DNA from: Alphaproteobacteria bacterium SS10
GTDB lineage: Bacteria; Pseudomonadota; Alphaproteobacteria; TMED2
Length of the DNA: 64,000 nt
Direction of reading: 5' to 3'
NCBI GenBank assembly: GCA_019192455.1
Contig: JAHCML010000004.1
Location: 139,062 to 203,061, forward strand
Below are positions 1-64,000 of the stretch, in pieces. A model generated the notes under the pieces. It searched no databases, was not told the DNA's origin, and was given only the letters and a program-made list of their open reading frames with translations. The position numbers were made by a program, and so were the translations under genes. Position 1 is the first letter of the stretch, and each line of letters begins with the position of its first letter.

Positions 1-254
1 TGCCATTGGCTGCGATGCTGGCGCGCGATGGTCAGGCATTCGGCCAAGGATTGCAGATCGCTATCGACCGCAAACAAGCTTTCCATCTGTTCCAGGAACT
101 GGCCTTGCATCGCGGATAAGGCCGCGAACTGACGTTGATCCTGCTCACCAAAGCTTGGCACGCGATCAGCGGCTGATTGGTTGTCGTTATCATCGGGAGT
201 GACGGTCGGCTGGCCAGGGGAGGGTTCGAAATCCGTTTGTCGCTCGCTCATCAT
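1..254 (-). CDS. Unknown protein, N-terminal part only
   Basis: An open frame begins with two adjacent ATG codons (254 and 251) and continues without a stop to the left edge, so about 84 residues are visible. The Shine-Dalgarno-like GAGGTGAG lies directly upstream, almost touching the first ATG, so the second ATG at 251 may be used. The visible part is rich in Gln, Asp and Ser, has no signal peptide or membrane segment, and looks like a soluble, partly disordered N-terminus followed by a helical stretch. I do not recognise the family, and the C-terminal part needed for that is outside the window. Confidence 0.5.
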   Translation of the reverse strand, partial: MMSERQTDFEPSPGQPTVTPDDNDNQSAADRVPSFGEQDQRQFAALSAMQGQFLEQMESLFAVDSDLQSLAECLTIARQHRSQW

Positions 255-391
255 CTCACCTCATCACCAATCCTGTGCGGAGAGATGGCCAGAGCTGATC
301 CCAAACAACTCTAGCAATAGCCGTGCGCTGACGGCTCGCGTCAGCGTCTAGCAATCCCCACATCCCAACTATAAGATACGCAACTGGAGGC

Positions 392-414
392 GCCCTGCCA
401 AGCGATAGCAGGGC
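392..414. terminator. Small hairpin beyond the antiporter stop
   Basis: GCCCTGC and GCAGGGC form a 7-bp stem around a 9-nt loop, 28 bp past the stop codon of the leftward antiporter gene. There is no clear U-run, so it is a weak terminator candidate only. Confidence 0.3.
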
Positions 415-442
415 ACGATTTCCAGCGATTGCGATTTAGTAG

Positions 443-1831
443 TTAGCTCGGCGCATCCGCGGCGTTGGCTGACGGCGTCTGCCCTGCCACTGGCGTGCCC
501 GGCAACCCAGCGTTCTGACGGGCCTGCCTGAGCTTAGTTGCCAGGCCAACCAGGGTGCTCTCATCTGCCGCTTTAGCGTTGGACTCACCACGCACCGCGT
601 TGGCGCAACGGCCCACCGCATCAATCTCATCGCAGAAGATGATGGCTGTGAAGACCCTCAAATTGGTAACACCGGTCGCCGCGAAATCATGGGCACGCTG
701 GGCGACCATCTTCCAGAGCGGGCTGATCAGTAAGCTGAGCGCAATCACTGCGATAGCGAGTGCGTAGCCATTCTGGTCAATGATCCCGGCCGTTAACCCT
801 GCTGCCGCCAAGACAAACGAGAATTCACCAACCTGACCGAGCAGCGCACCGGCAGTAAAGGCCTGGCCCCAGCATTTGCCGAGGAGGCGCAGGGCCAGCA
901 CGTTGATGAAGGTCTTAAAGAGCGTAACCGCCAACAAGCAGCCAAGCACAAGGCTCCAGTTTTCTTGAATGAACGGCAGATCGATAAGCAGGCCAATCGA
1001 CAAGAAGAAGACCAGCAACAAGCAGGTTTCAATCGGCTTGATGGAGTCCCAAATCTGGCTGCGTACATTTGAGTTACCGAGGATCAGACCAGCCAAGAAG
1101 GCGCCATAGGCGGCCGACATGCCGACGAGACCACTAACCGTCGCCACGCCAAAACAAGCGGCAAGGGCCGCGATTGGCACCATGTCCTTACGCTTCTCAA
1201 TCGCCTCGGTGAACGGGATTTTGATCCGCTCACGGCGGGAGAGGAACCAAATTACAAGTGCTAGGATAAGCCCGGCGGCGCCGAGCTTTAGCAGGATTGT
1301 GGGGTCAAATGTGCCTTTACCCAGATCCGCGATAATCAGCAGCATCGGCACAATCGCCAAATCCTGCGCAATCAGAACACCAACGGCGGTTCGGCCCAGC
1401 TCGGTTCTGAGCTCCCCAACATCGTCCAGGATCTTAATAACGACAGCGGTGCTAGATACCGCCATGATAAAGCCCGCGAGGATCGCCTGGGCGACCGTGA
1501 AGTCGAATAGATAGGCGAGGCCTAACGCTGTCGCTGTCGATAACCCTATCTGTAAACACGCGGTCCCTACCGCGACGCCGATCACGTTCTTAAACGAGCG
1601 TAGCGATAGCTCCATCCCGATCACAAACAGCAGCATCATGACTGCCAGATCAGCCAAAAGCTGAACAATCTCAGTGTTTTCCACCATGCCAAGGCCCGTT
1701 GGGCCAAGCGCAAAGCCAGCGATGATATAGCCAACAATGGCCGGCTGTTTCAGCCGGGTCATCAGCAGGCCAAAGCTGAGCGCGATGAGGATCACGAGGG
1801 TTAAGGCAGTGAGATCAGCGTATTTTTCCAT
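443..1831 (-). CDS. CPA2-family monovalent cation/proton antiporter (KefB/RosB-like membrane domain)
   Basis: Integral inner-membrane exchanger that probably swaps K+ or Na+ for H+. The first roughly 380 residues are almost entirely hydrophobic helices with the layout of the Na_H_Exchanger domain, including the early segment containing GYIIAGFALGP and the SSTAVVIKIL stretch typical of CPA2 transporters. The ATG at 1831 is chosen over the TTG one codon earlier because AAGGAAG sits a few bases upstream. Full-length KefB/KefC proteins carry a C-terminal TrkA-N nucleotide-binding domain. Here the last roughly 80 residues are a short Ala-rich cytoplasmic tail with no Rossmann motif, so this is the short, non-KTN form. 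It stands alone, and the ion specificity cannot be read from sequence. Confidence 0.85.
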   Translation of the reverse strand: MEKYADLTALTLVILIALSFGLLMTRLKQPAIVGYIIAGFALGPTGLGMVENTEIVQLLADLAVMMLLFVIGMELSLRSFKNVIGVAVGTACLQIGLSTATALGLAYLFDFTVAQAILAGFIMAVSSTAVVIKILDDVGELRTELGRTAVGVLIAQDLAIVPMLLIIADLGKGTFDPTILLKLGAAGLILALVIWFLSRRERIKIPFTEAIEKRKDMVPIAALAACFGVATVSGLVGMSAAYGAFLAGLILGNSNVRSQIWDSIKPIETCLLLVFFLSIGLLIDLPFIQENWSLVLGCLLAVTLFKTFINVLALRLLGKCWGQAFTAGALLGQVGEFSFVLAAAGLTAGIIDQNGYALAIAVIALSLLISPLWKMVAQRAHDFAATGVTNLRVFTAIIFCDEIDAVGRCANAVRGESNAKAADESTLVGLATKLRQARQNAGLPGTPVAGQTPSANAADAPS

Positions 1832-2112
1832 CAACTTCCTTGAACAAAAAGCAGGTTGAAAAGGGGCCCGATGAAAATGTGCCGGGCGGGTTGATTAGCA
1901 GAATAAATGAAACTGGCTTCGATATGTTTTCTTAAGACGAAAGTTCAACCAGTAAAAGCACGGAAAAATGAATAAATTCAGAGGTTTTTCGATGTTGCTG
2001 CAAGGTGTTGCCAAAGGCTTTGGTTAACCAGTTGTTTACGAACTCAGAGGTATGTTTATCCCATCAGCTGAATTGCTGATCGGAATGGGTTCTAACCAGC
2101 GGCTGAGAGGTG

Positions 2113-3066
2113 ATGCAAAAGCCTTCTTTCCATGTTCCTCTCTTAGTGCTGATCGGCGGCCTTGTATTTGGGCAAGGTTGTCTCTTGTCCTTAGTCTACA
2201 TAACAGGATGGGACGAGGGGACGGCTTACGGGTCTGCTATCGCCTCAAGCGTTATTGCAATTGGCTTTGGCGTGGCATGGGCGTACTTCCTGGCCCATAG
2301 GCACACGCAGCATCAACAGAGTCAGAGCCAGTTTTTGCGACGGGAAAAAATGCAAACCGTCAGCCGTCTTGCTGCTGGTATAGCTCATGATTTCAATAAC
2401 ATACTGGCGTCGATCAACGGTTATGCCCATCTTCTGAGGCAAGATCTCGATCCCGAAACAGATGCCAGCAAATTTGCCAATAACATCTGCATAAGCGGTG
2501 AGCGAGCTGCTGGTCTTGTGTCGCAGATAGTTGCTCTGTCTAGGTTCAACCAAGCCCTAGGGGATGTGAAAGAACCATTACCTCTCATCTCGGATTTAAC
2601 CGATCTAAGGGTTGGCTACGGCCATGTTTTTGTCGTCGATGATGATGCGAGCTTTGGCGAGTTTCTGCGCGCCTTGCTTGAGATGCTTGGCTATACGGTC
2701 ACCTCTTTCGCGAACTCTCTGGATGCCCTTGAGTGCCTCACCGAGCTTGCGCGCCGGCAAACCAAGATCGAGCTTCTGATCTCCGATCAGGAGATGCCAG
2801 GCATGGCCGGGTTAGAGCTTATTGTTCGGGTTCGCCGACTGCTACCAGAGATTAAGACAATCCTGTGCACGGGCGGCAGTGGCATCATCAGCTTAGATAT
2901 AGCAGAGGAGGCTGGTGCAGACCTGCTGGTTTCTAAGCCGATAGAGCCAGAGTTGTTCTCACAGAAGCTGTTTGATCTGCTCCGCTCATCAGGCAGCACT
3001 AGAGCTGCTGATAGTAGATCGGCAAAGAAAAAGGCAGCGGCGCTTGAGGGCGATACCGCTGCCTAA
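2113..3066 (+). CDS. Membrane H-box (HisKA) plus receiver protein lacking an ATPase domain
   Basis: About 317 residues. Two hydrophobic segments near residues 8-28 and 38-60 are followed by a short coiled region and an H-box, AAGIAHDFNNILASINGYA, which is the dimerisation/phosphoacceptor motif of the HDFNN class of hybrid kinases. In such kinases a HATPase_c domain with N, G1 and G2 boxes follows. Here only about 35 residues separate the H-box helices from a complete C-terminal receiver domain (FVVDDDASF acidic pocket, phospho-acceptor Asp in LLISDQEMPG, conserved Lys in LLVSKPIEPE). The protein therefore cannot autophosphorylate and may act as a phosphorelay intermediate or a dominant partner for another kinase. 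Translation may start at GTG 2110 or ATG 2113, with GAGAGG just upstream. The last 25 residues are Lys/Ala-rich. Confidence 0.8.
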   Translation: MQKPSFHVPLLVLIGGLVFGQGCLLSLVYITGWDEGTAYGSAIASSVIAIGFGVAWAYFLAHRHTQHQQSQSQFLRREKMQTVSRLAAGIAHDFNNILASINGYAHLLRQDLDPETDASKFANNICISGERAAGLVSQIVALSRFNQALGDVKEPLPLISDLTDLRVGYGHVFVVDDDASFGEFLRALLEMLGYTVTSFANSLDALECLTELARRQTKIELLISDQEMPGMAGLELIVRVRRLLPEIKTILCTGGSGIISLDIAEEAGADLLVSKPIEPELFSQKLFDLLRSSGSTRAADSRSAKKKAAALEGDTAA

Positions 3067-3093
3067 TCTCTAGGTTTTTCTGGTTGGTTGGCT

Positions 3094-3705
3094 TTAGCCG
3101 ACGCTAACCCAGTTTGCCTCGCGGCCCTTAGGAGCGGGCACAACCTTCATATTGACCTTCTGGCCAGGCTCCAGGGCCTCAATGCCACAGCGGCGCAGGA
3201 CGCTTTTGTGGATGAAGATGTCTTTCTCGCCATCGTCAGGAACGATGAAGCCAAAGCCCTTCTCAGGGTTGAACCACTTAACCGTGCCGCCAAGGTCGGA
3301 ACCTTCCGCTTCTTCATATGAAGCAGGGCCGCTGTCGTAACCGCCGCGGTCACCATAGCCACCACGACGATCACCGTAGCCGCCACCACGACCACCACGA
3401 TCACCGTAGCCGCCACGGTCGCCATAACCACCGCGGTCGCCGAAGCCGCCACCGCCGCCAGCTTGCGGAGTGCCTTCGCTCAGCACTTCAAAGATTTCCT
3501 CGACCACAGGACCTTTCGGGCCTGAACCCAAGCGACATGTCAGTTCCATGTCCGGGTTAACCGCATTAATCCCGGCCTGTTGAACTGCCGAGATATGCAG
3601 GAAGGCATCACGATCTGCGCCCTCAATTTTGACGAAACCGAACCCTTTTTCGGTATTGAACCACTTAACCGTTGCGCGCTCACTCGCGCCCGACATGCTG
3701 TTCAT
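3094..3705 (-). CDS. Tandem cold-shock-domain RNA-binding protein with Gly/Arg-rich linker
   Basis: Two cold-shock domains of about 65 residues each flank a low-complexity linker. CSD1 carries the RNP1-like VKWFNTEKGFGFV and CSD2 carries VKWFNPEKGFGFI, both with the downstream FLHIS or FIHKS RNP2-type element. The linker is a run of GYGDRGG-type repeats, which reads on DNA as a short tandem repeat around 3340-3460. Double-CSD proteins are common in alphaproteobacteria and act as single-stranded nucleic-acid chaperones. The RGG-like linker is expected to add RNA affinity and may favour condensation (inference). The start at ATG 3705 is chosen because homology begins right after it. A TTG ten codons earlier and an ATG at 3696 are alternatives, and no strong Shine-Dalgarno sequence decides between them. 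Confidence 0.88.
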   Translation of the reverse strand: MNSMSGASERATVKWFNTEKGFGFVKIEGADRDAFLHISAVQQAGINAVNPDMELTCRLGSGPKGPVVEEIFEVLSEGTPQAGGGGGFGDRGGYGDRGGYGDRGGRGGGYGDRRGGYGDRGGYDSGPASYEEAEGSDLGGTVKWFNPEKGFGFIVPDDGEKDIFIHKSVLRRCGIEALEPGQKVNMKVVPAPKGREANWVSVG

Positions 3706-4156
3706 GTCGGCATTATCCGAAGCCACGATGACCAAACCCCAAAACTAATCGATGTTGAACACGGCCGCCGGCCACCTCTCCCGGGTGACAGTGAAGCACA
3801 GCCCTAGTTGCATTTTGCGAGGCGTGCCCCGCCGTTACCGGCCGCTCCACTCGATTTCTTCAAGCGCCGCGTGATGCACTATACCCTGTTTTTTCCACAG
3901 AATCAGGTGGATATTTCAGGTGCCTCCCGGCAGGCCGGGCTTTTAACAAGTTTGTTTGCGGTTGAATAGACCGTTTCGATAGCAATGATTCGAGCCTAAC
4001 CCCTTGCAATTTGGGCCATCCGTCTTAGCTGTCGATTGGTGGCTTACGTTATGGTAAGCACAATCCAACAACGAAAAAAAATCCCGCTAAAGTTGTCCTG
4101 GCCAAATCAACCGGTCGTAATCCAATCAGGCGGGCATGAAATTCAGGGGAGGCATT
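3706..4156. other. Divergent intergenic region between csp and fadD
   Basis: About 450 bp with no supported gene. It must hold the promoter and probable long 5' leader of the leftward cold-shock gene and the promoter of fadD. I see a small hairpin (CCCGG-CAGG-CCGGG, 3926-3939) followed by CTTTT on the plus strand with no plus-strand gene before it, and an imperfect palindrome at 4042-4059, listed separately. Confidence 0.5.
4042..4059. promoter_or_regulatory. Putative MerR/LiuR-type operator upstream of fadD
   Basis: GCTTAC and GTAAGC form an inverted repeat around a 6-bp centre. The inner 14 bp, TTACGTTATGGTAA, matches the symmetric TTACGTAAACGTAA found upstream of the merR gene at 5971-5984 at 11 of 14 positions. 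It lies about 100 bp before the fadD start. The shared motif suggests that the neighbouring MerR protein binds both sites. Confidence 0.5.
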
Positions 4157-5917
4157 ATGACCGCTGATCCATCGGGCCAGCCCGAAACCGCTGTTGCCGA
4201 TACCGCTACTGAGGTGAGCAATACATCCACGCGAACGTCGCTGGATCGCCCATGGATCGATAACTATCCCCGAGGTGTTGACTGGTCGATGACCATGACG
4301 CCCCAGCCGGTCTACGAAATCGTTGAAAGCACAGCCGCCAAGCTGCCCAATCGCACGGCGATTGATTTCCTGGGCAAGACCTATAGCTATGCCGAGCTTC
4401 AGCAGCTAATCGATGAGGTTGCGGCTGGCCTCCAGGCCAATGGCCTGACCAAGGGCGACCGGGTTGGTCTGCTGCTGCCCAACTCCCCTTACTTTGTTGC
4501 TCTGTTCTACGGTGTTCTTAAGGCCGGTGGCGTGGTGGTGAACATCAACCCGCTCTATGCCGAGCGGGAGATTGAGAACCTGGTCCGTGATAGTGGCCTC
4601 GACATGCTGGCCACGCTCGACCTGGCCGCCCTTTATGACAAGCTGAAGCCCGTGATGGATGAGGGGCTGAAGAAGGTCATCGTCTGCCCGTTCACCAATG
4701 TCCTGCCATTCCCGAAAAACATGCTGTTTAAGCTGCTTAAAGGGAAAGAACTCGCCAGTGTTCCAACCAATGATCAGCACATTCGTTTCGATGAGCTGCG
4801 TAAGCCAGGCGGGCAACCCGATCCAGTTGAGATCAACCCCGTCGAAGATATCGCCGTGCTTCAATATACCGGCGGTACGACCGGGATCCCTAAAGGCGCG
4901 ATGCTGACCCATGCCAATCTGCATGTGAATGCGCAGCAGGCCGTGGCCTGGTTTGATGGTGCCAAGTTCGGTGAAGAGGTGATGATGGGCGTGCTGCCCT
5001 ACTTCCACGTCTTTGCCATGACCGCCTCTATGAATTTGGGCATCGCCTTCGGCTCAACACTAATCCTGCAGCCGCGTTTTGAGCTTAAGCCGCTTCTGAA
5101 GGCCCTGCAGAAGCATAAGGTGACGCTGTTCCCGGCGGTGCCAGCAATCTACACGGCGATCAACAATTCGCCCGAGCTGGCCAATTACGACCTCTCATCA
5201 ATCCGGCTTTGTATCTCTGGTGGCGCGCCGCTGCCGCTTGAGGTCAAGCAGCAGTTTGAGAAGGCGACCGGCTGTACGCTGGAGGAAGGCTACGGCCTGA
5301 CCGAGAGTTCACCCGTTGCCTGCATGAACCCGCTGGACGGCAGCAGTAAGGCTGGCTCAATCGGTCAGCCGGTGCCCGGTACCTCGATTGAGATTATCTC
5401 GCTGGAAGATCGTAAGACGCCAATGCCGCTGGGTGAGGTGGGCGAGGTTTGTATTCGTGGTCCGCAGGTTATGAAGGGCTACTGGCGCCGTGAAGATGCC
5501 ACCGCTGAGACGCTAATCGATGGCCTGCTTCACACCGGTGATGTCGGCTACACGGATGAGCAGGGCTACACCTTCATCGTTGATCGCTTGAAGGACATGA
5601 TCTTGGTAAACGGCTACAACGTTTATCCGCGCAATATCGAGGAGGCGATCTACCTCCACGAGGCGGTTGAAGAATGTGTTGTGGCCGGTGTGAATGATCC
5701 GAAGCGCGGCGAGGTGCCAAAGGTTTGGATCAAGCTGAAGGATGGTAAGGCGCTGGATGATGACGGCCTCAAAACCTTCCTTAAAGACAAGCTCTCACCG
5801 ATTGAGCTGCCCCGTCAGATTGAGTTCCGTGACCAGCCACTGCCAAAGACCCTGATCGGTAAGTTGTCCCGTAAGGACCTGCTCGCCGAACATGAGAAAG
5901 AGCAGGCTGGCGGATAA
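4157..5917 (+). CDS. fadD: Long-chain fatty-acid--CoA ligase
   Basis: Cytoplasmic or membrane-associated AMP-forming ligase that activates free fatty acids with ATP and CoA for beta-oxidation. 586 residues, normal for FadD. The adenylate-forming signature is clear: the P-loop-like YTGGTTGIPKGAMLTH, the A5-type GYGLTES, the LHTGDVGY stretch, the hinge DRLKDMI and the C-terminal LPKTLIGKLSRK with the catalytic lysine. The ATG at 4157 is preferred over an in-frame ATG at 4136 because the strong AGGGGAGG lies just upstream of 4157 and the first ATG has no such site. It opens the fatty-acid block and is followed by a merR regulator and the fadA-fadN-acyl-CoA dehydrogenase genes, which supply the remaining beta-oxidation steps. 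Confidence 0.93.
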   Translation: MTADPSGQPETAVADTATEVSNTSTRTSLDRPWIDNYPRGVDWSMTMTPQPVYEIVESTAAKLPNRTAIDFLGKTYSYAELQQLIDEVAAGLQANGLTKGDRVGLLLPNSPYFVALFYGVLKAGGVVVNINPLYAEREIENLVRDSGLDMLATLDLAALYDKLKPVMDEGLKKVIVCPFTNVLPFPKNMLFKLLKGKELASVPTNDQHIRFDELRKPGGQPDPVEINPVEDIAVLQYTGGTTGIPKGAMLTHANLHVNAQQAVAWFDGAKFGEEVMMGVLPYFHVFAMTASMNLGIAFGSTLILQPRFELKPLLKALQKHKVTLFPAVPAIYTAINNSPELANYDLSSIRLCISGGAPLPLEVKQQFEKATGCTLEEGYGLTESSPVACMNPLDGSSKAGSIGQPVPGTSIEIISLEDRKTPMPLGEVGEVCIRGPQVMKGYWRREDATAETLIDGLLHTGDVGYTDEQGYTFIVDRLKDMILVNGYNVYPRNIEEAIYLHEAVEECVVAGVNDPKRGEVPKVWIKLKDGKALDDDGLKTFLKDKLSPIELPRQIEFRDQPLPKTLIGKLSRKDLLAEHEKEQAGG

Positions 5918-5964
5918 TCCCTCAGAAACTCGTCTGGGCTACTGGAATTTCATTGCATCAAAAC

Positions 5965-5991
5965 CCATCTTTACGTAAACGTAAGGTATGG
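5965..5991. promoter_or_regulatory. Palindromic operator upstream of merR
   Basis: TTACGTAAACGTAA (5971-5984) is a perfect 14-bp palindrome, with further partial symmetry from CCAT on the left and ATGG on the right. MerR-family regulators bind such dyads in the promoter spacer, and the sequence resembles the LiuR-type sites described for fatty-acid and branched-chain amino-acid degradation genes in proteobacteria (from memory, not searched). It lies about 75 bp upstream of the merR start. Confidence 0.6.
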
Positions 5992-6059
5992 GTGATTTGC
6001 TAGCGCCGAGTTAGTGCGTTTGAGGATCACCCAAACAACAAATCGACAGCCATAGATCG

Positions 6060-6518
6060 ATGAGCATGGGACAGAATGACATGATGCGTGGGTTGGCCGG
6101 TGTAAGCAGCACCGACCGTCAAACATTCTCTATCGGGCAGCTCGCCCAGGAGTTTGAGGTGACCCACCGCACCATCCGCTTTTATGAGGATGAGGGGCTT
6201 TTGACCCCGGCCCGTCGCGGCACCACCCGCATTTACTCCACCACGGATCGCGGCCGTTTGGCGCTTATCCTGCGCGGTAAGCGGCTCGGCTTCTCAATCG
6301 CTGAGATTAAGGAGTTCCTCGATCTCTATGAGGTGGATGAGGATCAGGTTGAGCAGATGAAGTTTGCCTTGCAGCGCGCGCAAGATCGCCTGCTGCTGCT
6401 CGACCAGCAACTTGCAGATTTAAAACAGACCAAAAGTGAACTGCAGCAGATCGAAGCTGCCATCCGTCAGCATTTGGAGAACACCGATGCAGACGAGGGG
6501 AAGTCCGATAGCGGCTAA
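6060..6518 (+). CDS. MerR-family transcriptional regulator (LiuR-like)
   Basis: 152 residues. An N-terminal winged-helix MerR domain (about residues 22-90) contains FSIGQLAQEFEVTHRTIRFYEDEGLL and the wing element RRGTTRIY. A long C-terminal coiled-coil dimerisation helix (about 100-145) follows, with no obvious cysteine metal-binding signature. This architecture fits LiuR-type regulators of acyl-CoA metabolism, and the location between fadD and fadA supports that role. Several ATG codons occur in the first ten codons (6060, 6066, 6081 and beyond) and no strong Shine-Dalgarno sequence selects one, so the start may lie later. It is probably autoregulated through the palindrome at 5971-5984. Confidence 0.87.
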   Translation: MSMGQNDMMRGLAGVSSTDRQTFSIGQLAQEFEVTHRTIRFYEDEGLLTPARRGTTRIYSTTDRGRLALILRGKRLGFSIAEIKEFLDLYEVDEDQVEQMKFALQRAQDRLLLLDQQLADLKQTKSELQQIEAAIRQHLENTDADEGKSDSG

Positions 6519-6536
6519 CCCAATCTGAGAGTTTTG

Positions 6537-6571
6537 ACGGCACCGCTTAGAACCTTAACGCGGTGCCGTTT
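6537..6571 (+). terminator. Rho-independent terminator after merR
   Basis: ACGGCACCGC pairs perfectly with GCGGTGCCGT (10-bp stem, 13-nt loop), followed by a short T-rich tail. It lies 19 bp after the merR stop and separates it from the fadA operon. Confidence 0.7.
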
Positions 6572-6652
6572 GTTCAAGAACACAACGCCCAACACCCAAC
6601 AAAAGGGCCAAACCGGCCCGATAAAAATAAGAACGCTTGAAGGAGCAAGATC

Positions 6653-7801
6653 ATGACCGGCACCCCGGAAACCACCCCAGTTATCGCTGGCTATGTCCGT
6701 ACCCCGTTCCATTTCGCCAAGAAGGGCGAGCTCGCTAAAGTCCGTCCAGATGATCTCGCCGTTGTTGCGGTGAAGGGCCTGGTTGAGAAGACTGGCGTTA
6801 ATGTCGACGATATTGAAGACCTGCTGCTTGGTTGTGCGTTCCCGGAAGGTGAACAGGGCATCAATATTGCCCGCGCTGTCGCCCTTCTGGCCGGCCTGCC
6901 GAAATCTGTTGCTGGCGCCACGTTGAACCGTTGGTGCGCCTCGTCGATGAGCACCATTCATATGGCGGCTGGCGCGGTTGCGACCGGCAGTGGCCAAGCC
7001 TACATCGCCGGTGGTGTGGAGAGCATGACCCGGGTTCCGATGGGTGGCTTTAACACCATGCCGAACCCAGCGATGGATAAGGAAGATTTGGCGGCCTATA
7101 TGTCCATGGGCCTGACCGCTGAGAATGTCGCGAAGAAGTATCAAATCACCCGCGAAGACCAAGAGAAGTTCGCCCTAACCTCCCACCAGAAGGCCGCCAA
7201 GGCTTGGGAAGAGGGTAAGTACTCTGAGGTTGTGCCGGTTCAAACCAACGGCCATGCCGTTGAAAAGGACGGCTGTATCCGCCCTGACACCACCCTAGAC
7301 GCGCTCGCTGGCTTGAAGCCCGCCTTTGATGCTGAGGGTTCGGTGACCGCTGGTACCTCCTCACCATTGACCGATGGTGCGACGGCGACCCTTGTCACCT
7401 CTGAGGCTTATGCCAAGGCGAATGGCCTGACCATCCTAGCCAAGATCAAGGGCATGGCGGTTAGCGGTTGTGAGCCAGCAATTATGGGGATCGGCCCGGT
7501 GCCATCCACCCAGAAGCTGCTTGGGCGTCATGGCCTCAGCGTCAGCGATATCGACCTGTTTGAGCTGAACGAAGCTTTCGCCAGCCAGTCGATTGCGGTG
7601 GCCCGTGACCTCGCCATTCCGGATGAGAAGATCAACATCGATGGCGGTGCCATCGCCCTTGGTCACCCGCTCGGTGCGTCCGGCGCCCGTGTGACCGGTA
7701 AGGCAGCGATGCTGCTGGGCCGTGAGGGTAAGAAGTTTGCCGTTTCCACCCTATGTGTGGGCGGTGGTCAAGGTGTCTCCACCCTGTTGGAAGCAGTCTA
7801 A
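6653..7801 (+). CDS. fadA: Acetyl-CoA C-acyltransferase (thiolase)
   Basis: Catalyses the last beta-oxidation step, cleavage of 3-ketoacyl-CoA to acetyl-CoA and a shortened acyl-CoA. 382 residues, normal for a thiolase. The nucleophilic cysteine is in [16 protein letters not shown], the general-base histidine region is [16 protein letters not shown], and the second catalytic cysteine is in [10 protein letters not shown] near the C-terminus. AAGGAG lies 8 bases before the ATG. The gene is 48 bp upstream of the fadN-like gene, an order matching operons that encode the bacterial FadA-FadN trifunctional-type complex. Confidence 0.93.
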
Positions 7802-7849
7802 GCGCAGCGCCGACGACTGAAGCCAACAAGAGATAAGGGAGACACCATC

Positions 7850-10174
7850 ATGGAAATCAAAAAGGCCGCCGTTATCGGCTCTGGCGTTATGGGGATGGGC
7901 ATTGCCGCCCATCTCGCCAATGCTGGCGTTGAGGTTCTGTTGCTCGATATCGTGCCAGAGGGTGCGGAAGACCGGGACGTTCTGGCAAAAACCGCCATCG
8001 CCAAGGCGCTAAAGACCGATCCAGCACCATTTATGAGCAAGCGATTTGCCAAGCTCGTCACGCCTGGCAATGTCGATGATCACCTCGACAAGATTGCCGA
8101 TGTTGATTGGATCGTTGAGGTCGTGATTGAGCGCCTGGACATCAAATCCGCGCTTTATAAAAAGATCGACGCGGTCCGTAAGCCGGGAACGCTCGTTTCA
8201 TCCAACACCTCGACCATCCCGCTGAAGGATTTGGTGTCTGAGCAGTCGGATGCGTTCAAGAAAGACTTCCTGATCACCCACTTCTTCAACCCGCCGCGCT
8301 ATCTGCGGTTGCTTGAGGTTGTGGCCGGCCCTGACAGCCGTCAGGAACTGATCGATGGCATCACCGAGTTTGGCGACAAGGCTCTCGGTAAGGCCGTCGT
8401 GCTTTGTAATGACACCCCTGGCTTTATCGGTAACCGGATTGGCACCTTCTGGATGCAGTCCGCGATCAACGCCACCCTCGACCTCGATCTGACAGTTGAG
8501 GAAGCGGATGCCATTATCTCCAAGCCTATGGGCCTGCCGAAGACCGGTGTCTTTGGTCTGCTCGACCTCGTTGGTATCGATCTGATCCCATACATCTCTG
8601 CCAGCCTGACCAAGTCACTGCCGGCGGATGATCAGTATGTGAAGGATCATCGCGATGTGCCGCTGATGACCAAGATGATCGAGGATGGCTACACTGGCCG
8701 TAAGGGCAAAGGTGGCTTCTATCGCATCAACCGTGAGGGCGGCGGTAAGGTCAAAGAGAGCATCAATCTCAAAACCGGTGAGTACGCCAAGACGCAGAAG
8801 CCATCACTTGAGAGTGTTGGTGCAGGCAAAAAGGGCCTGCGCGCCCTGGCTGAGCATCCAGATAAGGGCGGCCAGCTGGCCTGGCGGGTTCTGAAAGAAT
8901 CCCTCCTCTATGCTGCCAGCCTGGTGCCAGAGATCGCTGACGACATCGTTAAGGTTGATGAGGCCATGCGCACCGGTTTCGGTCGTAAGTTTGGCCCGTT
9001 CGAAATGCTCGATCAGCTAGGCGTCGATTGGTTCACCGAGAAGGTGAAGGAAGAGGGCCTGGCCGTCCCGCCATTGTTGGAGAAGGCCGCGGGTCGACCC
9101 TTCTATAAGGTTGAGGAGGGTAAGCGCTTCTATCTCACCACCGATGGTGACTATGCCGAGCTGAAGCGGCCTGACGGCGTCCTCCTGCTGGAAGACATTA
9201 AGCTTGCCAGTAAGCCGGTTGAGAAGAATGGCTCGGCCTCGCTTTGGGATATTGGTGATGGCGTTCTGTGCTTGGAGTTCACCTCCAAGATGAATGCGCT
9301 GGACGACCAGATCTTCGCCATGGCGAAGAAGGCCATGGGCCTAATCCAGGGTGGCGATCACAAGGCGCTCGTCATTTATAATGAGGGCTCGAACTTCTCC
9401 GTTGGCGCCAATCTCGGCCTGGCCATGTTCGCGGTTAACATCGCGCTCTGGCCTCAGGTTGAAGAGAGCGTGCGCACCGGCCAACAGGTCTATAAGGCGC
9501 TGAAATACGCACCGTTCCCGGTTGTTGGTGCCCCATCGGGTATGGCGCTGGGCGGTGGCTGTGAGATCCTGCTGCACTGCGATGCGGTGCAGGCCCATGC
9601 CGAAACCTATACCGGCCTCGTCGAGGTTGGTGTCGGCCTGATCCCAGGCTGGGGCGGTTGTAAGGAGATGCTGGCGCGTCACCTCGGCAATAAGCGTCGG
9701 CCACAGGGCCCAATGCCAGCGGTCAGCCAAGCGTTTGAGACGATTGGTACGGCCAAGGTCGCCAAGTCAGCGATGGAAGCGCAGGAGCTGCTGTACTTCA
9801 ATCCGGGCGACGGCATCACCATGAACCGTGACCGCGTGCTGTTTGATGCCAAACAGAAAGCGCTCTCAATGGTTGATGGTTATGAGGCACCAGAGCCGCC
9901 GGTCTTCCGACTGCCTGGCCCAACTGCTGAAACCATTATCAATGCCACGGTCGATGGCTTTGCCCTGCAAGGCAAGGCGACGCCCCATGACGTTGTTGTC
10001 TCGAACCACCTCGCGGTGGTGTTGAGCGGCGGTGGGCGTGACATCACCGAGGAGCTAACCGAAGACGAAGTCCTCGACCTTGAGCGTCAGGAATTCATGA
10101 AACTGGTCCGGACGACGGGCACCGTGGATCGCATCGAACACATGCTGACCACCGGTAAGCCACTGAGAAACTAA
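7850..10174 (+). CDS. fadN: 3-hydroxyacyl-CoA dehydrogenase / enoyl-CoA hydratase bifunctional protein (FadN type)
   Basis: 774 residues with the dehydrogenase first and the hydratase last, the reverse of Escherichia coli FadB and typical of FadN and its alphaproteobacterial relatives. The NAD-binding Rossmann motif is at the very N-terminus (VIGSGVMGMGIAAHLANAG). The dehydrogenase helical domains continue to about residue 390, with the HFFNPPRYLRLLEVV substrate/NAD region. The crotonase-like domain (about 465-760) contains NEGSNFSVGANL and the oxyanion-hole stretch APSGMALGGGCE. It should hydrate enoyl-CoA and oxidise the resulting 3-hydroxyacyl-CoA, passing the ketoacyl-CoA to the upstream thiolase. 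It is in the same operon as its neighbours, with short gaps on both sides. Confidence 0.9.
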   Translation: MEIKKAAVIGSGVMGMGIAAHLANAGVEVLLLDIVPEGAEDRDVLAKTAIAKALKTDPAPFMSKRFAKLVTPGNVDDHLDKIADVDWIVEVVIERLDIKSALYKKIDAVRKPGTLVSSNTSTIPLKDLVSEQSDAFKKDFLITHFFNPPRYLRLLEVVAGPDSRQELIDGITEFGDKALGKAVVLCNDTPGFIGNRIGTFWMQSAINATLDLDLTVEEADAIISKPMGLPKTGVFGLLDLVGIDLIPYISASLTKSLPADDQYVKDHRDVPLMTKMIEDGYTGRKGKGGFYRINREGGGKVKESINLKTGEYAKTQKPSLESVGAGKKGLRALAEHPDKGGQLAWRVLKESLLYAASLVPEIADDIVKVDEAMRTGFGRKFGPFEMLDQLGVDWFTEKVKEEGLAVPPLLEKAAGRPFYKVEEGKRFYLTTDGDYAELKRPDGVLLLEDIKLASKPVEKNGSASLWDIGDGVLCLEFTSKMNALDDQIFAMAKKAMGLIQGGDHKALVIYNEGSNFSVGANLGLAMFAVNIALWPQVEESVRTGQQVYKALKYAPFPVVGAPSGMALGGGCEILLHCDAVQAHAETYTGLVEVGVGLIPGWGGCKEMLARHLGNKRRPQGPMPAVSQAFETIGTAKVAKSAMEAQELLYFNPGDGITMNRDRVLFDAKQKALSMVDGYEAPEPPVFRLPGPTAETIINATVDGFALQGKATPHDVVVSNHLAVVLSGGGRDITEELTEDEVLDLERQEFMKLVRTTGTVDRIEHMLTTGKPLRN

Positions 10175-10225
10175 GGCTCAGAAACTGAGCCACGGACCAG
10201 ATTGGGAATAAGGGAGTAACACGAG

Positions 10226-12025
10226 ATGCCTAGCTATAGTGCTCCAGTTGAAGATATGCGCTTCGTCCTGCATGAGGTGCTGAATGCCGAAAGCCTGTCT
10301 GAACTGCCAGGTTATGAGGATGTGTCTGAGGATCTGATCGATGCGATCCTCGAAGAGGCCGCCAAGATGGCGGAGAACGAGCTGTTCCCGCTGAACCAGG
10401 TTGGCGACAAAGAGGGCTGCACCTATGAAAACGGTGTGGTGCGTACGCCCACCGGCTTTAAGGAAGCCTATGACCAGTTCCGTGAGGGCGGGTGGATCGG
10501 CCTCTCCGCTGACCCGAATTACGGCGGTCAGGGCATGCCAGCCTCGATCAACTTCGTCCTGAACGAGATCCTGTCATCGGCAAATATGGCCTTCGCCATG
10601 TATCCGGGCCTGTCCCAGGGCGCTTATGACGCGATCCATATGCATGGCAGTGACGAGCTCAAGGACCTTTATCTGCCAAAGCTGGTGGACGGTATCTGGT
10701 CTGGCACCATGTGCCTGACCGAGCCGCATTGCGGTACTGATCTTGGTCTAATCCGCACCAAGGCTGTGCCTCGCGATGATGGTTCCTACGACATCTCCGG
10801 GACAAAGATTTTCATCTCGGCCGGTGAGCATGACATGACGGACAACATCGTCCACCTGGTGTTGGCGAAGCTGCCCGATGCGCCTCCAGGGGTGAAGGGG
10901 ATCAGCCTGTTCCTGGTGCCGAAATTCATTCCAAAGGAAGAGGGCGGTGACCATGTTGCTGGCCCACGCAATGGCGTGATGTGTGGCTCAATCGAGCACA
11001 AGATGGGCATCCATGGTAACGCCACCTGCGTCATGAACTTTGATGACGCCCAGGGTTGGCTCGTCGGTGATCCCCATAAGGGGCTCCGCGCTATGTTCAC
11101 CATGATGAATGCTGCCCGCCTCGGCGTGGCAATGCAGGGTCTCGCGATTGGTGAGGTTTCCTACCAAAACGGCCTAGCCTATGCGAAGGATCGTCGCCAA
11201 GGCCGCGCGCTCACCGGCGCTAAAGAGCCGGATCAGCCAGCCGATAGCATCATGGTGCATCCGGATGTTCGCCGGAATTTCCTGAACGCCAAGGCGATTA
11301 CCGAGGCGTCCCGTGCCCTATCCTATTGGATTGGGATGCAAATCGACGTCTTCGATAAACACCCGGATGAACGGGTGCGTCGCGATGCCGATGATCTGGT
11401 CAGCCTGATGACCCCGATCTTGAAGGCGTTCCTGACCGATAATGGCACTCAGATCGCCATCGACTGCCAGCAGATGCTGGGCGGCCATGGCTATGTTTGG
11501 GAATGGGGCATGGAGCAATATGTCCGTGATGCCCGTATCGCCCAGATTTATGAGGGTGCCAACGGTATTCAGGCGCTGGATCTGGTTGGTCGTAAGATGC
11601 CGAAAGACTTCGGTCGTCTGCTGCGCCAGTTCTTCCATCCCGTCCAGGAGTTCCTGGAAGAGCATCAAACCAACCCAGAGTTGCAAGAGTTCGTCTTCCC
11701 ACTGGCGAAAGCCTTCGGCAAGCTGCAGCAAGCCACCGGTATTGTCGCTCAGAAGGGCATGAAGAACCCGGATGAGGCGGGTGCTGCCTCCACCGATTTC
11801 CTGCGTCTCTTCGGCTATGTCGCCCTCGGCTTTATGTGGGCTAAGATGGTGATTACAGCAAAAGAGAAGCTGCCGAACGCCAATGGCAAAACCGCCTTCT
11901 ATGACGGCAAGATCAAGACTGCGCGTTACTACATGCAGAAGGTCCTGCCAGAGGCGAATGCCTGCTTTATCCGCATCATGGCCGGTTCAGACCCGGTGAT
12001 GGATCTGGATGAAGCCCAATTCTAA
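10226..12025 (+). CDS. Acyl-CoA dehydrogenase with C-terminal extension (FadE/DmdC-like)
   Basis: FAD enzyme for the first beta-oxidation step. 599 residues, about 200 longer than short- and medium-chain acyl-CoA dehydrogenases. The core (about 80-460) contains MCLTEPHCGTDLGLIRTKA and the FAD-contacting QIYEGANGIQALDLVGRKM. The remaining C-terminal helical domain is the acyl-CoA_dh_C extension shared with DmdC (3-methylmercaptopropionyl-CoA dehydrogenase) and broad-range FadE proteins. The operon context favours fatty-acid oxidation. Because dmdA is present elsewhere in the window (53744-54862), a role in methylmercaptopropionate degradation should also be considered, although members of this family are hard to separate by eye. 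Confidence 0.9.
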   Translation: MPSYSAPVEDMRFVLHEVLNAESLSELPGYEDVSEDLIDAILEEAAKMAENELFPLNQVGDKEGCTYENGVVRTPTGFKEAYDQFREGGWIGLSADPNYGGQGMPASINFVLNEILSSANMAFAMYPGLSQGAYDAIHMHGSDELKDLYLPKLVDGIWSGTMCLTEPHCGTDLGLIRTKAVPRDDGSYDISGTKIFISAGEHDMTDNIVHLVLAKLPDAPPGVKGISLFLVPKFIPKEEGGDHVAGPRNGVMCGSIEHKMGIHGNATCVMNFDDAQGWLVGDPHKGLRAMFTMMNAARLGVAMQGLAIGEVSYQNGLAYAKDRRQGRALTGAKEPDQPADSIMVHPDVRRNFLNAKAITEASRALSYWIGMQIDVFDKHPDERVRRDADDLVSLMTPILKAFLTDNGTQIAIDCQQMLGGHGYVWEWGMEQYVRDARIAQIYEGANGIQALDLVGRKMPKDFGRLLRQFFHPVQEFLEEHQTNPELQEFVFPLAKAFGKLQQATGIVAQKGMKNPDEAGAASTDFLRLFGYVALGFMWAKMVITAKEKLPNANGKTAFYDGKIKTARYYMQKVLPEANACFIRIMAGSDPVMDLDEAQF

Positions 12026-12058
12026 ACTGACGATTTGCTGATCTAGAGGAGGCTTAAA

Positions 12059-12361
12059 ATGCCCGTCGACCAACTAACCGATCAGGTACGCCAACGCGTA
12101 ACCTATGCCGGCGCCTTTGGCGGGCGTATCAAGCTCGACCTCAACGGGGAGGGGACCATCCTGCTCGATGGTGCGAGTGCCCCACCCCAGGTCAGCAATG
12201 ATGATGCCGATAGTGATGCGACAGTGAAGATGTCCATGGACACCCTGCGTGGTCTGCTTGATGGCACCCAAGACCCGACGCTGGCCTTCATGACAGGCAA
12301 GATTAAGGTCGATGGGTCAATGGGTTACGCCATGAAGTTGGCGTCGCTATTGGAAGAGTAA
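12059..12361 (+). CDS. SCP2 sterol-binding-domain protein
   Basis: 100 residues that make up little more than a single SCP2-type lipid-binding domain, including FMTGKIKVDGSMGYAMKLASLL, the hallmark C-terminal part of the fold. A strong GAGGAGGC is 8 bases before the ATG. It follows the acyl-CoA dehydrogenase by 33 bp and is followed by a terminator hairpin, so it ends the fadA operon. Small SCP2 proteins bind fatty acids or acyl-CoA. Here it probably acts as a carrier or pool protein for the pathway (inference). Confidence 0.85.
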   Translation: MPVDQLTDQVRQRVTYAGAFGGRIKLDLNGEGTILLDGASAPPQVSNDDADSDATVKMSMDTLRGLLDGTQDPTLAFMTGKIKVDGSMGYAMKLASLLEE

Positions 12362-12385
12362 GCGCCGCTGGGCGTTAGAGTGTTG

Positions 12386-12416
12386 AAGGCCGATGCGACC
12401 AGCGTATCGGCCTTTT
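12386..12416 (+). terminator. Terminator of the fadA operon
   Basis: AAGGCCGAT pairs with ATCGGCCTT, extended by a GCG/CGT-like inner part, and the stem is followed by TT. It lies 25 bp after the SCP2 gene. Confidence 0.7.
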
Positions 12417-12441
12417 CCATGTTTGAGATAGGCACCGCATC

Positions 12442-13011
12442 ATGAACCTTCTGTTCCGTCTGATCCGCATGCTGATCACCGCTTGGTTGTTTGGCAAACG
12501 GGATGTCGACACCGCAAAGGCGCTGCTTGAACCGGCACGGGTGACCATGCGCTGCTGGCCGACGGATATGGACCTTAACTTCCATATGAATAACGGCCGC
12601 TATCTCAGCATCATGGATCTAGGCCGGGTAGATATGATGCTGCGCGCTGGATTTCTGACGAAGGCATTGAAGCGTGGCTGGATGCCTGTGGTTGCCGCTT
12701 CAACCATGCGCTATCGCCGCGCAATTGGCCCGTTTGAGCGGTTCCAGATTGAGACCCAGATCATCGGTTGGGATGAGAAATGGGTGTATATCGAGCAACG
12801 TTTCTACGGGCGCGATGGGCGGGTGAAGGCCCTTGGTTTGGTCCAAACCGCTGTCACCTCCAAGCAGGGGCGGGTGCCAACAGCTGAGTTGATGGAGGCA
12901 GCAGGCGTTGACCTGAATGCTGTCGCGAGTCGGGCTTATGTTGAGGATTGGACCAAAATGTTGGCCGATTGGCCGGTCGATCCGAGCGTTGAGGTGGCCG
13001 AGGCCGCCTAA
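12442..13011 (+). CDS. Thioesterase-fold protein (THEM6/4HBT-like acyl-CoA thioesterase)
   Basis: 189 residues. A short hydrophobic N-terminus (about 3-18) could anchor it to the membrane. The hot-dog fold follows, with the family motif PTDMDLNFHMNNGRYLSIMDLGR (about 40-63), in which the Asp and the HMNN segment are the active-site region of 4-hydroxybenzoyl-CoA-thioesterase relatives. It starts 26 bp after the SCP2 terminator on the same strand. It probably releases free acids from acyl-CoA and so balances the beta-oxidation operon. The substrate is unknown. Confidence 0.8.
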   Translation: MNLLFRLIRMLITAWLFGKRDVDTAKALLEPARVTMRCWPTDMDLNFHMNNGRYLSIMDLGRVDMMLRAGFLTKALKRGWMPVVAASTMRYRRAIGPFERFQIETQIIGWDEKWVYIEQRFYGRDGRVKALGLVQTAVTSKQGRVPTAELMEAAGVDLNAVASRAYVEDWTKMLADWPVDPSVEVAEAA

Positions 13012-13297
13012 AATCTCACCCAGAATGCAAATCGACTCGCAAGCGCTGTGGCATTCACATCAGCTATGCACAGTGCGCTTGTGGATCATGTGCACCATAT
13101 TGTCGATACGCGAAATATTTCTGTCATCAAACCTTCTATTTTTCGAAACACATAGGTAGGTTATCTCCACGACGGGGGAACCAACCGCCGCGCGCGTAAA
13201 TGTGAGCCTTTACTAACTCGACTTACTTGCTGCGGCCGAAATCTGATCCATTAGGGGGACCGGTCAGCCGTAGCGCCATTTGATGGAGTTTTCGGCC

Positions 13298-13483
13298 ATG
13301 GGTGCAGGTACTGGTTTTCGTGGTGTTGCTGGGGTGAAGTCGCTGCAAGGTGATGTGACCCGCCGCCGTCGTCTTCTTCAAGATGCTAGCCTTCGAGAGC
13401 GCAATCGCTCAGCCGCTATGGTTGAAGCGGCAGAGATGCTCGACCAAACCGATGGCATGGCGACGGTTGAAGCACGGGCCTAA
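13298..13483 (+). CDS. Small unknown protein upstream of the RusA-like gene
   Basis: 61 residues from an ATG preceded at 9 bases by TGGAGT. Longer starts (TTG 13280, ATG 13283) exist in frame. The sequence is basic in the middle (DVTRRRRLLQDASLRERNR) and acidic near the end, with no recognised domain. It ends 7 bp before the next reading frame, so the two may be co-transcribed. Coding status is plausible but unproven. The 286 bp before it hold no other gene I can support. Confidence 0.4.
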   Translation: MGAGTGFRGVAGVKSLQGDVTRRRRLLQDASLRERNRSAAMVEAAEMLDQTDGMATVEARA

Positions 13484-13489
13484 GCGCCC

Positions 13490-13912
13490 TTGACCACCAA
13501 GACATCAGGCAGATGGCAAGGCAGCAACCGCTGCCGTTATCGGTTGCTTGATGGTGGTGGCCTCTTCATCGAAATTGCACAGATTACAACGCAGCGTAGT
13601 CGCTTGCGCACCGTTGTGCGTGAGACGCTTGTCGATGGCGGTTGGCGCAAGGCCGCGCGGTTCGATGCCTATGATGTGGCGATCCTGCTCACCGTTGATC
13701 GGCTGAGCCGTCGCATTGATGCAGATAACGTGGCCAAAGCATTGCTCGACGCATTGACGGGATTGGTCTGGCAGGATGATCGCCAAATCCGGCGCCTGGT
13801 GGTTGAGAAACAGGCCCAGCCCATGGGCGCCATCGTGCCTGCGATCCAAATGCGCGCCATGGCCTTTGATGGCGTCAGCCTGCGGGACGAGTTCGAGGCA
13901 ATCCGACGCTAG
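13490..13912 (+). CDS. RusA-like Holliday-junction endodeoxyribonuclease
   Basis: About 140 residues. The RusA fold is suggested by RIDADNVAKALLDALTGLVWQDDRQI, which matches the family pattern DxDN..K..LDAL.G....DD and contributes the acidic metal-binding residues, followed by VVEKQA. Known RusA enzymes resolve four-way junctions and are usually prophage-borne, but nothing else here looks phage-like. No ATG is available: the frame opens at TTG 13490, without a convincing Shine-Dalgarno sequence, and the N-terminal 20 residues do not look conserved, so the true start may be a later TTG or GTG. The stop is 2 bp from the convergent SCO gene. Confidence 0.6.
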   Translation: MTTKTSGRWQGSNRCRYRLLDGGGLFIEIAQITTQRSRLRTVVRETLVDGGWRKAARFDAYDVAILLTVDRLSRRIDADNVAKALLDALTGLVWQDDRQIRRLVVEKQAQPMGAIVPAIQMRAMAFDGVSLRDEFEAIRR

Positions 13913-13914
13913 GT

Positions 13915-14544
13915 CTAGCCGGTTGCACCACTCTCCACATACCCACCGATTTTACGAACCATCGCCTCGATCGGCGTGTCGTAGGAAATCACGTCAATGA
14001 ACCGGTTCTGCGGGTCCATCACATAGGTGAAGGTGGAGTGATCGACATTATAGAAGTCGGGATCATCACTCGGTGCTTTCTGATAGTAGACGCGGAACGC
14101 CTTGGCGGTGGCGGCGATCTGTTCTTCCGTACCGCTTAACCCCTCAAACCGATCATCCAGCGTGTTCAGATAATCGCGCAGCACCTCAGGCGTGTCGCGG
14201 GCAGGGTCGACGGTGACAAAGATCGGGGCAATCCGCTCCACCACCTCCGGCGGTAGGCGGTCGAGTGTCTGCGAGATCTGGTAGAGCTTGGTCGGGCAGA
14301 AATCAGGGCAATGAACAAAGCCAAAGAACATGACCCGGTAGAGGCCATCAAAATCAGCTGAGGTCACCGTTTCGCCCTCAGTATTTACTAGCGTGAAGTC
14401 GCCGCCGATTTGCACGGTGGTTGCCACCGCGCCGCTTGGCCGGTCAGTGCCTTGCCCAGGCTGCGTGAGCAGGTATGTGGCGGCTGACACCACCACCAGG
14501 GTGATGGCGCAAAGTGCCAAGGCGATAACGGACGACTTTTTCAT
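13915..14544 (-). CDS. SCO1/SenC-family copper/thiol protein
   Basis: 209 residues from ATG 14544, preceded by GGAA. An N-terminal membrane anchor (about 5-27) is followed by a periplasmic thioredoxin fold. The copper-binding CxxxC is present as HCPDFCP and the distal histidine lies in NVDHSTFTYVM. SCO proteins deliver or reduce copper for the CuA centre of cytochrome c oxidase. No oxidase gene is nearby, so the gene is separated from its usual partners. It is convergent with the RusA-like gene and downstream of phoH on the same strand. Confidence 0.92.
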   Translation of the reverse strand: MKKSSVIALALCAITLVVVSAATYLLTQPGQGTDRPSGAVATTVQIGGDFTLVNTEGETVTSADFDGLYRVMFFGFVHCPDFCPTKLYQISQTLDRLPPEVVERIAPIFVTVDPARDTPEVLRDYLNTLDDRFEGLSGTEEQIAATAKAFRVYYQKAPSDDPDFYNVDHSTFTYVMDPQNRFIDVISYDTPIEAMVRKIGGYVESGATG

Positions 14545-14586
14545 GTGTTCTGTTCCGGCTAACTGGTCTGACCCAAACATAAGAAA

Positions 14587-14624
14587 CCGCCGGTCGCTCT
14601 ACCATGCGGCGTTGCGACCGGCGG
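14587..14624 (-). terminator. Hairpin between phoH and sco
   Basis: CCGCCGGTCGC pairs perfectly with GCGACCGGCGG (11-bp stem). Leftward transcripts of phoH would run into TTTCTTA after the stem. The plus-strand side is followed by a run of six T, but no plus-strand gene ends here. Confidence 0.6.
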
Positions 14625-14650
14625 CTCAATTTTTTGCGATATCAGTGCCG

Positions 14651-15511
14651 TTACAGGACTGAGAGCATGGAAGCGACCAGCGGGTGGCGAACAATGTCGC
14701 TCTCGTTCAGCTGAACAACCGCAATGTCAGGCAGGGTCTCAAGCCGTTTAGCGATATCAGCCAGGCCAGACATACCTTCCAACAGGTCAGACTGCTCTGG
14801 GTCGCCGGTGATCACCATGGTTGAGTGCCAACCAAGGCGGGTCATCAGCATCTTTAGCTGTGCGTAGGTACAGTTCTGCGCTTCATCAATCACCACATAG
14901 GCATTGTTGAGGGTGCGGCCTCGCATGAAACCAACAGGCGCAATCTCAATCGTCCCATCCTGAAGCAGCATGCGTAGGCGCTTATTGCCAAGACGATCAG
15001 TCAGGCAATCGAAGAGCGGACGCAGATAAGGGTGCATCTTCTCTTCCAGCGCGCCGGGGAGGAAGCCGATATTCTCACCCGCATCAATCGCTGGGCGGGA
15101 GAGGATAATCCGGTCAATCTCACCATTCTCAAGGGCCTCAACGGCTGATGCGATGGCGAGATAGGTTTTACCGGTACCAGCAGGGCCGAGGGCGAGCGCC
15201 AGATTATGCTCTTTAATGGCATCCATCAGCTCGGCTTGGCCGGCACTACGGGGTTTGACTTTACGAATGTAGCTTTGATCCCGGTCGCGATCTTCGCCGC
15301 CTTTGCCTTTGGCCTTACCCTGGCCGCCGTCACGGTTATTGCCGTAACGATCATCGCCTAATGGGTCCCATCCAGGTTCGCGGTAGGGTTCATCAAAACC
15401 AGGTAGTGCATGGACTGTTGCGCCGTCCGCTTTAGCATGGTTACGAACCGTTTCTCGGGCCGCTTCTCGTGCTGATTGCCGCTGGGACTTAGCGCTATTC
15501 CGTTTAGCCAT
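14651..15511 (-). CDS. phoH: PhoH-family ATPase
   Basis: 286 residues from ATG 15511, where TGGAGG is well placed; a longer frame upstream lacks such a site. The Walker A motif is GPAGTGKT (about 109-116) and the Walker B region is YVVIDEAQN. The N-terminal 85 residues are basic and of low complexity, with a GQGKAKGKGGEDRDRDQ stretch. Bacterial PhoH proteins are cytoplasmic P-loop ATPases related to the superfamily I helicase core, with likely RNA-related roles, and the charged tail here fits nucleic-acid contact (inference). This is the variant without the N-terminal KH or PIN domain. Confidence 0.88.
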   Translation of the reverse strand: MAKRNSAKSQRQSAREAARETVRNHAKADGATVHALPGFDEPYREPGWDPLGDDRYGNNRDGGQGKAKGKGGEDRDRDQSYIRKVKPRSAGQAELMDAIKEHNLALALGPAGTGKTYLAIASAVEALENGEIDRIILSRPAIDAGENIGFLPGALEEKMHPYLRPLFDCLTDRLGNKRLRMLLQDGTIEIAPVGFMRGRTLNNAYVVIDEAQNCTYAQLKMLMTRLGWHSTMVITGDPEQSDLLEGMSGLADIAKRLETLPDIAVVQLNESDIVRHPLVASMLSVL

Positions 15512-15961
15512 GGTCAAACCTCCATACAGGGGTTGGTGATGGGCATGTTGGTCGGTCCTCGACCACATGTCCCTTACGCCCGGCACCGATTACGAGGCTC
15601 ATGCTCATAAGCGCGGTACGCGGGGGTCTCGCGAAACCTGAAGTTTCTGATCTGGAATTTCGAAGAGTGCGGGGCTGACGAGTGGCACACCGGCTGTACT
15701 TGGCAGCCTGGCCAAAGATGCTGGGCGGAGCAGTCTCCGCCGGTCTGGCGTTTGAGGCGATGGATCGCGCGCTCAACCACTTACCCGTCAGTTACGGACT
15801 GTCAGTTACGGCATTCACCGTACGAGTAAAAAAGTACCATCGCGCCCATGTCACACTCCAAGCCTGATGCTGCAGTGCCATGAAACTTTCATGTGCGGGA
15901 ATTGGGTAAGAGGTGGGTTACAACCCTTGCGGCACGCAAATTTACCCGCATAATCAATGGT
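15512..15961. other. Intergenic region between phoH and a SHOCT gene, with repeats
   Basis: About 450 bp with no supported gene. Visible structure: GGCGGAG-CAGT-CTCCGCC hairpin at 15724-15741; an 11-bp direct repeat GTCAGTTACGG at 15787-15797 and 15801-15811 (14-bp period); and a perfect 15-bp inverted repeat CATGAAACTTTCATG at 15879-15893. These are plausible promoter or operator elements for the divergent genes, but the binding factors are unknown. Confidence 0.45.
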
Positions 15962-16168
15962 ATGAGCAAAAACAGATTTATTCCGAAACCATTTAGCCGT
16001 CCGGCCGCCGCATCGGGTTTTGCCGACACGGAAAGCGGAAATGAGGGCGACTCGACGGATAAGGAGATTTACGCACTCAAGGCGATGCATGAGCGTGGTT
16101 TGATCCCTGAAGACGAGTTTAAGACCCGCCTCGCCGAGCTGGAAGCTGAGAAACAGACCAAGACTTGA
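15962..16168 (+). CDS. Short SHOCT-domain protein
   Basis: 68 residues from ATG 15962. The C-terminal 35 residues (EIYALKAMHERGLIPEDEFKTRLAELE) match the SHOCT short C-terminal domain pattern, a two-helix oligomerisation or anchoring element with the typical GLIPEDEF turn. The N-terminal half is Pro/Ala/Ser-rich and looks disordered. In-frame upstream codons extend the frame to 15893 but look less protein-like. The stop lies 6 bp from the stop of the convergent acylase gene. The cellular role is unknown. Confidence 0.6.
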   Translation: MSKNRFIPKPFSRPAAASGFADTESGNEGDSTDKEIYALKAMHERGLIPEDEFKTRLAELEAEKQTKT

Positions 16169-16174
16169 GGCGGC

Positions 16175-18496
16175 TTAGCGGGTCAGGGTGATGCTGGTCG
16201 TAAACACCCGTCGAACGCCATCATCGCTTAAGGGCAGCTGGATCGCCTGACCGGATAAGAAATCCTCAGTCTGGTCGCTGAAATTTGCGCTGTTCAGCCA
16301 ACCATCCTGACCACCGACCAACACAAAGTAATTGGCGTCCACATCGCTCAAATCCGAGACATGGCGTGACTGGCTGCCGTAATAGGCGTTGTGCTTACCA
16401 GGGGTCAGTGGGTGGGCTGACTTCCAAATCGTTTCATGGCTACCGGCAACGGGATAGTTGCCCACCACATACTTTCCGCCAATCAGGGGGATGTTGGACA
16501 TGAGGTGGCCAACATTGACCCGGTGCATATCGCCCCAACGCGGGTAACTGGTGAACGCGGTTTCTGCCGCCTCTAAGGATTGAAGCAATGCGGTCTGCAA
16601 GGTCGCGTCATCGACCAGGCCCAGAACTTCAGCGGTCCAGCGGTTACTGTTCCCGCCATTATTGATCAGGCTGTAATCCTGCATCCGGCCTGTGGCCTCA
16701 AACAGGCGCGGCGCCATGGCGGCGAACAGGGCGGCATAGGCGGCGGCCCCCTCACTCTCCACATCATAGCGGCCATCCCAGGCGCGGATCGCCTCAATCA
16801 GTCGTTGATAGCGTGGGGTTAGCTCCAGTCCTTCCAGGCCATCAATGCGGGCGATTAAATCATCCCGGAAGGCCAGGCCGGAGACTGAGAAGGTGTCGAG
16901 CTGCAGGCTCATCAATCGGCTGACATTCCAATCGTTGCGCTCTGCCGCCAAGGCCACTTGCCGCTCAACCCGATCAGGACCAGAGAAGACATAGCCGAGC
17001 GGTATCTCAGACGGGCCGGGCGGCACATTGGCGCTCGCCAGGATTCCGCTAGGTGGGTTGTGGAAGCGGGGCAGCTCATCGCTGGGCGCCAGGTTATCCC
17101 AGGCCTTCAGGGCTTCGGCATCTGTCACGATATAGTCAGCTGGGCGCCCGGGTTTCCGCCGCGGCATGGTGGCGGCCACGACCAGACCAATCTCGCCGGT
17201 GCTGGCCTGACCATTCCGGCCGGCAAACAGCATGTTCTGCGCTGAGACGCCATAGCTGGCAAAGGCATCGGCAAAGCCCTGCCAGGTCTTGGCGCGGGCT
17301 GCGTTTAGGAAGGCGGTGATCTCATCAGTCTGCTCATGACCGACCCAGCGGACGGCCAGCGGCCGGTCCTTATCAAAGCCAAGCAGGGGCGCATCACTAA
17401 TAATGGGGCCTTGCGGGCTGACCCGGATATTGGATTCCGTATCCGGCCACCACCGAACCTTGAGCGGCTTGGTCTCAACCTTAAAGTCAGCCTCCGTATA
17501 GCCGGTGGCGTTCAGGTCTATCAGATCGCTCGACGCACCCCGAAGGTTGGTGCCACCCCAGGCTGCGTCGGGGTTCCGGCCCAGGCCAAAGATCGGTAGG
17601 CCGGTCGGCATCATCCCAACGACGTGGAAGCTGGGCGACTTCAGTCCCGCCAATAACCAAAGGTTGGGAAGGCGCAGTCCCAAATGGGGGTCGCTTGCGA
17701 TCACCGGCGCCCCGGATGCGGTGCGGCTGCCATCGATGACCATGGAGTTACTGCCAATGCGACCGCTGTCAAGCAGGGCCGCGACGAGTAGTTCTTTGGC
17801 CAGTCCGGCGCTCTCACTCGGATCACCAAAACGGCTGCCATCGGCGGCGATGGTGGTTAGGCCGGTATCCTGAATGCGGTCCCAAACCGCGGGCCAATCC
17901 TCGCGCTGGCGTTGCTGCATGAGGCCAACCCAGCCCAGCCAATTGATATCAACACCGGCCAGGCGGCCAATGGTCAGGATATCAGCGCCGGTCCAGGGTT
18001 CGGGCTCATCAATGCCAAACACCTGAAACTCATGGGGGCGCTCAACCATCCGGTCCTGATAGGCATTCACACCGTCAACAAACCGGTCGAGCCATTGCTT
18101 CGTTTCCATGGGAAGGTTGGCGTAGATTTCTGGCGTGGCACGGCCCAGATCGATGGTGCGGATTGCTTTATCAAAATCGATGGCGATCGGGCCTGCCAAC
18201 TCCGCCATCCAGCCCTGGGTTAGGTGTTTTGCCAGCGTCATCTGGCCAAGGCGTAAATGGGCATGAACCATGCCTAGGCCAAAGGCACCATCGGCATCAC
18301 TCTCGGCCTCAACGAATGGGATCTGATGCTCATCCCAGCGAATGGTGATCGGCTTCTCAACCGGCAGTCCCTCGGTCGGGAACATGGCGAGGCGCCGTTC
18401 AGTCGTGGTTGGCGTCGGCAATGGTGTCAGTAGGGAGCACCCACCCAGGCCAATCGCTGCAATTGCTGAGGCGGCAAGCTTACGCATCATGGTCAT
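16175..18496 (-). CDS. Penicillin-acylase-family N-terminal-nucleophile hydrolase (lipoprotein)
   Basis: 773 residues. The N-terminus is a lipoprotein signal (GLGGCS, lipid-modified Cys about 20), which predicts an envelope location. The family is synthesised as a precursor that cleaves itself into alpha and beta chains; the expected cleavage lies in RIGSNSMVIDGSRTASG, with Ser249 after Gly248 as the new N-terminal nucleophile. The conserved PVIASDPHLGLRLPN follows directly. Members cleave amide bonds of beta-lactams, acyl-homoserine lactones or other acyl amides, and the specificity here is unknown. Three alternative start codons lie within the first four residues. A gamma-glutamyltransferase homologue, another Ntn hydrolase, lies immediately upstream on the same strand. 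Confidence 0.88.
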   Translation of the reverse strand: MTMMRKLAASAIAAIGLGGCSLLTPLPTPTTTERRLAMFPTEGLPVEKPITIRWDEHQIPFVEAESDADGAFGLGMVHAHLRLGQMTLAKHLTQGWMAELAGPIAIDFDKAIRTIDLGRATPEIYANLPMETKQWLDRFVDGVNAYQDRMVERPHEFQVFGIDEPEPWTGADILTIGRLAGVDINWLGWVGLMQQRQREDWPAVWDRIQDTGLTTIAADGSRFGDPSESAGLAKELLVAALLDSGRIGSNSMVIDGSRTASGAPVIASDPHLGLRLPNLWLLAGLKSPSFHVVGMMPTGLPIFGLGRNPDAAWGGTNLRGASSDLIDLNATGYTEADFKVETKPLKVRWWPDTESNIRVSPQGPIISDAPLLGFDKDRPLAVRWVGHEQTDEITAFLNAARAKTWQGFADAFASYGVSAQNMLFAGRNGQASTGEIGLVVAATMPRRKPGRPADYIVTDAEALKAWDNLAPSDELPRFHNPPSGILASANVPPGPSEIPLGYVFSGPDRVERQVALAAERNDWNVSRLMSLQLDTFSVSGLAFRDDLIARIDGLEGLELTPRYQRLIEAIRAWDGRYDVESEGAAAYAALFAAMAPRLFEATGRMQDYSLINNGGNSNRWTAEVLGLVDDATLQTALLQSLEAAETAFTSYPRWGDMHRVNVGHLMSNIPLIGGKYVVGNYPVAGSHETIWKSAHPLTPGKHNAYYGSQSRHVSDLSDVDANYFVLVGGQDGWLNSANFSDQTEDFLSGQAIQLPLSDDGVRRVFTTSITLTR

Positions 18497-18583
18497 CGAA
18501 GACTCTTGGTTGAAGGAACCTGATGTCTGTTTCTACGCAGGCGCTGGCCAATAGATCAGTCGTCAGATCACTCACTAGATCAC

Positions 18584-20434
18584 TCATCGGCCAACGGCAT
18601 AGCCTTGCATGCCCCGCGGGTTGGCGGCTGCACGCAGGATGCGTTGTCCGTTGCTAATCTCTTGGGAACACGCGGAAACCCGGCCCAGTGACCAATCGCC
18701 GGTCATTGTGATGTGGTGACCACGGCGCTGAAGCTCGGCGATCACATCTTCATGATACCGGTCTTCAAGGCACATAACCCCAGGCTTGAACGGGCGTGGC
18801 CAGAACGAGGCCACAAGGTGTTCGGTGTGGAAGCAGGGGGCATCAATCGCTTGCTGCAGGTTCAGGCCGTGATGCACATGGCGCAAGAAGACAGATAGCG
18901 GCCACTGCTCTTGCTGATCACCGCCCGGGGTACCGAAGGCGAGATAGGGCGCGCCATCTTTCAACGCCATGCTGGGCGATAGGGTGGTGCGCGGACGTTT
19001 GCCGGGGACGAGGGAGCAGGGCAGCCCTGGCTCTAGCCAGAACATCTGCATCCGCGTGCCAAGCGGGAAGCCGAGGGCAGGGATAACAGGGGAGGCCATT
19101 AACCAGCCACCACTTGGCGTCGCCGCCACCATATTGCCCCAGCGATCAATCACATCCAGGTGACAGGTATCGCCGCGCAGTGGGCGGGTTGCAGGGGCTT
19201 CGAGGATACGATCGCCGCTCTTTTCCCGGGTTGGCTCACCGCCACCAAAGCCATCGGTTGGCATGGTTGCCGGTGGGTTCTTGATCCAGTCAGCGATCTT
19301 TAGCTCGCGGCCATCTGGTTGACCTGGGCGCCAGTCATGGCTCGCACTGGCATTGTCGATCAGCTTGCGCCGGTCATCATTATAGGCGTCAGACAGCAGT
19401 GTTTCGGTTGGCACATGCTCATAAGCCGGATCGGTGTACCAGGCATCGCGATCAGCGAAGGCCAGCTTCTGCGCCTCGATCACCGCATGGGCGAAGTCCG
19501 CGCCGTAAGGGTCCATGGCGGCTAGATCGAAGCCCTTTAGCAAGGCCAGGCTTTGCAGCATGGCCGGGCCCTGGGTCCAGGCATCGCCCTTTAGGACGGT
19601 ATAGCCGTGATAGTCATAGGCGAGGGGCGCTTCCACCGACGCGCTGAACCCGGCCATATCATGACCGGTAAGTAAGGCCCGGTTGGCCTGGCCCGTGCCA
19701 TCCATCGCCTCTGTGGTCTTACAAAAACTATCGATGGCTTCTGCGATGAAGCCCTGGCGCCAGATATCGCGCGCCTTGGCAATCTGGGCGTCGCGACCAC
19801 TGGCGGTCATCGCCTCATCAACCAGGCGCTGATAGGTGTCAGCCAGCACTGGGTTAGTCATCATGGACCCGGTTTTCGGCACTTCACCTTTTTGTAGGTA
19901 TGTGTCGGCGGAGCTTGGCCAGTGGGTTTTGAACACCTCGCTCATCTTAGCGATGGGGCTGGTGATCTGTGGCATGGCCGGGAAGCCTTGGCGCGCGTAA
20001 TGGATCGCCGGGGCCATCACACTGGCCACATCCATCGTTCCGCGTTCGGCCAATAACAGCATCCAGGCATCGAAAGCGGCGGGGATACAGGCCGCCGTTA
20101 GGCCGGTGCCCGGGATTAGGTCGAGGCCAATGCCCTTAAAGTGATCAATGGTGGCGGCCGCCGGGGCGGGTCCCTGGCCACAGATCATCTCAGACTTCCC
20201 GCTCTCTGCGTCATGGATCAGGATTGGGACCTCACCGGCGGGGCCATTAAGGTGGGGCTCAACAATCTGCAGGACAAAGCCACCGGCGACGGCGGCATCA
20301 AAGGCATTGCCGCCCTGTTCCAAGATGCCCATGGCGGCAGCACTGGCCAGCCAGTGGGTTGAGGCGGCCATGCCAAAGCTGCCGCTTAATTCCGGGCGGG
20401 TGGTGAAGCTGGGATCGAAATTTGGCTGGGTCAT
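18584..20434 (-). CDS. Gamma-glutamyltransferase-family Ntn hydrolase
   Basis: 616 residues. Autocatalytic cleavage is expected at RGDTCHLDVIDRWGNMVA, leaving Thr423 as the N-terminal nucleophile of the small subunit. The downstream PGKRPRTTLSPSMALKDG matches the gamma-glutamyl-binding region of the family. There is no signal peptide, so a cytoplasmic location is likely, unlike classical periplasmic GGT. Divergent to it are dgcN and dgcA for D-glutamate, and N-formylglutamate amidohydrolase is close by, so a function in glutamyl-compound breakdown is reasonable (inference). Members of this broad family also include cephalosporin acylases and oxamate amidohydrolase. Confidence 0.85.
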   Translation of the reverse strand: MTQPNFDPSFTTRPELSGSFGMAASTHWLASAAAMGILEQGGNAFDAAVAGGFVLQIVEPHLNGPAGEVPILIHDAESGKSEMICGQGPAPAAATIDHFKGIGLDLIPGTGLTAACIPAAFDAWMLLLAERGTMDVASVMAPAIHYARQGFPAMPQITSPIAKMSEVFKTHWPSSADTYLQKGEVPKTGSMMTNPVLADTYQRLVDEAMTASGRDAQIAKARDIWRQGFIAEAIDSFCKTTEAMDGTGQANRALLTGHDMAGFSASVEAPLAYDYHGYTVLKGDAWTQGPAMLQSLALLKGFDLAAMDPYGADFAHAVIEAQKLAFADRDAWYTDPAYEHVPTETLLSDAYNDDRRKLIDNASASHDWRPGQPDGRELKIADWIKNPPATMPTDGFGGGEPTREKSGDRILEAPATRPLRGDTCHLDVIDRWGNMVAATPSGGWLMASPVIPALGFPLGTRMQMFWLEPGLPCSLVPGKRPRTTLSPSMALKDGAPYLAFGTPGGDQQEQWPLSVFLRHVHHGLNLQQAIDAPCFHTEHLVASFWPRPFKPGVMCLEDRYHEDVIAELQRRGHHITMTGDWSLGRVSACSQEISNGQRILRAAANPRGMQGYAVGR

Positions 20435-20619
20435 GGGCGCAGGTGGCGCAAGCGTAGGGGCGCCATTTTTCTGGAGTTTCTTATGACTGGTCTATGAATG
20501 GCGACCAGCGGCGTCATTCGCATCATTGCCTAAGGCGCCTGGTTTCGTCTATGACGACCGCCTGTCATTCCGTGGTGATGCTTCCAAATCACCGCAAGAA
20601 ACATGGAGGCTTAAAGCCC

Positions 20620-21654
20620 ATGCAAATCCAACTGCCTTATCTACTCTTCCTCGGCGATGCGCCGGACCAGTTGGCCGCTAAAACCGCTGATGGTATCGCG
20701 CGTTGGCGCCCAGAGAATTCCGTCGGTCAAATGAAGTTGCCAGGCTGTAACGCCGATGTGGGCATCACTGACATGACCCTGGAAGAGGGTGTCGCGGCCG
20801 GTGCTAAGACCTTGGTGCTGGGCGTTGCGAACCGGGGCGGCAAGTTCTCAGATACCTGGACTGAGGTGATGCTGAAGGCCTTGGATATGGGCCTGGACAT
20901 TGCCTCCGGCCTGCACAGCAAGGTTGCGGACATTCCTGAGGTTGCCGCAAAGGCAAAGGAACTGGGCCGTGCGATCCACGACGTTCGCCATGCTACCGGC
21001 AGCTTTGATGTTGGTAATGGCATCAAGCGTAAGGGCCTGCGCCTGCTCGCCGTCGGTACCGACTGTTCCGTTGGTAAGATGTACACCACCCTGGCACTGG
21101 AAAAAGAGATGAAGTCTCGTGGCTTCAACTGTGATTTCCGTGCGACCGGCCAAACCGGCATCCTGATCCACGGCTCCGGCATCTCTATCGACGCGGTGGT
21201 TGCCGACTTCATCTCTGGTGTGGGCGAGCTGTTGTCACCTGAGAATTCGGAAGACCACTGGGATCTGGTTGAAGGTCAGGGTTCCCTGTTCCACGCCTCT
21301 TATGCTGGCGTGTCCATGGGCCTCCTTCACGGTAGCCAGGCTGATGCCCTGGTTATGTGCCATGAGCCAACCCGCCCGCATATGCGCGGCCTGCCTGAGT
21401 ATAAGCTTCCCGATATCGGCGATTGCATTGAGCTGAACGAGAAATGCGCCAAGCGTGTCAATCCGGCGGCACGCGTTGTCGGAATATCTGTTAATACCGC
21501 AGGGATAGCAGACGAAGGCGAAGCAAAAGAGTACCTTAAGAAGTTAGAACAAGAGCACAGCATGCCTGCGGTCGATCCGGTCCGTATGGGTGTTGGCCCG
21601 ATTGTTGAGGTACTTGAGAAGGAATGGCCCACCTCGTTGGCCCGCGCGTCTTAA
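20620..21654 (+). CDS. dgcN: D-glutamate N-acetyltransferase DgcN (DUF1611 family)
   Basis: 344 residues. GGAGG lies 10 bases before ATG 20620; an in-frame extension to 20494 has no such site. The DUF1611 architecture is an N-terminal domain followed by a P-loop-containing domain with GTDCSVGKMYT (about 146-156). In the DgcN/DgcA pathway, DgcN acetylates D-glutamate and DgcA racemises the product to N-acetyl-L-glutamate. Assignment rests on the family plus the directly overlapping dgcA gene. The upstream 185 bp are a divergent promoter region shared with the GGT homologue. Confidence 0.82.
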   Translation: MQIQLPYLLFLGDAPDQLAAKTADGIARWRPENSVGQMKLPGCNADVGITDMTLEEGVAAGAKTLVLGVANRGGKFSDTWTEVMLKALDMGLDIASGLHSKVADIPEVAAKAKELGRAIHDVRHATGSFDVGNGIKRKGLRLLAVGTDCSVGKMYTTLALEKEMKSRGFNCDFRATGQTGILIHGSGISIDAVVADFISGVGELLSPENSEDHWDLVEGQGSLFHASYAGVSMGLLHGSQADALVMCHEPTRPHMRGLPEYKLPDIGDCIELNEKCAKRVNPAARVVGISVNTAGIADEGEAKEYLKKLEQEHSMPAVDPVRMGVGPIVEVLEKEWPTSLARAS

Positions 21655-22694
21655 CAGCGCGAAAACAGACCATTCCAACGAAAGGCGTGTTTCGCATCTC
21701 TCGTGGGGCGCGCACTGGCGCCGATGTGGTTGTAGCCCGCATCGAGCACAACGGTATTGTTGGTAAGGGGGAATCCACCCCCTATGCCCGTTATGGTGAG
21801 ACCTGCGAGAGCGTCATCGACATTATCGATGGCGTTGCTGATCAGGTCGCCCATGGCATGACCCGCCAAGAGCTACAAAGCGTTCTGCCAGCTGGTGCCG
21901 CCCGAAATGCCATCGACTGCGCCATGTGGGACCTTGAGGCCAAGATCGCCGGGCAACCGGTTTGGCGTTTGGCTGGCCTTCCCAAGCCACAGCAAATCGA
22001 TACCGCCGTTACGTTGAGCCTGGATGATCCAGAGATCATGGCCCAGAAGGCGGCTGAGCGTGCCCATTGGCCACTGCTTAAGCTGAAGCTGGCCGGTGAA
22101 GATGAGCTTGAGATGGAGCGGGTGCGAGCGGTACGTAAGGCTGCCCCCGATGCACGGCTGATCGTTGATGCGAATGAGGCCTGGACCCTCGATATGGTTG
22201 CGCGTTTCGCAGGCGAGCTTTCCGATCTGGGCATCGAGATGCTAGAGCAGCCTTTGCCAGCGGCAGAGGACAGCCCGTTGGGCACTATGGGTGATCTGCC
22301 GATACCCCTCGGCGCGGATGAGAGTTGCCACGACCTGCCGACCTTGGCGCGTTTGCGTGGCCTCTATCAGGTCATCAACATCAAGCTGGATAAAACCGGT
22401 GGTTTAACCGAGGCCTTACGCATGAAGGCCGAAGGTGAGGCGCTGGGCTTCAAAATCATGGTCGGCTGTATGGTCGGCTCATCCCTGGCCATGGCGCCAG
22501 CTGCGCTGGTTGCCCAGGGCGCCAACTTCACCGATCTGGATGGCCCCATCATGCTGGACCGGGATCGGAAGCCGGGCCTTACCTATGATGATTGGCGTAT
22601 CACGCCAGTTGAGCCAGGCCTGTGGGGCGGGGGTGTTCAGGAGCTGCATCCCGATGTTGAGAGCCTGCCCCTGCCAACCATGCGTCGGCACTAA
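21624..22694 (+). CDS. dgcA: N-acetyl-D-glutamate racemase DgcA (enolase superfamily)
   Basis: 356 residues. Overlaps dgcN by 31 bp, with AGAAGGA directly before its ATG, so the two are translationally linked. Enolase-superfamily residues are in order: LLKLKLAG (KxK base), IVDANEAW, MLEQPLP and GADESC (metal ligands), and VINIKLDKTGG (second catalytic Lys). This pattern is that of dipeptide epimerases and their DgcA relatives. The family alone would also allow L-Ala-D/L-Glu epimerase; the dgcN neighbour favours N-acetylglutamate. Confidence 0.83.
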   Translation: MAHLVGPRVLTARKQTIPTKGVFRISRGARTGADVVVARIEHNGIVGKGESTPYARYGETCESVIDIIDGVADQVAHGMTRQELQSVLPAGAARNAIDCAMWDLEAKIAGQPVWRLAGLPKPQQIDTAVTLSLDDPEIMAQKAAERAHWPLLKLKLAGEDELEMERVRAVRKAAPDARLIVDANEAWTLDMVARFAGELSDLGIEMLEQPLPAAEDSPLGTMGDLPIPLGADESCHDLPTLARLRGLYQVINIKLDKTGGLTEALRMKAEGEALGFKIMVGCMVGSSLAMAPAALVAQGANFTDLDGPIMLDRDRKPGLTYDDWRITPVEPGLWGGGVQELHPDVESLPLPTMRRH

Positions 22695-22701
22695 GCCCAA
22701 T

Positions 22702-23682
22702 TTACCGATCGAGCGCTGCCATTAGGCCCAGGAAGGCCGGGAAATCGTGGGTGATCACATAGCTTGGGATTGGCGCCAGATACTCTTTAAATCGGTTCTT
22801 GGCCTCAAAGCGGTCACGGAAGGCTGATTGATCGAACCGCTCACCAAGCCTGGGCACGATACCGCCAGCGACATAAACCCCGCCAGTGGCACCCAGCGTC
22901 AGGGCGCAGTTACCAGCCAGCACGCCGAGCCACCCACAAAACAGTTCAACCGCTTCAATGGCGATGGGGTCGCTCTCGGTTAGGAAGCCATCGGTAACCT
23001 TGGCTGGGATCAGGTCCTTTGGAACCGGTTTGTCGTCAACAGTGGCGATGGCCTCATAAAGGCGAACCAAGCCACTGCCGCACAGGAAGTCTTCCCCACC
23101 CACATGGCCGGTTTTGGCGCGCTGGGCGCTGATAATAGCCGCCTCGCGATCATTCTCCGACGGTAAGGTGACGTGGCCCCCTTCGCCAGATAGCGGGTGC
23201 CAGCGCAGTCTACCATCCGGTTCATCAATCGGGAGGAGGCCAGAAACCCCTAGGCCGGTACCCGGGCCCAACACAACCTTTGGTGCGACGGGCGGGTTTG
23301 CCTCGCCGCCGATCTGTCGTCGGTCGCTGGGCTTTAGGCGCGATAGGCCAAGGGCAATGGCCGTAAAATCATTCACGATGATCAGCTGCTCCAGGCCGAA
23401 CTGGTCGCGCATGGCCCGTTGGCTGAATGCCCATGGGTGGTTGGTCATCGAGATCTGGTCACCGGTCACCGGCCCCGCGATACAGATGGCGGCGCGCTGC
23501 AAGCCATCCACCGACATGCCGACAGCATCCAGATAGGCGGTCATCGTATCTTCAAGGCTGTGATAGGCCTGAACGCTAAACACCCGAATAGACTCAGGGA
23601 TGCCGCTGCCCATGCCGGGCCGGCCGGGTAGTAGGGCAAAGCGGGCGTTGGTGGCGCCAATATCCGCGATTAAATCTGTCAT
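22702..23682 (-). CDS. glk: Glucokinase
   Basis: 326 residues from ATG 23682. The phosphate-binding motif LIADIGATNARFAL is at the N-terminus, the catalytic Asp is in IVNDFTAIALGL, and LGPGTGLGVSGLL and PLSGEGGHVTLPS follow, as in the ATP-dependent bacterial glucokinase (Glk/PF02685) family. It phosphorylates cytoplasmic glucose. The stop lies 7 bp from the convergent dgcA stop. No sugar transporter is adjacent. Confidence 0.9.
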   Translation of the reverse strand: MTDLIADIGATNARFALLPGRPGMGSGIPESIRVFSVQAYHSLEDTMTAYLDAVGMSVDGLQRAAICIAGPVTGDQISMTNHPWAFSQRAMRDQFGLEQLIIVNDFTAIALGLSRLKPSDRRQIGGEANPPVAPKVVLGPGTGLGVSGLLPIDEPDGRLRWHPLSGEGGHVTLPSENDREAAIISAQRAKTGHVGGEDFLCGSGLVRLYEAIATVDDKPVPKDLIPAKVTDGFLTESDPIAIEAVELFCGWLGVLAGNCALTLGATGGVYVAGGIVPRLGERFDQSAFRDRFEAKNRFKEYLAPIPSYVITHDFPAFLGLMAALDR

Positions 23683-23919
23683 GCCTGCTGCCTTAAGCAG
23701 TTTTGGCGGGCCAGACAAGGTGCCCGCCTACTGAAATGGCAGGCTGCTTAATTGAGCGCCAGGCAAATCACGGTAATGGCTGCCCAGTTTGTCTAAAAAA
23801 TAGGCAGAAAGGTTTTTGAACAGAAAAAATGCAATTTTAGGCTTTTTGGGCTTGTTGCGCCGCACAAAGCATGTCAGCATTGTTGACAGGTTTAGGGGCG
23901 TTGGACGCGATAAGTCGCT

Positions 23920-24022
23920 AGGCGATGGGTCGCGGTGAGATGCCGGTAAACCTCTCTCTGTTGGGTGTTTCCTCCCTCAATGAACTTCGGGCCGCCGGCT
24001 TCGTGCCAGGCGGCCCTTTTTT
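23920..24022 (+). ncRNA. Candidate trans-acting small RNA with CCUCCCU motif (AbcR/alpha-r15-like)
   Basis: A strong Rho-independent terminator (23989-24022) has no plus-strand gene before it. Directly upstream is an unpaired-looking GTTTCCTCCCTCAATGAAC segment with CCTCCCT, complementary to a Shine-Dalgarno sequence, followed by ACTTCGGGCCGCC. That arrangement, an anti-SD loop just before a GC-rich terminator, is what I recall for the alphaproteobacterial AbcR/alpha-r15 Hfq-dependent RNAs that silence ABC-transporter mRNAs. A possible -35 TTGACA lies at 23883-23888, but the -10 is poor (GATAAG at 20-bp spacing). The 5' end is therefore approximate. Function is inferred from resemblance only. 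Confidence 0.5.
23989..24022 (+). terminator. Rho-independent terminator of the candidate sRNA
   Basis: GGGCCGCC pairs with GGCGGCCC (8-bp perfect stem, 12-nt loop), followed by six T. It is oriented plus, opposite to the genes on both sides. Confidence 0.8.
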
Positions 24023-24051
24023 ATGTTCAATCCGGGTGGGGCGGGCGTTGT

Positions 24052-24924
24052 TTACTCGGCGGCAGCAGCGCTCAGATACCCGCGGCCCAGCGCTTCAACC
24101 ATATTGGCGAGTTGCTCTGACAGGGCTTTGACACTGGGCATCGGCTCGATCAGCGCCTCATCCATGTAAAGCGCGCGATTAATCTCAACCTGCAGGGCAT
24201 GAATGCCTTTAGAGGGGCGGCCATAATTCTGTGTCGTGTAACCGCCAGCATAGGGACGGTTGCGCAAGACGCGGTAGCCCAGGCGCTCAAGATGACGATC
24301 TACCAGGGCGGTAATACCGGCATCGCAGGAGCTGCGGTGGCAATCGCCGAGGACGAAGTCAACCGCCCGGCCCTTCAGGGCACCGGGTAAGCCCACGGTG
24401 GAGGGCATGGAATGGCAATCGATCAGGATCGCCATGCCAAACTTCTCCTTCGTTTCCTCCAACAGCTTGGCGAGCGCGTCGTGATACGGCTTGTAATAGG
24501 TGTCGAGCAGGGCAGAGACATCCTTAAAGGATAACCGCTTGTTGTAGATCGTCTCACCGCTCGCGATCACCTTGGCGATGGTACCGAGGCCAGCGGCCAA
24601 ACGTGGGCTCCGCGTGTTGGCATAGGCGGGCAGCGGGCCGTCAAACATGCCCGGGTCGAGCTCATAAGGTTCGCGGTTTAGGTCAACAAAGACTCGGCCC
24701 AATCTAGCCCGAATCAGGGGGACACCATTTGCCACTGCAGGCTCATAGAGCTGGTCAACGAAGGCATCCTCTGACCGGCGCAGTTGAAGTGGTGTTAGGT
24801 TGGTTTTCTTAATTAAATCAGCGGGATAGTCGGCGCCGCTATGGGGCGAGGCGAGGACAATCGGCAACAGTTGTTCACTCGGACGGTCGATCCGATAACT
24901 TTTCGTCGTCGTTATCTCGGTCAT
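24052..24924 (-). CDS. N-formylglutamate amidohydrolase-family protein
   Basis: About 290 residues from ATG 24924; a TTG three codons earlier is also possible. The early VLASPHSGADYP, the RRSEDAFVDQLY segment, FVDLNREPYELDP and the metal region ILIDCHSMPS match the FGase (PF05013) family, zinc-dependent hydrolases that cleave N-formylglutamate to glutamate and formate. No other hut genes are nearby, so a role in histidine degradation is not indicated. Its head-to-head position with cpdR is an arrangement I recall from other alphaproteobacteria, whose functional meaning is unclear. Confidence 0.85.
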   Translation of the reverse strand: MTEITTTKSYRIDRPSEQLLPIVLASPHSGADYPADLIKKTNLTPLQLRRSEDAFVDQLYEPAVANGVPLIRARLGRVFVDLNREPYELDPGMFDGPLPAYANTRSPRLAAGLGTIAKVIASGETIYNKRLSFKDVSALLDTYYKPYHDALAKLLEETKEKFGMAILIDCHSMPSTVGLPGALKGRAVDFVLGDCHRSSCDAGITALVDRHLERLGYRVLRNRPYAGGYTTQNYGRPSKGIHALQVEINRALYMDEALIEPMPSVKALSEQLANMVEALGRGYLSAAAAE

Positions 24925-25222
24925 GCCTAGCAAAATAGGGTCATCCGGTCCCGAGCGATCATGGTGAGCTGATCGGTCTTAAGCGCGTGGTGGTAGCGCG
25001 GTGCGGCATCTCGATGCCCGCCTCACCCATAACGCATCATAGACCGCTTTGCCCGTTGGATCACCGGGAAAAGGTATTTTGTCACGGATTGAACGCGCAG
25101 AAAGCGCATATCCGGGCATGTGTTTCGGAGGGCTAGGGGTACTTGGGAAGGTATTTCGGAAGGCAACTGGCGGATCGCACGCACGCGCTCCCCTTTAGAA
25201 TGAAGGCAAGGCGGCACAAGAA

Positions 25223-25585
25223 ATGGCCCGTATTTTGGTGGCAGAGGATGACAGCGGTATGCGCCGTTTCATCCAGCAGGCGCTCGAACGCGCTGGACAT
25301 GCGGTTGAGGCAGTGGGGCATGGTGATGCCGCCATGGCAGAGCTTAAGACCGGCACTTACGATTTATTGCTGACCGATGTGGCCATGCCCGGCGTTGATG
25401 GTGTGCAGCTGGCACGCCATGCCGCTGATAATACCCCCGGCATGCAGATCATGATGATCACCGGCTTTGCCGCCGTGGCACTGCGCATGGGCCGCACGGC
25501 CAATGGGAATGAGGCACCGGTTATGTCCCGGCCGTTCCATCTGCGTCGCCTGGTCGAACAAGTCGACGATGTGTTGTCGGCTTAG
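25223..25585 (+). CDS. cpdR: CpdR-type single-domain response regulator
   Basis: 120 residues making one receiver domain: acidic pocket ILVAEDDSGMRRF, phospho-acceptor Asp52 in LLLTDVAMPG and the CpdR hallmark MMITGFAAVALR. Unphosphorylated CpdR primes the ClpXP protease for degradation of cell-cycle regulators in alphaproteobacteria. CpdR proteins typically have SKPFHLR at the end of beta5; here it is SRPFHLR, so the near-invariant receiver lysine is replaced by Arg103, which could change phosphorylation-dependent switching. Upstream of it is about 300 bp without another gene. Confidence 0.85.
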   Translation: MARILVAEDDSGMRRFIQQALERAGHAVEAVGHGDAAMAELKTGTYDLLLTDVAMPGVDGVQLARHAADNTPGMQIMMITGFAAVALRMGRTANGNEAPVMSRPFHLRRLVEQVDDVLSA

Positions 25586-25659
25586 TAACCCGGATATGCT
25601 ATCGGCTTAGCAGCCTGATCACGTGTTGGGCGCCCCAAGACCAACCGGTTGCCAACGTC

Positions 25660-26529
25660 ATGACCGCAGATGCCGATAAGCCAGAACTGGCCATCTTCCA
25701 TTCCCTGGCCCGGACCGGGTGCACCATTTTCTCACGTTATGTGGGCGCGATGGATGGGGTCTATCTCTACAGTGAGATCCACCCCGACGGCCCTCCGTTA
25801 AGTAAGTCACAGACGGCCGGTACCGGCCATCTGGCATTAAGCGCCTTGGTGCAGGCCGCCGCCCATGGTCTGGATATTCTAGAGAACCCAGAGGATTTGC
25901 TCACCGTCGGTGCGCTGCCGAACTCACTTGAGCAGCTATCCCAAGTCATCGAGGCAACCAAGACGTCCGGCAATGCCCCTGTGTTGCGGGATTGGAGCCA
26001 TATCGACTGGCATGGTCGGCCGTTTTGTGTGCCCGCAGGCGGGACCGGCGCACTGGTTGCGCTGCTTGAGCCGCACTACCGTTTGAAACGCGCCGTTTGG
26101 GTCCGTCACCCCATGGCCTGCTATATGTCGATCGCAGAGAGCGCCACGCTCGGCACCCACTACCGTGGTGAGGCGGCGTTTGATCAATACATCGAGGGCT
26201 GGCTCGGTTTCGTAGCGGACAATCCTCTTGATCGCGTGGTCCGGTATGAAGAGTTCTTGCCCGACCCCGCTGCTGCGATCCAGAAACTCTGCCAGTATTT
26301 GGACATTCCCTTCGATCCGCAGTTCGCGGCCAAGGCGGCGGCTAACACCAACATCACCGGTGATGATCGCGCCAAGGCGGAGGTTGGGCTATCCCTTTTC
26401 CAGCGGCCGATGCCGGTTGAGCTATGGGATTACGTGCGAGCGCATCAGGGGTACCAAAGCCTGGTGGCCCAACTTGGCTATGACCTTGATGAACTACCCC
26501 TAGGCTTCGCCTTGCTGCCGCGGCAGTAG
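25660..26529 (+). CDS. Sulfotransferase-like protein
   Basis: 289 residues. The N-terminal FHSLARTGCTIFSRYVGAMD occupies the position of the 5'-phosphosulfate loop, and AVWVRHPMACYMSIAESATLG resembles the 3'-phosphate-binding RxxxxxxxS motif of PAPS-dependent sulfotransferases. The later VVRYEEFLPDPAAAIQKLCQYLDI is the usual helix region of bacterial members. The first loop lacks the standard PKSGTT form, so catalytic activity or substrate is uncertain. It starts 74 bp after cpdR on the same strand and ends before the tRNA-Val gene. Confidence 0.65.
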   Translation: MTADADKPELAIFHSLARTGCTIFSRYVGAMDGVYLYSEIHPDGPPLSKSQTAGTGHLALSALVQAAAHGLDILENPEDLLTVGALPNSLEQLSQVIEATKTSGNAPVLRDWSHIDWHGRPFCVPAGGTGALVALLEPHYRLKRAVWVRHPMACYMSIAESATLGTHYRGEAAFDQYIEGWLGFVADNPLDRVVRYEEFLPDPAAAIQKLCQYLDIPFDPQFAAKAAANTNITGDDRAKAEVGLSLFQRPMPVELWDYVRAHQGYQSLVAQLGYDLDELPLGFALLPRQ

Positions 26530-26676
26530 GGGATGCCTGGCGTCGATCCAGCAGAACCAAAGTAGCGACAAAAATCGGGGCGAGGGCACTTGCAGAGCAG
26601 GTCGGTAAATGCTATTCGCCTCCGGCTCGCGGCAGAGTTGTTACCCGAACAGCCATCGAATATTGCCGACGACATA

Positions 26677-26751
26677 GGGCGCGTAGCTCAGCGGGAGAGC
26701 ACTACGTTGACATCGTAGGGGTCGCTGGTTCAATCCCAGCCGCGCCCACCA
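26677..26751 (+). tRNA. tRNA-Val (anticodon GAC)
   Basis: Complete cloverleaf: acceptor GGGCGCG pairs with CGCGCCC, D-arm AGCTCAGCGGGAGAGC, anticodon stem CTACG/CGTAG with loop TTGACAT (anticodon GAC), T-arm GCTGGTTCAATCCCAGC, discriminator A and encoded CCA. Its 3' half is the left attachment site of the integrated element. Confidence 0.96.
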
Positions 26752-26754
26752 TTT
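26705..26754. repeat. attL, 3' end of tRNA-Val
   Basis: 50-bp direct repeat partner of 32820-32869 (47 of 50 identical), beginning CGTTGACATCG in the anticodon stem and running through CCA into TTT. The intact tRNA lies on the integrase side, as expected when the element supplies the missing 3' end. Confidence 0.9.
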
Positions 26755-26807
26755 ATACTTAATTAAAACAACAACTTGTGGGCCTGCTGAAAGATTGGGC
26801 TGGGTGG

Positions 26808-27848
26808 CTATGCAGTCAATTCCTCGGGCTTGTCCGAGAAATTGCCGAAATTGGCCGTTACTGCTTCTACATCCGCGAGGTAGTTGGGGTCGAAATGAAG
26901 GTAAACGCGCCTCAGTGTTCGGGGGTCTGTCGCCGTCATTGCGCCGGCCTTGTCCATCGGTATCCCTTCCTGGGCCAACCACGAGATGAAGGAATGCTTC
27001 ATCACATGAGGGGTTGCATCTGGTACGCCCGCCTTCACGGCTGCACGCTTGAAGGATTTCTTGATGTCCTTCACTGGTTTTCCCAGATGCTCGATGACAA
27101 ATGTCGTCTCCGCATGCTGTCTCAGTCGAGTAAGCGCGGTTTTGAGGTCCGGTGGAATGGGTACGAGTGCACGGCGTTTGTTGGTTACCGCTTGGGTGGG
27201 GTCGCGAAAGTCGATCCGCCCGCCTACTAGGTCTACTCGATCCCAAGTAAGCTGTAGTATTGCCGATTTTCGAGCGCCGGTTCTCATTGCTATTTTGATG
27301 AAGGCCTTTAGGTGGGGTGCTGAGGCAGCATCGTGGATTGCCTGAGCTTGCTCGATCGAGAGATAGAGGTCTCTTGGTGGTTTTGGTTTTGGTATCTCGA
27401 TCATACCAACATTGAAACTGATCCGACCGTCGTCGTTGGCTCTCTTTAGCGCAGTTTTCAGCTCTCGCAGTTCTTCGATAAGGCTGCCGGACCGATGGGC
27501 GCGGGCCTTTCGATACTCTGCTAAATGCACTCGGTTGAGCTGGTCTGCCGTCAGTGATCCAAGCGCTTCGTGAAGTGGCCGATGGTAAAAAGGTGAGTTC
27601 TGAGCCCTTGCCTTTCCCATGCTCTCTAGATCCGCAAGTCGCTCGTCGAGGAGCTGACTGATTGAAGGGTTGGGTGGTGCTGCTTTCAGAGCTTTGTACT
27701 GGATCAAGCATTGTTCAGCGCCCTCCCGATCCGAGCATTTAGTTGTAAATTCTCGGCTACCATCTCGGATGTAGAAGTTTGGCTTGTTGGGTCGCTTGAT
27801 AAGGCGAGGGGCGAGAGGTTTGCGGCCTCGCTTTGACGGCTCTGACAT
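26808..27848 (-). CDS. Tyrosine-type site-specific recombinase (integrase)
   Basis: 346 residues, preceded by GGAG at 7 bases. The catalytic domain spans about 160-335: Arg193 in MRTGARKSAILQLTWDRVD, Lys224 in TNKRRALVPI, His281 in PHVMKHSFISWL and the nucleophile Tyr316 in LRRVYLHF. The second active-site arginine of the usual HxxR box is Lys284 here, a variation I recall in some relatives. The N-terminal half contains a SAM-like core-binding region. Located 57 bp from the tRNA it uses as its target, it should mediate integration and, with the excisionase-like partner, excision. Its first 145 bp overlap the end of the upstream gene. Confidence 0.9.
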   Translation of the reverse strand: MSEPSKRGRKPLAPRLIKRPNKPNFYIRDGSREFTTKCSDREGAEQCLIQYKALKAAPPNPSISQLLDERLADLESMGKARAQNSPFYHRPLHEALGSLTADQLNRVHLAEYRKARAHRSGSLIEELRELKTALKRANDDGRISFNVGMIEIPKPKPPRDLYLSIEQAQAIHDAASAPHLKAFIKIAMRTGARKSAILQLTWDRVDLVGGRIDFRDPTQAVTNKRRALVPIPPDLKTALTRLRQHAETTFVIEHLGKPVKDIKKSFKRAAVKAGVPDATPHVMKHSFISWLAQEGIPMDKAGAMTATDPRTLRRVYLHFDPNYLADVEAVTANFGNFSDKPEELTA

Positions 27849-28069
27849 TTCTGTTTCTCCACATATTCAAGGTAGCTCTGGACACTCACTAAGCGGACGC
27901 GTCCCAGTCGGATGCCATCAAGCGTCCCGTTATCGAGCATTCGCCGAACGGTTTGAGGATGAACATCCAACAAGCGAGCAACACGCTTAACCGAAAGGAA
28001 TTCCGGCATCCGTCGAGCTTGCGGTGGTGGAGATGTAGCGGTAGTCTCTGTAAGCAAATAACCAGTCAT
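27704..28069 (-). CDS. Excisionase-like helix-turn-helix protein
   Basis: 121 residues; AAAGGAGG is ideally spaced before ATG 28069. The MerR-like HTH_17 domain FLSVKRVARLLDVHPQTVRRMLDNGTLDGIRLG spans about 24-57, as in excisionases and recombination directionality factors. The last 48 codons lie in another frame over the start of the integrase gene (145-bp overlap) and look Ser/Gln-rich without conservation features. Its start overlaps the upstream XRE gene by ATGA. Probably controls excision. Confidence 0.75.
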   Translation of the reverse strand: MTGYLLTETTATSPPPQARRMPEFLSVKRVARLLDVHPQTVRRMLDNGTLDGIRLGRVRLVSVQSYLEYVEKQKCQSRQSEAANLSPLALSSDPTSQTSTSEMVAENLQLNARIGRALNNA

Positions 28070-28830
28070 CTTCTGTCCTCCTTTGGATCAGTTGGTGGAT
28101 TGGAGTTTGTCGAAGAGTCCGTCTTGGTTTCGCCGCCTGCGGGCTCTTCTTTTTTGTGTAGTTTTAGGTGTTCGATCTCCCGGTACTTTCTTGCTATTTG
28201 AGCATCGATCCTTTGTTCAGCCCGGCCTGCTTCAGGGGCCTCTGCCAAATAGTCAAAGAAGTCGGTAGCTTGCTGCGCCTCAGGGCCGGGGATGAACAGG
28301 CTCTCATTCTTCTCAGCTCCGGTCAGCGTCATGAACGCAAGCATTCGTTGATCAAAAGCTTCCTGCCTGTCATGGATTTCTTGGGATTGCTCGACTAGCC
28401 ATTGCTTCAGGTACTTCTCATCATCGTCTAGCTCGTCCGGGTCTTTGGTCAGAATTCGAAGCGCCTCACGTTGTATTTGGTTGTCCTTCAATAATGCTAA
28501 GTACTGAGTTTGCATGAAATGAAATTGATATGAGGGTTCGTAGCTGTAATCGATAAATGCTTGTTCAGCGGCCTCTTGGTGCTCTTCTGGAACGCACTTA
28601 AGGAGTGTCCAAATGGGGTGGAGGTCCAAGAAGAGACAGAGCATTGCGAGGTTCTGAGACGAGGGATACTGCCCATCTTCTTCTAGTCCGGCGCGCTCAT
28701 AGCGGATCAGGGTGTTCTCACTAATTCCAATCTTCTGACACAGCGCAACGCGAGAGAGGCCCGCCTTTTCTCTGGCCTCTCTTAGGGCTTTGCCCAGCGC
28801 TTCACGCGGCTTTGGTTGGTCTGAAGTCAT
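28066..28830 (-). CDS. XRE-family regulator 1 with long C-terminal region
   Basis: 254 residues. The N-terminal HTH_3 domain (about 10-72) includes LREAREKAGLSRVALCQKIGISENTLIRYE. The remaining 180 residues are charged, helical and not recognised, ending in a disordered Lys/Thr/Pro-rich tail. It heads the xis-int segment, overlapping xis by 4 bp, and two symmetric sequences just upstream (28840-28879) are likely its own operator. It is a candidate master regulator of excision and replication. Confidence 0.8.
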   Translation of the reverse strand: MTSDQPKPREALGKALREAREKAGLSRVALCQKIGISENTLIRYERAGLEEDGQYPSSQNLAMLCLFLDLHPIWTLLKCVPEEHQEAAEQAFIDYSYEPSYQFHFMQTQYLALLKDNQIQREALRILTKDPDELDDDEKYLKQWLVEQSQEIHDRQEAFDQRMLAFMTLTGAEKNESLFIPGPEAQQATDFFDYLAEAPEAGRAEQRIDAQIARKYREIEHLKLHKKEEPAGGETKTDSSTNSNPPTDPKEDRR

Positions 28831-28839
28831 GATTTAACA

Positions 28840-28879
28840 TACCCAAAAAATGAAGTGGGTACATCAAAAAATGAGATGT
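28840..28879 (-). promoter_or_regulatory. Twin operator upstream of XRE regulator 1
   Basis: Two inverted repeats share the same core: TACCCA-N10-TGGGTA (28840-28861) and ACATC-N9-GATGT (28861-28879). Both spacers contain CAAAAAATGA or its continuation, giving 10-bp direct repeats at 28844-28853 and 28865-28874, exactly 21 bp (two helical turns) apart, 10-50 bp before the start codon at 28830. Confidence 0.6.
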
Positions 28880-28885
28880 TCGTGT

Positions 28886-28930
28886 GCGGCTGGTGCTTTT
28901 GTGTGGAAAAGTGGCCAAAACACCAGCCGC
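28886..28930. terminator. Inverted repeat after XRE regulator 2
   Basis: GCGGCTGGTG (28886-28895) and CACCAGCCGC (28921-28930) form a perfect 10-bp inverted repeat with a 25-nt loop, 9 bp beyond the stop of the gene at 28939. There is no U-run, so it may end the rep-XRE2 transcript or be a structural element of the replicon. Confidence 0.45.
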
Positions 28931-28938
28931 TCGCTTGT

Positions 28939-29697
28939 CTAGCGTTCATCGAAGATAGGTCCGCCTTCGGTGATCGCGCTCCGCATCCGCATGCGGAGGC
29001 CTGATATCAGGTCCTTACCTTCAAACAATTGGACAAAGGGTTTCCCGCTGAGCTGATCATCCAGTGCTTCAAGCTGCTCGTCGGTCATGGTCTCGAGATC
29101 AACGCCAAAGAGGGCTGTATCGATGATTCTCTTACCCACTGCATCCAGCTGATGCTTTTGATCATCGGTAGCGTTTTCAAACGCTACTGAGGCAAGTTCT
29201 TGCCATTGGCCATCGCTAAGCTTGGCGATGTCTCGTTCAATGGCGAGGTCGATAAGTTCTTCCGGGTCCAAGTATCGAAGGCTGGCCTCGAGATCACCTA
29301 CCATTGGGCCTAGCTTGCGGCGGTTCCCACTAAACTCACCAACTCGCATTTCATCGATTGCGATGAGTAACCCGGCGGCTCTCGTCTCGTAGAAAATCGA
29401 TAGGACAGGGTTTCCGCCGCGCTCGTCTTCATAGTCTGCGTCTTGGTGATCGATATGTTCCGGCGCGTCGTCGGTGCCAAAGGCAATGTGATCTGTTGAG
29501 CATCCTAGGGCTTCGCAGATAGCGACGAGGCGACTAAGGTTTGGTTCTTGAAGGCCTTGTTCGAACTTCTCGATGATGCGGAGCGTAAGATCGGTTTTCT
29601 CAGCTAGATCGTTTCGGCTCAGACCTGCCTGTTCGCGAGCGGCACGAAGCCGTTCGCCAGCGGTCGTTGCTTGATTGAGAGTTGCAGTGTCAGTCAT
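28939..29697 (-). CDS. XRE-family regulator 2
   Basis: 252 residues. The HTH_3 domain (about 14-70) includes LRAAREQAGLSRNDLAEKTDLTLRIIEKFEQGLQEPNLSRL. The C-terminal 180 residues are acidic, rich in Asp and Glu, and not recognised. The start overlaps the rep stop by 4 bp (ATGA), so it is co-translated with Rep and may control its copy number or immunity. A second XRE gene of the same size lies next to it, so the element carries two separate repressor-like proteins. Confidence 0.8.
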   Translation of the reverse strand: MTDTATLNQATTAGERLRAAREQAGLSRNDLAEKTDLTLRIIEKFEQGLQEPNLSRLVAICEALGCSTDHIAFGTDDAPEHIDHQDADYEDERGGNPVLSIFYETRAAGLLIAIDEMRVGEFSGNRRKLGPMVGDLEASLRYLDPEELIDLAIERDIAKLSDGQWQELASVAFENATDDQKHQLDAVGKRIIDTALFGVDLETMTDEQLEALDDQLSGKPFVQLFEGKDLISGLRMRMRSAITEGGPIFDER

Positions 29698-31040
29698 GGA
29701 TTTACCTTTCGATGATTGCTGGTGGTAATACCCATCCCATCTTCTAAGTCATTGAAATTGCGAGGTGGGTAGGGTTCCCGGTAGCTACCGGGACACGTAC
29801 CGGGACACGTACCGGGAGGAATGCCCGGTGACGTCTGTGAAGGCGGGGCGAGGTCGAGGAACGGCACTCGCCGGCCTAATTCGAGTGATTGATGCTCGCG
29901 CTGAATGACATCGAGGCCCTGGGCTCTTAGGAGGGCGATGACACCCTCAACACCATCGGCCTGATCTGCCTCAACCAGCACGTGAGGGATGATCTGCTGT
30001 CGCCTGATATGCTTCCACAGTGCATTGCCAAGCGTGGCGATATGCGTCTCAGGAAGTTCTTTGGAGGCTGCTAACTCTTCGTCGGTGGCCTCTGGGCTGT
30101 TATCGTAGCGATGCCGAATATCGCCGCCCCAGGTGAGCTGTCGTGCGCCCTTGAAGGCGTGAGCATACTCTCGAAATAGAGCCTTATCGCGCTTGCTACC
30201 GTGGCGATGGCAGTCATCAAGGATCTGCCATGGCGTCCTGCCACCGTTGCCAGCGAGCTTTGTATGGGCCTTGGTGAGCTCAAGGCTTGCACCCCATTTG
30301 CCTACATACTCAGCGGCGCCACTGTCTTCGGTCACCCGATCAAAGGTGAACGCATCCGCAGAGCATTGCCCGTAGCCTTTGCGCTCGACACTGCGTGCCC
30401 ATCGATCAAAGAAATAGAAGCCTAGTTGCTCAGCATCATCCTCGGTCGCGTCTGGATGCATGAACACGAGGATATGAAGGTGAGGGTGCCATCCATCGTG
30501 GCCATGGGTGACTTCCATGGCCCGAACATCGCCCAGATAGCCGAATTTGGCTTTGGCCCGCTTCCAGGGGCTGCCTTGCTTCACGAACCGCCATACGTCG
30601 CGGACGACATGGCGAAGCTCCTCACAGGTCTGCATGCGATGATGCGGAATGGTAAGGGTCATCATGTAGACGGCCCCACCAGCCTTCCGGTGGCTTTCTA
30701 GGACGGCATCGATTTCCTCACGGCGACCCTCGGTGATCTTGGCTGCGCAAACCGGGCAATGCCAAACAGAGCCGCATGTCTCGACGCCTGCAAAATGATG
30801 ACCGGTATGGGTGGCATGAAGCGTAACTGTCGTGCCTACGGGCTGCTGCCCGCATTTCTTGACCCGTTCCCCTGGAAGTAACGAAGCAGATGTTCGGCGG
30901 AGCTGGTGCCGCCTGATCTTGGAGAGTCCTCTGTCACCATTATCCCCAGCCTGTGCATGGGATTGTTGCCGGTTACTGGTTACTAGGGCTGGGGGGGAAA
31001 CATTATTTGCGTGTATATCAAGATTTGCAGGGGAGCTCAT
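29694..31040 (-). CDS. Rolling-circle replication initiator (HUH, Rep_1-like)
   Basis: 448 residues. A Cys-rich region CGSVWHCPVCAAKI (about 89-102) is followed by motif I YMMTLTIPH, the HUH motif HPHLHILVF (His185, His187, His189) and the motif III candidate AAEYVGKWG with Tyr245 as the likely nicking residue. These are the hallmarks of the Rep_1 family of rolling-circle plasmid initiators. The C-terminal tail holds two PGTC units encoded by a tandem DNA repeat. GGGGGTG lies upstream of the ATG. It likely replicates the excised circle and might also serve as a relaxase-like nickase (inference). Confidence 0.85.
   Translation of the reverse strand: MSSPANLDIHANNVSPPALVTSNRQQSHAQAGDNGDRGLSKIRRHQLRRTSASLLPGERVKKCGQQPVGTTVTLHATHTGHHFAGVETCGSVWHCPVCAAKITEGRREEIDAVLESHRKAGGAVYMMTLTIPHHRMQTCEELRHVVRDVWRFVKQGSPWKRAKAKFGYLGDVRAMEVTHGHDGWHPHLHILVFMHPDATEDDAEQLGFYFFDRWARSVERKGYGQCSADAFTFDRVTEDSGAAEYVGKWGASLELTKAHTKLAGNGGRTPWQILDDCHRHGSKRDKALFREYAHAFKGARQLTWGGDIRHRYDNSPEATDEELAASKELPETHIATLGNALWKHIRRQQIIPHVLVEADQADGVEGVIALLRAQGLDVIQREHQSLELGRRVPFLDLAPPSQTSPGIPPGTCPGTCPGSYREPYPPRNFNDLEDGMGITTSNHRKVNP
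29777..29817. repeat. 16-bp palindrome plus 12-bp tandem repeats in the rep 3' end
   Basis: CCCGGTAGCTACCGGG (29777-29792) is a perfect palindrome. It runs into ACCGGGACACGT twice (29787-29798, 29799-29810) and a partial third copy (29811-29817). It lies within the Rep coding sequence and encodes the PGTC tetrapeptide units. Confidence 0.7.
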
Positions 31041-31066
31041 GTAGCTGCACCCCCGTTTTTCCGGAA

Positions 31067-31468
31067 ATGAAAGGTAAGGTCTTGGCCAAAATCAAAGAGT
31101 TCGTTTGTGAAATACTCGAAGAGATTTCTGAGGCTGTTCTTGAGTTCAATGATCAGCAAAACGAGCGAGATCAAGGTCGGCGCTCTCACATCCCACTTGC
31201 CTCTCCCGAAGGCATGAGGGGGCTGGATGCTGGCGAAACAAGCCATACAAAGGTTGGGAAATGGCAAAGGCTGGTCTTGCCCGTGCGCTTCGATCTGGCA
31301 CTTGAGATCGGCGAAGATGGCAAAGCGGAGATTGCGGTAGAGGGCAGCTTTATGGGCTTCCTCTCTTCCAGAGGAACGGGCTCTTTGGGACGTTCGTCTG
31401 CGCGGATCAGCCGTGCCAATTTTGAGATACCTTTGCTCCTGCCTACCAACATCAGAGGAAGCGACTAG
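31067..31468 (+). CDS. Opposite-strand cargo protein (trypco2-like, uncertain)
   Basis: 133 residues from ATG 31067; in-frame codons extend upstream to 30953 but overlap rep. It opens with an acidic helix (KIKEFVCEILEEISEAVLEF), has a central polar stretch and ends with VRFDLALEIGEDGKAEIAV, then SSARISRANFEIPLLLP. The pattern of a V.FD beta strand, a glycine-bearing hairpin and a terminal ARIxxxxFxIPLLLP strand recalls the small trypsin-co-occurring domain 2 proteins of bacterial conflict systems. This is from memory and needs a profile search. It is the only plus-strand gene in the element, so it probably has its own promoter. Confidence 0.5.
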   Translation: MKGKVLAKIKEFVCEILEEISEAVLEFNDQQNERDQGRRSHIPLASPEGMRGLDAGETSHTKVGKWQRLVLPVRFDLALEIGEDGKAEIAVEGSFMGFLSSRGTGSLGRSSARISRANFEIPLLLPTNIRGSD

Positions 31469-31487
31469 AGCTTTCCTGCTCACCAGC

Positions 31488-31609
31488 CTCAGGGGGACGA
31501 CTGCCCCCTGAGCCATTGGCAAGGCTCTGGGCGATGCCATCCTGTCAAACCCCTCCCGCACCACTACCGACCTGCGGTCGGTACCGGGTCGGGGTGTTGA
31601 CAGGCTGTC
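31488..31609. repeat. Cluster of palindromes in non-coding gap of the element (origin or terminator candidate)
   Basis: In the 182 bp between two converging genes are CTCAGGGGG/CCCCCTGAG (31488-31512, 9-bp stem), TACCGACC-TGC-GGTCGGTA (31565-31583, 8-bp stem) and GACAG-G-CTGTC (31599-31609). The first could terminate the cargo gene. The concentration of stems suits a replication origin for the HUH Rep, but no known nick site was recognised. Confidence 0.45.
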
Positions 31610-31650
31610 TGCGGTGCTCTCCGGTAGGGCGTGTGCAGGCGATTGGTAGG

Positions 31651-32670
31651 TCATTGGCGAGCCTCCCCATCGGTACCGGGAAGGCTACCGGCCAGCTCCT
31701 TTGCGAGCTTTGCGACCTTTGCTTTTGAGATGTTTAGCCGTTCTGCAATTGATGCATCGGTAAGCCCCTCAGCCTTCAGTCGCTTGATTGACTGGATGCG
31801 TCGCCGCTTGATGTAGCGCTGCACGTGCTCGCGCCGGTGACGCATTTTGAATTCTGCGATTTCGGCAGTGATGCCATGTGGCTCACCTATGGCCTTTAGC
31901 GTTGCATGACGCGTGTCTGCCTTATGTTCGCCACGGCGGAAGGATCGATAGACTTGAATACTGATTGGATCGCGGGCGAGCTCATCTTTGATGCCGCTAG
32001 CCGCAACCGTTCCGCCCGCCCTCGGGGCGGCCGGGGTCTTTTCTTTAGGTTTGGAGGGGAGCCTGTCGGCCTTGGTGGCCTCCGGTGGTGCTCCCTGACC
32101 AACCAGCGGTGCCGGTGGTGAGGTAGGCTGGTGAGCGACACCGCGCGAGGTGCGAAGCATCGCAATAAAGTCTCGATGTTTCGCGAGCACCTTATTGACG
32201 GTGCTGGCCGAGACTGGTGGCTCGAGTTTCTTACCGATCTGTGCGTTGGTGTAGCCCAGAAAATAGAAGCGAATGATCTTTTCATCGCGCTCCCGTATCG
32301 CGGCCTTGCGCTGCTTCTTGCGATAGCTGGTCAGGATGGCCTGAAGGCTGCTGACCGGCGTGCTGAAGTTGCTGGCGAAGGTTGTGATAACTTCAGCCTC
32401 GGTAACCCCGCCGCTACCTGTTAAGCGCTTGATCTCGGCATCGAGTTCGGCAGCCAAGCGATGCCATTCATCAGTACGATCTTGAGCATCAGCATCTTGA
32501 TACTGCTCTAGCCGTTTTCGGCGCTCATCGTTGCGTTTGACCAACTCAACCGCTTCGACGATTGCCTTGACCAAATCCATGCCCTGATCAGCAATGAGTT
32601 CGGCAACCTCGAAGGGTAACTCGAGGGTGACGCTGACCGTCTCTGGATTGATCGAAATTCGCTTATCCAT
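31651..32670 (-). CDS. Unknown DNA-binding-type protein with two HTH-like segments
   Basis: 339 residues from ATG 32670, with GGAGG 6 bases upstream; a longer frame to 32700 lacks a site. Residues about 1-40 look like a compact strand-helix domain (ISINPETVSVTLELPFEVAEL). Two likely helix-turn-helix segments follow: one around IIRFYFLGYTNAQIGKKL and one near the C-terminus, IKRLKAEGLTDASIAERLNI. A Pro/Ala-rich linker (about 190-230) joins them. I do not recognise the family. At the far end of the element and transcribed first toward rep, it might be an accessory replication, partition or regulatory protein. Confidence 0.65.
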   Translation of the reverse strand: MDKRISINPETVSVTLELPFEVAELIADQGMDLVKAIVEAVELVKRNDERRKRLEQYQDADAQDRTDEWHRLAAELDAEIKRLTGSGGVTEAEVITTFASNFSTPVSSLQAILTSYRKKQRKAAIRERDEKIIRFYFLGYTNAQIGKKLEPPVSASTVNKVLAKHRDFIAMLRTSRGVAHQPTSPPAPLVGQGAPPEATKADRLPSKPKEKTPAAPRAGGTVAASGIKDELARDPISIQVYRSFRRGEHKADTRHATLKAIGEPHGITAEIAEFKMRHRREHVQRYIKRRRIQSIKRLKAEGLTDASIAERLNISKAKVAKLAKELAGSLPGTDGEARQ

Positions 32671-32819
32671 GGGCGGCCTCCATCTCGAGAGGCTGGCCAA
32701 TTGAATTTCCCGGACATGTCCGGGTTATTAATGGGTGTAGAGTGTGAAGCGCCCGCAAATGCGGGAATTGGCGGATAGGCTGTACAGGGCCAAGTGGTTG
32801 ATGTTGTTTGTTACCCGCT

Positions 32820-32869
32820 CGTTGACATCGTAGGGGTCACTGGTTCATTCCCAGTCGCGCCCACCATTT
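32820..32869. repeat. attR, displaced 3' end of tRNA-Val
   Basis: Fifty bases matching 26705-26754 with three substitutions, including two in the T-arm region. No 5' half of a tRNA precedes it, so it is a remnant and not a gene. It marks the right edge of the element, 47 bp from the end of the polysaccharide operon. Confidence 0.9.
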
Positions 32870-32915
32870 TTTTCTAGAAATGCTATCTGTTCAGTGGGTT
32901 GCCTTGTCCGCTCGC

Positions 32916-34766
32916 TCAATCGCGCCTGCGCAGCATGAATGCGGTTAGATCGCTGATCGTCTCGACCTGATTGGTTGTGCAGCCAGCTTGGCTGCAGTGT
33001 TGATGGTGAAGCGTTAACCGGGTGTCCGATGCCTGTTTGGCATATACGGCGTAGCTGAAGAGCGTGTCAGCGGCGTTCCAACCCGGCATGCGGGATGCGA
33101 ACAGATGTTTCATCGCCTTGTTGTCTAGATGGGCCCAGCCACCAGCGGGCAGCCACCTTGGATCCCTTGGTCCCTCACCATCGATATCCCTGGCTGGGAA
33201 GAAGCCTTGGCTAGCGACGGTCGTTAGGGTCTTTGATAAAGGCCCGCTGGCTTGCAGGCGGTTTTGATGACCAGCTGATGCGAGGCCCAGGATTGAAATG
33301 CCGGCATGGCTTACATCCTCAAACCGGTTTGAGGTGCGCGCGGGCCAATATCGCCATAGCTGATGGCCTTCTTCTACCTCATGGCTGCTTAGGAAGCTGG
33401 TCACGAGCTTATTGGCATCTCCCGTCCAGCTGCTTTGATCAAACATCTGCCCGGCTTGGGCGAGGAAACCTGCCATCGCCATCTGCCAGTTCCAGGGGGC
33501 AACCTCCCCGGCAAAGCGGAACGGAATATTGGCCGGGATCAAATACAGCCCGGTATCGGCATCAACCTGGGCGCTAAAGAAGCGAATGATGCTGCGTGCG
33601 GATTGCTCTAGCCGTCCCATTAGGGCTGGGTCACAGTATTCCTCAATACCACCGCACGCTTCGATCAATGCCATGCCGATCATGCCCAGATTGACCGCAT
33701 GGGCGATGGGGGTGCGTTGGTTACTTGAATAGATGCGGGTTGCCCAGCCATGCGCCGGTAGGCCGTGATCTGCGGTGATCTGCAGCTGGTGATTGGTCTG
33801 GCCCAGGATCCGGTCGATAGCCTGGGCTTCTAACAGGGCAAAGACTTCATCGCCCGTCTTTTGATACAGCAAGGCAAGTGCACGAAGGCGGTAGCTCTGA
33901 GACCAGCTGAGGGTGCCAGCCTCATCAGAGGCAAGCGCCCTCGGTTCGCCAAGCTGCCCCATGGTTAGGCCAGCCAGGGCATGGAACATTGCCCTCGTCT
34001 CCGGCGAGCCTTCTAGCTTCAGTGCCCTCACGCCAGGCTGGTCTTTGGGGCCGCTGCCCCAGATGAAGACATCCTCACTGCCCGTAATGAACTGAGGTTT
34101 AGCATTTGGCTGCAATGGCAGTGAGATCAGTTGTGGTTTGTCCGTATGGTTGCAGTAGGCCTCAGCGAAGAGGGTGTTCTGGCGGATGCGGATGGTACCA
34201 GTGGCACAATCCACCAAGCGCCATTGATGGGTTGCTGAGGGCGCCACACGACCATCGTTACCAACGGCGTAGAGTTCGATCAGGGTCTCAAGCTCTTTGC
34301 TTCGCCATCGGCTGGTAATCAGGCGGTTTGCGTTGAACTCAATAATCGAAACCTGGGTGCCGTAGGGTAGGGAGATGACGGTATCACCATCCTGAACGAT
34401 GTCAGTGGTGTCACCCCGGGTCTTCGTGGTTCGCACATAGGCATATGAACCATCACGGCGAAGGCGAAAGCTGCCGATACGGGACACGTCATTGGTATCC
34501 GCACCATCGATTAGAATCTGATCATTGATTGTAATTGTTGGTCTGAAGTCCCCTGCACGCCACTCGATTATGGCTTGGTGCTTGGGGCGATTGATCACCG
34601 CCTCAAGTCCCGGGCGGCTGATCCGATGTTTAGTGATGAGGCCGGTGACCAAATCAACCTCTGCACCGGTGTGTTGAGAGATCAGAGTCTGGGCAGAAGC
34701 GGGTGGTGCCGCGGTGATGAACACCGCGGCAACCACACTGGCTAGGATGAACCTGGCTGGGGGCAT
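32916..34766 (-). CDS. Periplasmic alpha-helical-toroid protein of the alginate-like locus (polymer lyase or epimerase candidate)
   Basis: 616 residues with a clear signal peptide (cleavage expected after PPASA, about residue 25). Residues 30-270 are beta-rich; from about 285 on the sequence is helical with aromatic-rich turns, including SWSQSYRLRALALLYQKTG, APWNWQMAMAGFLAQAGQM and RFEDVSHAGISILGLASAG. This two-part layout recalls polysaccharide lyases and the C-terminal domain of D-glucuronyl C5-epimerase, both of which act on uronic acids, but I cannot assign it to either. It is 11 bp downstream of algI in the same operon, so it probably trims or modifies the polymer in the periplasm, a place held by AlgL or AlgG in Pseudomonas. 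Confidence 0.6.
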   Translation of the reverse strand: MPPARFILASVVAAVFITAAPPASAQTLISQHTGAEVDLVTGLITKHRISRPGLEAVINRPKHQAIIEWRAGDFRPTITINDQILIDGADTNDVSRIGSFRLRRDGSYAYVRTTKTRGDTTDIVQDGDTVISLPYGTQVSIIEFNANRLITSRWRSKELETLIELYAVGNDGRVAPSATHQWRLVDCATGTIRIRQNTLFAEAYCNHTDKPQLISLPLQPNAKPQFITGSEDVFIWGSGPKDQPGVRALKLEGSPETRAMFHALAGLTMGQLGEPRALASDEAGTLSWSQSYRLRALALLYQKTGDEVFALLEAQAIDRILGQTNHQLQITADHGLPAHGWATRIYSSNQRTPIAHAVNLGMIGMALIEACGGIEEYCDPALMGRLEQSARSIIRFFSAQVDADTGLYLIPANIPFRFAGEVAPWNWQMAMAGFLAQAGQMFDQSSWTGDANKLVTSFLSSHEVEEGHQLWRYWPARTSNRFEDVSHAGISILGLASAGHQNRLQASGPLSKTLTTVASQGFFPARDIDGEGPRDPRWLPAGGWAHLDNKAMKHLFASRMPGWNAADTLFSYAVYAKQASDTRLTLHHQHCSQAGCTTNQVETISDLTAFMLRRRD

Positions 34767-34777
34767 GCCGGTTCTTC

Positions 34778-36280
34778 CTAGAAGTTGAAGTAGATGAATT
34801 CAGTCAGATCACCGATCCGGTACATCTGAATGATCGAGATCACCGCGATGGTTGCGATGGCAAGGGACCAGGCCGGGGTCGGCTGCCAAAGCTTAGGCGC
34901 CTGGCCAAGCTTGATCCGCAGCTCCCGTGCCACATCGATCACGGGGCGATAGCGGGCGGTTAGCTCGATTGAGTTGGGCATCCACACTGCGATGATTGCC
35001 AGCGCCAGGAACTGCAGCCAGATCCATGCTGAACCATTGGTCAGCCCTTCCCACAGTGTTGGCTCCAACGCGGTTGAGAGGCCGGTCATGCCATGCAGGA
35101 TGGCGATGGCGGCATCGAAGCTCTCTGCCCGGAAGAAGACCCAGGCAATGATCACCGCGATCATCGTGACGCCCCAGCTGGCACAGATCTTCACCGGGGC
35201 CGGGATGATTTGGGCCAGGCGGGTATCTTTCATCACGGCTGACCAAGCGTGATTGATGGTCAGGTACAGGCCGTGTAGCAGACCCCAAACCACGAAGGTC
35301 CAAGCGGCACCATGCCATAGGCCACCCAGCAGCATGGTGAGCATCAGGTTGAGATAGCGCCGTTGCTTGCTGCACTGATTGCCGCCCAGCGGGATGTATA
35401 GGTAATCACGCAGGAAGCGAGACAGGGTGATGTGCCAGCGACGCCAGAAATCAACGATGCTGCGCGCCTTGTAGGGCGAGTTGAAGTTGATCGGCAGTCG
35501 AATGCCAAACAACCGCGCCAGGCCGAGCGCCATATCGCAATAGCCAGAGAAGTCGAAATAGATCTGGAAGGTGTAGGCAAGAGCGCCAATCCAGGCCGCC
35601 TCAAGCGGTATGCCATGGGCATCACCGGCGGCCCCAAAAACCAGGTTCGCATAGGGGGCCATGCTGTCAGCCAGCACGATCTTCTTGAATAGGCCAATGG
35701 CCAAGAGCGTACCGCCAACGGCCAGGTTGGTGCTCAACTTGCCCTGGAACACCTTCAGCTTGAACTGCGGCAACGTATCCTTCTGGAGGACAATCGGGCC
35801 GGCGATCAGCTGCGGGAAAAACACCACGAACAGGGCATAGCGGGCGAAGTCACAATTGGTCACCTGGCCCTTATAGGTATCGCAGAGGAAGGAGATCTGC
35901 TGGAAGGTGAAGAACGAGATCGCCAGCGGTAGCACGATGTTTAACAGGGCCAGATCATGGCCACTGATCGCGTTGTAGTTCTGAATGAAGAAGTTGGCGT
36001 ATTTGAAGTAAGCCAGTGCCGCCAGGTTCAGCACGATGCCGATCGTCAGCACCGCCTTATCTTTCGATATCGATAGGAACCGGTGCAGCAAGTAGTTCAC
36101 CACCACCGAGCCAATCAGAAGCAGCAGGTACGGCACGCTCCACCAGGCGTAGAAGGCGATGGAAGCGCCAACCAACCACCAGATGATTGCAGCCTCATGA
36201 CCCCGCCAGCGCAGGAACAGAAAACCTGCCAGTACCGGTGGTAGGAACAGATAGATGAATTCTAATGAACTGAAGACCAT
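34778..36280 (-). CDS. algI: AlgI-type membrane-bound O-acyltransferase
   Basis: 500 residues with about ten membrane helices starting at the N-terminus (MVFSSLEFIYLFLPP is typical of the family). MBOAT signatures are IYFDFSGYCDMALGLARLFGI, NSPYKARSIVDFWRRWHITLSRFLRDYLYIPLGG and the catalytic His in LLGGLWHGAAWTFVVWG. AlgI moves acetyl groups from the cytoplasm to periplasmic acetyltransferases for alginate O-acetylation. The SGNH protein encoded two genes upstream is the likely partner. Member of the sigma54-dependent operon starting near 38860. Confidence 0.9.
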   Translation of the reverse strand: MVFSSLEFIYLFLPPVLAGFLFLRWRGHEAAIIWWLVGASIAFYAWWSVPYLLLLIGSVVVNYLLHRFLSISKDKAVLTIGIVLNLAALAYFKYANFFIQNYNAISGHDLALLNIVLPLAISFFTFQQISFLCDTYKGQVTNCDFARYALFVVFFPQLIAGPIVLQKDTLPQFKLKVFQGKLSTNLAVGGTLLAIGLFKKIVLADSMAPYANLVFGAAGDAHGIPLEAAWIGALAYTFQIYFDFSGYCDMALGLARLFGIRLPINFNSPYKARSIVDFWRRWHITLSRFLRDYLYIPLGGNQCSKQRRYLNLMLTMLLGGLWHGAAWTFVVWGLLHGLYLTINHAWSAVMKDTRLAQIIPAPVKICASWGVTMIAVIIAWVFFRAESFDAAIAILHGMTGLSTALEPTLWEGLTNGSAWIWLQFLALAIIAVWMPNSIELTARYRPVIDVARELRIKLGQAPKLWQPTPAWSLAIATIAVISIIQMYRIGDLTEFIYFNF

Positions 36281-36316
36281 GATCCCCTCCTAGAGCATCA
36301 ATTGGTTGGTGACTGT

Positions 36317-37534
36317 TTAGTCTGTTGCAGCCGCGACTTCCGTGACGGTCAGCGCGGCGTGCTGGGTGTCGAGTTGTTTGAGTAAGGCGCGCGCACCCTG
36401 GTGCCGTTGGGCGGCCCCCCGTTCGGCGAGCTCTCTCGCCCTGGCGAGGTCGCGTGGGACAAGATCCCCTTTGAAGTGCAGGCGTCCCAGCTCAGCCATG
36501 GAGCCGGGATGGCCCACCTCAACCCCATCTTCCAACAGGGCGACGGCATCTGGCCGCTCCAGGCCAAAGCGCTCTTTAAGGTGCAAGCGGGCGAGGTCGG
36601 TCATGGCGCCGCCATGGCTGAGGGCGATTGCTTGGTTCAGCCAATCGATCCCTTCCTGCGCTGCCTCGGTTGATTTGGCATTGCGGGTCAACATGAGGCC
36701 CAGCTCATGCATCGCGCCGGCATCGCCGAGCTCGGCTGAGCGGACAAACCACCGTTGGGCCTGATCAAGGTCGGGATCTTGGAATTCACCCCTCAGATAG
36801 AGGCGGCCAAGGGTCTTCGCCGCACTGGCGGAGCCGCTATTTGCCTTGCTGATGAGGCCGTCTCTCGCTCTTGCAAACCAGTACTGGGCCATGCGGGGGT
36901 TCTGTGCGAAGCCGCTACCACCCTCATTTAGCAGGCGGGCCAATTGTATGGTGGCGGTTGGATAGCCAAAGATGGCGGCCTGCTCGTAGTGACCGCTGGC
37001 CGCTTCATAGCTAACGGCAACGCCGAGGCCACGCTCGTAGTGTTTGGCGAGCTGCACATGCGCTTTGTCATGGCCGAACTCCAGGCTCTTCAAGAACCAT
37101 TGGAAGGCCATGGTCATGCAACCTGGGCCGGTGGCCCGTTGGTATAGCCGCCCAAGCTCATAAGCCGCCGCCCCGCGCTCCGCAAAGTCGTAAGAAACGG
37201 CGCGTTTGAAGGCCTCTTTGGCCGCGTGTGGGTCCGGATCAACGCCATGTCCTGATTTGAGCGCCCGGCCGAGATGGTAAAGCGCTGTCGGGTGCCCTTC
37301 GGCTGCTAGGCTACGAATGATCTCGTAGGCCTCTTCCCATTGCTTAAGCTTCTGTAACGCTCGGGCGTGTTTCAGCTGCTCAAGAACCCGTGCATCAACG
37401 CGTTGGGTTGGCTCGACCGTTGTCATGAGCGCTGCGGCTGGTGGTTCTGCCATCATGAGGGCGGAAACCAGGGCGGCGCCTGCCAGGGTGCCAAAGGCGG
37501 TCTTCACCGTTCGGGTATTCGTCTTGCGTAACAT
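36317..37534 (-). CDS. Sel1-repeat periplasmic protein (AlgK-like role)
   Basis: 405 residues from ATG 37534, which shares one base with the upstream stop (TGATG). An N-terminal signal or anchor (about 10-36) precedes a solenoid of Sel1-like repeats with recurring LGRLY, AMHELG, GHPTALYHLG and AAYELGRLYQRA units to about residue 390. In Pseudomonas, AlgK is a TPR/Sel1 lipoprotein that organises the periplasmic alginate complex and its porin. This protein lacks a lipobox cysteine, so the anchor differs, and no AlgE-like porin gene is seen. The scaffold role is inferred from fold and position. Confidence 0.78.
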   Translation of the reverse strand: MLRKTNTRTVKTAFGTLAGAALVSALMMAEPPAAALMTTVEPTQRVDARVLEQLKHARALQKLKQWEEAYEIIRSLAAEGHPTALYHLGRALKSGHGVDPDPHAAKEAFKRAVSYDFAERGAAAYELGRLYQRATGPGCMTMAFQWFLKSLEFGHDKAHVQLAKHYERGLGVAVSYEAASGHYEQAAIFGYPTATIQLARLLNEGGSGFAQNPRMAQYWFARARDGLISKANSGSASAAKTLGRLYLRGEFQDPDLDQAQRWFVRSAELGDAGAMHELGLMLTRNAKSTEAAQEGIDWLNQAIALSHGGAMTDLARLHLKERFGLERPDAVALLEDGVEVGHPGSMAELGRLHFKGDLVPRDLARARELAERGAAQRHQGARALLKQLDTQHAALTVTEVAAATD

Positions 37535-38844
37535 CACTGGACCCCCTTCCAGATGCGGCAGCCTTTGCCAGTGCTTAGGCTGATGCCGTCTTGTTGAATG
37601 GTGTTGGTGGTTGATGCGGGATCGAGCGGGCATTCCACCGTGTCGCTGAAGTTGCGGGTGGCACGCTGCACATGCGGCGCCTCAACGGTCATCCGGGCCA
37701 GCTGCGCGACAATCTCGCGGGCTGCATTGGCGTCGAAGTGATAAGCGTCAGTGAACCGATCCAGATCGCGTGTGAAAGCGCTGTCGAAATCGAAGTCGAC
37801 CACCGGTGCCAGTTCAGCGAGCCGGAGGCGGAAATCGTTATTGGCACGCGCCATGCCGAAATCATTCAGCCGTTGCTGCATCTCGGTAATGGTTGGCGGG
37901 ATGACGAAGACCAGCTGGACGTCGTTCTGTCGGGTCCAGTCCGCGATCTCGACGATCTTTGACCATAGGCGATCGGAGAATTGGAACCGACGCCAATCGG
38001 CAGCCCCGTTGGTGCCCACTTGCTTGGCGAAGCGACTGGGCAGATCACGCTCAATCTCCTCAATCTGCCAGATGGCGGACCAATGACCGAGGCCGCGCCC
38101 AAGACCCAAATTCGGCCCCTTGGAATGATCGCCGATGATCAGCGACATGCGTTGGGCAATGGCCCGCTGGTCGACTTCACAGTCTTTGCAATTTTCGGGG
38201 TCGAGCAGAACTTCCAGCGTAACAGGCTCTTCGCCAAGCTTAATGGCTGTCGTCTGGCTGTCTGTGGCAGCTGCATGGGCTGTTGAGGTAAGCGATGGCA
38301 GGTTGGCATGAAGCTCCTCGCCATAACGGTCTTCGAGGTTCTTAATGGCCGTCTTTAGGACGAACCAACTCGTGTAGTACTCGAACGGGCTATCGGCGAT
38401 ACGGATCGCCTCAGGTACCCGGTTGAGCCCACCCTTATGCCGCTCATCAAAGCTGCGTAGGGGGAGGCTGACCACAAGGGTTTCAAGGTCGGTGCGGTCC
38501 TGCAGGTATTTGAAGGTGTCATAGATCTCAAAGATCGTGGCACCGCCATAGGCGAAGTTGTAGACGCCCTCGACACCAACCTCATTCCAGTATTTGTCCT
38601 GCAATGCACGGGCACGGCTGTCGCCTAGAACGATGAACTGATCCTGACGCCGTGGATACTCAATCATCTTCCACAGCGGATAATGGGCGCGGAGGCTGAT
38701 TTCCTCCCGGTCCAAGCCAAGGTCGAACTGATTGTTCATCCGGAATGGATCAACGATCCAGTTGGCCAAGGCCGGGCCGAAGCCGAGTACCAAAGCCAGG
38801 ATCAAAGCGGGTAGATAACGCCGTGGGCGATTTTGTTTAAGCAT
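37534..38844 (-). CDS. SGNH-type periplasmic O-acetyltransferase (AlgJ/AlgX-like)
   Basis: 436 residues from ATG 38844, GGAGG 7 bases upstream; the 15-codon longer frame has no site. A single N-terminal membrane anchor (about 10-30) is followed by a hydrolase-like domain with block I FIVLGDSRARAL (Ser nucleophile), LVVSLPLRSFDER, FVIPPTITEMQQRL and the catalytic Asp/His pair in RFTDAYHFD. This is the SGNH layout of AlgJ, AlgX and DltD-like acyl-transferring proteins. First gene of an operon with the Sel1 protein, AlgI and the toroid protein, behind a sigma54 promoter and twin palindromes. It probably acetylates the polymer with AlgI. Confidence 0.78.
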   Translation of the reverse strand: MLKQNRPRRYLPALILALVLGFGPALANWIVDPFRMNNQFDLGLDREEISLRAHYPLWKMIEYPRRQDQFIVLGDSRARALQDKYWNEVGVEGVYNFAYGGATIFEIYDTFKYLQDRTDLETLVVSLPLRSFDERHKGGLNRVPEAIRIADSPFEYYTSWFVLKTAIKNLEDRYGEELHANLPSLTSTAHAAATDSQTTAIKLGEEPVTLEVLLDPENCKDCEVDQRAIAQRMSLIIGDHSKGPNLGLGRGLGHWSAIWQIEEIERDLPSRFAKQVGTNGAADWRRFQFSDRLWSKIVEIADWTRQNDVQLVFVIPPTITEMQQRLNDFGMARANNDFRLRLAELAPVVDFDFDSAFTRDLDRFTDAYHFDANAAREIVAQLARMTVEAPHVQRATRNFSDTVECPLDPASTTNTIQQDGISLSTGKGCRIWKGVQ

Positions 38845-38872
38845 TGTTGGAACCTCCGATTGCCTAAGAAGT

Positions 38873-38889
38873 GGCAAGGACGATGCCAA
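38873..38889 (-). promoter_or_regulatory. Sigma54 promoter of the SGNH-sel1-algI operon
   Basis: On the minus strand TTGGCATCGTCCTTGCC has GG and GC separated by exactly 10 bases, as required for -24/-12 elements (consensus TGGCACG-N4-TTGCW). The transcript would start about 20 bases before the SGNH gene. Confidence 0.7.
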
Positions 38890-38943
38890 CGGGTTGGTGT
38901 TTTTTATTTCAGCAAAAACAAATGGTTATGGTTTTTTGTTGCT

Positions 38944-38975
38944 TTTGCGATCTGCAAAGGTTTGCGATTTGCAAA
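38944..38975. promoter_or_regulatory. Twin activator-binding palindromes (UAS) for the SGNH operon
   Basis: TTTGCGATCTGCAAA (38944-38958) and TTTGCGATTTGCAAA (38961-38975) are two near-identical 15-bp dyads, about 57-88 bp upstream of the -24 element. The same pattern occurs before the signalling operon at 48622-48658, which makes it the likely binding site of the NtrC-type activator encoded at 52296-53738. Confidence 0.7.
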
Positions 38976-39002
38976 ATGCCGTCACCACAAGATTCGCAGC
39001 AT

Positions 39003-39031
39003 AAAAAAGGGGCGGGACCAAAGCCCCGCCC
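39003..39031 (-). terminator. Rho-independent terminator after the RTX gene
   Basis: On the minus strand GGGCGGG pairs with CCCGCCC (8-nt loop), followed by C and six T. It lies 23 bp beyond the RTX stop and insulates it from the SGNH promoter. Confidence 0.82.
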
Positions 39032-39053
39032 GTTCAAGTGTTGGTTGGTTTAG

Positions 39054-40967
39054 TTAGACGATGAAGATGCCTGCATCGAAGAGTGAGGTTGCATCCTCAC
39101 CATCGATACCTTGCAGGATGACAAGATCGGTCAGGCCATCACCGGTCCCGCCTTTGCGGACCGAGATCAGGGCGCCATCATCCGTATCCTCGACATTGAG
39201 GCGGGCGATGATCTCATCATCAGTCTCTGCGTTCTTCATCACATGACGAAGATCGATGGCATCATCGTTAAGATCGAAGTCGGTGATGATGTCGGCATCG
39301 CCATCAATGTCATAGCTACGCCATTCGAAGATATCGTCACCCGACCCACCGGTCAGTGTATCCTCGCCACCAAGTGAGCGGATGCGATCATCACCGCCGC
39401 CAGCAATCAGCTCATTCGCTTCTTTGCTGCCCTTGATGCTGTCATCACCATCACCGCTGATCGCGTTCTGGATATACTTCAGGTAGTCATTGCCGATCTC
39501 AAGCCCGTGTGCCTTCTTATTGTGCAGTAGGATTCTGAGATCATTGTCGTAGTCGGAGTAATCGACCGTGTTGACGCCCCGACCACCATGGAAGGAGTCA
39601 TCACCGGCATCGGCAATGAAGGTATCATCACCATGGCCACCCTGTAGGTCGTCATCACCATGACCACCAGACAGCGTATCCTCACCGGCACCACCCTTTA
39701 GTGTGTCATCGCCATAACCACCGATTAGGTAGTCATCGCCAGACCCACCGATGACCAGGTCATCATGGTTACCACCGTCGAGCGTGTCCTGGCCATGGCC
39801 ACCAATGATGGTGTCATCCTGGCTATCGCCATTGATGACATCGTCACCGCTGTTACCGCCAAGGCTATCACGCCCCTGACCACCGGATAGGTTGTCATTA
39901 CCCGAGTTGCCAAAGACGGTATCGTCGCCTGACTCCCCGACCGCCTGGTCATCACCAGAGCCACCATGCAGGGCATCATTGCCGTTATCGCCTTCAAGCT
40001 TGTCGTTGCCGGACCGGCCATGCAGTTCGTCAGCGCCATTACCGCCATAGAGGTGATCATTATCGGATGGCGGGATGATTACGACGTCATCGTCACCGTC
40101 GCCATCACCTGTATCCGGATCCTCATCGTCATTCCCGGTTTGGTAATGGGCATTCAGAACCTGGGCATTAACGGTGCCGATATCGACCGTGAAAACACTG
40201 TCATCAAAGTCGCGATCGCCGCCATTGTAGAGATCCTCAAACCCAATGGTCAGCGTGCCAGCATCAGGCTTCAAGATGCCCGCCGTATGCAGCAAACCAT
40301 CCGCGTTTAGCTGTTGATGCTCACCGAATGCCGCCGTGTGGTACTTGTCCACACGGATTTCGGTTTCGGTGCCATCCTCGGCCACGTGGATCAGATCGGG
40401 GTTGATGCTGTTCAGGGTGGCAATCTCACCATCCGCATCACGAAACTCGAGAGCGCCAGCCTCTAGATCAACATCGTTGTATCGACCGTTGAGATTGTAA
40501 CCATTGGAAACGATGAAGAAGGATATTTGGTCACCAGCTTCCACGTCCAAGTACTCTCTCGAAACCCCCTGAACCAAATCACCGCCTGAATATCTCAGCG
40601 ATGCATTTGGCCAAATGATCTCAACATCCGTAATGGTCTCATCCTCCTGCACCTTGTAGGTGCCGAAGGTGTTTTTGTACCCGGCTGTTTCACCCTCAAA
40701 GATAACAGAGACATCGTAGTCATCGGTGATCTCGACAGATTCAACATCGACGATGTTGGGGCCGCCGGAGCCGAAGACGATATCGTTGCCGTTATTACCT
40801 CTTAGGGTGTCATCCCCGGTACCGCCCCAGATCTCGTCATTCCCGTTTTGGCCGGTGATAGAGTCATCGCCAGCCCGTCCGGACATAACGTCTGAGGTAT
40901 TCTTACCAGTAATATTATCATCCTCATTGGTGCCCACGATGGGGCGACTTGCAATCAAGCTAGGCAT
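39054..40967 (-). CDS. Secreted RTX calcium-binding protein with DUF4114-like domain
   Basis: 637 residues, AGGAGGA before the ATG, no N-terminal signal peptide. Nonapeptide GGxGxDxUx repeats form a short N-terminal block (about 10-66) and a long block (about 310-470) plus a third near 535-565. Between the first two lies a beta-rich domain ending YNGGDRDFDDSVFTVD, the DUF4114 signature. The C-terminus (IITDFDLNDDAIDLRHV through a run of hydrophobic residues to IFIV) fits a type I secretion target. Azotobacter AlgE epimerases use similar RTX R-modules, but no catalytic A-module is present here. It is probably an exported matrix protein binding Ca2+ and polyanion. No ABC/HlyD/TolC type I exporter is in the window. 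Confidence 0.85.
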   Translation of the reverse strand: MPSLIASRPIVGTNEDDNITGKNTSDVMSGRAGDDSITGQNGNDEIWGGTGDDTLRGNNGNDIVFGSGGPNIVDVESVEITDDYDVSVIFEGETAGYKNTFGTYKVQEDETITDVEIIWPNASLRYSGGDLVQGVSREYLDVEAGDQISFFIVSNGYNLNGRYNDVDLEAGALEFRDADGEIATLNSINPDLIHVAEDGTETEIRVDKYHTAAFGEHQQLNADGLLHTAGILKPDAGTLTIGFEDLYNGGDRDFDDSVFTVDIGTVNAQVLNAHYQTGNDDEDPDTGDGDGDDDVVIIPPSDNDHLYGGNGADELHGRSGNDKLEGDNGNDALHGGSGDDQAVGESGDDTVFGNSGNDNLSGGQGRDSLGGNSGDDVINGDSQDDTIIGGHGQDTLDGGNHDDLVIGGSGDDYLIGGYGDDTLKGGAGEDTLSGGHGDDDLQGGHGDDTFIADAGDDSFHGGRGVNTVDYSDYDNDLRILLHNKKAHGLEIGNDYLKYIQNAISGDGDDSIKGSKEANELIAGGGDDRIRSLGGEDTLTGGSGDDIFEWRSYDIDGDADIITDFDLNDDAIDLRHVMKNAETDDEIIARLNVEDTDDGALISVRKGGTGDGLTDLVILQGIDGEDATSLFDAGIFIV

Positions 40968-40995
40968 GATTTGGTCCTCCTAGATTTGCCAAACG

Positions 40996-41023
40996 GACCA
41001 CACAGCCCCTCGTCTGTGTGGTC
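40996..41023 (-). other. Hairpin in the leader of the RTX gene
   Basis: GACCACACAG and CTGTGTGGTC form a perfect 10-bp stem with an 8-nt loop, 29 bp upstream of the RTX start codon. There is no U-run. It could stabilise or attenuate the algD-RTX transcript. Confidence 0.55.
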
Positions 41024-41044
41024 TCGCTTAGGCAGGGGGGGTAA

Positions 41045-41133
41045 GGGGCCGTTGCGCGGGTTCGGAGGGGACTCTGGCGAGGTGGAGCTTGGGGGGGTGA
41101 TCACCTAGCCTTAGAGTTGTGCGCAACGGCCCC
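41045..41133 (-). other. Long-arm inverted repeat between algD and the RTX gene
   Basis: GGGGCCGTTGCGC (41045-41057) and GCGCAACGGCCCC (41121-41133) are perfect 13-bp arms around 63 bp that themselves contain the palindrome GGTGATCACC. It begins 11 bp after the algD stop. No sigma54-type promoter was found in this gap, so the RTX gene may be read from algD through this structure. Confidence 0.6.
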
Positions 41134-41143
41134 AACTCTCAGG

Positions 41144-42556
41144 TCACCATCCGATGCCCTGGTAATTCTTGTGCGCTGGCAGCTCTTGAGACATCCGGAC
41201 CAGGTCCAGGACTTTCGTCTCTTCCAGCCGCTCATAAGCAGCACCGCGATACGGATCCTTGTTGTGTGAGATCACAACCAGCTCGGCCTCCTCCGTCACT
41301 TCGCCAATGCTTTTACGGGCGATGTTTGGCAGGTCCTGAACCACCCGGCGCAGGTGAGGCCGTGCGTGCTTCATGTAGCCGTAGTGCTGTGAGAGCGAAG
41401 CATCGAGGCGCAGGTTCTCATCATGGAGGACAACCTCCAGACCAGCCGACTGACACATCGCGATCAGCTCAAGCGTTGGGCTTTCCCGCAGGTCGTCGGT
41501 ATTGCCTTTGAAGGTGATGCCGAGGAAGCCGATGCGTTGCGCCTTGCTCTCGACGATCATGCGGAAGGCTTCCTCCACATGCTCTTCATTTGAGCGGTTC
41601 AGGTTCTCCATCAGCGGCAGGCTGATGTTTAGCTCATCCGCCAGGTGTTCCATTGCCCGCACCTCTTTCGGTAGGCAGGAGCCACCGAAGGCAAAGCCAG
41701 GCTTCAGGTAGTAGGATGAGAGGTTGAGGTAACGGTCCTTTACGAAGATATCCATCACTTCGTGGCTATCGGTGCCGAGTGCCTTACAAAGGCGGCCAAC
41801 CTCATTCGCGAAGGTGACCTTGGTGGCGTGCCAGGTATTGTCGACATACTTCACCATCTCCGCCGCATCGATTGAGCAGAACAGGATCTCCTCTTCAACG
41901 GCTCGGTAAACTTCGGCCAGCATCTCGCCAGCGCGTTCGTCATTCGCACCGATTACCGTTTTCGTGGGGGTGAAGAAGTCAGCGACGGCGGTACCTTCGC
42001 GCAGGAACTCAGGGTTGAAGCAGAGGCCAAAATCTGGGCCGAGCTTCTTGCCCGATGCCTGCTCAATCTCAGGCTGCATCACTTTCAAGGTGGTGCCCGG
42101 TGGCACGCTGCAGCGCATGACGATGAGGTGATACTCATCCTTCTCACGAAGTGCCTCACCAATTGTGCGGGAGACTGAGCGGACAAAGCTTAGGTCACAG
42201 CTGCCATCCTCAGCGGTTGGCGTGCCGACAGAGACAAAGGTGATGTCGGTTTCAAGAACAGCGCGGTGGCCGTTGCTGCCCGCGGTGATGATGCCCATAT
42301 CAACGCCCTGGGTCAGGAGTTGATCTAGGTTGGCCTCCAGCATGGGGGAGGTGCCGTTCTGAATGGCGGCGATTTTGTCTTCAGCCAGATCAACACCGAC
42401 AACCCGGTGCCCAAGGCTGGATAGGCAGCCGATTGACACGGCGCCGACATAGCCAAGACCAAAGATACTGATCGCGGTTTTCTCTTGAAGCAGCTCTTCA
42501 TAAGTGGAGGCGGCTTCATCGATAAGAGCCGATGGCAGTTGAGTAATAGCGTTCAT
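41144..42556 (-). CDS. algD: GDP-mannose 6-dehydrogenase
   Basis: Makes GDP-mannuronate, the committed precursor of alginate. 470 residues. Rossmann motif SIFGLGYVGAVS (about 30-41), NPEFLREGTAVADF, and the catalytic Cys294 in FAFGGSCLPKEVRA; the closing MSQELPAHKNYQGIGW resembles the conserved AlgD tail. The first 26 residues are an extra extension relative to the Pseudomonas enzyme, whose cysteine is residue 268. The closely related UDP-glucose dehydrogenases are an alternative, but FGGSCLPKxVRA and the locus favour AlgD. Its upstream region has a sigma54 promoter and TTTGCAAA half-sites. Confidence 0.92.
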   Translation of the reverse strand: MNAITQLPSALIDEAASTYEELLQEKTAISIFGLGYVGAVSIGCLSSLGHRVVGVDLAEDKIAAIQNGTSPMLEANLDQLLTQGVDMGIITAGSNGHRAVLETDITFVSVGTPTAEDGSCDLSFVRSVSRTIGEALREKDEYHLIVMRCSVPPGTTLKVMQPEIEQASGKKLGPDFGLCFNPEFLREGTAVADFFTPTKTVIGANDERAGEMLAEVYRAVEEEILFCSIDAAEMVKYVDNTWHATKVTFANEVGRLCKALGTDSHEVMDIFVKDRYLNLSSYYLKPGFAFGGSCLPKEVRAMEHLADELNISLPLMENLNRSNEEHVEEAFRMIVESKAQRIGFLGITFKGNTDDLRESPTLELIAMCQSAGLEVVLHDENLRLDASLSQHYGYMKHARPHLRRVVQDLPNIARKSIGEVTEEAELVVISHNKDPYRGAAYERLEETKVLDLVRMSQELPAHKNYQGIGW

Positions 42557-42604
42557 TTTTAAATCCCTCCGAAGATCGGGTCTTGTGAAACTCAGAGGGA
42601 TATT

Positions 42605-42621
42605 TTCAAGTGCTGTGCCAC
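42605..42621 (-). promoter_or_regulatory. Sigma54 promoter of algD
   Basis: Minus-strand TGGCACAGCACTTGAA: GG and GA are 10 bases apart, with TGGCAC matching the -24 box. The -12 has GA where GC is usual, as does the promoter at 48711. It is about 50-65 bp before the algD start. Confidence 0.58.
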
Positions 42622-42705
42622 ATGTATAAATTATTTAAAAACAAGGGCTTATAAATTTTTTGGCAAATTGGGTTTTATTATAAAATCGATATCTGAAAAG
42701 ATTGG

Positions 42706-42750
42706 TTTGCAAATACGAAAGCTGGATTTTCAATTTGCAAAGTTGGGCAA
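42706..42750. promoter_or_regulatory. Degenerate activator half-sites upstream of algD
   Basis: TTTGCAAATACGAAA (42706-42720) fits TTTGCRNNNTGCAAA at 12 of 15 positions, and TTTGCAAAGTTGGGCAA (42734-42750) has one perfect half. Both lie about 90-130 bp upstream of the -24 box, in the AT-rich gap next to the alg8 stop. Confidence 0.45.
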
Positions 42751-42753
42751 CTG

Positions 42754-44352
42754 TTATCGCAGCAGCGTGCCAACAATGTGCGCAGATGGCATGTGGACCA
42801 GCTTGCTGTACCAGATCACACCAATGAACAGCATGGTGACCGATAGGGCGGTTAGGTATTTGGCCATGCCATTGCGAAACTGGTCGATAAAGGTGCCGCC
42901 ATCAAAGCCTGCGGATTGGTTTCCACGGTTTGACCAGCGTTGCTTGGATAACCGCCAGATGCAGTAGACCTTCACTGACGCATTGATCAGCTGGTTCAGA
43001 TACAGAATGAACGGATAGGTGATGTCGATCTTGCGCGAGTAGGTAAACAGTACGAGCGACAGCATCATTCTCGAGAACAGAATGAACAGAACGTAAGAGA
43101 CCATGTAGTAGGGGGAGACCAGCAGTGACGCCGATAAGGCAAGCGCCGGGCTGACCAACATGGTCCACATCGATAGCCGCTGATCGATCAGGCACCACCA
43201 AATGAAGAAGGGCATGGCACGGGGACCGAGTTGGATTGCGCGCATGCCATTGCGAAGCATATTGCCCGACCAACGACGGAAATTCTGAACCATCCGGTCC
43301 ATACCGCCACCCTCAATCACCTCCACGGTATAGCCAAGGGCATCGGGCACATAGAGCATGCGAGAGCGATGCTTTAACAGGTAGTACCAGGTGCTCTTGT
43401 CATCACCGGATAGGAAACGAAACTTGCCCCATAGCCAGTGATCCAGGTGATCCGCTTCAAGCACCCGTATGAACTCTAACTGCATCAGGTGATTGGCACG
43501 GAACACCGACATCCGACCGGTAAGGGTTAGGACGCGGTTAGAAAGGGCGTGGCTTTGCATGGCGAGGCGTCGCTGGGCAAACCGCATCGTCAGCCAGCTG
43601 GCAATCCATTTGGGCCCGATGCAGATGACCTCCTCATCCGTGGTGACGGCCTGCAGATCAGGGTAGAGGCGGAACAGCGGCATGCATTTACCAATACAGC
43701 CTTGGCCAAGGATGAAGTCACCATCCATGAAGATGATCAGATCATCGGGCTCAACATTGCCGCGGTTCATAGCACGAAGCACAAGGCCAATCGCGGCCCG
43801 TTTGCCCGGCACGTTCTGGCGAACAATCTTAAGCTCGAAGTCAATGTCCGTGGTCTCACGCCGGATCAGGTCGGCGATGATCTCCTCATCATAGATATCA
43901 CCGGATCCAAGCCAAATTGTGCCCGGAACACCGGCGTCGCGGACTTCACGGATAATGCTGCGCACTACCTTCTCGGTAATGTCCCGATGCTCTTTGAAGG
44001 TGGTGAACATGAAATGCAAATGGCGGGGGCGCCAGCCATCCCGCCAGAGTTGCTCACCCTCCGCTTTAAGCCGCGGATAGACATGGCGGCCATAGTTGCG
44101 GGCCCTAACTGCATGGGTCATCCACCAGCCATATCGCCAGACACCAAGTATGCCGAGGGTGAAGGTGATGGCCTGGGTTTCAGGATCCCACAGGGTGTTG
44201 GGGATGACGGCGCTGCCAATGAAAACCAGGCTGAAGAATAGGAAAATTTGATAGAGCACCAGTGGTGTCCATTTCTTGAAACCGGTGGGCCAGACCGTGG
44301 GGTCATCAATTTTATAGTTCTGGGTTACCGCCCGTCGGATGGGATGGGTCAT
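42754..44352 (-). CDS. alg8: Alg8-type mannuronan synthase (GT2)
   Basis: 532 residues from ATG 44352 with GAGGGGGTG upstream; the 25-codon longer frame lies inside alg44. Two N-terminal membrane helices (about 35-75) precede a glycosyltransferase-2 domain with DDLIIFMDGDFILGQGC (donor Asp residues), FLSGDDKSTWYYLL and the QxxRW-like VQNFRRWSGNML, then several C-terminal membrane helices. Alg8 polymerises mannuronate from GDP-mannuronate and exports it with Alg44. The start overlaps the alg44 stop by 4 bp (ATGA), so the two are translationally coupled. Cellulose-synthase-like relatives are the alternative, but the alg44 and algD neighbours support Alg8. Confidence 0.9.
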   Translation of the reverse strand: MTHPIRRAVTQNYKIDDPTVWPTGFKKWTPLVLYQIFLFFSLVFIGSAVIPNTLWDPETQAITFTLGILGVWRYGWWMTHAVRARNYGRHVYPRLKAEGEQLWRDGWRPRHLHFMFTTFKEHRDITEKVVRSIIREVRDAGVPGTIWLGSGDIYDEEIIADLIRRETTDIDFELKIVRQNVPGKRAAIGLVLRAMNRGNVEPDDLIIFMDGDFILGQGCIGKCMPLFRLYPDLQAVTTDEEVICIGPKWIASWLTMRFAQRRLAMQSHALSNRVLTLTGRMSVFRANHLMQLEFIRVLEADHLDHWLWGKFRFLSGDDKSTWYYLLKHRSRMLYVPDALGYTVEVIEGGGMDRMVQNFRRWSGNMLRNGMRAIQLGPRAMPFFIWWCLIDQRLSMWTMLVSPALALSASLLVSPYYMVSYVLFILFSRMMLSLVLFTYSRKIDITYPFILYLNQLINASVKVYCIWRLSKQRWSNRGNQSAGFDGGTFIDQFRNGMAKYLTALSVTMLFIGVIWYSKLVHMPSAHIVGTLLR

Positions 44353-45995
44353 TGCACCCCCTCGAGCATTTGTGGCGCCCCCGGCACCTCTGCGACCATC
44401 TGTTGATGACCGAGGCCGGATGACCATGCGGTTGCCAGGCTGTGAACCACGCCATCGGCGGCCCGCTGGTTGAAGACAACAATGGCGGGAAGGCCGGCCA
44501 CCACATCATCGGCGCTACCATCCTGTGGCAGGGAGAGGCGAACCATGCCGGACCGGTCGGTCTCGGTCCGCCAGCTATAGCGGGAGCGTTCGGCCTGAAC
44601 AAAGCCGTCGGTTCGGTCAACAACCTCAACCCGGCCAATGATGGTGCGATCCAGCGCCGGGATATAGATCGATGCCGGGTCACCTAGGCCGATGCGCAGG
44701 ATCTGTTCCTGGCGAACAAATGCCAGGATTTCCCGCTCATGCGATTGCTCCACGATGAAAAGGGCATCGCGCTTATGAATGCTGGCGCCATTGGCCCGCA
44801 GGTTATCAATCAGGCGGCCATTGAATGGTGCCTTGATTAGATAGTCATCCCGCTCTTGCTGCAGCAGGTCAACCCGACGCCGGGCATTGCGTAGCTCGGC
44901 GCTGGCGATCTTGCGGTCTGCGTTTAGGCGATCGGTTTCGGTGGCGAGACGCGCACTCTCAAAGAAGTTGTCGCCGGACGCTTTCACCGAAACTTGGCGA
45001 AGCTCCGTAACATCAATCCGGGTTTGTTCAACCCGTGCGGCCTGTTCGGTAACTCGGCTGGCGAGTTGATCGCGCTTGGATGCCGTGGTCAGGCCTTTCT
45101 CTAACAGGATGTCGGCCCTAGCCAGTTCAGCCTTCGCGATGCGCAGCTCTTCAAGTTCAGCGCTTAGGCGTGCCTCAGCCCGTTTCACATTGTTTAGGCC
45201 GATAATCTCATGATCGCGGGCCCGACGCTGGGCGCTGCGCAGGTTTTGATCGATGGAGGCAACCTCCGCTTCAGCGGCGGCGACGGCGAGGCCTGCAGCG
45301 GCAATGCGTCGGTCCAGGGCGGGGTTTGCAATCTCCGCTAGTACTTGTCCGCGATAGATTTGGGTTGGCGCATCGGTGATCTTGATGATCAGCTCGCCAT
45401 CGACCTTAGCGGTGATCGTCTCAACCGGTGCCGAGACAACAGCGCTATCGATCTCAAGCACGAAGATATTGCTGTAGGCGAGTAGCAGGGCGTAGCCGAA
45501 GACAATCAGGCCAAGGAAGGCATAGAAGCCGGTCATGGCCACCATCTTTATAGGCCAGCGCCGAACGGGGATCTCTGCAATCGGGTTTGGATCGGGCTTG
45601 GTTGAAACCGGTGTGACCGGGACATCAATACGCTGGATGGTATCTTCAATAACCACCATTGAGCCGCGCACCAGCTCATCAACATAGTGGGATAGTAGAC
45701 CGGTTGCCCGATCATCAAGATCGACAAAAGACAGCCCAAGCTCGCCAACATTCCGATCAATGCGACAGACTTCCATCTTTAGTTCAAAAGAGATGTCAAA
45801 GCCCTGGAACGGCAACACGGCCGAACCGGATAGCCGGTCACCCTTCTGTAGTCGACCAATCTCGTCCACCTCTAAGCACAGCCCGCCGAGGCTCCAATTC
45901 ACCACGGCATAGTCCTTGCCATCGATGATGAGCTTCATTGGTGCTGTCACCCTATGGTGCAGACGCTGACTTGGTCGTTCTCTTACGACCTTCAT
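44349..45995 (-). CDS. alg44: Alg44-type PilZ / HlyD co-polymerase
   Basis: 548 residues. N-terminal PilZ domain (about 5-110) with the c-di-GMP motif pair RPSQR (Arg7, Arg11) and NWSLGG (Asn33 to Gly38). A membrane helix follows (about 150-172), then a periplasmic membrane-fusion-protein region with a biotinyl-lipoyl-like segment, a long coiled coil (about 225-375) and the second half KAPFNGRLIDNLRANGASI. In Pseudomonas, c-di-GMP binding to Alg44 activates Alg8. The motif residues are intact, so allosteric control by c-di-GMP is expected. First gene of the leftward operon; a sigma54 promoter lies at 46028-46044. Confidence 0.92.
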   Translation of the reverse strand: MKVVRERPSQRLHHRVTAPMKLIIDGKDYAVVNWSLGGLCLEVDEIGRLQKGDRLSGSAVLPFQGFDISFELKMEVCRIDRNVGELGLSFVDLDDRATGLLSHYVDELVRGSMVVIEDTIQRIDVPVTPVSTKPDPNPIAEIPVRRWPIKMVAMTGFYAFLGLIVFGYALLLAYSNIFVLEIDSAVVSAPVETITAKVDGELIIKITDAPTQIYRGQVLAEIANPALDRRIAAAGLAVAAAEAEVASIDQNLRSAQRRARDHEIIGLNNVKRAEARLSAELEELRIAKAELARADILLEKGLTTASKRDQLASRVTEQAARVEQTRIDVTELRQVSVKASGDNFFESARLATETDRLNADRKIASAELRNARRRVDLLQQERDDYLIKAPFNGRLIDNLRANGASIHKRDALFIVEQSHEREILAFVRQEQILRIGLGDPASIYIPALDRTIIGRVEVVDRTDGFVQAERSRYSWRTETDRSGMVRLSLPQDGSADDVVAGLPAIVVFNQRAADGVVHSLATAWSSGLGHQQMVAEVPGAPQMLEGVQ

Positions 45996-46027
45996 GATTG
46001 GACCCTCCGATTGTCCTCCCCTATAGG

Positions 46028-46044
46028 AGCAAAGGAGGGGCCAG
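46028..46044 (-). promoter_or_regulatory. Sigma54 promoter of alg44-alg8
   Basis: Minus-strand TGGCCCCTCCTTTGCTCC carries GG-N10-GC with TTTGCT at -12. The expected start site is about 20 bases before the alg44 ATG. Confidence 0.62.
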
Positions 46045-46085
46045 TTTTTATTTGTTTTAAATCAACGGGTTAGAAATTTGCATTT

Positions 46086-46129
46086 TATGCGATTAGCAAA
46101 TCCGAAAACGAATCTTTCGATTTTGCAAA
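46086..46129. promoter_or_regulatory. Shared activator sites between alg44 and algA
   Basis: TATGCGATTAGCAAA (46086-46100) matches TTTGCGATTTGCAAA at 13 of 15 positions. TTTCGATTTTGCAAA (46115-46129) keeps the right half exactly. They sit between the two divergent sigma54 promoters and could serve both. Confidence 0.5.
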
Positions 46130-46261
46130 AATTTTGGCCCCGACTTATCAGCCTGCACAATTTGGTGCCTTGGCACGACCAGCCGGTGTTTTGGGTTGAG
46201 GTCAGTGAACCCCGCAGAAAGACTGGCGTTGGCATGTAAATCATCCCCTGCAGATCAGATT

Positions 46262-46277
46262 TGGCATCGTGATTGCC
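46262..46277 (+). promoter_or_regulatory. Sigma54 promoter of algA
   Basis: TTGGCATCGTGATTGC (from 46261-46262) has GG at 46263-46264 and GC at 46275-46276, 10 bases apart, with TTGC at -12. It is nearly identical to the element before the SGNH gene. Predicted start about 36 bases before the algA ATG. Confidence 0.68.
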
Positions 46278-46323
46278 CCGTAACGTCCATCAGGTTCAAT
46301 CCAATCGGACGGAGGGTCCTTTC

Positions 46324-47811
46324 ATGCAATTCACTAATCAGAAGACGACACCGGTGATTATGGCTGGCGGTTCAGGTACCCGCCTTTGGCCGCTTTCCCG
46401 GTCCATGCGCCCGAAGCAGTTTCAACAGCTGATCGGTAATACCACGCCATTCCAAGAAACATGCCAACGGGTTGCCGACCAATCGCGGTTCACCGCGCCA
46501 ATCATCGTGACCGCCGAGAGCTATGTTGAGCTGGTCCACGAGCAATTGGCCGAGTTGAGCATCGAGCCATTAGAGGTGATCGTGGAACCGATGGCCCGCA
46601 ATACCGGCCCAGCCATCGCCGCTGCTCTGATCTCTATGAAGTCGAAGATGCCGAATGGTCGGATCTTGGTTCTGCCATCGGATCACTTGATCCATGACCG
46701 GGCGGCCTTCCTAACCGCAACGGACCGTGCCGAAGAGCTTGTCTTGGCCGGTGATCTGATCACCACCTTTGGGATTGAGCCAACCGAGCCGCATACGGGC
46801 TATGGCTATATCTGCCGTGGTTCAGCGCTAGTCGTCTCTGAGACCACAACCATCGACCGGTTCGTGGAGAAGCCAAACCGTCAAACCGCTGATCAGCTGA
46901 TTAGCGATAAGGGTGCGCTTTGGAACAGCGGCATGTTCTTCATGTCCGTGAAGCGCGGCCTGCGTGAGCTTGCGGTCCATGCACCGGAAATCCTGGCATC
47001 GGTTAACCAGGCTCTCAAATTCTCTAAGCAAGAGCGGACGACCGTTCATCTGGAAGCTGTCAGCTTCTCACGATGCCCCGACATCTCAATCGACTATGCG
47101 CTGATGGAGAAGACCAGCTATGGCGCCGTTGTCGCGGTGGATTGTGGTTGGAGCGACATTGGTGGCTTCACCGCCCTATGGCAGCAGCACAGCCACGACC
47201 TGGATGGCAATGCCACCAACGGCGATGTCATTACCAAGGACACCCGGAACTCATTTATCCGCAGTGACGGACGCCTGGTGGCGGTTGTCGGGCTGGATGA
47301 TGTTGTCGTGGTCGATAGCGGCGACGCTGTCTTGGTCACCAGCAAAGACCGCTCCCAGGATGTGAAGTCCGTGGTGGCTGAGTTGTCTCAATCGGGCAAT
47401 CAGGTCGCCCATGAGTTCACCGAACAGCAGGGTGCCTCCGCATCAACCCGCCCATGGGGCAGCTACCAGATCCTTGATGAGGATGAGGGCTTCAAGGTGA
47501 AGCGCATCACGGTCAAGCCGGGTGGTCGCCTATCCCTGCAGTATCACCACCACCGTGCTGAGCATTGGACCGTTGTTTCCGGCGTTGCCACCGTCACGGT
47601 CGATGACGAGGAACACACACTGAAGCCAAACCAGAGTGTGCACATCCCGCTCGGCGCCCATCACCGGCTTGAGAACTTTGGCACAGAGCCGGTGCACCTC
47701 ATCGAAGTTCAGTGCGGCACCTATCTCGGCGAGGACGACATCGTGCGCCTCGACGATGTGTACGGCCGCGATGCAGTCGACCAGGCCATCCAGCCGGTCG
47801 CCGCCGAATAA
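46324..47811 (+). CDS. algA: Mannose-1-phosphate guanylyltransferase / mannose-6-phosphate isomerase
   Basis: Bifunctional supplier of GDP-mannose. 495 residues from ATG 46324, with CGGAGGG upstream. The N-terminal nucleotidyltransferase begins PVIMAGGSGTRLWPLSRSMRPKQF, with NTGPAIAAALI and WSDIGGFTALW further on. The C-terminal cupin isomerase domain has RPWGSYQILDE, QYHHHRAEHWTVVSG and a final IEVQCGTYLGEDDIVR. It is divergent from alg44 across a 328-bp regulatory region and heads a short operon with two small genes. Phosphomannomutase (AlgC) is not in the window. Confidence 0.94.
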   Translation: MQFTNQKTTPVIMAGGSGTRLWPLSRSMRPKQFQQLIGNTTPFQETCQRVADQSRFTAPIIVTAESYVELVHEQLAELSIEPLEVIVEPMARNTGPAIAAALISMKSKMPNGRILVLPSDHLIHDRAAFLTATDRAEELVLAGDLITTFGIEPTEPHTGYGYICRGSALVVSETTTIDRFVEKPNRQTADQLISDKGALWNSGMFFMSVKRGLRELAVHAPEILASVNQALKFSKQERTTVHLEAVSFSRCPDISIDYALMEKTSYGAVVAVDCGWSDIGGFTALWQQHSHDLDGNATNGDVITKDTRNSFIRSDGRLVAVVGLDDVVVVDSGDAVLVTSKDRSQDVKSVVAELSQSGNQVAHEFTEQQGASASTRPWGSYQILDEDEGFKVKRITVKPGGRLSLQYHHHRAEHWTVVSGVATVTVDDEEHTLKPNQSVHIPLGAHHRLENFGTEPVHLIEVQCGTYLGEDDIVRLDDVYGRDAVDQAIQPVAAE

Positions 47812-47835
47812 TCAAATTGGGAAAGGAGAGGACCA

Positions 47836-48291
47836 ATGATCCATTACGTTTTCGATATCTGTGGAACCCTGCTGGATGATGAGGGCTTCCTGGACAAAGA
47901 CTTCGCTGACTTCTTCCGGGAATGGAGTGAGGGACAGCGCGTGACCATCCTAAGCGAGGGCGCAAACTCCCGGCATATCGCCAATGTCTCCCTGCTTGGC
48001 CGTCACATCGAACCCATGGTCGGCCCCGATCACCTGCATCGGACCATGAACTCCATCCTCGCAGAGCCACGCCTTAGTCGCGTCAACCTGTTCATGAACC
48101 TGGAGCGCAATGTCGAACGATATCGGCCAATTGCTGAACAGCTCTGGGGCCATGCCCAGGGGCACTGCGTCACCCCAGTCGCCAGTTTTGAGGATACCTG
48201 GCAGGCCCTGCAGAGCACGCTACGGCCAAGTTGGGATCGTGCGGCCAGCCGACATCAGGTTCGGCCATTCATCTACCACAACGCCGCTTAA
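47836..48291 (+). CDS. Small HAD-like protein in the algA operon
   Basis: 151 residues, GGAGAGG before the ATG, 24 bp after algA. It opens with YVFDICGTLLDDEGF, the position and shape of HAD motif I (DxDxT), but the second Asp is Cys here (D-I-C-G-T). That Asp is the general acid of HAD phosphatases, so normal phosphatase activity is doubtful. A VTILSEGANSRH stretch resembles motif II. The domain is short and lacks an obvious motif III/IV pair. Because the locus lacks a phosphomannomutase gene, a regulatory or sugar-phosphate-binding role is possible, but the function is unknown. Confidence 0.65.
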   Translation: MIHYVFDICGTLLDDEGFLDKDFADFFREWSEGQRVTILSEGANSRHIANVSLLGRHIEPMVGPDHLHRTMNSILAEPRLSRVNLFMNLERNVERYRPIAEQLWGHAQGHCVTPVASFEDTWQALQSTLRPSWDRAASRHQVRPFIYHNAA

Positions 48292-48318
48292 GAACGGCGC
48301 CATGAAGGAGGACACGAC

Positions 48319-48585
48319 ATGACCATGATCGAAGAAATGATTAGCAGCATTACCGCCAGATTCAGAGGAGGCCCCCAAATGACCCTGCTTGAATACGTCT
48401 TCAACGGATACCTAATCGCCTGCGAATGCGGTGAAGAGTTTCACGTCCCTGAAGCCCAGGCCGAAAACATTGTCTGCCCCTGTGGCCGATCCCTGTCTTG
48501 CCAACGCGATGATTTGGATAAGGCATGGCACCTAATTCGATCCGGGGAGATCAAGCCGGAGGAACTGACCATCGACGCAGCATGA
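48319..48585 (+). CDS. Small Cys-rich zinc-ribbon-like protein with two start sites
   Basis: 88 residues if translated from ATG 48319 (GAAGGAGG upstream) or 68 from the in-frame ATG 48379, which has its own strong AGAGGAGG at 7 bases. The conserved-looking core is ACECGEEFHVPEAQAENIVCPCGRSLSC: paired CxC/CxCG knuckles suited to bind one zinc. The C-terminus is acidic. The function is unknown; it closes the algA operon and precedes the sensor operon. The two complete ribosome-binding sites suggest two forms of the protein. Confidence 0.6.
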   Translation: MTMIEEMISSITARFRGGPQMTLLEYVFNGYLIACECGEEFHVPEAQAENIVCPCGRSLSCQRDDLDKAWHLIRSGEIKPEELTIDAA

Positions 48586-48619
48586 CGGTGTTTTGCAATG
48601 TCAAAAGTGCAAACAGCAA

Positions 48620-48660
48620 ACTTTGCATCCTGCGAATCTAAACTTTGCAGGATGCAAAGT
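48620..48660. promoter_or_regulatory. Twin activator-binding palindromes (UAS) of the signalling operon
   Basis: TTTGCATCCTGCGAA (48622-48636) and TTTGCAGGATGCAAA (48644-48658), centres 22 bp apart. Together they also form a larger perfect inverted repeat with 14-bp arms (48620-48633 and 48647-48660). The nearer dyad ends 53 bp before the -24 box at 48711, a spacing close to that in the SGNH operon. Confidence 0.7.
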
Positions 48661-48710
48661 CTGTTCAGTCGAGAGTTGTCTAATATATTGTTTTAAATGA
48701 ATATTTGTGG

Positions 48711-48726
48711 TGGCACGAAGATTGAT
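48711..48726 (+). promoter_or_regulatory. Sigma54 promoter of the signalling operon
   Basis: TGGCACGAAGATTGAT: perfect TGGCACG at -24 and TTGA at -12, GG and GA separated by 10 bases. About 40 bases upstream of the next start codon. Confidence 0.65.
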
Positions 48727-48764
48727 CCTTCCCTCTTGAACAGACCAACCTGTCGGAGGACACA

Positions 48765-49271
48765 ATGAAAACCATCGCCCTGCCCAGCCAGCTTCGTGAC
48801 ATCAGCTTTACCTTCATCACCGTTATCATCATGGCCTTTGCTAGCCTCAGTGCCGCCCATGCCAATGATCCCATCCTTATCGTGAAGGGTAAGGTCACCG
48901 GCGCGCCTCATGTGCATAGTCATGAGACGCTTAACCGGTTTAACCAGCACACCATCCGCACCACCACTGATTGGACGGATGGCATCACCGAATTCCAAGG
49001 GCCGCTTGCCCGTGACATCCTCACCGTCGCCGAGGGCGCCGGCGACACAGTCCGGGCCGTTGCAGTGAACGATTATGCCGTCGAAATTCCTATGAGCGAC
49101 TTCTGGGACTACGATGTCATCCTGGCCACCTCAATGAACGGCCAGCCGCTGTCATTGCGCGATAAGGGGCCAATCTGGGTGGTTTATCCAAGGGATGAGC
49201 ATCCCGAGCTGCAATCCGTTGAACACAATGATAAGTGGATCTGGCAGCTTAAAGAGATCATCGTCAAATAG
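48765..49271 (+). CDS. Periplasmic molybdopterin-oxidoreductase-fold protein
   Basis: 168 residues, CGGAGGA before the ATG, and a signal peptide ending at SAAHA-ND (about residue 32). The mature part has ITEFQGPLARDIL, AVNDYAVEIPMSDFWDYDVILATSMNG and IWVVYPRDEHPELQSVEHNDKWIWQLKEI, which match the small oxidoreductase molybdopterin-binding-like domain without the rest of a sulfite-oxidase-type enzyme. Such stand-alone proteins often precede a membrane histidine kinase, and here the next gene, 22 bp away, is one. It probably acts as the periplasmic input, by ligand or redox sensing, and not as a full enzyme. The Cys that binds Moco in YedY is not seen. Confidence 0.75.
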   Translation: MKTIALPSQLRDISFTFITVIIMAFASLSAAHANDPILIVKGKVTGAPHVHSHETLNRFNQHTIRTTTDWTDGITEFQGPLARDILTVAEGAGDTVRAVAVNDYAVEIPMSDFWDYDVILATSMNGQPLSLRDKGPIWVVYPRDEHPELQSVEHNDKWIWQLKEIIVK

Positions 49272-49293
49272 ACTGATTGATCGGGGGGTATCA

Positions 49294-52200
49294 GTGAAGA
49301 ACGCAGCGGCCATCCGTTATGCCGTCGTCATCATCGCGATTGTCGGATGTGCAGCTGCCTTCTGGACTGGTATCCGGAATGCCCTGAAGGCTGATCAAAG
49401 CCTTCAGGAATTCCTGATTGAGGATGTGGTTTGGGCGGCTGCACAGACCCATAGCGAGCTCGTCAGGCTCAGCGCTGAAATTCACGAATATCAACGCATC
49501 AATGATCGTGCCCGGCTATCCCGCCGGGTCGATATTGTTTGGAGCCGGTTAAACGTTTTGCAACGCGGATCAGTGGCAGAATTCCTGGACCAGACCGATC
49601 TTGATGAGGTGCCTAGTCAGCTTGAGCAGGCGCTAGAAGATCTGGATGCCATGCTGGCGCCCGTGTTGCTGAACCAAGCCGGCCATGTTGATTGGACGGC
49701 CGCCAGTGAACTGGTAAACGGACAGGTGATTGCTATCCGGAGCTGGTCTAACAGCGTGCTGCATGCTGAGCAGGGGAGGATGGCGCGTTACGCCAGCCAA
49801 CGTGACAGCGCTTATGGCTATATCATCGCCGCATTTGGTGGGCTGGCCCTGGGCAGTATTCTGTTCATCATTGCGTTTGGTTTGGAGGCGCGAAGTGCCC
49901 GCCGATCCCAAGCAGCGGCGCAAGAGGCGGGTGAACGTGCCAGCGCCGCCGAGCAGCGCCTGATTGACGCGATTGAGGCGCTACCTGAGGGGTTTGCCCT
50001 CTATGACAGCGATGATCGGTTGGTAATCTGCAATAGCCGCTACAAAGAGATCTACAGCCTCGCCGCGCCGGAGATTTATCCCGGCAATACCTTTGAGAAC
50101 ATAATCCGATACGGCGCCGAGCGGGCCGAGTATGTCGAGGCCCAAGGCCGCGTTGATGACTGGGTTCAAGAGCGGCTGGAGATGCATCGCAATCCCGGCC
50201 CACCAATTGAACAGCGGCTAGACGGTGGGCGTTGGCTGCGGATCGAGGAGCGGAAGACCTCAGATGGTGGTGTCGTCGGCTTCCGCATTGATATCTCTGA
50301 GATCAAACGGGCCGAGCAGCTGCTTTTGCGTGCTGAGGAGGCGGCCCAGCTGGGTCACTGGACCTACAATGTTGAGGATGATGAGATTGTCTATTCAGAG
50401 CAGCTTTTGCAGCTTCTGAACCTCCCGGCTGATTCCAAGAACATCGCGCTCGAGACCTTTGCCGAGCTTATCGATGATGGCTATCGGCAGGGCTTCTATG
50501 ACCAGCTGCTGGACTTGGCCTTCACGGGTAAGTCCGCCGAATACATGGCCCGTTTGGTTGGGAACACCGATCGATATCTGTTGCTCAAGATTGTGCCAGA
50601 ACTGGATGCAAAAGGCCGGGTGATCTCGCTGTTCGGCACGGCGCAGGACATCACGGCGAGGCACCTTGCAGAGTTGCGTATGGAAAGCGCCATGCAGCAC
50701 GCACAGGAGGCAGATAAGGCAAAGAGCCAGTTCCTAGCCGTCATGAGCCATGAGATCAGAACCCCGCTCAACGGTCTCATCGGTGCGCTGAACCTGGTCG
50801 GCGATGCAACCGATCCGGGGGAGAACAGCCGCTACATCGACCTCGCGGTACGGAGTGCCAGCCGATTGCGCACGGTGCTGAATGATGTGCTCGACTTCAC
50901 TAGGATTGAGAGCGGGCACCTGAAGATATCTTCTGATCCCTTCGACTTCTCCCGCTTCATTCAGGACACCATGCAGTTCTGGCAGGCCTCTGCCGTCGCG
51001 AAGCAGATTAACTTGAGTTCAGAGGTCGATGCGGAAATCCCACCGACCCTGATCGGCGACCAAATTCGGTTGCGGCAGGTGATCGACAACCTGATCAGCA
51101 ACGCGATTAAGTTCACCCCGGAGGGCGGTGAGGTCACCATCTGCGCCGAGTTCAGCCCGATGGAATGGGCGGTGGCCGATGAGCGCTACCAAATCCGCTT
51201 CCGTATTTTGGACAATGGCCCCGGCCTGGATGAGAGCGTTCGCAGTAAGATTTTCCGCGAATTCGTTCAGGTTGGGTCTATGCAGAACGCGGAATCCCAA
51301 GGTTCCGGCCTTGGTCTTGCCATCTGCCATCGTCTGGTCGGCCTAATGGGTGGTGAGATTGATTTCCGTGCCCGACGGGATGGGGGCACTGAATTCTGGT
51401 TCGATGTGCCCATGCTGGCGATGGATGAGGCCCTTAACCCAATCGAACCACAGCAGGCAGCCCGCCCGAGTGAGGAAGTCACACTGCCCTCAGGCCTGCA
51501 GGTGCTGCTGGCCGAAGACAATTTGACCAGCCAGATCGTTGTGGAGGCAGAGCTGGCCAAACGAGGCTGTGAAGTTACCGTTGTTGGCAATGGCCAAGAC
51601 GCGATGGAGGCCGCCCTGGCTGGCAGCTTCGATGTGGTCCTGATGGATGTCTCGATGCCGGTGATGAGTGGCACGGATGCGACCCAGGCGATCCGCAAGA
51701 GAACCTCTGAGCTGCCGATCATCGCCCTAACGGCCTATGCCAGCCTTAATGAGGCTGAGCAGTTCATTCAGGCAGGCATGAATGCCGTGGTTGCTAAACC
51801 AATCGATTGGTCTGTGCTGACGACCGAAATTAACCGATGCTTGGCCACTGGTACTTCCGGTAGCCAAAGCATTGGCCTGGTCAAACCCGCGCTGTCTGAT
51901 CCGGAGCCTGAGATGTTGAATGATCCGCTAATCGACGCACCGCAACTTACCCAGATGTTGGATGCGCTAAGCGAGGCGGCGATCGAACGCATGTCCGGCC
52001 AGATCGGCCAGGACTTGGCGGGATGTCAGAGCCAACTTCAGGCCGGCGTCGATGATCAGGATTTGGAACAGCTGGAGGCTGGCTCTCACAAGCTTCAAGG
52101 TCTAGCAGGCATCGTCTTTGCTGATCGGTTAAATACCGCCGCTAAGCTTTTGAATGATCAGGCCCGGGCGGGTAATCTCGCAGCCGCGCTCGACGCATCC

Positions 52201-52299
52201 CAGACTGTGCTGCCCTTGATCAGCCAGACCAACCAAGAATTCGATAAGTTCATGGCCTTACGTCAGGCCGGATCTCAGACATTGAGTGCTGACACATGA
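49294..52299 (+). CDS. Hybrid histidine kinase (PAS-PAS-HisKA-HATPase-REC-HPt)
   Basis: 1001 residues from GTG 49294, with GGGGGGT upstream; the frame also opens earlier inside the preceding gene. TM1 about 11-28, a periplasmic sensor of about 145 residues, TM2 about 176-197, coiled linker, two PAS domains (about 220-340 and 345-455), H-box AVMSHEIRTPLNG (His486), ATPase N box NLISNAIKF, G boxes DNGPGLDE and GSGLGLAICH, receiver with Asp785 in LMDVSMPVMSG, and a C-terminal HPt with His932 in AGSHKLQGLAGI. All residues for a four-step phosphorelay are present. It overlaps the activator gene by 4 bp, so the two are surely partners. Confidence 0.93.
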   Translation: MKNAAAIRYAVVIIAIVGCAAAFWTGIRNALKADQSLQEFLIEDVVWAAAQTHSELVRLSAEIHEYQRINDRARLSRRVDIVWSRLNVLQRGSVAEFLDQTDLDEVPSQLEQALEDLDAMLAPVLLNQAGHVDWTAASELVNGQVIAIRSWSNSVLHAEQGRMARYASQRDSAYGYIIAAFGGLALGSILFIIAFGLEARSARRSQAAAQEAGERASAAEQRLIDAIEALPEGFALYDSDDRLVICNSRYKEIYSLAAPEIYPGNTFENIIRYGAERAEYVEAQGRVDDWVQERLEMHRNPGPPIEQRLDGGRWLRIEERKTSDGGVVGFRIDISEIKRAEQLLLRAEEAAQLGHWTYNVEDDEIVYSEQLLQLLNLPADSKNIALETFAELIDDGYRQGFYDQLLDLAFTGKSAEYMARLVGNTDRYLLLKIVPELDAKGRVISLFGTAQDITARHLAELRMESAMQHAQEADKAKSQFLAVMSHEIRTPLNGLIGALNLVGDATDPGENSRYIDLAVRSASRLRTVLNDVLDFTRIESGHLKISSDPFDFSRFIQDTMQFWQASAVAKQINLSSEVDAEIPPTLIGDQIRLRQVIDNLISNAIKFTPEGGEVTICAEFSPMEWAVADERYQIRFRILDNGPGLDESVRSKIFREFVQVGSMQNAESQGSGLGLAICHRLVGLMGGEIDFRARRDGGTEFWFDVPMLAMDEALNPIEPQQAARPSEEVTLPSGLQVLLAEDNLTSQIVVEAELAKRGCEVTVVGNGQDAMEAALAGSFDVVLMDVSMPVMSGTDATQAIRKRTSELPIIALTAYASLNEAEQFIQAGMNAVVAKPIDWSVLTTEINRCLATGTSGSQSIGLVKPALSDPEPEMLNDPLIDAPQLTQMLDALSEAAIERMSGQIGQDLAGCQSQLQAGVDDQDLEQLEAGSHKLQGLAGIVFADRLNTAAKLLNDQARAGNLAAALDASQTVLPLISQTNQEFDKFMALRQAGSQTLSADT

Positions 52300-53738
52300 C
52301 CCAACACCCCGTCCTTCTCGTTGAAGACACCCCGTCCTTATCGGTGGTCTATGAAGATCAGCTGCGCAGCGCTGGCATCGGTTGCGATATGGCTGAAACC
52401 GGGGCGCAGGCCTTAGAGTTCCTCAATCAGCGCAGCTACAAGGCGATCCTTCTTGATCTGAAGCTGCCCGATATGGATGGCTTCGACATCCTGCGAAACC
52501 TCAATGATATGGGAGTGGATAGCGCGGTTATCGTGATCACGGCCCATGGCTCGATGAACATGGCGGTTGAGGCCATGCAGCTGGGCGCGAAGGACTTCCT
52601 GGTGAAGCCCTTTGCCAAGGAACGCCTGATCACAACGGTTAAAAACGCGATTGAGACGGCAACACTCCAGTCTGAGGTCACCTCAATCAAAGAGGACCTG
52701 GGGCGGCCAAGTTTCCAGGGTTTTGTGGGCAGCTCCCTACCGATGCAGGCGATCTATAAGACCATCGCCAGTGTCGCCACCTCAAAGGCCAGTGTCTTCA
52801 TCACCGGCGAGAGCGGCACGGGTAAAGAGGTCTGTGCTGAGGCGATCCACAACGCCAGCCCGCGCCGCACCGAGCCCTTTGTTCCCTTGAATTGCGGTGC
52901 AATCCCGAGCGAGCTTATTGAGTCTGAGATTTTTGGCCATCTGAAGGGTTCCTTCACCGGTGCGACGGCGGATCGTCCGGGGGCCGCATTAATGGCCAAT
53001 AAGGGGACGCTGTTCCTCGATGAAATCTGCGAGATGGACATCAACCTGCAGTCCAAGCTGCTCCGTTTCCTCCAGACCGGCAAGGTGCAGAAGGTTGGGT
53101 CATCCAAGCTTGAGGATGTGGATGTGCGCATTGTCTGCGCAACCAATCGTGACCCCCTGGTCGAGGTTGAGGCTGGCCGGTTTCGTGAAGACCTCTACTA
53201 TCGTCTGCATGTTGTACCGATCCATTTGCCGCCCCTGCGAGAGCGTGCCGGTGATGTGTTGGAGATTGCTGAGGACTTCCTAAAACGCTTCAGCCGTGAA
53301 GAGGGCAAGGCCTTCACTGCCTACACGCCAGAGGCCCAGGATAAGCTGGTTACCTATGGTTGGCCCGGTAATGTAAGGGAGCTTCAGAACGTCATTCGCA
53401 ATGCTGTCGTCTTAAATGAGGGCGAGCAGCTGGATGCCAGTATGATGACATTCAGTGAGCGGAGCGGCCAACCAGCCCCGACACCTATCACGGCGACGCC
53501 GACAATGACGGCGCCAGCGCCATCGGTCGCTGCGGCAACCCCGGCACAGCCAGCCCAAAGCGGCCCAAACTCAGTATCACTGGGCCGCAGCTACAAAGAG
53601 ATTGAACAGGACGTCATTGAGAAGACCATCTCAATGTGCGGTGGCAGTATCCCAAAGGCCGCCAAGCTTCTGCAGCTCAGCCCCTCCACGATTTATCGTA
53701 AGCGTGAGGGCTGGATTGAGGTGACAGCTGGAAGTTGA
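52296..53738 (+). CDS. NtrC-family sigma54-dependent response regulator
   Basis: 480 residues. Receiver with Asp54 in ILLDLKLPDMDG, AAA+ ATPase with Walker A GESGTGKE (about 171-178), sigma54-contact loop GSFTGA (218-223, Ala to Ser relative to GAFTGA), Walker B TLFLDEI, and a C-terminal Fis-type HTH (LGRSYKEIEQDVIEKTI ... PKAAKLLQLSPSTIYRK) after a Pro/Ala-rich linker. In Pseudomonas, AlgB, also of this family, controls algD. Candidate sigma54 promoters with a common palindrome occur before algD, alg44, algA, the SGNH operon and this operon, so it probably drives them all. Convergent with dmdA, 5 bp apart. Confidence 0.93.
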   Translation: MTQHPVLLVEDTPSLSVVYEDQLRSAGIGCDMAETGAQALEFLNQRSYKAILLDLKLPDMDGFDILRNLNDMGVDSAVIVITAHGSMNMAVEAMQLGAKDFLVKPFAKERLITTVKNAIETATLQSEVTSIKEDLGRPSFQGFVGSSLPMQAIYKTIASVATSKASVFITGESGTGKEVCAEAIHNASPRRTEPFVPLNCGAIPSELIESEIFGHLKGSFTGATADRPGAALMANKGTLFLDEICEMDINLQSKLLRFLQTGKVQKVGSSKLEDVDVRIVCATNRDPLVEVEAGRFREDLYYRLHVVPIHLPPLRERAGDVLEIAEDFLKRFSREEGKAFTAYTPEAQDKLVTYGWPGNVRELQNVIRNAVVLNEGEQLDASMMTFSERSGQPAPTPITATPTMTAPAPSVAAATPAQPAQSGPNSVSLGRSYKEIEQDVIEKTISMCGGSIPKAAKLLQLSPSTIYRKREGWIEVTAGS

Positions 53739-53743
53739 TCTGC

Positions 53744-54862
53744 CTAAGCCCAGAACTTCTCGTGCACGACCGCTTCTTGATCGCCGGTGGAGGTTTGGAC
53801 GGTTAGTTCCGTGCCCGGGTCCCAATGGGTCATGCGGATCATGCCGATTGAGACATTGGTATTGAAATCCGGTGACCATACGGCCGAGCTAATCCGGCCA
53901 ACCCGTTTTTGATTACCGTTCTTGTCGGTGGCCATGACCGGCCAATGGCGGTCGCAGGATGGTACTGGATCGCCTTTGATCTCAACTGGGCGGATGGCCT
54001 GAACGGGGCCTTCCTTGTCGACCCGCAACAGGGCATCACGGCCAATGCAGCCAATCGCCGATTGGATGTCGCAGAACCGGTCCAACCCACACTCATGGGG
54101 CGTGTTGTCATCGGTCATATCGTTGCCATAGGACAGCAACCCACCCTCAATCCGCTCGATCAGGTTGGGGCAGCCCGGATGAACGTCGAGGTCGCGCCCG
54201 GCCTCCATCAGCGCATCCCAAACTGGCATGGCATTCTCACTGCCCTCGACATAGACCTCAAAGCCACCCTGCTTAGAGTAGCCGGAGCGGGCGATCGGCA
54301 TCGCCTTGCCACGATGTTCAAAAATGCCGAAGCGGAAGAACTTCAAGTCTTTCACGCTATCGCCGAAGACGCGGGCCATCAGCTCCTCAGCCTTTGGACC
54401 TTGCACGGCGAGGGGGGAGACATCGGGCTCATCCACCAGCACATCAAGGCGCCAGCCATAGGCGATGGCCTTAATCCAAAGCAGTAGGTCGCTATCAGCG
54501 ATGGAGACCCACCATCGATCCTCGGCCAGTTTGATCGCCACCGGGTCATTCAGCATGCCGCCCGTCTCATCAACGATGGGCACGTAGAAGCATTGGCCGG
54601 GGTTCATATGGGTCAGGTTACGCGGGGTCAGCATTTGCATCAACCGCCCGGCATCGGGGCCACGCAACTCAACCTGCCGCTGAACCGCCACATCCCAAAG
54701 CTGCACCGCGGATTTCAGGTGGTGGTAATCCTCTTCCAAGCTACGGAAGACGGTGGGCAGCAACATGTGGTTGTAGACCGTATAGGCCTTAACACCGGCA
54801 GCCTCGACGGCGGCGGAAAACGGGGTGCGGCGAAGCCGGGCGGAGGGGGTGATCAGGACCAT
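53744..54862 (-). CDS. dmdA: Dimethylsulfoniopropionate demethylase
   Basis: Transfers a methyl group from DMSP to tetrahydrofolate, giving 3-methylmercaptopropionate. 372 residues, an aminomethyltransferase (GcvT) fold. DmdA-like stretches are RRTPFSAAVEAAGVKAYTVYNHMLLPTVF at the N-terminus, QCFYVPIVDETGGMLNDPVA, PDVSPLAVQGPKAEELM and GGLLSYGNDMTDDNTPHECGLDRF. These agree with the roseobacter-type enzymes as I remember them, better than with GcvT. The MTHFR-like gene upstream on the same strand would oxidise the 5-methyl-THF product. GcvT-like relatives of other function cannot be excluded without a tree. Confidence 0.83.
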   Translation of the reverse strand: MVLITPSARLRRTPFSAAVEAAGVKAYTVYNHMLLPTVFRSLEEDYHHLKSAVQLWDVAVQRQVELRGPDAGRLMQMLTPRNLTHMNPGQCFYVPIVDETGGMLNDPVAIKLAEDRWWVSIADSDLLLWIKAIAYGWRLDVLVDEPDVSPLAVQGPKAEELMARVFGDSVKDLKFFRFGIFEHRGKAMPIARSGYSKQGGFEVYVEGSENAMPVWDALMEAGRDLDVHPGCPNLIERIEGGLLSYGNDMTDDNTPHECGLDRFCDIQSAIGCIGRDALLRVDKEGPVQAIRPVEIKGDPVPSCDRHWPVMATDKNGNQKRVGRISSAVWSPDFNTNVSIGMIRMTHWDPGTELTVQTSTGDQEAVVHEKFWA

Positions 54863-54969
54863 AGTGCTAGCCCCCGGGCCGATACGGAATGTGGCGTCAT
54901 CTCTATTCTTTCCTCCCTCTGACCACGGGCATTTAGCACGCGGCAGTGGTCATGGCGGCGGCAGCGTCT

Positions 54970-55860
54970 TTATGCGCTGTCCTGCCTTAAGCCCTGCAAC
55001 CAATCCACAGCATGGGTGAGGTCGCCAAACGGGTAAATATGAATTCCGCGCACCAGTGTTTCTTGGGCTGGATCGGCTTGCATTTCAGCAAGCTCCGTTA
55101 AAATGTCATCGGCAGCCCAGCGTCCCAGTAGCTTCATCGAGCTAGGTCGTTTCGCCAGCATTGCGGCGGACGCAGTAACCCCGCATTGAACGGCGTATTT
55201 CAACAGGGTTGGCAGCTTGGCCGGGCCGGGTAGGCCGACATGAACTGGCAGGTCAAACCCCTTATCCAGCAGGTGCCGGTCCCATTTGATCAGTGGCTCG
55301 GTGCTAAAGATGAACTGGGTGACGATCCACATCTCCGCCCCCTTGTCCTTGGCATAGGCGGATTTCACCTCAATCGCGCGGTCGAGCTCAGCGCTATCGG
55401 CATGGGGGTGACCCTCCGGGTGCCCCGCTACCGCAATCCGGGTCATACCGTGCTTAGCCAGTAAACCGGTTTCCAGCACATCCATCGTGCTATCGAAGGG
55501 GCCAGCTGCTGGGTTGGTGTCGCCTGCGATCAACAGCACCGTATCAACGCCATAGCCGGCCAGTTCGGACAGCGTCTCATCGAGCTCCCTCTCACTCTTC
55601 AGCGTGCGGGCCGGAATGTGCGGCACGGGGCGCAGGTCCTGAGCAATTAGCTTCGGTGCGGCACCGGTGGTGGCCTTAATCTCGCTGCCCGGCAGGTAGG
55701 GAATATAAACCTCACTGCCAGCGGCGAGCATCTCACCCAGATTATCCCGCTTGGCGATTTGACCTGCGGTCATCTCAACCGACACGCCGTTGAGCAAGCG
55801 CGCGAGAGCGTCTTGCTTGGTCATCGGCTCGGCGGTGGTGGTTTGGCTGCTATCTGTCAT
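54970..55860 (-). CDS. Methylenetetrahydrofolate reductase-family protein
   Basis: About 296 residues; ATG 55860 is taken as start, an ATG at 55872 is possible and neither has a strong Shine-Dalgarno sequence. The TIM-barrel MTHFR domain is indicated by VEMTAGQIAKRDNL, the AYGVDTVLLIAGDTNPAAGPF-like FAD/folate stretch, AVAGHPEGHP and WIVTQFIFSTEPLIKW. It lies 107 bp upstream of dmdA on the same strand; together they would convert DMSP methyl groups to methylene-THF for C1 oxidation, so its physiological direction may be oxidative. Shorter and more divergent than E. coli MetF, so a role in methionine synthesis is less likely. Confidence 0.75.
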   Translation of the reverse strand: MTDSSQTTTAEPMTKQDALARLLNGVSVEMTAGQIAKRDNLGEMLAAGSEVYIPYLPGSEIKATTGAAPKLIAQDLRPVPHIPARTLKSERELDETLSELAGYGVDTVLLIAGDTNPAAGPFDSTMDVLETGLLAKHGMTRIAVAGHPEGHPHADSAELDRAIEVKSAYAKDKGAEMWIVTQFIFSTEPLIKWDRHLLDKGFDLPVHVGLPGPAKLPTLLKYAVQCGVTASAAMLAKRPSSMKLLGRWAADDILTELAEMQADPAQETLVRGIHIYPFGDLTHAVDWLQGLRQDSA

Positions 55861-55926
55861 GGCACTAACCATAGGTCGCGAAATCTGTCCGGCTAGGCAT
55901 TCAAAACCCAACCTTGATCGCCCCCT

Positions 55927-56463
55927 TTAACTGACCTGACCGGCAAACGCACGCGCCGCGATTTCATACTCTTCCGGCGTGTTGATGTTCAGGAAGCTGT
56001 GGGGAGGGAGGTCAAGCGGTGTGGGTAGGGCCTCAGCACCGTAAAGTGCCCCCAGTTCTCGCATCGTTACAACCTCGCCAGTGTGTGCAGGGCCGTGGAG
56101 GCAGATGGGTAGAATGGATGCTTCAAAGTAACCACTGCGCGCTGACTTGAGGAGCATTTGGCCAAGGGCAATCGGGAACAGCGGCATGTCCACCGGCATG
56201 GCTAGGTAGCGTTGGAAGCCCGGATGATTGTTGATGATGTCCATAATGGCCCGGGCAGGGCCGTTTCCCGGCGTATCATCTGTTGCATAGCGGTAACCGG
56301 GAACATCGCCGCTAACGATAATCTCACTGACGCCGATCTGCTCAAGCAGGGCAACCATATGCTCAATCATCGGGCGACCGTCGAGCATTAGGCTGGTTTT
56401 GTCCTGGCCCATGCGGCGGGAACCGCCACCTGCCAGGATGATGCCGAGTGATTGATTGGTCAT
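55927..56463 (-). CDS. mobA: Molybdenum cofactor guanylyltransferase
   Basis: 178 residues. Nucleotidyltransferase motif GIILAGGGSRRMGQDKTSLMLDGRPMIEH at the N-terminus, DDTPGNGPARAIMDII and MPVDMPLFP, and a closing FLNINTPEEYEIA, all as in MobA. Links GMP to molybdopterin for bis-MGD enzymes. It is 66 bp upstream of the MTHFR-like gene on the same strand, though the pathways are unrelated. Confidence 0.88.
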   Translation of the reverse strand: MTNQSLGIILAGGGSRRMGQDKTSLMLDGRPMIEHMVALLEQIGVSEIIVSGDVPGYRYATDDTPGNGPARAIMDIINNHPGFQRYLAMPVDMPLFPIALGQMLLKSARSGYFEASILPICLHGPAHTGEVVTMRELGALYGAEALPTPLDLPPHSFLNINTPEEYEIAARAFAGQVS

Positions 56464-56537
56464 TGTGCCCTTGATCCCTGGCCCTGATCGCCGATATGCC
56501 AGGCTTGCCGATTTCCCGAAGCTAGTTGAGCGTCACC

Positions 56538-57308
56538 ATGGATTACCTCGCCGATAAAGTCATCATCATCACCGGTGCGAGTAAGGGCATCGGCGCTGCC
56601 GCCGCCGAGTACCTCGCGGATAAGGGCGCGAAGGTTGTGGTGGCCGCCCGCAGCGCCAGTGCGCTGGAAGAGCTTGTAGCCTCAATCAAGGATGCCGGTG
56701 GCATTGCCCAGGCGGTCGCCTGCGATGTCAGTGACTACACCCAGGTTAAGGCGCTCGCCGAAACAACCAAGCAAGCCTATGGCCGTATTGATGTGCTGGT
56801 GAACAATGCTGGCATCATTGATCCGGTTGCCCGGATGGATGAGATTGACCCAGCCGATTGGGACAAGGTTATCGATATCAATGTGAAGGGTGTGTTCTAT
56901 GCCGCCCATTCTGTTCTTCCCGCCATGTTGGCCGAGGGGGCAGGCACGATCATCAACATCAGCTCAGGCGCGGCCTATAACGCCCTAGAGGGGTGGAGCC
57001 ATTATTGCGCTAGCAAGGCGGCCGTTCTGTCCTTAACCCGCTCGCTCCATAAAGAGTATTCCGAGCATGGTATTCGGGCGGTCGGCTTGAGCCCTGGTAC
57101 GGTAGCAACCGATATGCAGCGGACGATCAAGTCGTCGGGTGTAAACCCGGTTTCCCAGATGGATTTTGCGCAGCATATTCCAGCCGAATGGGTGGCGAAG
57201 GCGATTGCCTATCTCTGCAACCCTGTGGCCAACCTACCCTTGGGCGCTGATTTTACGCTGAAGACGGATGCCGAACGGGCGGCGGTTGGCCTCCCACCGG
57301 TTGGCTGA
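56538..57308 (+). CDS. Short-chain dehydrogenase/reductase
   Basis: 256 residues from ATG 56538; a TTG four codons earlier is in frame. The NAD(P) motif TGASKGIG (about 11-18), NNAG (about 87), ISSGAAYN and the catalytic YCASK (Tyr about 156, Lys 160) are intact. It belongs to the classical SDR class; the substrate cannot be told. It runs 27 bp ahead of glpD on the same strand and may be co-transcribed, though the link to glycerol metabolism is not clear. Confidence 0.85.
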   Translation: MDYLADKVIIITGASKGIGAAAAEYLADKGAKVVVAARSASALEELVASIKDAGGIAQAVACDVSDYTQVKALAETTKQAYGRIDVLVNNAGIIDPVARMDEIDPADWDKVIDINVKGVFYAAHSVLPAMLAEGAGTIINISSGAAYNALEGWSHYCASKAAVLSLTRSLHKEYSEHGIRAVGLSPGTVATDMQRTIKSSGVNPVSQMDFAQHIPAEWVAKAIAYLCNPVANLPLGADFTLKTDAERAAVGLPPVG

Positions 57309-57335
57309 GCGGCATTGCCCCGTTAAGCTTTCAGC

Positions 57336-58919
57336 ATGAGTGACCCAATCGACGACCTCTTCATTATTGGTGGCGGTATCAATGGCTGCGGCATTGCGCG
57401 TGATGCCGCTGGCCGGGGCTTAAGCGTGACCCTGGCTGAGAAGGGGGACCTCGCCGGGGAGACGTCATCCTCGTCGACCAAGCTGTTCCATGGTGGCCTT
57501 CGCTATCTCGAATACTTTGAGTTCCGGTTGGTGCGGGAAGCACTGATTGAACGGGAAATTCTGCTGCGTGCCATGCCGCATATCAGCTGGCCCATGCGGT
57601 TCGTTCTGCCCTATCACGACGAGATGCGGTTTGAGAGTGATACACCCACCTCAAAACTGCTGAGTGCCCTTATGCCCTGGATGAAGGGGCGGCGACCGGC
57701 TTGGCTGATCCGGCTGGGTCTTTTCCTCTACGACAATCTCGGTGGCCGCCAGATCTTGCCCGCTACACGCACGGTGAACTTGGCCACGGATGAGGTTGGC
57801 AAACCGCTCAAGCCCAAGTTCAAGAAAGCGTTTGAGTATTCCGATTGCTGGGTTGACGATGCGCGGCTGGTCTGCCTGAACGCCCGTGATGCGGCACGGC
57901 TTGGCGCCCAGGTCCGGACGCGGGAGCGGGTGGTTTCCGCCACGGTGGAGGATGGCGCCTGGACCATCACGCTCGAGAACCAGGAAACGGGTCTGAAGAG
58001 TACAAGCCGGGCCCGGATGGTGGTCAATGCCGGTGGTCCTTGGGTCGCCGATATATTGCGCAACAAAATGCGCAGCAATTCAGCCAGCGATATTCGCCTT
58101 GTCCGGGGTAGCCATATCGTTACCCGCAAGCTGTTCGAGCATGATCACTGCTACTTCTTCCAGGGTAAGGATGGCCGGATCATCTTCGCCATCCCTTATG
58201 AGACCGACTACACCCTTATCGGCACAACGGATGTTGAGCATAGCGACCCGAATGCCGACCCCGAATGCTCAGTTGAGGAACGCGACTACCTGCTGAACTT
58301 TGTCTCGGAGTACCTTGAGAAGCCGGTAACACCAGACGATGTGGTGTGGAGCTACTCCGGTGTGCGTGGGCTCTATGATGATGGGGCCAGTTCAGCAAGT
58401 GCTGCGACGCGGGATTATGTGTTGGAGCTGGATGGTCACCTAGGCGCACCGGCGCTTCACGTGTTTGGCGGTAAGATCACGACCTATCGCAAGCTCGCCG
58501 AGGCGGCGATGGAGCAGGTGGCGACCTGTCTGTCAGAAACCAAGCATGCCTGGACCAGGGAGGCGCCGTTGCCTGGAGGGGCCTTTCCGGTCGATCAAGT
58601 CACCAATCTGGTCGATGACCTATTGCGGCGGTATCGGTTTTTAGATCGCCGTACGGGCCTGCGCCTTGTGCGGGCCTATGGCACCGAGGCCGCCATTATG
58701 CTGGGTGATGCCAAGTCATTCGACGATCTGGGGCAAGATTTCGGCGCTGGTCTAACCCAGCGTGAAGTTGATTGGCTGATAACCCATGAGTTCGCCCGCA
58801 CCGCAGAAGATGTGGTGTGGCGCCGGTCAAAGTTGGGGTTGAGACTGAGTGCTGATCAGATCGCCGTTCTAGATGATTGGATGCGCGAACGCTGCGCCAC
58901 CCGTCCCGCCGCCGAATGA
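57336..58919 (+). CDS. glpD: Glycerol-3-phosphate dehydrogenase (aerobic)
   Basis: 527 residues. The FAD-binding motif is IIGGGINGCGIARDAAGRG, followed by the GlpD signature SSTKLFHGGLRYLE and GPWVADILR; the DAO_C region lies at the C-terminus. A membrane-associated flavoenzyme that passes electrons from glycerol 3-phosphate to quinone. glpK follows 24 bp downstream, giving a two-gene glycerol utilisation operon. No glycerol facilitator or DeoR regulator was seen in the window. Confidence 0.93.
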   Translation: MSDPIDDLFIIGGGINGCGIARDAAGRGLSVTLAEKGDLAGETSSSSTKLFHGGLRYLEYFEFRLVREALIEREILLRAMPHISWPMRFVLPYHDEMRFESDTPTSKLLSALMPWMKGRRPAWLIRLGLFLYDNLGGRQILPATRTVNLATDEVGKPLKPKFKKAFEYSDCWVDDARLVCLNARDAARLGAQVRTRERVVSATVEDGAWTITLENQETGLKSTSRARMVVNAGGPWVADILRNKMRSNSASDIRLVRGSHIVTRKLFEHDHCYFFQGKDGRIIFAIPYETDYTLIGTTDVEHSDPNADPECSVEERDYLLNFVSEYLEKPVTPDDVVWSYSGVRGLYDDGASSASAATRDYVLELDGHLGAPALHVFGGKITTYRKLAEAAMEQVATCLSETKHAWTREAPLPGGAFPVDQVTNLVDDLLRRYRFLDRRTGLRLVRAYGTEAAIMLGDAKSFDDLGQDFGAGLTQREVDWLITHEFARTAEDVVWRRSKLGLRLSADQIAVLDDWMRERCATRPAAE

Positions 58920-58943
58920 TCAAAACGAAGAAGCGAAACCGCC

Positions 58944-60434
58944 ATGTCCTATATCCTCGCCATTGATCAAGGCACCACCTCAAGCAGGGCCATCCTGTTC
59001 GACCAGAGCTTGCAGCCGGTTAGCATGGCGCAAGAGGAGTTCACCCAGCACTTCCCCAATTCAGGTTGGGTTGAGCATGACCCGGAGGATATCTGGTCAA
59101 CCGTTGCTGGTACCTGCCGAAAGGCGATGGAGCGGTCGAATGCGCGCCCCGGCAGCATCACGGCAATCGGGATCACCAATCAGCGTGAGACGCTGGTGGT
59201 TTGGGATAAGGAGACGGGCAAGCCAATCCATAACGCCATTGTTTGGCAGGATCGCCGATCATCTGAGATCTGCCGCACCTTCCGGGAGGCAGGTCACGAG
59301 CCAGAGGTGACCAAGATCACCGGCCTGCTGCTGGATCCTTATTTCTCAGGCACGAAGCTTAAATGGTTGCTGGATCATGTGGAGGGCGCGCGAGCGAAAG
59401 CCGCGGATGGCAAGCTGCTGTTTGGCACGATTGATAGCTATCTGATCTGGCGCCTAACCGATGGCAAGGTGCACGCAACCGACGCCACCAATGCTGCCCG
59501 AACTCTGCTCTTCGACATCCGTGCTGGGGCATGGAGCGAAGAGATGTGCGCCATGCTGGATGTGCCCATGGCCATGCTGCCAGAGGTAAAGGATTGCGCC
59601 GCTGATTTCGGTATGGCGCGGGCCGATCTGTTTGGCGAAGAGGTACCGATTTTTGGCGTTGCGGGGGATCAGCAGGCGGCCACGATTGGGCAGGCTTGTT
59701 TCAAGCCCGGCATGGTGAAATCGACCTACGGCACAGGTTGCTTTGCGCTGTTGAATACGGGCGTTGAGGCCATTGCATCGAGCAACCGGCTGCTGACCAC
59801 CATCGCCTATCAGCTTGATGGGCAGCGAACCTATGCGCTGGAGGGATCGATCTTCATTGCCGGGGCCGTGGTGCAGTGGCTGCGCGATGGCCTAAAGATA
59901 ATCCGCGATGCGGCCGAGACGCAGCCGCTCGCCGAACAGGCCGATCCCAACCAGTCGGTGATTATGGTCCCTGCCTTTGTCGGACTGGGCGCACCGTATT
60001 GGCATGCCGAATGTCGCGGTGCTGTTTACGGGCTAACCCGAAATTCAGGCCCCGCCGAATTTGCCAAGGCAGCGTTGGAGAGCGTTGGGTTTCAAACCCG
60101 CGACCTGCTCGAGGCCATGCGCGCTGATTGGCCAGCCAGTGACGGGGCGGAGAACACGCTGCGGGTTGATGGCGGGATGAGTGCGAGCGATTGGACCATG
60201 CAATTCCTGGCCGACATTCTGGGTGCGCCGGTTGATCGACCGACGGTGCTGGAGACGACGGCGTTGGGCGCTGCGTGGCTTGCCGGCATGCGGGCCGGTA
60301 TCTATCCGGATCAAGAAGGGTTCGCCGCGACCTGGGCGTTGGATAGACATTTTGAGCCAGCGCTACCGAAGTCAGACGCCGACCAGCGCTACGCCGCCTG
60401 GCAACGGGCGGTCCAGGCGACGATGTCTGTATAA
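58944..60434 (+). CDS. glpK: Glycerol kinase
   Basis: 496 residues. FGGY-family ATPase: phosphate-1 loop [46 protein letters not shown], and adenosine-binding [18 protein letters not shown] near the C-terminus. Phosphorylates glycerol to feed GlpD. 24 bp after glpD, same strand. Confidence 0.94.
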
Positions 60435-60437
60435 GAT

Positions 60438-60466
60438 GGCAGCTTAGTAGGGGCTGTTCAGCTGCC
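60438..60466. terminator. Bidirectional hairpin between glpK and pirin
   Basis: GGCAGCT and AGCTGCC form a 7-bp stem with a 15-nt loop, in the 45 bp between convergent genes. T content after the stem is modest on the plus side (TTAGTTTCT). Confidence 0.45.
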
Positions 60467-60479
60467 TTAGTTTCTATGC

Positions 60480-61418
60480 CTATTTGTCCGGCAGCGGGAT
60501 GAACTCATCATGATCATCTGGCGGCAGTTGGAAGCGGCCGTGCTGCCAGTCGCCCTCGCGCCAGGCTTCTTTCGCGGCCTCAATCTTCTCTTTGCTTGAG
60601 GCGACGAAGTTCCACCAGATATGGCGCGGTCCGTTCAGTGTTTCGCCGCCGAGTAGCATGAGGCGGCTCGCCTCGATCGCCTTGAGGCTAATCGCGTCGC
60701 CGGGGCGGAAGACCATCATCTGACCAGCTTCAAAACGTTGGCCGGCGACTTCGATCACCCCCTGGACAACATAGAGGCCGCGATCTTCATGATCGGTTGG
60801 TAGGGGCATTTGGGCGCCCGCTTCCAGAACGGCATCGACGTAGAACATGTCGCTGAACGTCTTCACCGGCGCCTGCTCACCATAGGCCCGGCCTAAGATC
60901 AGGCGCAGCTTGGCGTCCGCATCTTCAATTACTGGCAGGGCGTCCTTGGGCTGGTGCTCAAAGCCAGGGTTTGTTTCCTCATGCTCATCCGGCAGGGCGA
61001 CCCAGGTTTGGATGCCGAACAGCTTGTTTCCCGGGTTGTTGCGGGCCTCATCACTGGACCGTTCCGAATGGCTGATGCCTTTGCCGGCTATCATCCAGTT
61101 CACGGCACCGGGCTTAATCTCCATCGAGGTGCCAAGGCTATCCCGGTGATACATTGAGCCATCATAGAGGTAGCTGACGGTCGCGAGACCAATATGGGGG
61201 TGGGGGCGGACATCGATGCCCTTGCCTGTGATGAATTCAGCCGGGCCCATTTGGTCAAAGAAGATGAACGGGCCAACCATCTGCCGCTTGGCAGAGGGGA
61301 GGGCACGCCGCACCTCGAAGCCACCCAAATCGCGGGCACGCGGGACGATAACGGTTTCAATCGCGTCAACCTCGTCACCGGTTGGGCAGTGTGGGTCGAT
61401 TGCTGGGTTCCAGGACAT
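60480..61418 (-). CDS. Pirin-family cupin protein
   Basis: 312 residues from ATG 61418; the longer frame to 61502 adds 28 residues that do not look conserved. The pirin N-terminal cupin includes FIFFDQMGPAEF, the metal-site HPHIGLATVSYLYDGSMYHRDSLG and WMIAGKGISHSER, and a second cupin domain covers the C-terminal half (LYVVQGVIEVAGQRF). Bacterial pirins are iron-dependent; some have quercetin dioxygenase activity and some modulate central metabolism. The role here is open. Confidence 0.9.
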   Translation of the reverse strand: MSWNPAIDPHCPTGDEVDAIETVIVPRARDLGGFEVRRALPSAKRQMVGPFIFFDQMGPAEFITGKGIDVRPHPHIGLATVSYLYDGSMYHRDSLGTSMEIKPGAVNWMIAGKGISHSERSSDEARNNPGNKLFGIQTWVALPDEHEETNPGFEHQPKDALPVIEDADAKLRLILGRAYGEQAPVKTFSDMFYVDAVLEAGAQMPLPTDHEDRGLYVVQGVIEVAGQRFEAGQMMVFRPGDAISLKAIEASRLMLLGGETLNGPRHIWWNFVASSKEKIEAAKEAWREGDWQHGRFQLPPDDHDEFIPLPDK

Positions 61419-61632
61419 GGTTCGCGTCTTTTTGTTTGTTGGTGCGGTCACCCAACTATGTGCTGCAAACCCGTCCCTCAACAAGCGGCCAGTTGGTATC
61501 AAGTTGTTGCCTCTTGCGATGCAATTGCTGGGGAACCATCAGGCTGCAAGATGCTGGCGCTTGAGTTGGTGGGGTTAGATGGCGTAGAGCGACGGGGTGA
61601 CTGCCCCTTTGAAGTGAAGAAGAGTTCGGATC

Positions 61633-62052
61633 ATGAACCCACCCGTCATCACTGCCATCCTTGCCGCTGTTTTGATCATCATGCAGCAGGTGCTGTTGCT
61701 ACAGATCGGTGCCTATCGTCGTAAGTCCCGGATTGGTGTTGGCTTTGCCGAAGATCCCAATCTTGAGCGGATGATCCGCCGCCATGGCAATCTGGCTGAG
61801 AATGGTGGCCTGTTCCTGATCGTCTTGGCCCTGGCGGAGTTGCTGCAGACGCCGATGTCGATGGTGATCGCCTTTGCCGGTGTGTTCTTCGTTGCCCGGC
61901 TGCTCCATGCGATTTCATTCTCGTCACTCGGCGGTTCCCACGGTCATACCGGCTCTCGCAAGTTCCTAATCCTGCGCAGTTTGGGCGCCATTGGGACCGC
62001 CCTGTCAGGCATCGTGCTGGGTGCTTACCTACTGTTCTATCTTCTTGTCTGA
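61633..62052 (+). CDS. MAPEG-family membrane protein
   Basis: 139 residues, four hydrophobic helices, with the charged loop RRHGNLAENGGLFLIVLALAEL that characterises MAPEG (membrane-associated eicosanoid and glutathione metabolism) proteins, and a later ARLLHAISF. Bacterial members are usually of unknown substrate. It starts 214 bp after the pirin start, on the opposite strand, and 60 bp before the transketolase-like gene. Confidence 0.85.
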   Translation: MNPPVITAILAAVLIIMQQVLLLQIGAYRRKSRIGVGFAEDPNLERMIRRHGNLAENGGLFLIVLALAELLQTPMSMVIAFAGVFFVARLLHAISFSSLGGSHGHTGSRKFLILRSLGAIGTALSGIVLGAYLLFYLLV

Positions 62053-62111
62053 ACGGCTTGATCTTGCGGGCTTTTCTGGGCACGCTGCCAGGCCTTAAAA
62101 CAAGAAGATAA

Positions 62112-64000
62112 ATGGGTGGAATGGCGATGGCTGAGAGTAAGCTTGCCTATTTAAGTGAGCTTGAGCGGCGGATACTTTGGCTCGCCTCTTGGACTATTCA
62201 TAACGCCAACCATTTGCGTGAGAAATCGGACGCCGATGTGAAGGTTGGCGGGCACCAGGCCTCCTCTGCCTCCCTCGCGACGATTATAACCGCGCTCTAT
62301 TTCGATGCGCTTCGCCCGCAGGACCGGGTCGCGGTTAAGCCGCATGCCTCACCCATTTTTCACGCCATTCAGTATCTGGCGGGCAATCAGACACGCGAGA
62401 AGCTGGAGAACTTCCGTGGCTATAAGGGCGCGCAGAGTTACCCATCACGCACGAAGGATATCGACGATGTGGATTTCTCCACGGGCTCGGTCGGTCTGGG
62501 CGTGGCGCAAACCTTATTCTCTTCACTCTCCCAGGATTATATCGCGGCCAAGGGCTGGCTAAAGGATGATCAGATTGGCCGTATGGTTGCCCTGATCGGC
62601 GATGCCGAGATGGATGAGGGCAATATCTATGAGGCCCTGCTCGAGGGCTGGAAACATGGGGTGCGCAACACCTGGTGGGTCGTCGATTACAACCGCCAAT
62701 CCCTGGATGCCGTTATCCGTGAGGGGCTCTGGGCCAAGTTTGAGCAGATGTTCGCCAATTTTGGCTGGGAAGTTGTTGTCCTTCGCCACGGCCGAATTCA
62801 GGAGGCTGCCTTTGCTGAGCCCGGTGGTGAAGCGCTTAAGGATTGGATTGAGGCATGCCCGAACCAGCTCTATTCAGCCTTAACATTCCAGGGCGGTGCC
62901 GCCTGGCGGGAACGGTTGCTCGACGAACTGGGTGATCAGGGCCCAGTCTCCAAACTGATTGGCAAGCGCAGCGATGCCGAGCTTGAAGAGCTGATGGGTA
63001 ACCTGGGTGGCCATGATTTGCCATCCCTGACCGAGGCCTTCGCCGAGGCAGCCACCCATGACCGACCGACGCTGTTCCTCTGCTACACGATCAAGGGCCA
63101 CAACCTGCCGCTGGCGGGACATAAGGATAACCATGCGGGGCTGATGACACCGGATCAGATGGCCGGGTTTCGCCAGGCCATGAATGTGGCTGAGGGGGAG
63201 GAGTGGGAGAAATGGTCAGGCGCTCGCCTTGATCCAAACAAGCTCCAGCAATTCGTTGATAAGGCGAAGTTTTTCGCCAAAGGCACGCGCCGTTATACGG
63301 CACCGGAAGTGGCGGTGCCGAAGACCCTCAGTTTTCCCGATGCGGCCGGTAAACAGGTCTCAACCCAGGCTGGGTTTGGCCAAATCTTGAATGATATTGG
63401 ACGCAGCGATAGCGACCTTGCCAACCGGATCGTCACAACCTCGCCGGATGTCACCGTCTCCACCAATCTGGGTAGTTGGGTTAACCGTCGAAAGCTGTTC
63501 GCACGGGAGAGTATGGCCGATACCTTCAAGGCCGAACGCATTCCCTCTACCTATCATTGGACCTTCACGCCGGAGGGTCAGCATCTGGAGTTGGGGATTG
63601 CAGAATCTAACCTGTTCCTGGCGCTCTCTGCCTTTGGTCTCACCCACTCAATCCATGGGGAGCGGTTGCTGCCGATTGGTACGGTTTATGACCCGTTCAT
63701 CTACCGTGGTGCCGACCAGCTGAACTACGCCTGTTATCAGGATGCGCGGTTTATGTTGGTCGCGACACCCTCAGGCGTAACCTTGGCGCCTGAGGGCGGT
63801 GCTCACCAATCCATCGGCACGCCGCTGGTCGGTATGGCCCAGGATGGTTTGGCAGCGTTTGAACCCGCCTATCTGGATGAGCTGGCGGTCATCATGCGCT
63901 TTGCCTTTGCCTATATGCAGCGTGATGGTGAGGGCGATCCGGACGAACGGACTTGGCTACGCGATCAAACTGGTGGTTCCGTCTATCTGCGCCTCTCAAC
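62112..64000 (+). CDS. Transketolase-like / AceE-related thiamine-diphosphate enzyme, 3' end missing
   Basis: Open to the right edge (about 629 residues seen). GGHQASSASLATIITALYF, VAVKPHASPIFHAIQYLAG, the ThDP-binding GDAEMDEGNIYEALLEGWKHGVRNTWWVVDYNRQSLD (GDxE...N form) and the later LELGIAESNLFLALSAFGL place it among homodimeric transketolase/pyruvate-dehydrogenase E1 proteins. Similarity in the first domain is closer to AceE-like transketolase paralogues than to TktA. Possible starts are ATG 62112, 62121 or 62127 and none has a perfect Shine-Dalgarno sequence. The end of the protein and any neighbour that could tell pentose-phosphate from pyruvate metabolism are not visible. Confidence 0.8.
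   Translation, partial: MGGMAMAESKLAYLSELERRILWLASWTIHNANHLREKSDADVKVGGHQASSASLATIITALYFDALRPQDRVAVKPHASPIFHAIQYLAGNQTREKLENFRGYKGAQSYPSRTKDIDDVDFSTGSVGLGVAQTLFSSLSQDYIAAKGWLKDDQIGRMVALIGDAEMDEGNIYEALLEGWKHGVRNTWWVVDYNRQSLDAVIREGLWAKFEQMFANFGWEVVVLRHGRIQEAAFAEPGGEALKDWIEACPNQLYSALTFQGGAAWRERLLDELGDQGPVSKLIGKRSDAELEELMGNLGGHDLPSLTEAFAEAATHDRPTLFLCYTIKGHNLPLAGHKDNHAGLMTPDQMAGFRQAMNVAEGEEWEKWSGARLDPNKLQQFVDKAKFFAKGTRRYTAPEVAVPKTLSFPDAAGKQVSTQAGFGQILNDIGRSDSDLANRIVTTSPDVTVSTNLGSWVNRRKLFARESMADTFKAERIPSTYHWTFTPEGQHLELGIAESNLFLALSAFGLTHSIHGERLLPIGTVYDPFIYRGADQLNYACYQDARFMLVATPSGVTLAPEGGAHQSIGTPLVGMAQDGLAAFEPAYLDELAVIMRFAFAYMQRDGEGDPDERTWLRDQTGGSVYLRLS

Follow-up and report, generated by a model that had tools for sequence, protein, structure and literature searches.

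How does a mobile element of about 6 kb that carries an integrase and a replication initiator, with neither a capsid nor a relaxase gene, come to lie at a tRNA gene, and by what means might it spread? This question is raised by a segment of the window, the 64,000-nt stretch of DNA that was analysed, in which position 1 is the first letter and to which all coordinates of the element refer (Table 1).

Table 1. Features of the integrated element and its target gene, in window coordinates.
Feature	Position	Strand	Remarks
tRNA-Val(GAC), target gene	26677..26751	+	intact
near att repeat (int side)	26705..26754	+	T-arm GCTGG-TTCAATC-CCAGC
tyrosine integrase (Int), 346 aa	26808..27848	-	PF00589 7.6e-15; 42% to Int of L018 at the same tRNA
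excisionase-like (xis) HTH_17 protein, 121 aa	27704..28069	-	HTH_17 3.3e-8; NCBIfam 'excise' above cut-off
XRE-B, 254 aa	28066..28830	-	repressor exchanged between near-identical relatives
XRE-A, 252 aa	28939..29697	-	full-length family marker
HUH (Rep_1-type) replication initiator, 448 aa	29694..31040	-	PF01446 5.7e-11; phrog_11698 2.4e-84
CCCGG-rich cluster, candidate operator	29776..29830	-	rep 3′ end, before XRE-A
dso-like motif CTTGATATACACGCAA	31007..31022	-	at rep start
cargo gene on the opposite strand, 133 aa, possibly Trypco2-like	31067..31468	+	homologue in L014, E 1.2e-8
small G/C hairpin	31492..31508	.	beside the conserved hairpin
conserved covarying hairpin GTCAA..TTGAC	31540..31606	-	candidate single-strand origin or packaging signal
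first gene, HTH protein, 349 aa	31651..32700	-	ATG start possible at 32670
palindrome CCCGGACATGTCCGGG, candidate operator	32709..32724	.	upstream of first gene
far att repeat	32820..32869	+	T-arm ACTGG-TTCATTC-CCAGT

Borders of the element and origin of the tRNA halves

A sequence-only reading of the window had described an element of about 6.2 kb at a tRNA-Val gene, bounded by 50-bp att repeats with three mismatches. These borders are confirmed: the two direct repeats are identical at 47 of 50 bases, and the left copy lies inside the intact tRNA-Val(GAC), of which it forms the 3′ part from the anticodon arm to the 3′ end of the tRNA. The other matches to the repeat stretch in the genome are the CAC and TAC tRNA-Val genes. 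The integrase gene adjoins the intact tRNA, and repeats of the 3′ part flank the whole, as expected of a tyrosine-integrase element integrated at a tRNA gene; the same arrangement is found in a relative, L018 (Table 2).

The divergence of the right repeat had also been taken as a sign of long residence, a conclusion that is not supported, since two of the three mismatches form a single compensatory pair of the T-stem (49:65; G-C in the near copy, A-U in the far copy) that native tRNA-Val genes of the class also contain. In a simulation, three random changes yield such a pair with a probability of 0.004, and the ACTGG/CCAGT stem occurs natively both in the host's own CAC gene and in tRNA-Val genes from other families. 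Between the two copies in L018, a different T-stem pair (51:63) has changed in a compensatory way, the loop has a permitted change, and the terminator stem has a compensatory one. Because compensatory pairs separate the copies in both elements, it is most likely that the 3′ half of the target tRNA-Val(GAC) was supplied by the element and that the far copy represents the displaced 3′ half of the host tRNA. On integration, the element would donate a complete tRNA 3′ half, and the host half would be displaced to the far end. Divergence of the far copy by drift is less likely, since no other form of the tRNA is as common in the class as the full near one, which is identical in genomes of several families. 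Alternatively, the paired changes may possibly result from selection for dyad symmetry of the integrase core sites. Only A58T, at a position that is almost universal in tRNAs, looks like later decay of the far copy. ARAGORN still recognises the joined empty site as a tRNA, but excision would leave the tRNA-Val(GAC), which is seemingly single-copy in the host genome, with U58. A simple caution follows: differences between att repeats are not necessarily a measure of age, as they can show which of the two tRNA halves arrived with the element.

Exact partial copies of the tRNA-Val(GAC) 3′ half were also found in three other genomes, on contig 18 of G079 (74008 and 86562), contig 1 of G028 (3770641 and 3819965), and contig 41 of G082 (6489), the distance to the intact gene being 12.5 kb and 49 kb for two of them. 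Given these copies, tRNA-Val(GAC) is probably a target of other elements too.

Genes and candidate cis sites

Domain matches bear out the proposed tyrosine recombinase, excisionase-like gene, HUH Rep, and two XRE regulators (Table 1). The sequence-only reading had overlooked two genes, the first HTH gene and the gene on the plus strand, together with the origin-like motif at the rep start and the covarying hairpin. All genes of the window element are open, and the Rep is single-copy in the host genome. The Rep motifs GWHPHLH (HUH) and YVxKWG (catalytic tyrosine) are invariant across six relatives. The plus-strand cargo gene has a homologue in L014 in the equivalent place and orientation, and this copy matches Trypco2 at 0.0065, below the cut-off. 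Searched against defence models, the cargo gave only one marginal match, in L173, and its single-sequence fold is too poor for use (pLDDT 47). An open reading frame of 205 aa (31037-31654), antisense to the conserved plus-strand gene and overlapping the hairpin, was rejected as a gene; it is probably spurious, because the gene that it overlaps is matched in a relative by a homologue at the corresponding position and on the corresponding strand.

Domain-family searches of the element proteins detected no capsid, Zot, relaxase, primase, or FtsK-like transfer protein, in agreement with the earlier statement that mobilisation and capsid genes are absent. The choice that had been left between an integrated plasmid, a satellite, and an IME is thereby narrowed only to the extent that an IME bearing a relaxase is not supported. 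A non-canonical IME, which a conjugative element would mobilise through an oriT with no relaxase of the IME's own, would suit the size and the integrase, and oriT-only IMEs are known (PMC5704250), but with relaxase and other transfer genes absent among the element proteins this origin appears improbable.

The dso-like motif at the rep start is one that we take to resemble CTTG|ATA nick sites. It reads CTTGATA[T/G]ACACGCAA in the window, L014, L018, and L019 and stands in the same place in L171; its presence there despite another type of Rep argues for a DNA site and not only for shared protein sequence. The motif had no match among viral sequences. The CCCGG cluster before XRE-A belongs to the densest 2-3% of sequence windows in eight of the nine elements of the family, with both Rep types, and XRE-A would be the natural candidate to bind it.

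The GTCAA..TTGAC hairpin, with a lower stem of 12 bp, has the first HTH gene on one side and the cargo or rep gene on the other and is found in eight of the nine elements, the covariance model giving no credible match in L171. Its columns were paired by hand after inspection of single folds. Across the eight elements, 89.6% of cells pair and ten cells are changed on both sides; none of 500 shuffles reached the covariation score, slid versions of the pairing were far worse, and the effective sample is about seven because the rows of L014 and L019 are near-duplicates. The covariance model gives 54-71 bits on its own members, by construction. Outside the family, the best match (29.1 bits, E 1.7e-4) is to the IMG/VR contig L136, which has a Zot match just below the cut-off. 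The inovirus contig L144 (Zot and Rep_1) scored 20.8 bits, and the PM2-like prophage L020 scored 16.7 bits, at the end of its rep. In 0.66 Mb of unrelated viral loci, nothing scored above 19 bits. The hairpin may represent a wider single-strand origin or packaging structure.

GTCAA..TTGAC hairpins occur in three viral contigs with Reps of the same superfamily (L136:426-485, L144:4393-4455, and L063:2215-2285), that of L136 resembling the form of the family elements closely and those of L144 and L063 being weaker. More than 120 matches of a DNA pattern of the hairpin in viral contigs were rejected as chance level by the covariance model, as were six matches of a stricter pattern, which had no score in it.

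A family of relatives with exchanged modules

As a lone query, the Rep found nothing in single-sequence scans of genome and viral contigs, and an alignment was needed; aligned with a relative in genome G379 (L014), it led the search to close kin. An XRE-A profile run against 385 genomes then gave four more elements (L170-L173) at 94-161 bits, all else scoring about 52 bits or less. The family comprises at least nine elements of about 5-9 kb in Alphaproteobacteria, counting the eight relatives found (Table 2), and extends over several bacterial families and five kinds of tRNA (Val, Met, Ala, Pro, and Arg). It has no description in the literature searched, which consisted of open-licence papers. 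The search for relatives at tRNA-Val genes that the sequence-only reading had suggested is answered by L018, in which the genes are arranged as in the window element, again at tRNA-Val(GAC).

Table 2. Relatives of the window element.
Element	Source	Site	Layout	Far end
L018	Rhodospirillales MAG BROCD014	tRNA-Val(GAC)	window gene order	own far repeat
L021	Eilatimonas milleporae DSM 25217 (environmental type strain)	tRNA-Met(CAT)	window gene order, other integrase	far repeat 44/45
L014	G379	between two dif-like sites AATATACATTATGCGCGTT	no integrase	
L019	Thalassobaculum litoreum DSM 18839 (environmental type strain)	between two dif-like sites AATATACATTATGCGCGTT	no integrase	
L170		tRNA-Ala(GGC)	int beside tRNA as in window	far repeat
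L171		tRNA-Pro(CGG)	int beside tRNA as in window	far repeat
L172		tRNA-Arg-type repeats	decayed copy	far repeat
L173		tRNA-Arg(CCG)	int at far end	far repeat

The conserved set is made up of the first HTH gene together with rep, XRE-A, and XRE-B, to which most members add xis and int. By sequence comparison, XRE-A and XRE-B are the common core, accompanied by xis and int in seven of the nine elements, while Rep, cargo, and site vary. The Reps of L170-L173 are unlike that of the window; comparing profiles of the two types gave no significant result (probability 3.8%), and common descent is therefore not claimed for them. Over 355 aa, the Rep of L171 shares 32% identity with a Rep from a Roseivivax plasmid. 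A Roseivivax plasmid of 5.6 kb was considered as a free form and rejected, as it shares only the alternative Rep and has neither XRE-A nor the hairpin. In the search for a free form, neither XRE-A nor XRE-B nor a Rep of the window clade was found on any close plasmid, phage, or IMG/VR contig.

The insertion route is likewise exchangeable, being either Int at several tRNA genes or dif-like sites with no Int, the dif-like sites of L014 and L019 being what we take to be an XerCD core on comparison with E. coli dif. The DNA of L014 and L019 aligns in three blocks (85%, 93.6%, and 89%), with rep-xreA about 94% identical, and exactly two stretches fail to align: XRE-B and the opposite-strand cargo, which encodes a possible Trypco2-like protein in L014 and a membrane protein in L019. 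By analogy, this swap of a repressor between otherwise near-identical elements looks like the immunity groups of phages, and XRE-B would be the protein that sets immunity. A regulator pair with exchange of XRE-B and a slot for cargo is more phage- or satellite-like than would suit a cryptic rolling-circle plasmid that gained an integrase and persists mainly by vertical inheritance with no helper phage, and the distribution over several families and five tRNA kinds calls for a route of transfer.

The locus of L172 contains several tRNA-Arg-type 3′ repeats and a second integrase (5694-7082, 7204-7250, 14950-14996, and 16645-16841), which suggests a tandem array of elements, one of them a decayed family member.

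Replication initiators, possible helpers, and known systems

In a midpoint-rooted tree of 65 Reps, which gives no direction of exchange, the window Rep falls in a clade (support 100/98) with the Reps of L018, L014, L019, and L021 and those of the prophages L020 and L015, each of which has a PM2-type P2 capsid protein. Inovirus and small-plasmid Reps are placed outside this clade. The first prophage (L020:7874-18740, Kiloniellaceae MAG) lies between dif-like sites and has an HTH gene related to that of L173; the second is L015:5600-17000 (G105 contig 18), and the Reps of both are sisters of the window Rep. A search of the host genome found neither P2 nor Zot, which indicates no resident helper of those kinds in the assembly, although the P2 search also failed to detect the divergent P2 known from G105.

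Beyond the borders, gene order, modular family, and conserved cis sites, which are observed directly, we moderately favor the interpretation that the window element is an integrated, lysogenic rolling-circle replicon of a capsid- and relaxase-free alphaproteobacterial family that spreads with a helper, for which a phage is likelier than a conjugative element. In this mechanism, the XRE proteins would keep the element silent until derepression allowed Xis and Int to excise it. Rep would then nick CTTG|ATA at the rep start for rolling-circle copying, and the GTCAA..TTGAC hairpin would start the complementary strand or mark the DNA for packaging. Spread would depend on a helper, with the element possibly acting as a phage satellite. 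Points counted against this interpretation are that no free form was matched, that no P2 or Zot is resident, that L171 has no hairpin, and that the far copy carries A58T.

The integrated plasmid outlined above is possible with a lower probability. Both Rep types are related to Reps on small non-mobilizable plasmids, capsid and packaging genes are absent, and there is no resident helper, but the Rep groups with PM2-like prophages and not with plasmids. The helper-phage reading is placed a little above such a plain integrated plasmid. A dead remnant of a PM2-like or filamentous prophage, left after loss of the capsid genes, could account for A58T and for the interleaving of capsid-free elements with PM2-like prophages in the Rep tree, but it is quite unlikely: the genes of the window element are open, and nine elements at several sites repeat one capsid-free layout, whereas a remnant would not recur in one form.

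A bolder version of helper-mediated spread, which we put forward only tentatively, is an undescribed family of minimal satellites in which the XRE-A/XRE-B pair is combined with varying HUH initiators, cargo, and routes (Int at tRNAs or host XerCD at dif). Phages of the ssDNA or PM2-like kind would use the shared hairpin to package such satellites as rolling-circle DNA, and integration of the satellites would swap the 3′ half of an apparently single-copy tRNA for that of another lineage.

Comparison with known systems places the window element as an integrative rolling-circle replicon, while the new aspects lie in the family itself, in the regulators and hairpin that its members share, and in how Rep, cargo, and route are swapped. 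Like the Rep_1-type rolling-circle plasmids (for example Cupriavidus taiwanensis pTJ86-1 and cryptic plasmids of Acinetobacter and Pseudomonas), it has a Rep of the HUH superfamily (30-38% identity) and no capsid; unlike them, it is integrated, possesses Int, Xis, and two XRE proteins, and has a Rep of another clade. RS1 is a filamentous-phage satellite with a repressor. RS1 and pDolos are named as inovirus satellites (PMC11389934). Inoviruses and their satellites share the Rep superfamily and, in contig L136, a similar hairpin, whereas the window element has its own Int and Xis but neither Zot nor coat genes, and its helper is only hypothesised. With PM2-like (corticovirus, Jorvik-like) prophages it shares the Rep clade, and L020 has dif-like flanks as do L014 and L019; however, it lacks the P2 capsid, packaging ATPase, and lysis gene. 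Dif-like att sites have been described for PM2-type phages of Alphaproteobacteria (PMC10589892). PICMI, minimal Vibrio phage satellites with int, alpA, and a primase (PMC10803314), are similar in their size of about 6 kb and in combining int, an AlpA/HTH_17-type gene, a replication gene, and cargo, but the window element has an HUH Rep in place of the primase, the family uses tRNA or dif in place of fis, and the hosts differ. AICEs (actinomycete integrative and conjugative elements) also have a tyrosine integrase at a tRNA gene and their own Rep, yet the window element has no FtsK-like transfer gene and belongs to a different phylum. In contrast to IMEX (XerCD/dif), it has a tRNA site and its own Int, while its sisters L014 and L019 resemble IMEX in having dif-like sites and no Int.

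Prophage and island finders easily overlook integrated elements of very small size. Constant regulators combined with exchange of Rep, route, and cargo within one family would show modular assembly of mobile elements, and such a family may represent the missing satellites of the common, little-studied PM2-like and filamentous phages.

Reps of the same superfamily were also found in two Chitinimonas loci (L024:8584-17265 and L025:9036-16596), between tRNA-Ser(GGA) and a partial copy of its 3′ end; these are probably other Rep-bearing integrated elements.
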